Source of the DNA: Treponema sp.
Lineage (GTDB): Bacteria > Spirochaetota > Spirochaetia > Treponematales > Treponemataceae
DNA: 32,705 bases
Assembly (NCBI GenBank): GCA_024699235.1
Contig: JAILPY010000172.1
Location: 1-32,705 of the forward strand
Reading direction: 5' to 3'
The stretch's first letter is position 1. The number at the start of each line of letters is the position of its first letter. The position numbers were made by a program, and so were the translations under genes. The notes under the pieces are model-generated. The model was not told the origin of the DNA, did no database searches, and worked only from the letters and a program-made list of their open reading frames with translations. Of this stretch, positions 1 through 32,705 are shown in pieces.

Positions 1-1343
1 TAGTAGTAGACTCTATAAACCTAGGAAAAAATGTCAGGTTCGAAATTCCAGATACAGAAATTGCGATTGATAAGGTTGTTCTTGAGCAGCTAAGTGATAT
101 TCTTATGCATCTTGTACGAAATTCACTTGACCATGGCATAGAAACTCCTAAGGAAAGGAAAGAAAAAGGAAAACCGGAACAAGGTATCATTTCAATAAAA
201 TGCGTTCAGGAAACTAAATATATAGAACTTACGGTAAGGGACGATGGAAGAGGAATTGATTATGATAAAATAAGAGAAAAAGCCCTTACCGTATATCCAG
301 AACGAACTGACGAAATAAAAGAAATGAGTGAAAAAGAACTGTCAAGTTTTCTTTTTCAGTCAGGATTTTCTACAAAAGAAAAAGTAACTGAACTTTCAGG
401 AAGAGGAGTTGGCCTTGATGTCGTATGGACTAATATAGAAAAAATTAAAGGACATATTCATATTGAAAGTGAAAAAAACAAAGGAACATCTTTTATTCTC
501 AGATTCCCTATATCTCTTGCGACCTTGCAAGGTCTTTTCATTTTTTCAAATCAGTCAAAATACCTTATTCCATCGCAACATATAATTGATATTATTTACA
601 GGAAAAAATCAGAATACATTACATTGCAGAATCAAAGTTACATAAAACTTGGTTCAAACCTTATTCCTGTATATGCTCTGTCATCACTATTTAAAGAACA
701 GCTTTCTGTAAAAGTTTCAGATGCAGATACTATCCTAATTGCAGAATACATGGAGCAACAAATCGGCATAGTAGTTGATCAAGTACAAAGATATGCATCT
801 CTTGTAGTAAAACAGCTTCCAAATACACTGCGTAATTTTACAATCCTACAAGGCATTGTATTTGATGAGCATTATGACATAGTTCCAATACTTCATGTAC
901 CAGAAATCATTACAAAGTTTAAATCATTACGTGGTTATGACATTAAGAAATATGAAGCAAAAACAAAATCAAAAGTATACCGTATACTTATTGTAGATGA
1001 TTCTGACACTACAAGGCAGGTAGAAAAGACAATACTTGAAGGAAATGAATTTACAGTTGACACAGCTGTTGATGGAATTGATGGTCTTGAAAAAATTAAA
1101 TCAAAGCAGTATGATCTCATACTTTCAGACAAAGACATGCCAAGAATGAATGGACTTGTATTGCTTGATAATATACGGCATTTAGAAAACTACGCTTCTA
1201 TACCGGTTGTAATTGTTTCTGCAGACCAAAATCCAGAAACTGTCAATGCATTTAAGAAAGCCGGAGCAAGTGCTTTTATTGCAAAATCCGATTTTAAGCG
1301 TGGAAACTTAATCAATGTCATAAAGGAGCTGTTGCATGAGTAA
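1..1343 (+). CDS. CheA-type hybrid histidine kinase with C-terminal receiver (5' truncated)
   Basis: The frame is open from base 3 through the window edge, so the N-terminal part (HPt and dimerisation regions) is missing and the ATG at 105 is internal. The HATPase domain is clear: an N-box like that of CheA (HLVRNSLDHGIE), a G1 box (DDGRGID) and a G2 box (GRGVGLDVV). A CheW-like coupling domain follows (about bases 500-930). Last comes a complete receiver domain: acidic pair in LIVDDS, phospho-acceptor Asp encoded at 1128-1130 (LSDKDMP), Ser of VSAD, and Lys of IAKSD. CheA proteins autophosphorylate on an HPt histidine and pass phosphate to receivers. The fused receiver makes this a hybrid of the kind found in Pil-Chp-like or alternative chemotaxis systems. 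Its stop overlaps the start of the next gene by 8 nt, so the two are probably translationally coupled. Family call is firm; the pathway is inference. Confidence 0.9.
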   Translation, partial: VVDSINLGKNVRFEIPDTEIAIDKVVLEQLSDILMHLVRNSLDHGIETPKERKEKGKPEQGIISIKCVQETKYIELTVRDDGRGIDYDKIREKALTVYPERTDEIKEMSEKELSSFLFQSGFSTKEKVTELSGRGVGLDVVWTNIEKIKGHIHIESEKNKGTSFILRFPISLATLQGLFIFSNQSKYLIPSQHIIDIIYRKKSEYITLQNQSYIKLGSNLIPVYALSSLFKEQLSVKVSDADTILIAEYMEQQIGIVVDQVQRYASLVVKQLPNTLRNFTILQGIVFDEHYDIVPILHVPEIITKFKSLRGYDIKKYEAKTKSKVYRILIVDDSDTTRQVEKTILEGNEFTVDTAVDGIDGLEKIKSKQYDLILSDKDMPRMNGLVLLDNIRHLENYASIPVVIVSADQNPETVNAFKKAGASAFIAKSDFKRGNLINVIKELLHE

Positions 1344-3189
1344 AAAAATTCTTATTCTTGAAACATCTGTCACAATCCAAAAACTCTTTACAACAACACT
1401 GGATTCTGATGAATATAATTTCCAGTTTATAAATAACGGAAAAGATTTCTTATTTAAGATTTTTGATTTTGTACCTGACATTGCTCTTATAACTGCAGAA
1501 TTTGAAGGCATTCTTCATTTTGTAAAGATTATAAGAGAAATTTCTTGCTTCAAACACCTTGCAATTGGAATGTATTCTAACACAAACAGTCCTTTTGTCA
1601 AACAAGCTTCTCTTGAAGCAGGTGCAAATTCTTATGTAGCAATAGAACCAAAAACTATTCTTATTAATATTGATGAACTTGCTCAAATTTCTACAGCAGA
1701 AGGCATTGATAAGTCTCAGTTACTGCTTGTAAAAAAGGATATGTCTGATGCGAAATTATTTGAAATTGCATCTGAAATTCTTTCAAAAAATAGAAAAACA
1801 GAATTCATACTAAAAAATCTTGTTGCAATACAGAAAAGCATCAGTTCCTTGGAAGATGTTGTCTATTCATTCTTGACATTAATTGCAGGATTATGTGAAG
1901 TTCCTGTTGCAAGCATATATCTGATAGAAAATGACGGACCTCATGGATATGGAATAACATCAGAGAATATTCCTGAACAGGAGAAAGCAGACTTTCAGAA
2001 AGTCTGTACAACTGATTTTGAAGAAATATATACAAATTCCAGTCTGTCAAATCTTTCTCCAAAATTTATAGAAAAGCCGGAATTGTTGAATAAATTTTAT
2101 GAATCGAATGTGCAGCTTTCTTCTTATTCAAAAGAAATATTAAAAAGTTCAGATGGAAAACCTTTTGGAACAGTTCATATTGTCAGAAGCGGTAACTTTA
2201 CAAAAGAACAGAGCGATTTCTTTTCATACTGCTGCAAAAATGCAAACATTCTATTGGAACAGACTCTTATTGTCAAATCTAAAATATTTTTCGAACAAAG
2301 AATCAGACATGCATTTGGAAGATTTGTTCCAGAACAGATTATTGATGATCTGGTCAAATCTTCAAGTGAAAATGAAAAAGTTTCTGTAGGAGAAAAGAGA
2401 GAAGTAGCCATTTTATTCAGTGATATCAGATCGTTTACAAACATAAGTGAATGCAATAAGCCAGAAGTTCTTGTTGGATTCTTAAACAGATACTTTACAA
2501 CTATGGTTGAAATTATTAAAAAGCATGGTGGTACAGTTGACAAGTTTATTGGAGATGCCATAATGGCGCTTTTTGGAACTCCTGTCAGTTATGAAGATAA
2601 TGCAAGAAGAGCTGTAGCTGCAGCATATGAAATGCGAGATGCCTTAGACACTCTTGAACTAGGAGACTTAGTAATGCCAAAAGGCATGAAGTTCAACATA
2701 GGCATTGGAATTCATTACGGAGATGTCATTGCTGGTTCTCTTGGTTCAAAAGATAAAACTGACTACACTGTTATTGGAGATAATGTTAATCTTGCAAGCC
2801 GACTTGAAGGCCTTACCAAGACATACGGAATTCAGATTCTTGTCAGTGAAAGCGTAAAAGAAGACACAGAACGCTTGCCAGATGCAGAAGGTCAATTTTC
2901 TTTCCGTTATATGGATGATGTAAAAGTAAAGGGAAAAGCTATAGCAGTTCCAATATATGCTGTAGACCGTTCACAAGAAGAATTTCCAGAATATTATAAA
3001 GACTGTTATAGCAAAGGCATGGACTTATATAAACAGGGAATTTTTAATCTTGCAAAAGAATATTTTGAAAAGGCACTCACGTCTGTTGCAGAAGACAAGG
3101 CCTCAAAATTAATGATTTCGCGCTGTGAAGATTTTATAGCTAATCCTCCTGAAAACTGGGATGGAGCTATTACTTTCCATACAAAGTAA
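1336..3189 (+). CDS. Class III (IIIb-like) adenylate cyclase with degenerate receiver and GAF-like domain
   Basis: 617 aa. The C-terminal catalytic domain (about 350-530) makes cAMP from ATP. It has the two metal Asps (D363 in FSDIRSF, D407 in KFIGDAIMALFG), the adenine-site Lys (K403), Thr at the second purine-contact position (T478 in DYTVIGD), and the transition-state residues N485 and R489. Thr instead of Asp at 478 is the class IIIb signature, a group often stimulated by bicarbonate. Residues 1-120 have the length and rhythm of a response-regulator receiver, but the phospho-acceptor Asp is T53, the acidic pair is E-T, and the usual Lys is Glu, so it should not be phosphorylated. Residues about 160-315 look GAF-like. 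The last 70 residues form a TPR-like tail ending CEDFIANPPENWDG. It overlaps the upstream kinase gene by 8 nt (ATGAGTAA), which suggests a kinase-to-cAMP link. Confidence 0.92.
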   Translation: MSKKILILETSVTIQKLFTTTLDSDEYNFQFINNGKDFLFKIFDFVPDIALITAEFEGILHFVKIIREISCFKHLAIGMYSNTNSPFVKQASLEAGANSYVAIEPKTILINIDELAQISTAEGIDKSQLLLVKKDMSDAKLFEIASEILSKNRKTEFILKNLVAIQKSISSLEDVVYSFLTLIAGLCEVPVASIYLIENDGPHGYGITSENIPEQEKADFQKVCTTDFEEIYTNSSLSNLSPKFIEKPELLNKFYESNVQLSSYSKEILKSSDGKPFGTVHIVRSGNFTKEQSDFFSYCCKNANILLEQTLIVKSKIFFEQRIRHAFGRFVPEQIIDDLVKSSSENEKVSVGEKREVAILFSDIRSFTNISECNKPEVLVGFLNRYFTTMVEIIKKHGGTVDKFIGDAIMALFGTPVSYEDNARRAVAAAYEMRDALDTLELGDLVMPKGMKFNIGIGIHYGDVIAGSLGSKDKTDYTVIGDNVNLASRLEGLTKTYGIQILVSESVKEDTERLPDAEGQFSFRYMDDVKVKGKAIAVPIYAVDRSQEEFPEYYKDCYSKGMDLYKQGIFNLAKEYFEKALTSVAEDKASKLMISRCEDFIANPPENWDGAITFHTK

Positions 3190-3204
3190 AGAGATTTATT
3201 TTTC

Positions 3205-5235
3205 ATGTCATTTGGAGAAAATTTAAAATCAGAGCTTAATCCAGAGCAGTATAAAGCTGTAACGACAACAGACGGTGCAATTCTCATTATAGCTGGAGCA
3301 GGAAGCGGAAAAACAAGGGTTATTACATACCGTATTGCTCACATGCTTGAAAAAGGAATTCCTCAAAGTCAAATTCTTGCCCTTACTTTCACAAACAAGG
3401 CCGCTAAAGAAATGTCAGACCGTATAAAAGAACTTACAGGAAGGAAATTACAAAACCTTACTGTAAGTACGTTTCATGCATTTGGGGTTCGTATTTTACG
3501 TCAGGATATTGACAAATTAGGATGGCGTCCAAATTTCAGCATTTATGATGAAACAGACCGTTCTGCCCTTATAAAAGAAACCGGTCGAGAATTAAGATTT
3601 ACTCCTGACGCACTTGATGTATATGCAATCGGAAATCTTTTTAGCGACATAAAAACAGGAAGAAGAAACTGGAATGGAGATAATGATGCATATAGGGAAT
3701 TATATGAAGGCTATCAGGAAGGCTTAAAACTTTATAATGCAGTAGACTTCGATGACTTAATAGTACTTCCCATAAGGCTCTTTAAAGAACATCCAGAAGT
3801 ATTGCAGTCCTATAAAGATAGATACAAATATATAATGGTAGATGAATTCCAAGATACTAGTCACCAGCAGTATGAAATGATGCATCTTCTTGCAGACAAG
3901 AATGTTGCAGTTGTAGGTGATGATGATCAAAGCATTTATTCTTGGAGAGGTGCAGATTATCAGAACATAGTAAATTTTGAAAAGGATTTCCCTAATGTTA
4001 CAGAAATCCGTCTGGAACAGAATTATCGCTCAACAGAGACAATTCTGGCAGCCGCAAATGGTGTAATAAGTCATAACACAAACCGTAAAGATAAGTCTTT
4101 ATGGAGCGGTAATGGAAACGGACGTCCAATAGAGATATACATGCCTGAAAATGAAGCTGCAGAAGCTGATTTTATAGCAGAAAGCATTCTAGGTATATGT
4201 GCAGAAGAAAAACGTAAATACGATGAATTCGGGGTTCTTATGCGTGCAAATACTCAAAGCAGAGCTATTGAAGAATCTTTTCTTGAAAACAATATTCCCT
4301 ACACTATCAGCGGCGGCATGAGTTTTTTTGAACGAAAAGAAATTAAAGATGTTATAAGTTATTTACGCGTCATTGCAAATCATGACGATGATATAAATCT
4401 TTTACGCATTATAAACACCCCTAGAAGAGGAATTGGACGTTCTACAATAGAAGCTCTTAATAAAGTTGCTGCAGACCTATCAGTTTCCCTTTGGGAAGCA
4501 ATGCAAGCTATTATATCTGCACCAGAAGAACAATGTCCCGTTACAGAAGCAACAAAGGCAAATATTGAAGCATTTACCGCAATTATAGAAAACAATAAAA
4601 ACATGCTTAGCGGAAAAGGTTTAAGCAAAAAAGTTCATGCACTTGTTGATGAAATTAACTACTTTGATTATCTGATTGCTGAATATCCAAAAAGCGAAAA
4701 AGCAGCCAGATTTAAATATATGAATATAGAAAGCCTTATAAAAAGCATGGAAATGTGGGAAAATAATCCAGAGCACGAAGACACAAGCCTCTATGCATAT
4801 TTAAATAGAATTACCCTGCTTTCACGAGATGACCTAGATGACGGGGAAGAAGACAAAGGTAAGGTCAATGTAATGACCGTACATGCCAGCAAAGGGTTAG
4901 AGTTTCCTGTTGTATTTATTGCAGGTGCAGAAGAAGGACTTATGCCTCACATGAGAGCGCTGCAGGATGGAGGCGATGTTGCAGTAGAAGAAGAGCGAAG
5001 ACTGTTTTATGTAGCTGTTACAAGGGCGCAAAATAGGCTGATAATATCCTCATGCCTCCATAGGAGACGCCAACAGGCAACTGTAGAATGCGAGCCAAGC
5101 AGATTTCTTGATGAGATTCCTGAAAATCTTGTAAAATATCATGAACCCTCAAAAGAACTTGGTGCAGAAGATGCCCATGAAATGCTTCAGAACATGCTAA
5201 AAAACTTTAGCCGACCAAGAGTTCCAAAGTTATAA
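3205..5235 (+). CDS. rep: Superfamily 1 DNA helicase, Rep/PcrA/UvrD type
   Basis: 676 aa, ATP-dependent 3'-5' DNA helicase acting in replication restart or repair. All SF1A motifs are present: Walker A GAGSGKT (31-37), Ia LTFTNKAAKEM, Ib STFHAFG, Walker B VDEFQDT (D213, E214), III VVGDDDQSIYSWRGAD, IV LEQNYRSTETIL, V TVHASKGLEFPVV and VI EEERRLFYVAVTRAQ. Length and several stretches (ISGGMSFFERKEIKDV, the EPSRFLDEIP end) resemble E. coli Rep (673 aa, from memory) more than the longer PcrA/UvrD with their C-terminal extension. I therefore use rep; pcrA or uvrD would be acceptable names. It starts 15 nt after the cyclase stop with only a weak purine-rich stretch (AAGAGA) upstream, so it may be co-transcribed with the signalling genes, although the roles look unrelated. 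Confidence 0.93.
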   Translation: MSFGENLKSELNPEQYKAVTTTDGAILIIAGAGSGKTRVITYRIAHMLEKGIPQSQILALTFTNKAAKEMSDRIKELTGRKLQNLTVSTFHAFGVRILRQDIDKLGWRPNFSIYDETDRSALIKETGRELRFTPDALDVYAIGNLFSDIKTGRRNWNGDNDAYRELYEGYQEGLKLYNAVDFDDLIVLPIRLFKEHPEVLQSYKDRYKYIMVDEFQDTSHQQYEMMHLLADKNVAVVGDDDQSIYSWRGADYQNIVNFEKDFPNVTEIRLEQNYRSTETILAAANGVISHNTNRKDKSLWSGNGNGRPIEIYMPENEAAEADFIAESILGICAEEKRKYDEFGVLMRANTQSRAIEESFLENNIPYTISGGMSFFERKEIKDVISYLRVIANHDDDINLLRIINTPRRGIGRSTIEALNKVAADLSVSLWEAMQAIISAPEEQCPVTEATKANIEAFTAIIENNKNMLSGKGLSKKVHALVDEINYFDYLIAEYPKSEKAARFKYMNIESLIKSMEMWENNPEHEDTSLYAYLNRITLLSRDDLDDGEEDKGKVNVMTVHASKGLEFPVVFIAGAEEGLMPHMRALQDGGDVAVEEERRLFYVAVTRAQNRLIISSCLHRRRQQATVECEPSRFLDEIPENLVKYHEPSKELGAEDAHEMLQNMLKNFSRPRVPKL

Positions 5236-5257
5236 TTATTTTTATTAGGAGATGTAT

Positions 5258-5869
5258 ATGAAAAAAATCACATTTATTAAATGCAGTACAGTTATATGTG
5301 CAATGTTATTATCATTGATGTTATTTTCTTGTGCAACAACAGAACCTTCTTCAAAGGTTACGCCGGCAAAAGAAAATACTCAGGAACAAACTTCAAAAGC
5401 AGAAACTTCTTCTGAAGAAAAATCCGATAAGCCTGCCCCTGTAAAAGCAGTACCTACCATTACTTATAAAGGAAGAGGAGTAAAAATAGAAGCAGAAGAA
5501 ATGCTTTTGGAAGGAAGTTCGTTATATAAAGACAGCAATGCAAGCAAAGGATATGCAATAAAACTTCCAGAGCATAGCATTGCAAAATGTAAGGTTGTTC
5601 TTTCTCCAGGGACATGGGAATGTCTTGTGAGCGAGCAGGCCTTTAATACTAATAAATCAGAATTATTCGTCAATATTTCAGGAACCTATTATAAAGTTTA
5701 TCCTAGCAATCCTCCGTTAGGCACATGGGAACTTACAACACGCTCACCAATATACATACATCTCGATCAGGAAACAACCTTAAACGTAAGCATTAATGCC
5801 GACAGTCCTTATGAAACAGGTTCAGGGGGAATGAACATTGATTATATACAGTTTGTAAGGACAAACTAA
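5258..5869 (+). CDS. Lipoprotein with CBM6/35-like domain
   Basis: 203 aa. I chose the ATG at 5258 because AGGAG at 5247-5251 sits 6 nt before it; the in-frame ATG at 5252 directly abuts that site. The N-terminus is a lipoprotein signal peptide with lipobox LFSC (Cys about residue 25), followed by a Ser/Thr/Glu/Lys-rich linker to about residue 65. The rest reads as a carbohydrate-binding jelly roll of the CBM6/CBM35 kind: it opens with VKIEAEEMLLEG and a Ser/Asn-Ala-Ser stretch, and closes with MNIDYIQFV, positions where CBM6/35 modules have their EAE and (V)DYI(R/F) motifs. No catalytic domain is present. It is probably a surface or periplasmic lipoprotein that binds a glycan or packs against a partner. 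It lies 16 nt after the helicase gene. The domain assignment is inference from motif spacing only. Confidence 0.75.
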   Translation: MKKITFIKCSTVICAMLLSLMLFSCATTEPSSKVTPAKENTQEQTSKAETSSEEKSDKPAPVKAVPTITYKGRGVKIEAEEMLLEGSSLYKDSNASKGYAIKLPEHSIAKCKVVLSPGTWECLVSEQAFNTNKSELFVNISGTYYKVYPSNPPLGTWELTTRSPIYIHLDQETTLNVSINADSPYETGSGGMNIDYIQFVRTN

Positions 5870-5875
5870 GAATAA

Positions 5876-7012
5876 TCATTTTCCTAAATCAAGCATTCTC
5901 CTGTCATATGAGGCAGGAGGATCTTCAATAATGCTCCAGTCAAAATCAAGAACTCCATGAGGAGGAAACAGAGGTTCTGGCATAGGCTTTTTCCTTAAAT
6001 TATGTTCTTTTACAATATCAATAAGAGACTTTGAACCGTCTGTTAATGTCAGATAAGGTTCTCCAAAAGCACAGATTGTTGCCGTCCTTACAGTATAAGA
6101 ACTTTCCTCTCCGTTCTCATCAATATTTTTTTTATGTACAAGAACTGTATTTAAAGTATAGGTATCAGGTAAAGAAGAACTTTTATCAATGTTCCTTATA
6201 TTATTCCTGCGACCTACAGTACATGTATAAACTTTTCCAGAACTAAGAATATGCTTAGGGACTTTATATGTTGTGTCGCCATCAGTGAAGACAGCTTCAG
6301 CATTCTCATCATACATCATGTCAGTAGACCAATATCTTATGTGATAAACGGCATCTTTTGTAATGTAGTATGAAAGTAATTCTTTAGAAGTTACGGGAGG
6401 ACTTACAAGTATACCATTTGCATTGCCAGTATCTTTCCAGTATCCATCAAGAATATTTTCTGACTGTATGGTAATATCTTTTAGTAATGCACTTTTTGGA
6501 ACAGAATCGCTATCTTCTGACCTTAATGCAAAATTCAAGTAAAGTTTGTTTCCTATAACAGCAATTGGAACATGATACGTATCTTCCCCACCAAGTTTAT
6601 GCCCAGAATACTTTATCTCCATATCCCAGGCACCACTATTTAATGTTTCAGCAGTAAGCAAATCTCCATCAGCCTGAACTACAGCTTTATTAAAAGATTC
6701 TGTATATAACTCGTCTGTCAAAGGCGTAAAATGCAGTTCTATTCTTTCAGGAGAACGAGTTTCTGCATCATTCCTGTCGCGAGGAACAGATTGGGACTGT
6801 TCAGGATTTTCAGCAGCCCTGTCATCATACCACTGGTAAAAAGTCCTAAGAGTGATTGAAGAAGTGTCAAATACCACATACCTGCTGTCATTTTCCCAAA
6901 TTCCACCTAGAAGTTCAGGAACACTTTCATCTACAGAAACAACAGCCTGTGCAAAGCTATGAGAAAAATGAAAAATAATTGTAAATACTATAAATAATAG
7001 AGTCTTTTTCAC
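5876..7012 (-). CDS. Exported protein of unknown function
   Basis: 378 aa with a type I signal peptide (Lys-Lys, then a hydrophobic stretch ending SFAQA) and no further membrane span, so it is predicted to be periplasmic or outer-membrane associated. The mature part opens with LLGGIWENDSRYVVFDTSS and is rich in aromatic and beta-prone residues; I do not recognise a family. It ends LDFDWSIIEDPPASYDRRM. The start is GTG with no Shine-Dalgarno; a GATAAT box lies 6 nt upstream, so a leaderless transcript is possible. It is the last gene of the uvrA-lptD-glycosyltransferase-Wzi-thiI run, 36 nt after thiI. It converges on the CBM-like lipoprotein gene with only 6 nt between stops, and I see no clear hairpin there. 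Confidence 0.8.
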   Translation of the reverse strand: MKKTLLFIVFTIIFHFSHSFAQAVVSVDESVPELLGGIWENDSRYVVFDTSSITLRTFYQWYDDRAAENPEQSQSVPRDRNDAETRSPERIELHFTPLTDELYTESFNKAVVQADGDLLTAETLNSGAWDMEIKYSGHKLGGEDTYHVPIAVIGNKLYLNFALRSEDSDSVPKSALLKDITIQSENILDGYWKDTGNANGILVSPPVTSKELLSYYITKDAVYHIRYWSTDMMYDENAEAVFTDGDTTYKVPKHILSSGKVYTCTVGRRNNIRNIDKSSSLPDTYTLNTVLVHKKNIDENGEESSYTVRTATICAFGEPYLTLTDGSKSLIDIVKEHNLRKKPMPEPLFPPHGVLDFDWSIIEDPPASYDRRMLDLGK

Positions 7013-7048
7013 AATATCATTATCGGAATGTCACCATAACAGCATTAA

Positions 7049-8293
7049 TCAGCGTGAAGAACTGTTTCGATTTGATTCACATATACCGGACTGAGAAGTA
7101 AAAGGCTTTAATGCCCATTTTTCGCCAATTGAGTCGCGAAGGGAAAATCGAATTATCTTTCGCTCATCAAAAGCCTTTAGAATAAGATCATCTACATCCA
7201 TAGACTCATAAATTTTTCTAGATTCTTCAACATCAGCCTTTAATATTGGATGCCTCGGACTGAAGAGTACGCAACAGTCTTCATAAGGCAGAATAGAAGT
7301 ATCATACGTACCGATTTCATGAGCAGTATCCATAATTTCTTCCTTATCAAGTCCAACTAATGGACGCAGAAGAGGATATTCAGCAAAACTTTCTGTAACT
7401 GCCAGATTTTCAACTGTCTGACTGGCAACTTGTCCAAGACTTTCTCCAGTAATAATGCAATCTGCCTGAATGCGAGAAGCAAGAAGATTTGCCGCCTTCA
7501 TCATACACAATCTAAGCATAAGAGTACTGTAGGCTTCTGGAGCTTTTGCTTTAATTTTCATTTGAACATCTGTAAAAGAAATAACATTCAAATGAGTATC
7601 AACTCCATAATCTGCAATAATATGAGCAAGGTCTTCTACTTTTTTTTGAGCTTCTTCGGATGTATAAGGATAAGAATGAAAATATACGCATTCAACTTTC
7701 ATTCCTCTCCTCATCATCCTATATCCAGCAACAGGACTGTCTAAGCCTCCGCTTAACAAAAGAAGACCTTTTCCACTCACACCAACAGGAAGTCCCCTAC
7801 ATGTCTTTTTTTGATCAGAATAAATGTAACAGACATCACGAACTTCTACATGTATAACTATATCTGGATTGTGTAAATCAACAGTAAGAATTCCATTATC
7901 AAAAGCTCCTGCAGCACCTTCTACACATATTTGATACGAATTCAAAGGAAAATTTTTATCTTCCCTGCGAGCTTCAATTTTAAAACTTTTTGCACCTGAC
8001 GCACGAGCTTTCTCAGCAATTTCCTGAACCTTAGTCTTTATGCTATCTATATCTTTAGAAACTGTTGCAACTTTAGCCCATCCTGTAATTCCTATAAGAT
8101 GATCCAAGGCATATTCAACTGCAGTACATGAATCCGAAGAACAAAAGACATACAAACGACCTGCCTGGGTATGAATTTTAGCCTCTACAGACTCGAGGGC
8201 AAGACGAGCATTTTTTACAAGCTGTTTTTCAAAAAATTTTACGTTACTTCCTTTTAAAGTAAGTTCCCCTACTTTTCCAAGATAACATTCCAT
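7049..8293 (-). CDS. thiI: tRNA 4-thiouridine synthase / thiamine sulfur transfer protein ThiI (no rhodanese domain)
   Basis: 414 aa cytosolic enzyme that adenylates U8 of tRNA before sulfur insertion; in many bacteria it also feeds sulfur to thiamine thiazole synthesis. The N-terminal ferredoxin-like region (1-60) begins MECYLGKVGELTLKG, a THUMP domain follows (about 60-165), and the PP-loop is SGGLDSP at 181-187. Family-typical segments are GESLGQVASQT (283-293), ENLAVTESF and PYEDCC (336-341). The protein stops soon after, lacking the rhodanese domain that carries the second catalytic Cys in E. coli ThiI (482 aa). It therefore belongs to the short class, which needs another sulfur carrier. 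It starts 18 nt after the second Wzi-like gene, with GAGG about 12 nt upstream. An RNA-modification gene is functionally out of place in this envelope run. Confidence 0.95.
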   Translation of the reverse strand: MECYLGKVGELTLKGSNVKFFEKQLVKNARLALESVEAKIHTQAGRLYVFCSSDSCTAVEYALDHLIGITGWAKVATVSKDIDSIKTKVQEIAEKARASGAKSFKIEARREDKNFPLNSYQICVEGAAGAFDNGILTVDLHNPDIVIHVEVRDVCYIYSDQKKTCRGLPVGVSGKGLLLLSGGLDSPVAGYRMMRRGMKVECVYFHSYPYTSEEAQKKVEDLAHIIADYGVDTHLNVISFTDVQMKIKAKAPEAYSTLMLRLCMMKAANLLASRIQADCIITGESLGQVASQTVENLAVTESFAEYPLLRPLVGLDKEEIMDTAHEIGTYDTSILPYEDCCVLFSPRHPILKADVEESRKIYESMDVDDLILKAFDERKIIRFSLRDSIGEKWALKPFTSQSGICESNRNSSSR

Positions 8294-8311
8294 ATTTCCA
8301 GACCTCGTTAA

Positions 8312-10105
8312 TCAGAATGTAAAACTCATTCCTATAGTAAAATAATTGTTTACAACGTCATAAAGATTTGCTTTCCAAATATCCTTAAAGTGACGGACTA
8401 GTTCTGCCTGAGTATACCTTGAACTTCCAAGAGTAAATGTTCCATCCCCGTTGTCCGTCAACTTAGATCCCTGTCCTGGATACATATTTGCATCTACACC
8501 CTTATTTCGTATATATTCAAATGTATATCCTAGATTTAAAGCCAATAGTCCCATTTTGAATTTTGGGAATGTATACTCTGCAGATAGACTTGCCTTTATG
8601 ACATACATTTTTGTATCTTGATTCAAGAAATTTAATTGTTCCCAAGCAGTTTCCACATGCTCCCCATCCGAACCGCCAGAATACATCGAATGAGTCAGGA
8701 CACTGCCATCTGTTGCATAAGTTCCAGGAGCAGCAAGCAAATAGCGTATAGCTTCACCATCAGAATCGCTTTCAACTATGTTTGCATGCCTCATAAAACT
8801 TGTCTCAAAATTAAGACGGAAATTCTTTATAGGCCTAAAGCGGATATTAAATGAAAAAATATCACTGTTCGGTTCATACGGCGAACCAATATGGACTCCA
8901 TTATTTGTATAATTCTGGTAATTGTAAATGCCACTGCTGATACTTCCCGTATTAGGACCATCATATTCCCAATGAGAATAAGTATATGGAGTAATCGCAG
9001 TATAGTTAAAGTTTACTAGAGAACAAAAAGATTCTGGTGCATAAAAGATACCGGTTTTTAAGGCAAACCTATTCTTACCGTCAGCATCCAACTTTACAAG
9101 TTTATCAACTTCCATATCATCAACAAAAGCATCAGTTACCCATTCAAGACCATCAAACGGTTTTATTTTAAAAGTAATTCCCATCTGAAGATTATCTTTG
9201 TTGCCGCCAATTCCCTGAGCAGCCATATATGGCACAGGAAGGAAATATGAAAGATCAAAGCGATTTCCATATATTATGTTTTCATAATAGGAAATTGAAA
9301 AATGTTTTGAAAAACGGTATTCAAATGCATGAAATGCCATAAATTTATCAGGAGAAAGACCTGTGCCATCATAACTGGTAGTCGCTCCTATTGCAGAATA
9401 CTGCTGTACATAAGACCATTTATCTTTTAAAAAGGTAATTGTAACATTTGCACTATGATAGTCCTGCTCATTCAAAGCAATTCCATCTCCGAAAAAAGCA
9501 CCATATCCAGTCCTGTTAATTCCTGCCTGAAGAAAAAGATTCCTATTGCCTATAGCTACACCGTTATTTATATCAATGTAAGCAGATAATGGACCTGCAT
9601 CAACAGAATCCTGACGTGCATCATAAGAAGAATTAACAGCATAAGGAAGGAACGTTCCCTCATTTTCTTCTGTCCTAGCAGTAATGCCAAGCTTATATCC
9701 AATAGAAATAAGATCTTTATACAGAAAGAAATCTCCATTTAGATTAGGAGAGAGAATAAACAGTTTTTCAAATTCCTTATCATCATCAGTTTTTGAAAGC
9801 TTACCGACAGTCTGGCCTGATACATTTATATTCCATGCTTTTCCAGTAATTTTCTGCCAGTATTCAATAGCAGTCTTTACATCACTTTCATTACCGCGCT
9901 TTATTACATTCTGTAAAATTTCTTGAATATTATTAATAGGATAAGGTCTCATAGGAGGCACATTATGAACAAGACCCCTTAATTCCCACTCCTGAACAAG
10001 GTCATAAAAATCATCTGTAGGATCTATGCTTATTTGAGCATAAAGAGAAAATGATACAATTAAACAAAATACTAAATAACTGAGGATTTTTTTAATACTT
10101 TTCAC
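8312..10105 (-). CDS. Wzi-like outer-membrane beta-barrel, copy 2
   Basis: 597 aa, GTG start overlapping the preceding gene's end by 14 nt. The signal peptide ends SLYAQ. Residues about 25-95 form a helical N-terminal region with SLH-like phrasing (WELRGLVHNVPPMRPYPINN). The remainder is alternating beta-strand sequence rich in Tyr, Phe and Gly, and it ends NYFTIGMSFTF, a terminal-aromatic beta-signature recognised by BAM. Segments such as FSISYYENIIYGNRFDLSYF, VTDAFVDDMEVD and TAITPYTYSHWEY match the rhythm of capsule-assembly Wzi family proteins (PF14052). In E. coli Wzi binds capsule at the surface. Whether this organism makes a capsule is not shown here. The family call is from memory of the pattern, without a search. 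Confidence 0.75.
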   Translation of the reverse strand: MKSIKKILSYLVFCLIVSFSLYAQISIDPTDDFYDLVQEWELRGLVHNVPPMRPYPINNIQEILQNVIKRGNESDVKTAIEYWQKITGKAWNINVSGQTVGKLSKTDDDKEFEKLFILSPNLNGDFFLYKDLISIGYKLGITARTEENEGTFLPYAVNSSYDARQDSVDAGPLSAYIDINNGVAIGNRNLFLQAGINRTGYGAFFGDGIALNEQDYHSANVTITFLKDKWSYVQQYSAIGATTSYDGTGLSPDKFMAFHAFEYRFSKHFSISYYENIIYGNRFDLSYFLPVPYMAAQGIGGNKDNLQMGITFKIKPFDGLEWVTDAFVDDMEVDKLVKLDADGKNRFALKTGIFYAPESFCSLVNFNYTAITPYTYSHWEYDGPNTGSISSGIYNYQNYTNNGVHIGSPYEPNSDIFSFNIRFRPIKNFRLNFETSFMRHANIVESDSDGEAIRYLLAAPGTYATDGSVLTHSMYSGGSDGEHVETAWEQLNFLNQDTKMYVIKASLSAEYTFPKFKMGLLALNLGYTFEYIRNKGVDANMYPGQGSKLTDNGDGTFTLGSSRYTQAELVRHFKDIWKANLYDVVNNYFTIGMSFTF

Positions 10106-11795
10106 GCTTAAACATCCTTGCCAGCTTAATATTTACAGAAAGAGCAAATTCAACTCCCTGTACAAATTCTCCTTTTTTATTATCATGATTATAGATAAAT
10201 ACATATGCAGGCTGAACAGCAAAAGACAGATAGTCTAAAGGAGTAATAGTTCCTCTTACAGAGATTCTATTAACATATTCAGTAGCACTGCCAGAAGGCG
10301 TGGAAAGTCCTTGCCTCCGTTTTGCCTCAGTTTTTCCCTGCCTGTCAGAATCAGGATATGCCCAATTATCAAGGTTTGGATTACCTGTTGAAGTACCGCC
10401 CCAGTTTAAATTACTAGAAAACACATTAGTCCCTGAAAGTCCTCCTTTTGCCATAAATAAATATGCGGCGGAAAGAGACCATTTTCCAGGAACTTCATAC
10501 CCTAGATTCAGTTCTGCTGACATTGTATCAGGTCCGAAAGGACTTCCTAACCACTCATAAAAAGGTGTTTGATCGCCAACGCTTTCACTGTAGGTCCTTA
10601 CAAGGCTCCAGTCTGGACTTTCTTTTATATACAAATAAGGCTGAGCATAATAACCTTCAAGCCAACCATGAAAATATCCATTGCCAGCAGGTAAATATGC
10701 TTCGATACCCAATTGACCGCCTATTGCATTAGGAGTTACATCATCAGGCCAGTTACTTTTTTCATATGCAGTCTGAAACTGATCCTGTACATACATTCCA
10801 TATACACGGATACCATTGACAACTGCATACGAAGCCTTTACTGCCAGATATGCACAAGTATTGCTTTCTGCATTACCGTAATCACGCCAAGGAGCCATAC
10901 CGTGATAAATAGTAAGAGGATTAAGATACCGCAACTCAATAGGTGCATAAACAAGCATTGACTCCTGAACTGAAAGAGATAGTTTTTTAAACAGCCTAAC
11001 GTCAAAACGGTGCGTATACATATATTTATCAACATTAAATTGAGTTACATTCATGTTATAGCGAACATTAGGATTAAAAATCTCAAAATTAGCATAACTT
11101 GCACCTGTAAAGTAATCACTCATTATGATACTTCCATTTAAGCTTCGGCCTACGTTCTGGGCTCCCATGCCTAACTGTAAATTGATGCCAGTCGTATCAG
11201 TAAAATTATATCCAGTACTAAAATACCCTGTATCAGGAAAATTAACGTCAATCTGATCAGCTGCAAGAGGAACGTTTAAATAATTATCATCATGAAGCAT
11301 TTGACTTTTATTCTGACTCAGACGAAGATCCATTCCCATTGCAATATAATCTGAAGCTGAAAAAGTTACAGGCACTAAAACAAGAGACTGCCTGGAATAT
11401 CTGTCATACTGCCAGTCAATGTCATCATTTTTTTTATAATAGCCTTCAGCATTTATTTCAGGTTCTGCAGATGCCCTTATTATATCAGAACCTACAGAAA
11501 AATTTTCTTCTTCAAAATAGTCAAGGATACGCCGATACTGAGCCTTTCCAGCAATACTAAGAGAGTCATAGTTAATTTCTTCAAGATATATCCTAAGTTC
11601 ATTTACGGTAAGCGGAGACTGATCTGAAAAATCAACACGTCCAGTCTCAATTGCAATAGAAGCAAGGGCGTCATAAACCCAGCTTCCAGACTTTACAAGT
11701 TCCTGTGCGCTACGTCCAGAAGCATAAATAGAACCCATCAAAACTTCAGATAAAAGAAAATAACTAAATGCAATACGTTTTATTATCTTATTCAC
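10092..11795 (-). CDS. Wzi-like outer-membrane beta-barrel, copy 1
   Basis: 567 aa from the GTG at 11795, which I prefer to the upstream in-frame ATG at 11846. The GTG overlaps the glycosyltransferase stop by 8 nt, is preceded by AGGAAAGG at good spacing, and gives a normal signal peptide (NKIIKRIAFSYFLLSEVLMG, then a cut near IYASG). An N-terminal domain of about 80 residues (SGSWVYDALASIAIETGR, then SPLTVNELRIYL) resembles the SLH-like head of treponemal Wzi-type proteins. Long amphipathic beta-strand sequence follows, including YAPIELRYLNPLTIYHG and LEGYYAQPYLYIKESPDW. The C-terminus (KLARMFKREKY) is basic rather than aromatic, unlike copy 2. The two copies are adjacent and translationally overlapping, so they may work as a pair in exporting or anchoring a surface polysaccharide or glycolipid. 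Confidence 0.75.
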   Translation of the reverse strand: MNKIIKRIAFSYFLLSEVLMGSIYASGRSAQELVKSGSWVYDALASIAIETGRVDFSDQSPLTVNELRIYLEEINYDSLSIAGKAQYRRILDYFEEENFSVGSDIIRASAEPEINAEGYYKKNDDIDWQYDRYSRQSLVLVPVTFSASDYIAMGMDLRLSQNKSQMLHDDNYLNVPLAADQIDVNFPDTGYFSTGYNFTDTTGINLQLGMGAQNVGRSLNGSIIMSDYFTGASYANFEIFNPNVRYNMNVTQFNVDKYMYTHRFDVRLFKKLSLSVQESMLVYAPIELRYLNPLTIYHGMAPWRDYGNAESNTCAYLAVKASYAVVNGIRVYGMYVQDQFQTAYEKSNWPDDVTPNAIGGQLGIEAYLPAGNGYFHGWLEGYYAQPYLYIKESPDWSLVRTYSESVGDQTPFYEWLGSPFGPDTMSAELNLGYEVPGKWSLSAAYLFMAKGGLSGTNVFSSNLNWGGTSTGNPNLDNWAYPDSDRQGKTEAKRRQGLSTPSGSATEYVNRISVRGTITPLDYLSFAVQPAYVFIYNHDNKKGEFVQGVEFALSVNIKLARMFKREKY

Positions 11796-13035
11796 GACCT
11801 TTCCTCTTAGATTTTCTTGCCTCAATGCCTTTTTTGTATAACTCAATAAGCCTTGGGGTAAGAGTATTCATTGACCACTGCTTTCCCCATTCAAGAGCCT
11901 CCTCTCTTTTCTTATGATACAAATCAGAATCAGTAAGAAGATCTACAACACGTGAAGAAAATTCTTCAACGTCATTCTTTACCATAAAGCCGCCATTATC
12001 ACCCTGCATTACATCAAGCGTTCCCATTTCCCCTATAGCAACAACAGGAATGCCAGATAACATTGCTTCGATAGTAACAAGTCCCTGTGTTTCTGTAAGG
12101 CTTGGAAACACAAAGACTTTTGAAAGATTATAAAAATAAGCAAGTTCTGTGCGGCTTCTGTATCCTGTAAAACATATATTCCAAGACTGAGGCAGTTTTC
12201 CAGCCTTTTCTTTTAACGGTTCAAGTTCCGGTCCTCCACCAACAAACAGCAGAGCAACATCTTCTATCTCATTACGAACTCGTGCAAAAACATCAAACAG
12301 AAAATCAAGATTCTTTTCTTTTACAATGCGACCTACGTATAGTAAGACCTTCTTATTACGCAATGCAGGAAATATTTTAAATATCTGCTTCCTAAATGAA
12401 GCATTTTTAGATTTATCAATAGTAACAATTTCATCAGGAATGCCAGTAGGAAGAATATCTGAGTCACGCTTTATACCGTATTCCTTTATAACGCCTGCTA
12501 TCCTTTCTGTAGGACATATAATTTCATCAGCACGCTTTAAATAAAACTTTACCAGTTCACGGCCAACAGCCTTCGAAGTAGCAGCAGGAAGCATGTGTAT
12601 GTAATTGTAAAGGTAATCTTCCCATAGAGTATGGAACGTAAATACCATTGCAATATGCCTGTGCCTGGCATAAGTTACGCCAAACCATCCCATAAGAAAT
12701 TCAGAATTTATGTGCACGACATCGGGATCAAAAAGATCCACTTCCTTCTTTATTGTATGCCACTGAGTAATTCTAGCAGCCCTATCTTCTTTAGAAAACA
12801 ATATATGATCAGCAGGAATTCTTAAAACCTTTACGTTCGGGAGATTCTTCGACTTTTTATCGTAAAAAAAACTTTTAAAAATCCTCTTGCGGATTCCCTT
12901 ACGCTTCGTATAATCACAGCAGACAATAATAACATTATGATTACGCTTTGCAAGTTCATCAGCATAAGATTTTACAGATACAGCAACACCATTAACCCTT
13001 GGATAATATGCATCTGTAAACATTGCAATATTCAT
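11788..13035 (-). CDS. GT4-family glycosyltransferase, probably glycolipid-forming
   Basis: 415 aa, GT-B fold retaining glycosyltransferase. The acceptor domain starts MNIAMFTDAYYPRVNGVAVS, a start typical of GT4 enzymes acting on membrane lipids. The nucleotide-sugar domain has LLYVGRIVKEKNLDFL, FVGGGPELEPLKEKA, and the E-x7-E motif in ETQGLVTIEAMLSGIPVVA. Close relatives include diacylglycerol glucosyltransferases and PimB-like mannosyltransferases, so synthesis of a treponemal glycolipid is a reasonable but unproven role; donor and acceptor cannot be read from the sequence. AAAGG sits only 2 nt before the ATG. It starts 41 nt after the lptD stop and overlaps the first Wzi-like gene by 8 nt, placing it firmly in an envelope-building operon. 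Confidence 0.88.
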   Translation of the reverse strand: MNIAMFTDAYYPRVNGVAVSVKSYADELAKRNHNVIIVCCDYTKRKGIRKRIFKSFFYDKKSKNLPNVKVLRIPADHILFSKEDRAARITQWHTIKKEVDLFDPDVVHINSEFLMGWFGVTYARHRHIAMVFTFHTLWEDYLYNYIHMLPAATSKAVGRELVKFYLKRADEIICPTERIAGVIKEYGIKRDSDILPTGIPDEIVTIDKSKNASFRKQIFKIFPALRNKKVLLYVGRIVKEKNLDFLFDVFARVRNEIEDVALLFVGGGPELEPLKEKAGKLPQSWNICFTGYRSRTELAYFYNLSKVFVFPSLTETQGLVTIEAMLSGIPVVAIGEMGTLDVMQGDNGGFMVKNDVEEFSSRVVDLLTDSDLYHKKREEALEWGKQWSMNTLTPRLIELYKKGIEARKSKRKGRE

Positions 13036-13076
13036 AACCTTTATTGTACCTTATTATCTGACAACGTTCAAGTGCA

Positions 13077-16000
13077 CTAAGGATTCAGCTGATATTCACC
13101 ATACTCATCAACGACTTTGGTACGTATGCCAGTCATAGGTTTCCATGTTATGGCAAAAGAAAAATAAGGCTCATAACTATAATAAGGCTTTGAAGAACCT
13201 TCATTGATAAGCCTAGGTTGAAAAATAAAGCTTGAAGTTAAGTCCCAGTCACAAAGATTGTGATTTATATCTATCTTCAATTTTTTTAGTTTAAAGCCAG
13301 ATTTTTTTCGAGTTTTTAAAGATGTATCCCAGAATGCAAAAGAATCTATCAAATCTTGCATAACATTTGTTTCTCCGCCTACAATATTTCCATAAGTTGT
13401 GGCACCTTGTACATAACGGAAAATAACAGAATTTCTTGATTCAGAACTAAATTTTATGTCTAAAAATTCATTTATCCTAAAAGTAACCGAAGGTATGAAT
13501 ACCATATAACTTTCAGTTGGCTTTATGAAATCATATACAAGACTTGTGTCTACTCCAGGAGAAAAACTGATTCTATTTTTCCAATAATGGAATTTTTTTT
13601 CTGAAACATAAGAAAGACTCATTGTATAAGGCTGAAAATATTGATTCTTTTGAGAAACCCAGCCATTTACTTCATCATAGTCGTAGCCATAGGTATGCTG
13701 CATTACGTAAGCCAGCTGAAATCCCTTGAAAGTAGCTGACAGTTTCATAGAATCTGCATAATCTTTCTCTAAGTTATAATTAAAGGATTCCGTTAAGGTC
13801 ATACCTGATTCAGTATATACACTAGCAGACTGCCTAAGAGGCTTATCCGTCCAAGTCTCTCTATTTTCGTCAAGAATAACGCCAGTTGAAAAATTTAATT
13901 TTGCAAAAGGGAATATAAAGGAAACCTTTGCATCACGCTCATCATTAAGCGGCGGCAAAGAAGCAGATAAAGTAACAGTCTGGGAATAATTTTTTCCTTC
14001 TGTAGCAGAAAGATAACCTGTAATAAGATTTTCAGTCATACTTTCCCTGTCTGTCAAATCCCCTGTAAGATATTCCCATTCAGGATTGTCTGCATCACCA
14101 ATAAATTTAGTACGCAAGAGCTTAACTTTAGTACTCCAGTCTATTCCAGTATTTTTAAACAGTGAATCATAGGCAAACGGTCTGAATGAAATAACGTTTT
14201 GCTCTATTAAATCAAGTTTTTTACTGTCATAATCAGATTCTATTACAGAATTTTTAGAAGCCTGCGTCGTGTATCCATCAAGACTAGGGTGCATTTGATA
14301 GGAAGGATCAAAAGTCAATGTATTAGTCATGCTGATAAAGCTTTTTCTATAAGAGACTTTGCTGATCAAGGATACTGGAGATGTAACGACATAATAAGAA
14401 GAGTACATATTAGACCACTTAAAATCAGATCCCTGTTCAAACTGAGATGAATTATAAGTAAACTGCGAAACGTAACTAGGTTTTATTGAATATCCAAGAC
14501 TATAATAAAGGCCTTCTATGGCTGTAACAGAAGGAAGTTTTTCGCCATCTAAATCAGGCAAATCTTTTGCTTCAAATAAGAAATCAAATTCTCTTTGATC
14601 ATTTGATTCATAAGATTCTTCATCATATACAAATTCAGGTTCTTTTTCTGGCGAAGAACGAAATTCATAGAATGTACCTCCAATTTCCATTGAAAATTCA
14701 AAAGGAGTAACCTGGGATGGATAAAAGAACATTCGTTCTGGAGAATACGACTGCCAATCGAATGACTCTTCGGTAAAATCTTTATCCGTACGTTTCTTTG
14801 AATTAAATATCACAGAGGAAGATACTTTATTTACATCTATTTTATTAATGATTGACGGACTTTCAGTTTTAACAGGCATTGAATAAGAACCTTCAGCCTT
14901 CCATGTATATGTAGTAACTTTTTTATCACTGTCATCTGTATTTTTTTGCTCATCAGTAACTTCACTGCTAGACGTAAGAAAACCTATCCAATCCATAGTT
15001 TCCTTTCTATTTCCAAAATCTGTAATAAAATAAGGATCTGAATACAAAGGAAAATCAAGTTGAAGCCTAAAAGGTTCTTTTACAGTCATGCTAAAGTTAC
15101 CGGCAAAACGGAAAGGAAATGAATTTCCAAGGAAATTAGTTCGGTCATAAAAAATTTTATTAAGATAAGAATATCTGCTGAATTTATCTTTTCTATAAAA
15201 TACAGTATTACTAAATCCTAAGTCAAAGAAACCTGATATCTTTGAAATATATTTATCAGGGGAAAATGAACCGTCAATTCCGACAAGACCGCCAAACATA
15301 GAATATGCATCTGCCGTAAGCTTTAAATAGTCATCAGTAGAACCCGTAAAATCTTTATCAAGATTATGAAGTACAACACCTTCCCTTCGCTGTTCCTTCA
15401 AGGTAGTCTGATGTGCAAAGCTAAAGGATATATCATCATCATCGTCGTCGTCTGAAGATTTGGAAGATTTTGCAGAATCATCCTCAAGAGGCTTTCTACC
15501 GTATAAATATGTTGTAGTCTGAAAATACCAGCCTTTACGGTTATCATATCCTATGACAGGATTAAAGATAAGTTCATCTTTAGGATAATAGAATGCAGGA
15601 AGATACAATACTGGAACATTCCCAACATACAGCGCTGCATTGAGAAAAGCAAATTCTCCTCCTGCAAGCATCCACATTTTAGTAGCCCTAATTTTCCAAT
15701 GAGGATTCTCTTCTTTACAAAATGTAACGGTAGCATTTTTAAAAGCCATTGCTCCGCTTGAAGTCTTTCCCGTCAGTTTAGACGTTACGACAATTGTAGA
15801 TGAAGCTGTTACCTTTCCACTTTCTATCTTTACAATACGGGAATTATCAAAAACTCCTTCCATCGAACTAGTATTTAACAGAAGTGTTTTTGCCGTAATA
15901 TCCTGCTTTACAGCACCATCTTTACCTTTCTGCACAAGACGAACATTTCCTTCTGCAAAAAGCATATTTGTCTTTCTATTGTATCTTATTTTATTTGCTT

Positions 16001-16220
16001 TTATATCTGTATCATTTTCATTATCTGATACAGTCATGGACACATTGCCTGTCATTACAATAAGTTCATCACCAGTATCATCATCTTTCTGATACTCAGT
16101 CTTACGTGCATTATTAATAGTAATGACAGTACCTGCTTTAGATTCCTGGGCAGGACAGGATTGTGAGAAAGTGAGGGCAAGACATACAATCAGTAACAGT
16201 CTTTTTAGTTTATTGAGCAA
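13077..16220 (-). CDS. lptD: LptD/OstA-like outer-membrane assembly protein
   Basis: 1047 aa, TTG start overlapping the uvrA stop by 11 nt with AAGGA just upstream. A signal peptide covers about the first 24 residues. An OstA/LptA-like jelly-roll follows (about 33-230), with the repeating pattern IKANKIRYNRKTNMLFAEGN and ITAKTLLLNTSSMEG. Then comes the barrel, beginning near LYLPAFYYPKDELIFNPVIG, a region diagnostic of LptD, and containing an Asp run (DDDDDDD) in an early loop. It is longer than E. coli LptD (784 aa). LptD inserts LPS into the outer leaflet in proteobacteria. Treponemes generally lack canonical LPS, so the cargo here is probably another glycolipid. From memory, T. pallidum also has its LptD homologue (TP0515) next to uvrA, which supports conserved synteny. 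Confidence 0.9.
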   Translation of the reverse strand: MLNKLKRLLLIVCLALTFSQSCPAQESKAGTVITINNARKTEYQKDDDTGDELIVMTGNVSMTVSDNENDTDIKANKIRYNRKTNMLFAEGNVRLVQKGKDGAVKQDITAKTLLLNTSSMEGVFDNSRIVKIESGKVTASSTIVVTSKLTGKTSSGAMAFKNATVTFCKEENPHWKIRATKMWMLAGGEFAFLNAALYVGNVPVLYLPAFYYPKDELIFNPVIGYDNRKGWYFQTTTYLYGRKPLEDDSAKSSKSSDDDDDDDISFSFAHQTTLKEQRREGVVLHNLDKDFTGSTDDYLKLTADAYSMFGGLVGIDGSFSPDKYISKISGFFDLGFSNTVFYRKDKFSRYSYLNKIFYDRTNFLGNSFPFRFAGNFSMTVKEPFRLQLDFPLYSDPYFITDFGNRKETMDWIGFLTSSSEVTDEQKNTDDSDKKVTTYTWKAEGSYSMPVKTESPSIINKIDVNKVSSSVIFNSKKRTDKDFTEESFDWQSYSPERMFFYPSQVTPFEFSMEIGGTFYEFRSSPEKEPEFVYDEESYESNDQREFDFLFEAKDLPDLDGEKLPSVTAIEGLYYSLGYSIKPSYVSQFTYNSSQFEQGSDFKWSNMYSSYYVVTSPVSLISKVSYRKSFISMTNTLTFDPSYQMHPSLDGYTTQASKNSVIESDYDSKKLDLIEQNVISFRPFAYDSLFKNTGIDWSTKVKLLRTKFIGDADNPEWEYLTGDLTDRESMTENLITGYLSATEGKNYSQTVTLSASLPPLNDERDAKVSFIFPFAKLNFSTGVILDENRETWTDKPLRQSASVYTESGMTLTESFNYNLEKDYADSMKLSATFKGFQLAYVMQHTYGYDYDEVNGWVSQKNQYFQPYTMSLSYVSEKKFHYWKNRISFSPGVDTSLVYDFIKPTESYMVFIPSVTFRINEFLDIKFSSESRNSVIFRYVQGATTYGNIVGGETNVMQDLIDSFAFWDTSLKTRKKSGFKLKKLKIDINHNLCDWDLTSSFIFQPRLINEGSSKPYYSYEPYFSFAITWKPMTGIRTKVVDEYGEYQLNP

Positions 16221-19167
16221 GATTCCTTATCCTTTCTCTTTCAATCAGTTCCCCCACATATGCACCAGTATAGCTGCCAGAGATTTTTGCAACCTCTTCA
16301 GGAGTTCCAGTTGCAATAACCTGACCGCCATTTCCACCACCCTCTGGTCCTAAATCTATTATATAATCTGCCTGACATATTACGTCAAGGTTATGTTCTA
16401 TCATAACAACAGAATTACCTTTGTCAACAAGCTTTTGAATAACATCCATAAGCTGTTTTATATCAACAAAATGAAGTCCTGTCGTAGGTTCATCAAGTAT
16501 ATACAAAGTTTTCCCTGTTGAAGGCCTTGAAAGTTCAGATGCAAGCTTAACGCGCTGAGCTTCACCTCCACTAAGCGTAAGAGCATTCTGTCCCAACTGC
16601 AAATATCCAAGGCCTACGCTTTTTAGAGTTTCCATCTTTCTGGCAATATGCGGAATACCAGAAAAGAATTCACAGGCATCTTCTACAGTCATATCGAGGA
16701 CATCTGAAATTGACTTGCCTTTATACAGAACATCAAGAGTCTCTTGATTAAAGCGTTTACCATGACATACATCACACTGAATGAACACATCGGGAAGAAA
16801 ATTCATTTCAATGGTTATAGAACCTGCTCCTTCACAGTTTTCACATCGGCCACCCTTTACATTAAATGAAAATCTTCCTGCCTTATAACCACGGGCCTTA
16901 GCATCCGGCAAGGAGGCAAACAGTTCCCTTATTTTATCAAATACACCTATATATGTAACAGGATTACTTCTAGGAGTCCTTCCTATTGGACTTTGATCAA
17001 TATTGATAACCTTATCAATATTTTCTATACCGGTTATTTTCTTATATTTGCCTGTCGGATATTCGGTATGCATAAGCTCATTGCTTACAACAGGATAAAA
17101 GACATCATTCAAAAGCGTAGATTTTCCGCTGCCAGAAACCCCTGTTATGCAGGTAAATGTTCCAAGGGGAATCTCTACAGTAATATTTTTAAGATTATGC
17201 TCAGTAACTCCAGTCAATTTTATTCTTTTGCCATTACCGGTACGGCGTTTCTTAGGAATAGGCATTCGTATCTTCCCAGCCAGATACTGACCTGTAATGC
17301 TTTCCGGTACGTCCATAACCTGTTTCGGCGTACCAGATGCCATTATCCGACCTCCGTGCACACCAGCGCCAGGACCTATATCAACCAGCCAGTCAGCAGT
17401 ATTAAGGGTCTGTTCATCATGCTCAACAACAATAACAGAATTTCCTAAATTCCTAAGATATAGCAGGGAATTTATAAGACGTTCATTATCACGCTGATGC
17501 AATCCTATTGAAGGTTCATCAAGAACATACATAACTCCAGTTAAGGCACTTCCTATTTGAGTAGAAAGCCTGATTCTCTGAGCTTCGCCACCACTCAATG
17601 TTGCTGCAGAACGTTCTAGAGTAAGGTATTCAAGTCCGACATTCTTCAAGAACTGAAGGCGAGATTTTATTTCTTTTAATATTTGAGAAGCAATCTTTTT
17701 CTCAGTTTCTGTAAATTGGATATTATCAAAAAATTCTATTGTCTGCAGGACAGACAATTCTGTCAAATCCCATATATTCTTACCGCCAACAGTAACAGCG
17801 AGGGCCTCTTTTCGCAAACGCTTTCCTTTACAGCTTGAACATTGACAGTGTGACATAAATTTCTCTTCCATGCGACTTCGCTGGGCGTCACCCCAAGCTT
17901 CTGAATATCTTCGGCGCATGTCTGCAATAACGCCCATCCAAGGTCTCTTGTATTCACTATATCCTTCACCGCTCTGCTTTTTATATACCCATGTCAATAC
18001 AGTATTTTCATCACCGTTCCAAAGATAGTCAAACTGTTTCTTTGACAGTTTATCAAACGGAGTGTCCAAAGAAAAACCACCCTTTTCAGCAATAGCAGTA
18101 AACATTGCAGAATTCCATGCACTGTCAGGATTATAAAATGTAATGCCTCCCTCATTAAAAGAAAGGGACATATCTGGAATTATAAGATTTTTATCCCATT
18201 CCATTTTTTCACCAAGTCCAGTACATTCAGGACATGCACCAAAAGGATTATTAAAAGAAAAAAGTCGCGGCTGAAGCTCAGGAATTGATATTCCACAGTC
18301 AGGACATGCATTTTTTTGGGAAAAAAATACTTCCTGTTCAATAAAATCAGCATTTCTGTCGTAAGGAGTTCCTTTTGAATCAAGATAATCAGTTACTTCT
18401 TTATATGATTCATCAGTCTTATTAACACGCCTAAGTACAGACAGAACACCATTAGAACTCTTTAATGCAGTTTCAACAGAATCTGAGAGCCTGCTTCTTA
18501 TATCATTTTTTAATACAATTCTATCTACTACTATTTCTATAGTATGTTTTTTCTGCTTATCAAGTTTTATTGAATCCTCTAGAAGAACCATCAGACCGTC
18601 TATTCTTGCACGGACAAAGCCAGCTTTCTTTGCATCATCAAGAACTTTTTGATGCTCTCCCTTCTTTCCCTTTATGACTGGAGCCAGCAATGTAAGTTTT
18701 GTACCCATATTCCAGGAAAGAATTGTATCTATAATCTGGTCTACAGACTGCTCTCGAATTTCACGTCCACACTGAGGACAGTGAGCAACACCGATTCTTG
18801 CATATAATAGACGGTAATAATCATATATTTCAGTAACAGTACCAACTGTAGAACGAGGATTTTTGTGAGTTGTCTTCTGTTCAATAGAAATTGCAGGAGA
18901 AAGACCCGTAATAAGATCAACATCAGGCTTATCCATTCTGCCAAGGAACTGACGGGCATAAGAAGAAAGGCTTTCCATATAGCGACGCTGACCTTCGGCA
19001 AAAAGAGTGTCAAACGCAAGCGAAGACTTTCCGCTGCCAGAAAGACCGCTTATCACTACAAGCTTGTTTCGGGGAATTTCTACGTTTATATTTTTAAGGT
19101 TATGCTCTCTCGCACCTTGAATTACTATTTTTTCCCCTTCGGGATGATTTATTACAGAATTACTCAC
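16210..19167 (-). CDS. uvrA: Excinuclease ABC subunit A
   Basis: 985 aa, DNA-damage recognition subunit of UvrABC nucleotide excision repair. There are two ABC ATPase modules: Walker [10 protein letters not shown] (41-49) with signature [11 protein letters not shown], and Walker [10 protein letters not shown] (about 668-676) with signature [12 protein letters not shown]. Cys-rich zinc elements are present (HCPQCG; CPDCG with [20 protein letters not shown] with CDVCHG). The D-loop and H-loop segments [13 protein letters not shown] and [13 protein letters not shown] are intact. The start is GTG; an in-frame TAG lies 6-8 nt upstream so it cannot extend. There is no Shine-Dalgarno, and a promoter (TTGAGG-N17-TAATAT) ends 8 nt before the GTG, suggesting a leaderless mRNA. 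It is the first gene of the lptD envelope run. Confidence 0.98.
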
Positions 19168-19204
19168 AATATTCTATATTATTATAAATAATCGGTTTCC
19201 TCAA
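19168..19204 (-). promoter_or_regulatory. Predicted uvrA-operon promoter, leaderless
   Basis: On the minus strand, TTGAGG (19204-19199), a 17-nt spacer, then TAATAT (19181-19176), with only 8 nt left before the GTG start. The expected transcription start falls at or within 1-2 nt of the start codon. A TATAAT a few bases further upstream could also serve as a -10 box. Confidence 0.5.
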
Positions 19205-19247
19205 GTATGCATAGCAGACAGTACATGGATACACGACATTGAAATTT

Positions 19248-19598
19248 TTAATCAGAGGACTTATTTAAGAGAAGGATGTTCTTAATTCCAGAAACCAATT
19301 CTCCTACACTATCAAGAGATGCTGCAAGACTCAACTTATAGTATATGCTGGTTCCTACCTTATGAGGCTTTATAAGACCGCAATCCTTCAAGACCTTCAA
19401 GTGATGAGAAATTGCAGGACGAGACAATTTTGACATGGAACTCAAACTGTTAACATTTATTCCGTTTTTATCTGTACTTTCAACAGTACCAATATCAAGA
19501 ATCAGTTTCTGACGGACTTCATCTCCTAATGCAATAAAAAGCGGAGAGCATGAAGTAAATAATGAAGAAATGCGTTCTATTTCCGATTTATCTGCCAT
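19248..19598 (-). CDS. ArsR-family winged-helix transcriptional repressor
   Basis: 116 aa. The winged helix is clear: LSSMSKLSRPAISHHLKVLK forms the HTH and recognition helix, followed by CGLIKPHKVGTSIYYKLS as the wing. The alpha-3 metal site typical of ArsR/SmtB (ELCVCD) is absent: the corresponding residues are INVNSLSSM, with no Cys. It is therefore probably not a classic arsenic or zinc sensor; one Cys lies after the recognition helix. AGGGG sits 8 nt before the ATG. It is divergent from the RND permease gene, and a perfect 15-bp-arm palindrome lies between them. By position it most likely represses itself and the downstream transport genes. The effector is unknown. Confidence 0.9.
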   Translation of the reverse strand: MADKSEIERISSLFTSCSPLFIALGDEVRQKLILDIGTVESTDKNGINVNSLSSMSKLSRPAISHHLKVLKDCGLIKPHKVGTSIYYKLSLAASLDSVGELVSGIKNILLLNKSSD

Positions 19599-19622
19599 AA
19601 ATAATACCCCTACACATTAAAA

Positions 19623-19652
19623 AGTTTACGGCAAAACATAGTTGTTTGTCAA
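19623..19652 (-). promoter_or_regulatory. Predicted promoter of the arsR-type gene
   Basis: Minus-strand TTGACA (19652-19647), an 18-nt spacer, then TAAACT (19628-19623). The -35 box is the outer end of the palindrome at 19647-19680, so the repressor bound there would block its own transcription. Confidence 0.5.
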
Positions 19653-19680
19653 TATGTTTAATTACTTAAACATATTGACA
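19647..19680. promoter_or_regulatory. Operator 1: perfect palindrome between arsR-type and permease genes
   Basis: Arms TGTCAATATGTTTAA (19647-19661) and TTAAACATATTGACA (19666-19680) are exact inverse complements around a 4-nt centre. The inner 16 bp, GTTTAATTACTTAAAC (19656-19671), recurs with two mismatches at 19738 and in related form at 22773. Each outer end provides a TTGACA hexamer, one on each strand. Confidence 0.75.
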
Positions 19681-19698
19681 GAAAAACGTTACAAAATA

Positions 19699-19727
19699 TT
19701 GACACAATCATAAAATACTGATATATT
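19699..19727 (+). promoter_or_regulatory. Predicted promoter of the RND permease gene
   Basis: TTGACA (19699-19704), an exact 17-nt spacer, then TATATT (19722-19727): near-consensus sigma-70. Transcription would start around 19734, immediately before operator 2. Confidence 0.7.
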
Positions 19728-19737
19728 CTGTTTAACA

Positions 19738-19753
19738 GTTTAATTATTTGAAC
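19738..19753. promoter_or_regulatory. Operator 2, just downstream of the permease promoter
   Basis: GTTTAATTATTTGAAC, an inverted repeat GTTYAA-N4-TTRAAC sharing 14 of 16 bases with the core of operator 1. It covers roughly +5 to +20 of the predicted transcript, a normal position for a repressor site. An overlapping CTGTTTAACAG palindrome lies at 19728-19738. Confidence 0.65.
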
Positions 19754-19778
19754 AGATAGTAAAGAGAGGTTTGTAAAA

Positions 19779-22733
19779 ATGAAGTTTCTAAAAGCTTTTT
19801 TCAGGCATCCAACAATAATTGTTGTATTATGCCTGGCTGTAACAGGATTCTTCGGATTCTTTTTAAAGGATCTTTCCCTAAGTAATTCAACCAGAATGTT
19901 TTTTCCTCAGAAAGATGAGTCATATACAAGGCTTACAGATACAGAAGAAACATTTGGAAGCATGCTTTCAATCGGAATAAGTCTTGAAGCAAAGGAAGGA
20001 ACTATCCTTACTCCAGAATACATTGAAGTAGTAAGGAAAATTACTGATCGGGTATACGCCCTTAAAGACGTAGAAGACATTGATTCTTTTACAGACATTG
20101 ACTACGTATGTGACCAGGACGGTTCTATATCTGCAACACAACTTATTCCAGAGACATACACAGGATCTCCTGAAGACATAGCACAGTTATCTACCCGCCT
20201 GTCAGAATGGGACAGCATGTACAACAGAGTAATTGTAAATGATACTTTTACAGGCACTCAAATTGCAGTATCTCTCTGTCCTAAGGGAGACGAACAGATA
20301 GCATTCGACAAAGCCAAAGAAAATCTTGATGCTGCCCAGGAAGCTTTCAATGCAGAAAATAATGCAGATACTCAAGCAGCACTTGCAACAGCAAAAAAGG
20401 AATACAAAGATGCCAAAAGAGTCCTGAGATTCGCACCTCCAGATTCAGAACGCCAGCAAAAGGTTCTTGAACAGGTAAAGGAAATTACCAATGAAGAATG
20501 CAAGGGACATGAACTTATATACAAGTTCTACGGAGACCCTGTAATTTCAGTAACTTCAAAAGAATTCATGGTATCGGACTTACTTGGCCTTATTCCTCTT
20601 GTTGTAGTAATAGTAATATTAACATTATATTTCAGTTTCCATACGTTCACAGGAACATTCCTGCCACTTTTAACAGTACTTATGTCAACTGCAATATCAT
20701 GCGGAATGATGGGTATGCTTCACATTACGTTCTCACTTGTTTCTAGAGTCATTCCGGTTGCACTCATAGCTGTAGGTTCTGCTTATGGAATTCATGTTCT
20801 GACACATTATTATGTAGAACTTACTAACGTAGAAGGTGATGTTTCCAGAGAACAGCAGCAGGAAGCAATATTTAAAGGCCTAAGAGAGGTATGGAAGGCT
20901 GTACTCCTTGCAGGACTTACTACCATTGTAGGCTTTGTATCTCTTGTTACAAGTCCAATTGAACCTCTTCACAGCTTTGCAATCTTTACAGCAATCGGCG
21001 TAGCCCTTGCATTATTCTTCTCTGTAACATTCATCCCAGCACTTCTCCTTATGCTTCCATGTAAAGAAGCAAACAAAAAGCGCAGGATGTTTGGATTTAC
21101 AGACATGGTAAAAAGGCAGGTTGCACGTGCCCAGCAGATGAGAGGCGGCCGCTCTGCCAAAGAAGCCAGCGGTGATACCCTTTACATAATTTACCGCTTT
21201 TTCTGCGGTTCATGGGTAAGACTCATCATTACATCTCTTTTTATCATAGTTTTGTCATTCACAGGACTAAGTAAACTTAAAATTGATACATCTTTGATTG
21301 GATACTTCCCAAAAAGTTCTCAGATGAGAAAAGACATAGACTATGTAAATGAAGAGTTTGCAGGAACAAACAGCGTATACTTTAACATTGAAGGCAAAGA
21401 AAAGGGTGACATTACAAATCCAGAACTTTTAGTAGCTGTAGATCATATGCAGCAGTACCTTCAAAATAAATATGACATAATTGGAAAGATGGTCTGCCTT
21501 AATGATTTCATCAAAAGAATAAACCAAGTATGGCACGCACCTTCAGATACAGGACATTTAATTTCTTCAGAACAGTCAGATTTCGATACAACAGAAAGTC
21601 TAGACAGTTGGGGAGACATAGGATTTGAAGATAGCGAAGAAGATGCTACACTCGATTCATGGGGCAGCAGTTTTGAAGAATCTAGTTCTTCTGATGCAGA
21701 ACTAGATTCTTGGGGAAGTGAATTTATAGAAGAAGAATCTGTAGCTGAAACACAGGACTCTGATTACGAAGATCCTAATATAATTTACAGTCAGCGCCTT
21801 TCTGAAACTCTGACGGCAAGGCAACTGCTTGATTTAATGAACCAGGCATACATTGCTGCAGGCGGTAAATATGCAACTCTAGATAAGATGATTGACTATC
21901 TTATGGGAGAAATCAACTATAATGGTATGGCATATTATGAAATACCTTACAATCCTGAAAAATATCCTGTAGCGACACGTGAACAGCTTTCTGAAGTTGT
22001 AAGCAATTATCTGACACTGCTGAGCGGTTCTTTGGAAAGATTTATAGACGATGACATGAATCCAAAAACAATGCGCATTACATGCCAGTTGAGAACTCAT
22101 TCAACAGAACTTGCCAGCCACATCATCAATGATGCTAAACTGTATGCAGCAGAACACTTTCCTGCCGGTTATACGCTTGAAGCAACAGGTACAGGAGAAA
22201 TGGAATATACAATGACTAGCCTTGTTGTAAAAAGCCAGTTCTCAAGCCTTTTAGTTTCACTTTTGTCAGTATTTATAATTATTACCATCTCTTTCAAATC
22301 AGGATGGGCTGGTATTTTAGGAGCTGTTCCTCTAGCCTTTGCAATCTTGCTTAACTACATGACAATGGGTTTTGCAAAAATAAACCTAGATCTTATTACA
22401 AGTATAATTGCATCTGTAACAGTAGGCGTTGGCATTGACTATACAATACACTTCCTCACTACTTACAGAGAAGAACGCTCTAAAACAAATAATCTGGAAG
22501 AAGTAACAAAACAGACGTTTAAAAAAAGCGGTCATGGAATATTAACGAATGCACTTGCTGTTGGATTAGGATTCCTTGTACTTTGTCTTTCAAAGTTCGT
22601 TGTACTGAAATATATTGGAATTCTTGTTGCAATAGTTATGTTTACTTCAGCATTCCTTGCAATGACAGTCATTCCTGGAGTATTGAATCTTACAGATCCA
22701 ACATTCATGCATCCTGAAGATAAAAAAAAGTAA
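19779..22733 (+). CDS. RND/MMPL-family membrane transporter
   Basis: 984 aa, AGAGG 9 nt before the ATG. The layout is a typical RND duplication: TM1 (about 10-30), a periplasmic porter loop with a coiled-coil-like Ala/Lys/Glu stretch (about 165-215), five TMs (about 265-430), a cytosolic linker, TM7 (about 480-500), a second periplasmic loop, and five TMs (about 820-970). The sterol-sensing-like and second-half segments VALIAVGSAYGIHVLTHYY and VTVGVGIDYTIHFLTTY are characteristic of MMPL/HpnN-type lipid transporters. The second loop carries an acidic Ser/Asp/Glu insert (about 595-662) with three LDSWG motifs starting at residues 608, 625 and 642, exactly 17 apart. Followed by LolA-like and barrel genes, it probably moves a lipid or hydrophobic compound across the periplasm, driven by proton motive force. 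Substrate unknown. Confidence 0.9.
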   Translation: MKFLKAFFRHPTIIVVLCLAVTGFFGFFLKDLSLSNSTRMFFPQKDESYTRLTDTEETFGSMLSIGISLEAKEGTILTPEYIEVVRKITDRVYALKDVEDIDSFTDIDYVCDQDGSISATQLIPETYTGSPEDIAQLSTRLSEWDSMYNRVIVNDTFTGTQIAVSLCPKGDEQIAFDKAKENLDAAQEAFNAENNADTQAALATAKKEYKDAKRVLRFAPPDSERQQKVLEQVKEITNEECKGHELIYKFYGDPVISVTSKEFMVSDLLGLIPLVVVIVILTLYFSFHTFTGTFLPLLTVLMSTAISCGMMGMLHITFSLVSRVIPVALIAVGSAYGIHVLTHYYVELTNVEGDVSREQQQEAIFKGLREVWKAVLLAGLTTIVGFVSLVTSPIEPLHSFAIFTAIGVALALFFSVTFIPALLLMLPCKEANKKRRMFGFTDMVKRQVARAQQMRGGRSAKEASGDTLYIIYRFFCGSWVRLIITSLFIIVLSFTGLSKLKIDTSLIGYFPKSSQMRKDIDYVNEEFAGTNSVYFNIEGKEKGDITNPELLVAVDHMQQYLQNKYDIIGKMVCLNDFIKRINQVWHAPSDTGHLISSEQSDFDTTESLDSWGDIGFEDSEEDATLDSWGSSFEESSSSDAELDSWGSEFIEEESVAETQDSDYEDPNIIYSQRLSETLTARQLLDLMNQAYIAAGGKYATLDKMIDYLMGEINYNGMAYYEIPYNPEKYPVATREQLSEVVSNYLTLLSGSLERFIDDDMNPKTMRITCQLRTHSTELASHIINDAKLYAAEHFPAGYTLEATGTGEMEYTMTSLVVKSQFSSLLVSLLSVFIIITISFKSGWAGILGAVPLAFAILLNYMTMGFAKINLDLITSIIASVTVGVGIDYTIHFLTTYREERSKTNNLEEVTKQTFKKSGHGILTNALAVGLGFLVLCLSKFVVLKYIGILVAIVMFTSAFLAMTVIPGVLNLTDPTFMHPEDKKK

Positions 22734-22772
22734 AAAAATGATTATGACGTGTAACCTTTTATCGGTCTATTC

Positions 22773-22788
22773 GTTTAATCTTTTGAAC
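22773..22788. promoter_or_regulatory. Operator 3, upstream of the LolA-like gene
   Basis: GTTTAATCTTTTGAAC, the third GTTTAA-N4-TTGAAC copy, 14 of 16 bases identical to operator 2. Its right half TTGAAC could act as a -35 box with TATAGA at 22808-22813 (19-nt spacing), so an internal promoter repressed by the same regulator is plausible. Confidence 0.6.
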
Positions 22789-22796
22789 ATTAAATA

Positions 22797-22822
22797 AAAC
22801 AGGCTTTTATAGATGCCTGTTT
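22797..22822 (+). other. Stem-loop in the leader of the LolA-like gene
   Basis: Perfect 8-bp stem AAACAGGC (22797-22804) / GCCTGTTT (22815-22822) with a 10-nt loop, ending 4 nt before the AAAGGAGA ribosome site. The U-tract is too short for a strong terminator; it may protect or tune the downstream message. Confidence 0.5.
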
Positions 22823-22842
22823 ATATAAAGGAGATTTTACTT

Positions 22843-23646
22843 ATGAAAATTACTTCTAAACTTTTAACAATTGCAGTACTTGCCCTCGCAGGAACAACAG
22901 TAGCGTTTGCTGACCAACAGGGTACAGACATCATGCAGAAAGCAAAGGACCTGGAAAAACCAAAGTTCTCACATTCTCTTGTAGAAATGGTTTTGACAGA
23001 AAAAAACGGAACAAAAGAAGTTCGTGCAGTCGAAGAATATGGAAGAAATCATGATGACGGAAAGGGAAACAAAGTAAATGATGTTACAATGCTCTTCCTT
23101 TCACCAGCAAACATAAAAAACACACGCTTCCTTCAGAAAGAAAACCATGGAGCAGATGATGATAAATGGATTTACTTACCTGCACTAAAAAATACACGCC
23201 GCGTAAATTCAAGTGAAGGCAGCAAGTCATTTATGGGAACTGATGCAACTTATGATGACCTTTCTACCCGTGAAATTGAAGAAGATGATCACCAGTATCA
23301 GGGAGAAGAAACAAAGAAAGTTGGCCCAACAACCTTTGAATGCTATAAAATAAAGGAAGTTCCTTATGACAAGAAAAGCAGTCAGTATAGTTATCGCATT
23401 ACATGGGTAGATAAGGCAACTTACGTTCCTGTTTATACTGAAATGTATGACAAGAACGAAAAGCTTATCAAAGTTCTTGAAGTTCCTGTTATCAAGAATA
23501 TAAGTGGATACACAATTACAATGGCAACAAGAATGACAAATGTACAGACAGGTCATTCAACAACAATTACAATAAAAAAACTTGAGCTTGACAAGCCTAT
23601 TCCTGAGCGTGTATTTACATCTCAGTTCCTTAATACGGGAAAATAA
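22843..23646 (+). CDS. LolA-like periplasmic protein (outer membrane lipoprotein-sorting family)
   Basis: 267 aa. Start at 22843 because AAAGGAGA (22827-22834) lies 8 nt upstream and the signal peptide then begins normally (MKITSKLLTIAVLALAG, cut at AFA|DQQ). The mature protein matches the LolA_like family (PF17131-type): DKWIYLPALKNTRRVNSS, KSFMGTDATYDDLSTREI, YRITWVDKATYVPVYTEMYD and a final VFTSQFLNTGK. These proteins have the LolA/LppX half-barrel that holds acyl chains, and they commonly neighbour RND/MMPL pumps. Here it sits between the permease and the DUF1302-like barrel, so it likely shuttles the pump's hydrophobic cargo across the periplasm. Operator 3 and a stem-loop lie in its leader. 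Confidence 0.9.
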   Translation: MKITSKLLTIAVLALAGTTVAFADQQGTDIMQKAKDLEKPKFSHSLVEMVLTEKNGTKEVRAVEEYGRNHDDGKGNKVNDVTMLFLSPANIKNTRFLQKENHGADDDKWIYLPALKNTRRVNSSEGSKSFMGTDATYDDLSTREIEEDDHQYQGEETKKVGPTTFECYKIKEVPYDKKSSQYSYRITWVDKATYVPVYTEMYDKNEKLIKVLEVPVIKNISGYTITMATRMTNVQTGHSTTITIKKLELDKPIPERVFTSQFLNTGK

Positions 23647-23666
23647 TTTATAAACAACCATAATAT

Positions 23667-23703
23667 GGCTGTCTAAATAAAAGATTTAGGCAGCCTTTAT
23701 TTT
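23667..23703 (+). terminator. Intrinsic terminator or attenuator before the barrel gene
   Basis: Stem GGCTGTCTAAAT (23667-23678) / ATTTAGGCAGCC (23684-23695) with one G-U pair and a 5-nt loop, followed by TTTATTTT. It stands between the LolA-like stop and the barrel's AGGAGG, so it must allow read-through or the barrel needs its own promoter, of which I see none. Confidence 0.7.
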
Positions 23704-23721
23704 CATGCAGGAGGACTTTTA

Positions 23722-25494
23722 ATGAAAATCACAAGAGTTGCAGCAGTTTTAGCACTCGGAGTATTATTCACATCTGCAGCATTTGCCCAATTTGATGATG
23801 ATAACTGGGATTCATGGGATGATGATCTAACAAACTCTTCGGTAAGTGACGAAGAAGATTCATTTGGTTCTGACGATTCATCAGGTTCTGATGATTCTTT
23901 CGGGTCTTTTGATGATGATTCTTTTGGCTCTTTTGATGATGATTCTTTCGGTTCTTTTGATGATGATTCTTTCGGTTCTTTTGATGACGGAGATTCTTTT
24001 GGTTCTTTCGGTGGAGATGATTCTTCATCTTCCCCATTAACATTCAGCGGAGACCTTTCTTTAAATACAAGGTATTATTTTGCAAAAGAAGAATCTGACG
24101 AATTCTTAAAAGGTACCAGAAATACTACAGGTGCACGTATTTTTGACCGCGATTCTAATGGAGACCGCATTCATTTTTATGATACCACATTAAAGGCAAT
24201 TCCAAAGGCTAAAATTGGAGTAAATTATTCAGGCTCAATGAGCGAAGCTATCCTTTCTGTAAATTTAACAGAACAGACTTTAAAAGACTATCACGAAGAT
24301 ATTATAGATGAATTAGTTATCCGAGGTTATTTTCTTGACAACGCTTTAACTATTGAAGGCGGCAAGATGAAAATTGTATGGGGAAAAGGTGATAAGCTCC
24401 ATGTATTGGATAATTTCAATTCTGATGATTATACAGATTTTATTATTCCAGATTATATAGACAGAAGGATAAGTACTCCAATGCTTAGGGCTGTCTATAG
24501 CCAACCTACAGCAAGTGCACTTACATTAGAAGGAGTTTTCACTCCATTTCTTCCAAAAGATCGCTTTGCAGAAGAAGACAGCATATGGATTCCTGCTGCT
24601 TATAGGACATTGTCTTCAACTGTAAAAACAATCATTGCAGCAAACGTTGTTTCTGGAAAAATGTCCTTGACAGATGCAGCTCAATTTGATTCTGACGATT
24701 TATATCCAGATGTATATAATTTAAAATATTCACAGGCAGGACTGCGTCTTACAGGAACAGCTTCTTCTTTTGACTGGGGAATAAGCTATTATTACGGACA
24801 CTATAAGCAGCCTTCTGCAAATGCAGAAGAAACTGTTACAATGGCAAATCTTTCAACATTATTGCCTGCTGCAATGGCATCTGGCAATGCATCTGAAATT
24901 GCAAGACTTCAGAAACTATATGCAAAATACAATTCAAGCGGAATTTCACTTCCTAAATTAGAATACGATAGAAAGCAGACATTCGGAATTGAAGCGGCAA
25001 CAGTACTTGGAAGATTCAATCTTCGTGCAGAAGCGGCTTATAACCTTACAGACGACTTTTCTGGTACAGATCCTTGGGTACACAATAATTCTTTGGGATG
25101 GCTCATCGGATTTGATATGGACATTCCTATAAGTAACATAAACATAAATGTACAGCATATAGGTTCATACATCTTAAAAAATGACCAGCTTGCAAAAGGC
25201 ATATTCAAAACTTATGATGTCGATTATGATCCTAAAGGTCGTTACACAAATGATAAAATAGTACTTAATATCACAGATTCATTAATGCACGATAAGTTAA
25301 AGCCAGAAGTAACGTTATTATGGGGAATTGAACGCGGAGATTTAGTCATCCAGCCAAAACTTGCATACAGTCCAACTCCGGAACTTACAATGACATTAAG
25401 CGGAATGTATATTTACTGCAGGGATGAATTCAGTGAATTCTATGAATGGAAAAATAACGATTTTGTAAATCTAGGCATACGATACCAGTTCTAA
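23722..25494 (+). CDS. DUF1302-like outer-membrane beta-barrel with acidic tandem-repeat N-terminus
   Basis: 590 aa. The signal peptide ends SAAFA|QFDDD; AGGAGG lies close before the ATG. Residues about 20-105 are a very acidic, Ser/Phe/Gly-rich segment: NWDSWDDD, then tandem units of DDDSFGSF (residues about 56-96). The rest is beta-strand sequence with DUF1302-type signatures: GGKMKIVWGKGDKLHVLDNF, a D-Y/F-rich stretch and RRISTPMLRAVYSQP, then LEGVFTPFLP. It ends VNLGIRYQF, a terminal-aromatic signature for BAM insertion. DUF1302 barrels are known to co-occur with LolA-like proteins (DUF1329) and RND pumps in proteobacteria. This is the presumed outer-membrane end of the neighbouring transport system. 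The acidic head would lie in the periplasm or plug the pore. Confidence 0.85.
   Translation: MKITRVAAVLALGVLFTSAAFAQFDDDNWDSWDDDLTNSSVSDEEDSFGSDDSSGSDDSFGSFDDDSFGSFDDDSFGSFDDDSFGSFDDGDSFGSFGGDDSSSSPLTFSGDLSLNTRYYFAKEESDEFLKGTRNTTGARIFDRDSNGDRIHFYDTTLKAIPKAKIGVNYSGSMSEAILSVNLTEQTLKDYHEDIIDELVIRGYFLDNALTIEGGKMKIVWGKGDKLHVLDNFNSDDYTDFIIPDYIDRRISTPMLRAVYSQPTASALTLEGVFTPFLPKDRFAEEDSIWIPAAYRTLSSTVKTIIAANVVSGKMSLTDAAQFDSDDLYPDVYNLKYSQAGLRLTGTASSFDWGISYYYGHYKQPSANAEETVTMANLSTLLPAAMASGNASEIARLQKLYAKYNSSGISLPKLEYDRKQTFGIEAATVLGRFNLRAEAAYNLTDDFSGTDPWVHNNSLGWLIGFDMDIPISNININVQHIGSYILKNDQLAKGIFKTYDVDYDPKGRYTNDKIVLNITDSLMHDKLKPEVTLLWGIERGDLVIQPKLAYSPTPELTMTLSGMYIYCRDEFSEFYEWKNNDFVNLGIRYQF
23890..24009 (+). 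repeat. 24-bp in-frame tandem repeat
   Basis: About five copies of a 24-nt unit encoding D-D-D-S-F-G-S-F, with only third-position differences between inner copies; the first and last units are diverged. Being in frame, gain or loss of units would change length without breaking the protein. Confidence 0.85.
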
Positions 25495-25547
25495 AAAAAA
25501 GACTGTCCATTTTGAAGTGTACCCCATATATTGGACAGTCTTTTTTT
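25494..25547. terminator. Bidirectional intrinsic terminator between barrel and lon
   Basis: Left arm of seven A then GACTGTCCA (25494-25509) pairs with TGGACAGTC then seven T (25532-25547): a 16-bp stem with a 22-nt loop. Symmetric A/T tails let it serve both convergent transcripts. The loop is larger than usual. Confidence 0.8.
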
Positions 25548-25567
25548 AGAACTAATTTTATTAATTA

Positions 25568-28120
25568 CTAAAATACATAGTCTATAACTTCCTGTACATT
25601 AGAAACAGGCATGAATGTTATTCCAGCTTTTACATGTTCAGGAATTTCATCTAAATCCCTTACATTTGCTTTTGGTATAAGAATTGTTTTTATCTTATTG
25701 CGTTTTGCCGCTACAGTTTTCTCTCTTAAACCGCCAATAGGCAAAACCTGACCGGTCAGACTTAATTCTCCTGTCATAGCAAGATTTGGCTTTATTTTTT
25801 TATTTCTAAGCAAGGAAACAAAAGTCGTAGCCATTGTAATGCCTGCAGACGGTCCATCTTTAGGAGTTGCACCTTCAGGAATATGTAGATGAATCGTATT
25901 CTTTTCAAACCAGTCTGCATCTTTATATTTATTAGAAATAGCATATTGCTTTGCCCATGTCATAGCAATTTGAGCGCTTTCTTTCATAACATCTCCAAGT
26001 TGCCCGGTTAACTGCAAGCCACCTTTGCTTGAAGCATAATAAATGCTTTCAAGAAGAAGTGTATCTCCACCCATGCTAGTCCAGGCAAGACCTATAGCTG
26101 TTCCTGGAACAGCAGCTGTTTTTATCTGACTTTCATCAAATACTGGCTTACCTAGATATTTTCGAACTTCTTCTGTATCAATTTCAAATGATTTATCCTT
26201 AAAAGCAACGCGTATTTTCTCTGCATCTTCATTAGCAAGCTGAGTTTTCTTTTCAATAAGTTCCTGTTCTTTATCAAGAAGGATTTTTTCCTCATCTTCT
26301 GCAGTAAGCTTCTTCTTTTGAGAGAGCTTCTTTTTCTGATTCTCACGAAGTTCTTCAACAGAAGGTAATATCGTAGAAGGATTATCCTTTTCATATTCTG
26401 AGACCTGCTCAAAAATAAGTTTTCGACTTATTTTATCAATGCATTTCTCAAAATTTCTTACACCTGCTTCACGAGCATATTCTGTTGCGATAAGAGAAAG
26501 AGCTGTCTTTGTATATTTTACCTGATTCTTTTTTAATCCATTCTTAAGCAAATTCTTAGGAATAAGATATTTTTTCGCAATCTCAATTTTTTCCTGATCA
26601 ATATAACCAGAAAGTTCAATAATTTCAGCCCTGTCAAGCAGTGGTCTTGGAATTGTATCAAGACTGTTTGCCGTTAAAATAAAGAATACATTGCTTAAAT
26701 CAAAAGGAAGGTCAAGATATGTATCACGGAAATTAGAGTTCTGTTCCGGATCAAGGACTTCAAGCAAAGCTGCAGAAGGATCTCCTTGAGCACTTGCATT
26801 CATCTTATCAACTTCATCTATCATGAATACAGGAGATTTAGATTTTGTAATCTTAAGACCTTCAAGAATCTGACCAGGCATTGCTCCTATATAGGTTCTT
26901 CTAAAACCTTTAATTTTAGATTCATCATGCTCTCCTCCAACACTAAACCTAAAGAAAGGCTTATGCATTGCACGGGCAATAGAATGTCCTACACTAGTCT
27001 TTCCAACACCAGGAGGACCAACAAGAATAAGAACAGAACCTTTACCGTCATGCTTAAGTTTTCTTACTGAAAGATACTCAAGTATTCGCTTTTTTACTTC
27101 TTCAAGACCATAATGGTCTGCATTAAGAATTGAAGATGCCTCTTTTAGACTGTAATTTTCAATAGGAGAATCATTCCAAGGAAGATTACATATTAAATCC
27201 AGATAATTCCTACTGGACATATATTCAGGATCATGAGGATCAGTAAGATTGAATTTTGAAAGTTCGCTCTCTGTTGCTTCTTTTATTTCACCAGTAAAAT
27301 GAAATGATTCTATCTTAGCCTTAAATTTCTGATAGTCACTGGTTTTTGAATCACTGGCAATTCCAAGTTCTTCCTGAATGCTTTTCAATTCCTCGCGTAA
27401 AAAATAATCACGCTGATTTTTTTCTACTTTATCATTTATTTCATTCTGTATTTTTTTCTGAACCCTAAGGATTTCTTCTTCTTTCTTAATATATACAAGA
27501 ACCTGATTCATTCTTTCACGGACATCAAGAGTTGAAAGAACTTTTTGCTGTTCCTCTTTATCTATATTTAAAATAGAAGCTACAAAATCTGCAATCTTAC
27601 CTGGATGATCGATATTAACCATATTAAGGCGCATTTCTTCAGTGAACATAGGATTATTCTCACTTATTTCCTTCATTTCACTGATAATAGCCCGTGTAAG
27701 TGCCTTTATTTCAAATTGATTACTTTCAACATCTTCAAGATATTCAACGGCAGCAACCATTGGATTAGAAGCATTTAGAGACTTTCTAATTTTAAACCTT
27801 TGGAGCGTAGATACAAATGCATTTATCCCTCCATCCGGTAAATTAATCTTTTTAATTATGCGGGCAACGGTTCCAACATCATACAAATCAGCAAGTGTTG
27901 GATGCTCTGCATCATTCTTAAGCATGACAATGCCAATAAAACCATCACCTTTGCAAGCTTCTTCTATTACTTTTGTATCTTCTGCATTATTTATCATTAA
28001 GGGAGTAAAAATCCCTGGAAAAATAGGTCTTCCGCCAATCGGTATAATATTAAGTTTATTAGGAAATTCCTCTCGTGCAGGAAGACCCATAATTGAGTTA
28101 TCAGAATTGTTATCTTTCAT
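25568..28120 (-). CDS. lon: ATP-dependent protease Lon
   Basis: 850 aa from the ATG at 28120; an in-frame TTG at 28156 would add 12 residues (MLFCYDLSILEG) that do not look like Lon, though AGAAGG is only 1 nt from the ATG, so the start is uncertain. The N-terminal LON domain begins LNIIPIGGRPIFPGIFTPLM. AAA+ module: Walker A GPPGVGKTS (K374), Walker B VFMIDEVDKM. Protease domain: Ser-Lys dyad S758 (PKDGPSAGITM) and K801 (GLREKTVAAKRN), spaced 43 as in E. coli Lon. Between the AAA+ lid and the protease domain (about 585-640) is a Lys/Glu-rich, coiled-coil-like insertion of about 50 residues absent from E. coli Lon. It degrades misfolded and regulatory proteins in the cytosol. Last gene of the deoD-manA run. 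Confidence 0.97.
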   Translation of the reverse strand: MKDNNSDNSIMGLPAREEFPNKLNIIPIGGRPIFPGIFTPLMINNAEDTKVIEEACKGDGFIGIVMLKNDAEHPTLADLYDVGTVARIIKKINLPDGGINAFVSTLQRFKIRKSLNASNPMVAAVEYLEDVESNQFEIKALTRAIISEMKEISENNPMFTEEMRLNMVNIDHPGKIADFVASILNIDKEEQQKVLSTLDVRERMNQVLVYIKKEEEILRVQKKIQNEINDKVEKNQRDYFLREELKSIQEELGIASDSKTSDYQKFKAKIESFHFTGEIKEATESELSKFNLTDPHDPEYMSSRNYLDLICNLPWNDSPIENYSLKEASSILNADHYGLEEVKKRILEYLSVRKLKHDGKGSVLILVGPPGVGKTSVGHSIARAMHKPFFRFSVGGEHDESKIKGFRRTYIGAMPGQILEGLKITKSKSPVFMIDEVDKMNASAQGDPSAALLEVLDPEQNSNFRDTYLDLPFDLSNVFFILTANSLDTIPRPLLDRAEIIELSGYIDQEKIEIAKKYLIPKNLLKNGLKKNQVKYTKTALSLIATEYAREAGVRNFEKCIDKISRKLIFEQVSEYEKDNPSTILPSVEELRENQKKKLSQKKKLTAEDEEKILLDKEQELIEKKTQLANEDAEKIRVAFKDKSFEIDTEEVRKYLGKPVFDESQIKTAAVPGTAIGLAWTSMGGDTLLLESIYYASSKGGLQLTGQLGDVMKESAQIAMTWAKQYAISNKYKDADWFEKNTIHLHIPEGATPKDGPSAGITMATTFVSLLRNKKIKPNLAMTGELSLTGQVLPIGGLREKTVAAKRNKIKTILIPKANVRDLDEIPEHVKAGITFMPVSNVQEVIDYVF

Positions 28121-28159
28121 ACCTTCTAATATACTCAAATCATAGCAAAAAAGCAAATC

Positions 28160-28969
28160 TTACGGTCTATGTTTTGGACCTGCAGGCGTTATTTTCATAA
28201 GAGAAAGATCTCCAGAAGCCTTTATTTCTTCTCCAGGAGCAAAGGCAAAAATCTCTTCTGCGGAAACTTTTTCTCCATTTAATATACCAGAACCTTCCTC
28301 AACAAAAATAAGTACATAATCCTCAGGAATAGCTTTTCCTGGATACTTATCAATAATGCCAAAATAAGTATCTTCAACAATAATTTCCTCTAATGTGAAA
28401 TAAGGGCATGAAAAAGCTCCTGGGAATTTAGAAACATTACGGAATACGTCATTCTTTATTACAGATATAGCTTTTTCAACATGACACTCTCGCCCTCTCC
28501 CCCAGTCATAAAGCCTATAAGTAACATCACAAGACTGCTGGACTTCTAAAAGCCTAAGACCTTTGCCTATTGCATGTACTGTTCCTGCAGGAATGTAAAG
28601 GAAATCACCCTTTTCAACTTTTACAAATCGAAGCAAATCCTGAGGAGATCCTGCATTTATGGCTTTACGTATTTCACTCTGAGTATATACACCGTTAAAA
28701 CCATATACAAGAGTTGCATCTTCTTCCGCATCAAGAACATACCAGCACTCAGTCTTTCCCCTGGAATTTTCATACAGTTGTGCTTTTTCATCATCTGGAT
28801 GAACCTGAACGCTCAATCTGTCATTTGCCTGTATAACCTTTACCAACAAAGGATAGTCTCCGCCAACAAATGACTGTAAGTTTTCTTGCAATCCATTAGG
28901 ATGGGTTGAAGCAATCCATAATTCATATCCCCAGATTTTTTCTGATTTTATAGATGTAAGTTTTAACAT
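28160..28969 (-). CDS. manA: Mannose-6-phosphate isomerase, class I
   Basis: 269 aa from ATG 28969; GGGAG 8 nt upstream supports it over the in-frame TTG at 28984. It interconverts fructose-6-P and mannose-6-P, feeding mannose catabolism or mannosylated glycans. The cupin zinc ligands are visible: Gln and His in VQVHPDDEKA, Glu in GKTECWYVL and His in PAGTVHAIG. The substrate-loop segment LLEVQQSCDVTYRLYDWGR is typical of the short Bacillus-type enzymes. It starts 2 nt after the nucleotidyltransferase stop, which suggests the pair acts on one sugar pathway. Confidence 0.95.
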   Translation of the reverse strand: MLKLTSIKSEKIWGYELWIASTHPNGLQENLQSFVGGDYPLLVKVIQANDRLSVQVHPDDEKAQLYENSRGKTECWYVLDAEEDATLVYGFNGVYTQSEIRKAINAGSPQDLLRFVKVEKGDFLYIPAGTVHAIGKGLRLLEVQQSCDVTYRLYDWGRGRECHVEKAISVIKNDVFRNVSKFPGAFSCPYFTLEEIIVEDTYFGIIDKYPGKAIPEDYVLIFVEEGSGILNGEKVSAEEIFAFAPGEEIKASGDLSLMKITPAGPKHRP

Positions 28970-28971
28970 TT

Positions 28972-29880
28972 TTATTTCTCCCAAAGCTTTTCAGGGTAAT
29001 ACCCAGTATCAATTTTTTCTGCAATCTCTTTTTTTACAATGGCACGGTCTTCAGGATATGTCATTCCAAACCATTTTTCAGTAGATGTGAAAAACTTAAT
29101 GCTTCCTTTACCATGCTTTACAATATCACTTGCTGCAACTGGCAATAAGGCTTCTGCTTTTGGTTTATCTAATGAAGTTTTCTTGAATGAATCCCAATAG
29201 ACATGAAATTCATCGAATGCAGTCGTATTAAATGCAAATAGATTCATGCTGACCCATTCTTTTCCAGAAAAAACATACTCTTTACCATCTAACTCGCTTA
29301 TTATTTTATCATCTTTATAAAAAATCTTTGTATTTTCAGTAATGGAATCTAGATAACCGTCTTTTACAGTACATACTCCCCTACTGACAGAACCACTGCG
29401 ACTCATGGTATTTCCTAAAACATAACCAACCATAGCATGATTGGTAGATTCAGGAGAAAGACCTGACAAATAGGAACCAAGAGTATTAAATGCATCTCTT
29501 CCATAATAATCATCACTATTTATAACGGCAAACGGAGTATTTATCTTATTTTCAGCACATAAAACAGCATGTATAGTACCCCAAGGCTTTGTTCTTTCAC
29601 TAGCCTTACTGATTTCTTCTGAAGATAAAAGAGCATCAGGTGTCTGAAATACATATTCAGCATCAAAATTTTCTGCAACACGATTAAACAGTCGCTCCCT
29701 AAAATCAGATTCTATATCTTTACGTATTACAAAGACAACTTTACCAAATCCACATTTTTTTGCATCAAATGTAGAAAAATCCAAAAGACACTCATTGTGC
29801 TTTCCTACAGCATCTATCTGCTTAACTCCACCATACCGGCTTCCCATACCGGCAGCAAGAACTAACAATGTTGGTTTCAT
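28972..29880 (-). CDS. Sugar-phosphate nucleotidyltransferase-like protein
   Basis: 302 aa, AGGA 8 nt before the ATG. The Rossmann-like NTP_transferase start is LLVLAAGMGSRYGGVKQID, the G-x-G-x-R(Y) loop that binds the nucleotide triphosphate; a metal-site stretch follows at VINSDDYYGRDAF. The WGTIHAVLCAENKI segment corresponds to the conserved G-T-A-x-A region, here GTIHA. C-terminal ending FGMTYPEDRAIVKKEIAEKI is typical of a subgroup of uncharacterised predicted nucleotidyltransferases. The Lys expected in the VEKP-type sugar motif is not obvious, so substrate prediction (mannose-1-P or glucose-1-P) rests on neighbouring manA only. Confidence 0.85.
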   Translation of the reverse strand: MKPTLLVLAAGMGSRYGGVKQIDAVGKHNECLLDFSTFDAKKCGFGKVVFVIRKDIESDFRERLFNRVAENFDAEYVFQTPDALLSSEEISKASERTKPWGTIHAVLCAENKINTPFAVINSDDYYGRDAFNTLGSYLSGLSPESTNHAMVGYVLGNTMSRSGSVSRGVCTVKDGYLDSITENTKIFYKDDKIISELDGKEYVFSGKEWVSMNLFAFNTTAFDEFHVYWDSFKKTSLDKPKAEALLPVAASDIVKHGKGSIKFFTSTEKWFGMTYPEDRAIVKKEIAEKIDTGYYPEKLWEK

Positions 29881-29912
29881 ACAATTTTCCTAATCTTTAT
29901 TATATAAAATTA

Positions 29913-30614
29913 TTATGCTGTTATAGTTTCAAGAGCAAGTTTCATCATATTGGTAAAGGAAGTCTGCCTTTCTTCTGCAGTTGTTTCACCACCAAGAACA
30001 ATATGATCACTAACAGTAAGAATTGTAAGAGCTTTTCTATGGAATTTAGCTGCAAGCGTATAAAGTTCTGCAGTTTCCATTTCTACCCCCAAAGCCCCAT
30101 ATTCTGCCCACAGTTTCCAATTTGCCTTATCATCATAAAACATATCGCTAGAAACACAAAGACCGACTTTTCGCTTTAATCCTAATTCTTCCGCTTTATT
30201 GTCAGCAGTCTTTAAAAGACCAAAATCTGCCGCTGGTGCAAAATGCAATCCATTAAATCGCATTGTATTCAATCCGCTGTCTGTACAAGCTGCTTCTGCC
30301 AGAAGTACATCACGAAGAGCAATATCCTTCTGAATTGCACCACATGTTCCTACACGTATTGCCTTTTGTACATTATAAAATTGGAAAAGTTCATTAACAT
30401 AAATTGAAAGGGATGGTTGCCCCATTCCTGTTCCCTGAACAGAAACCCTTTTTCCATTATAAGTTCCTGTAAAGCCATACATACCACGTACTTCATTATA
30501 GCATTTGGCATCTTTTAAAAAATTCTCAGCAATAAATTTAGCTCGAAGAGGATCCCCAGGAAGAAGGACTGCTTCTGCAATGGCACCTTCTGGTGCATTA
30601 ATATGTGTACTCAT
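29913..30614 (-). CDS. deoD: Purine nucleoside phosphorylase, DeoD (hexameric) type
   Basis: 233 aa from ATG 30614, chosen because [20 protein letters not shown] aligns with the E. coli DeoD start; ATG 30632 would add six residues. It phosphorolyses purine (deoxy)nucleosides to base plus (deoxy)ribose-1-P for salvage. Visible sites: His of THINA, phosphate-binding Arg in GDPLRAKFI and in [16 protein letters not shown] for ribose binding, and the catalytic Asp in TVSDH. There is no Shine-Dalgarno; an extended -10 (TGTTATAAT) lies 6 nt upstream, implying a leaderless transcript. It heads the run with the nucleotidyltransferase, manA and lon. Confidence 0.96.
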
Positions 30615-30629
30615 TCTATTATTATAACA
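30615..30629 (-). promoter_or_regulatory. Extended -10 promoter of deoD, leaderless
   Basis: Minus-strand TGT followed by TATAAT (30626-30621), then exactly 6 nt before the ATG at 30614, which places the expected +1 at the start codon. No convincing -35 box, as is usual for TGn extended -10 promoters. Confidence 0.55.
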
Positions 30630-30881
30630 CATTTTTTTTATTGAGGTTAAAATATTTTAATTATTTGATAATTTTAATCAAAAATATACATAAAATGCAG
30701 AACAGAATTGCTACTTTTTTCAGTAAGCATCATATATAAGAACTAAAAACACGTACCCTTTATCTGGCATAGAATGCAGTAATATTACGCACTGCTCATA
30801 ACGATTTTGCGCACTGACAAAATAATAAGAGATTTTAGATTTTACACTTATTAACAATAATACAAAACAATATTTATGAAT
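30630..30881. other. AT-rich intergenic stretch between chrA-like and deoD genes
   Basis: About 250 bases without an ORF I can support. On the minus strand AGTGCG occurs twice about 25 nt apart (near 30790-30820). GCAGT and ACTGC form a weak inverted pair in the same place. I see no tRNA, strong terminator or riboswitch. Confidence 0.5.
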
Positions 30882-31463
30882 TTACAAAAATAAAACACCA
30901 AACACAGCGCCTGCCATTACTATAAAAACAGGATGAATTTTCTTAAAGAAAAACAAAACAGCAAGGCAAGCTAAATAGAAAATAACAGATTTTAATCTGA
31001 ATAAATCGAAAAACAGACCGCTTTCTTTAAATAAAGGAATATTTAACAAAGCTATAAGAAAAACATTCATAGCTGCAACAAGTACCATTCCACTAGTTGC
31101 AGGCCTAAGACCTGTAAAAGAGGCTTTTACAAGAGGCTTTTTCTGGACATTCATAAAGAATTTGGCAATAAACATAATAATAATAAGAGATGGGAGGATT
31201 TCACCAAATGTAGTAATAATACCTCCAATAGGTCCATACAACTCAGTACCACAGTAAGTTGCTAGATTCACTCCTATTGGTCCTGGAGTACTTTCACTAA
31301 TAGCAAGCATACTGTAAAACTTCTCTGCAGAAATTAGATGATAACGATCTACCAAAACCTGCTGCATAAACGTGGCGGCAACAAGACCTCCTCCAACAGC
31401 AAAAAGTCCTACATAAAAAAACACAAAAAATAAAAATATCAGACCTGCAATGCCACTAATCAT
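30882..31463 (-). CDS. CHR-family (chromate transporter) protein, second half
   Basis: 193 aa integral membrane protein with about five or six hydrophobic segments. The CHR half-motifs are present: FAVGGGLVAATFMQQ near the N-terminus and SESTPGPIGVNLATYCG around residues 52-68. Full-length ChrA proteins are fusions of two such halves; here they are separate genes. The start overlaps the preceding half by 4 nt (ATGA), so they are made together and probably form a heterodimer. Members export chromate in some bacteria, but many homologues have no proven substrate, and nothing here indicates chromate resistance. Confidence 0.88.
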   Translation of the reverse strand: MISGIAGLIFLFFVFFYVGLFAVGGGLVAATFMQQVLVDRYHLISAEKFYSMLAISESTPGPIGVNLATYCGTELYGPIGGIITTFGEILPSLIIIMFIAKFFMNVQKKPLVKASFTGLRPATSGMVLVAAMNVFLIALLNIPLFKESGLFFDLFRLKSVIFYLACLAVLFFFKKIHPVFIVMAGAVFGVLFL

Positions 31464-32026
31464 TCCTGAACCTCATCAACTTTTTTTAGATTACCTGAAA
31501 AATAGGCTATCAGTACACCTGCTATGGCAGAAGCAACAATTACAGCTACAGATGGAATCTTAAGGAAAAAGATGGCACAGAACGAAGCTGCATAAAATAT
31601 AATTCCCCACCATTTTTTTATTGATTTGCGTGCAAAATTAAATACTGCATAAGTAAGAAGAGCAGTTACGGCAACATTTATTCCCTTCAAGGCTTTTTGA
31701 ACCCATACAATACTTTCAAAGTTAGAAATAAATAAAGAAATTAAAGTAATTATAATAATAGATGGCGTTACAACACCCATTGTTGCAAAGATGCCGCCAA
31801 TAATTTTTCTACGGCGAAAACCAACAAAGGTAGAAACATTTACAGCTATAACACCAGGCGTTACTTGAGATATTGCATAATAATCCATTAAATCATCACT
31901 GGTAGCCCAATTACGCTTATCTACAAGTTCACGTTCGAGAATTGGAAGCATTGCATAACCTCCACCAAATGTAACAGCCCCGATTTTAAAAAAAACAAAA
32001 TACAAGTTCAATAAATCTTTTACCAT
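31460..32026 (-). CDS. CHR-family (chromate transporter) protein, first half
   Basis: 188 aa. N-terminal motif GAVTFGGGYAMLPILERELV and ISQVTPGVIAVNVSTFVGF are the CHR family hallmarks, followed by hydrophobic segments to a charged tail (GNLKKVDEVQE). AGAGGA lies about 8 nt before the ATG. It is the partner of the downstream 193-aa half. It starts 73 nt after the stop of the cyclase gene on the same strand, so it might share that transcript, but I see no functional tie. Confidence 0.9.
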   Translation of the reverse strand: MVKDLLNLYFVFFKIGAVTFGGGYAMLPILERELVDKRNWATSDDLMDYYAISQVTPGVIAVNVSTFVGFRRRKIIGGIFATMGVVTPSIIIITLISLFISNFESIVWVQKALKGINVAVTALLTYAVFNFARKSIKKWWGIIFYAASFCAIFFLKIPSVAVIVASAIAGVLIAYFSGNLKKVDEVQE

Positions 32027-32099
32027 ACAATAATCCTCTAACCATACAAATGAGAGAGTTAATGAATATATTTATTTATGCCATATAAAAAATATATAT

Positions 32100-32705
32100 C
32101 TACTTCTGCGTAGCATGTAAAAATCCTTGCCAGCCTTCTGGAGGCTGCCTTAAGAATTTTTCACATTTATCAACATATTTAAGACTGACGGCATCATCTT
32201 TATTTTGCTCAAATAGCGTCTTCGCTTCTGAAAATTTTCCATCAACAAAAAGTTCATAAGCTTTTTCAAACTTTTTAAATTTTGCTTCTGAATTTTTAGC
32301 TTCAGATTGCTCCATAGGTGTGTATACATGTACTGGTTCTCGCCTGCCTACAACAACAATATTTGCTATATTTCTAAAAGCAAGCTGGCATCCAACTTCA
32401 GTTGCTCTTTTCATAGTTTGTTCAGAACACATAGTATATGTACCAAACTGTTTATTAATGCCTTCCAGACGGGAAGCCAGATTAACAGTATCTCCCATCA
32501 TTGTATAATCAAAACGCTTATTAGAGCCAAAGTTTCCGACAGTTGCAATTCCAGTATTCAACCCAATACGCTGCTTTACAGCCTTACCAGTAATTGATGA
32601 AAGCTGTGCCTGCATTTCCTTTAATTTTTGCTGACACTCAATAGCAGCTTCAAGAGCACGTTTTGCATGGTCATACTGATATGTAGGAGCATTCCAGAAT
32701 GCAAT
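32100..32705 (-). CDS. Class III adenylate cyclase, C-terminal part (truncated by window edge)
   Basis: The frame stays open to base 32705, so the visible 201 residues are the C-terminal part; the first visible residues (IAFWNAPTYQYDHAKRALEA) follow directly on the second metal-Asp motif. Catalytic residues present: Thr of DYTMMGD, then Asn and Arg in VNLASRLEG, again the class IIIb (Thr) pattern expected for ATP. After the catalytic domain comes a TPR-like helical tail (FEKAYELFVDGKFSEAKTLF) ending CEKFLRQPPEGWQGFLHATQ, clearly homologous to the tail of the cyclase at 1336-3189. Sensor domain unknown. Confidence 0.93.
   Translation of the reverse strand: MAFWNAPTYQYDHAKRALEAAIECQQKLKEMQAQLSSITGKAVKQRIGLNTGIATVGNFGSNKRFDYTMMGDTVNLASRLEGINKQFGTYTMCSEQTMKRATEVGCQLAFRNIANIVVVGRREPVHVYTPMEQSEAKNSEAKFKKFEKAYELFVDGKFSEAKTLFEQNKDDAVSLKYVDKCEKFLRQPPEGWQGFLHATQK

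Follow-up and report, generated by a model that had tools for sequence, protein, structure and literature searches.

An inner-membrane permease and an outer-membrane beta-barrel encoded in one operon of Treponema sp. share an acidic-aromatic motif that covaries between the two proteins, a finding that we regard as solid. An earlier note on this DNA had proposed a functional motif common to the pump and the barrel. The proposal was well supported, and the motif was found far beyond the window (the whole stretch of 32,705 nucleotides analyzed here), in Treponema and related spirochaetes. The note's further suggestions, that the segments may bind the LolA-like protein or calcium and may tether components of the two membranes, are treated here as candidate readings. 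Because the tails match and change together, pump and barrel may both offer a docking place to a common partner, the likeliest candidate being the carrier whose gene lies between theirs.

The operon and its products

Three genes of the window, running in one direction, form an operon encoding an MMPL permease, a LolA-like carrier of PF17131 and an outer-membrane beta-barrel (Table 1). Membership of the permease in the MMPL/RND family was indicated by its PF03176 match (E = 2.4e-43; 148.8 bits against a curated cut-off of 20.5), while its TIGR00921 (HAE3) score of 240.2 bits fell below the curated cut-off of 351.9, making it related to that model without being a member by it. The permease fold was judged on the orthologue L241, for which Foldseek returned matches to MmpL4, MmpL5, MmpL3 and HpnN. 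The carrier reading frame opens at 22813, with a canonical signal peptide from the ATG at 22843. It belongs to LolA_like (PF17131, E = 6.3e-59; 199.2 bits against a cut-off of 30), and its closest solved structure was 9tp6, LolA3 of P. gingivalis (TMt 0.87-0.92). The third product was assigned as an outer-membrane beta-barrel from its signal peptide, its beta-barrel model and its C-terminal aromatic residue, which is Phe in 138 of 143 orthologues. No Pfam family matched the window barrel or the scanned orthologues, and it did not fall into DUF1302.

Two other genes of the window were noted. An ArsR-family regulator, a candidate transporter regulator, lies divergently upstream of the operon (19248-19598, minus strand), and a 1047-aa protein (13077-16220, minus strand) weakly matched an LptC-related Pfam entry (21.4 bits against 21).

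Table 1. Features of the operon, in positions of the window
Feature	Position	Strand	Basis or remark
Inner-membrane permease, MMPL/HAE3-type RND, MmpL fold, 984 aa	19779..22733	+	PF03176, TIGR00921, Foldseek of L241 orthologue
Site B of periplasmic loop 2, about residues 539-544; empty in window permease	21393..21410	+	Coordinates hand-counted
Site A insert of periplasmic loop 2, disordered acidic-aromatic, about residues 590-676	21546..21806	+	Disorder: orthologous L241 insert
LDSWG copy 1, residues 608-612	21600..21614	+	
LDSWG copy 2, residues 625-629	21651..21665	+	
LDSWG copy 3, residues 642-646	21702..21716	+	
LolA-like periplasmic carrier	22843..23646	+	PF17131; closest structure 9tp6
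Conserved basic/aromatic carrier segment, candidate docking surface	23116..23271	+	Function inferred
Outer-membrane beta-barrel, C-terminal Phe beta-signal, 590 aa	23722..25494	+	AlphaFold barrel, porin-like Foldseek matches
Mature N-terminal barrel tail, residues 23-103, disordered acidic-aromatic repeats	23788..24030	+	pLDDT <50 until first strand
NWDSWDDD, Trp motif of barrel tail, residues 28-35	23803..23826	+	
24-nt tandem array coding DSFGSFDD, 4.9 copies, 90% matches	23889..24008	+	Tandem Repeats Finder

The motif in the window

The placement of LDSWG at residues 608, 625 and 642 of the permease, and of NWDSWDDD and tandem DSFG at the mature N-terminus of the barrel, as given in the earlier note, was exact. 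The DSWG codons begin at nt 21603, 21654 and 21705, and DSFG occurs six times in the barrel tail, at residues 46, 58, 66, 74, 82 and 91. When the 90-aa insert was shuffled 20,000 times, at most one DSWG was obtained (three observed), and shuffles of the barrel tail gave at most three DSFG (six observed). Throughout the window's own genome, the DNA pattern coding for DSFG had 38 forward matches against 37 for its reversed control, with the window as the sole cluster; the pattern coding for DSWG had 13 matches, three of them in the window.

The 24-nt array of the barrel is a recent tandem expansion. Tandem Repeats Finder detected no DNA repeat over the LDSWG region, and the LDSWG copies differ in their codons (Ser is AGT, TCA or TCT). 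In the close relative L077, whose permease is 86% identical, the corresponding peptides are DSWE, DSWG and TSWG at other spacings. The 17-residue period of LDSWG pointed out earlier is therefore present in the window but incidental, and a functional role for the exact period was ruled out. The exact letters of the motif drift; what is conserved is Phe or Trp in an acidic, Ser and Gly context.

Both segments had been expected to face the periplasm and to lie outside the usual folds, which our analysis supported; both were also predicted to be disordered. The insert of the L241 permease model (538-596) had a pLDDT of about 30-39 and lay between the helices before and after loop 2, and this position, combined with the known topology of MmpL proteins, indicated that it faces the periplasm. 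The AlphaFold model of the window barrel was likewise disordered from the tail to the first strand. The suggestion that the carrier be modeled with its partners was pursued with two AlphaFold chains, namely LolA-linker-barrel (an in-frame read-through of the window) and permease-LolA (L241). Judged without coordinates or PAE, the folds were clear, the tails were disordered and no ordered docking was seen. The conserved segment of the carrier was of low confidence in the LolA-barrel chain and confident in the permease-LolA chain, two chains that differ in species and alignment.

Retention and relocation among orthologues

Orthologues were drawn from 80 named loci and from whole genomes, which supplied about 100 further loci; the two sets overlap. 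The acidic-aromatic-Gly insert was present in 123 of 130 non-redundant permeases, at site A in 95 and at site B in 28 but never at both, and was weak or missing in seven; before redundancy removal, 166 permeases gave 123 at site A, 36 at site B and again none at both. Site B lies about 60 residues upstream of site A, in a different loop of that periplasmic domain, and arose in three places on a tree built from the permease core after removal of the loops. The insert was thus relocated yet retained, indicating that what is kept is the motif and not its location. An artefact of alignment slicing had made many permeases look as though they lacked the insert, which in these proteins sits at site B.

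In nearly all barrels, the motif begins no more than about 20 residues past the signal peptide. All 94 non-redundant pairs had one or more motif aromatics in both proteins (a loose test), and 90 had two or more in both. The remaining barrels, L153, L203, L184 and L257, scored low; in those of L153 and L203 a clear DDWG is present but was undercounted by the score, and that of L257 has DLSFAGS only. We judged the L184 barrel (QFDELEQ; a weak single match) to be truly without the motif, while its permease has DSFFADS. Pairs in which one partner keeps the repeats and the other lacks them, with no pattern, had been named as evidence against a shared motif; this was sought and not found, L184 being the only real lack.

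The two paralogous permease-carrier-barrel sets of the window genome, G000:C193 (L075) and G000:C97 (L076), have no motif in either permease or barrel. Three distant permeases (L195, L196 and L201) were also without it, and the L195 barrel, inspected by eye, lacks repeats as well. In the genomes of L271, L124, L129, L143, L148 and L122, a barrel lies beside a second LolA paralogue, away from the permease set, yet the motif is kept; some of these genomes have two permeases.

Specificity across genomes

As low-complexity protein searches for other carriers of the motif were insensitive, DNA patterns were used. Across 146 genomes of the genus, the DFGDFG pattern had 57 sites, against five for the reversed pattern. 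When the sites were assigned by their coordinates, 46 of them fell within the permeases or barrels of this system; 20 regions were read to place unplaced sites, and the site in G453, which was unread, was counted as outside. Many unrelated proteins with the same motif, the other counter-evidence named in advance, were looked for and not found. Three of the outside sites lie in acidic linkers of large TPR proteins (L294, L301 and L310) and were judged incidental.

Covariation between the two tails

Covariation was determined for 88 non-redundant pairs with conserved flanks trimmed, using independent contrasts on the permease-core tree. Trp was found in neither tail of 68 pairs, in the barrel only of one, in the permease only of three and in both of 16 (Fisher, 1e-13), and its contrast r of 0.58 was not reached in any of 20,000 permutations, although the exact P values of this trimmed run need caution because the trimming rules were written after the untrimmed result. 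Contrast r was 0.40 for Phe-Phe, 0.37 for aromatic-Gly, and 0.31 for both Asp-aromatic and aromatic-x-x-aromatic; covariation of Ser-aromatic and of Glu fraction was not significant in these contrasts of 88 pairs. Mean contrast r was 0.32 for the same features and -0.04 for different features. The earlier run with untrimmed flanks exhibited the same diagonal pattern with weaker values, and a sign-flip test there was significant for aromatic-Gly and Asp-aromatic and borderline (0.07) for Trp and Phe-Phe. Common 4-mers of the two tails amounted to 0.209 within pairs and 0.072 between pairs, a level not attained in 1000 shuffles, in a comparison that ignores phylogeny. Raw r exceeded contrast r, which indicated that part of the resemblance of the tails follows phylogeny. 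The flavor of the motif covaries between permease and barrel beyond phylogeny.

The candidate partner and its alternatives

We gave about an even chance to the reading in which the two tails are one short linear docking motif, read by a common periplasmic partner that is most likely the LolA-like carrier. Such a motif would consist of Phe or Trp set in Asp, Ser and Gly, usually repeated, on flexible tethers. The MmpL-type permease would hand a hydrophobic cargo, such as a lipid or a similar molecule, to a carrier kept close by the loop-2 tail; once loaded, the carrier would cross the periplasm and be caught by the matching tail of the barrel, which would pass the cargo to the outer membrane. 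The tails would covary because one pocket binds both, so that a change in the pocket would force both tails to change. The fuller proposal, that a single shuttling carrier reads a fast-drifting address motif which is common to pump and barrel, changes as a covarying set and is able to shift from one pump loop to another, we rated slightly below even. That the partner is the carrier is inferred, as are the kind of cargo and the direction in which it travels.

The two tails are strongly acidic, with hardly any Lys or Arg (mean net charge -13 and -7), and the simplest reader would therefore be a third surface, partly basic and partly hydrophobic. The carrier is the operon's only soluble product. 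Its candidate docking segment (residues 102-153, 277-aa numbering) contains eight conserved basic residues, K102, R105, K118, K126, R129, R130, K138 and R153; overall, the carrier is near neutral, with a median pI of 6.6. In the all-Trp clade, conserved columns changed at 9/64 in the carrier versus 1/205 in the permease core (p = 1e-5); changes include L107S, R130P and K138Q/S, and several lie inside the segment. The barrel core of this clade changed too, at 6 of 51 conserved columns, and thus the carrier is not singled out. A column-association scan for the partner placed the strongest associations in the carrier and the barrel of the all-Trp clade, mostly within that one clade. A positive potential around the opening of LolA3 of P. 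gingivalis, reported in PMC13103446, was counted in favor of the carrier. Against the carrier, both AlphaFold chains left the tails disordered, the residues changed in the all-Trp clade lie in a segment conserved throughout the family, including 9tp6, and in some genomes the permease and barrel adjoin different LolA paralogues.

Covariation would be explained equally well if the motif bound a third protein from another locus, for example a chaperone of the periplasm, an assembly hub or a hub attached to peptidoglycan, and aromatic-x-aromatic patterns resemble chaperone-binding peptides. However, searches of the genome, at the sensitivity they had, gave no other acidic-aromatic carriers, and the motif-free paralogous barrels of the window genome argue against a general chaperone signal; we consider a third protein rather unlikely. 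Self-recognition would yield covariation as well, and the tails could stick together or condense in the manner of cohesive FG tails, either by themselves or bridged by divalent cations, tethering permease to barrel. The same composition on both sides, the FG-like repeats and the predicted disorder agree with this, FG dipeptides being present in the tails and FG cohesion a candidate property only. Acidic tails with almost no Lys or Arg should nevertheless repel each other, which makes direct sticking unlikely without a bridge; some tails have a single motif (e.g. QDDWGSDE), too few for condensation; and bridging by cations is opposed by the near absence of RTX calcium repeats (GGxGxDxUx nonapeptides), with canonical GG.G.D in 2 of 176 tails, and by only six matches to EF-hand-like patterns. 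Cohesion of the tails is therefore an unlikely explanation.

Pump and barrel might also dock directly, the carrier being uninvolved, with the barrel tail as a ligand of the permease or barrel core and the permease insert as a competing internal copy. This would explain why one ligand is present twice, once in cis and once in trans, and the changes in the barrel core of the all-Trp clade point the same way, but the nearly unchanged permease core of that clade does not, and moves between two loop-2 sites are easier to explain with a mobile partner; we regard direct docking as very unlikely. Finally, the inserts could share no binding at all and be low-complexity sequences drifting in parallel through genome-wide composition or gene conversion. 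Repeats do expand easily, as in the 24-nt array, and part of the resemblance is phylogenetic. Yet the contrasts were feature-specific with no cross-feature correlation, the two genes use different codons for the same peptide, the motif is concentrated in these genes rather than genome-wide, and it was retained through relocation, which leaves parallel drift highly improbable.

The docking reading bears on how cargo is handed over from MmpL-type pumps to the outer membrane without a rigid conduit. A covarying address motif would name the contact points and predict which tails can be exchanged between species. The motif could also help to recognize such systems by sequence throughout the spirochaetes, oral and rumen treponemes among them.

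Comparison with known systems

Short acidic-aromatic docking peptides on disordered tails are known from the C-terminal tails of SSB and from clathrin-type motifs. Those are cytoplasmic and belong to unrelated proteins, and the DDIPF ending is absent from the tails described here. In the literature searched, no account was found of bacterial envelope transport proteins that share a covarying motif of this kind.

The closest described architecture is AmeABCD of Castellaniella defragrans, in which, according to the available part of PMC6394551, an HAE3-type RND pump, a LolA-superfamily periplasmic protein and an outer-membrane protein are likewise encoded together. AmeABCD as described there includes AmeC as a further periplasmic protein, and its barrel belongs to DUF1302, whereas the spirochaete operon has one periplasmic gene and a barrel without a Pfam family; that part of the source mentions no shared motif. 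The spirochaete operon works like an AmeABCD-type system but is not a member of it.

The MmpL/HpnN lipid transporters have the same permease fold by Foldseek. The long acidic-aromatic insert in loop 2 is, in contrast, disordered and variable in position in our system, and the partners of MmpL4/5 are MmpS and AcpM. The locus L198 (about 5862-9324), whose neighbors are flagellin and metK-like genes, is probably TP0789/TP0790 of T. pallidum. TP0790 and TP0789 are the orthologous permease and carrier, with one degenerate motif (TDDFGVF), decayed, and no adjacent barrel. In PMC8407342, TP0790 was modeled as AcrB, joined by a MacA-like adaptor and by TolC-like factors; the LolA-like neighbor and the MmpL fold of the orthologues suggested another kind of pathway, and the AcrB-type model may misassign it.

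The LolA-LolB pathway and LolA3 of P. gingivalis (9tp6) have the same carrier fold and a two-membrane shuttle with specific pairing, and LolA3 binds LolB only weakly, as reported in PMC13103446. Classical LolA meets LolB mouth-to-mouth, whereas the disordered tails of the pump and the barrel are the proposed addresses in the spirochaete system.
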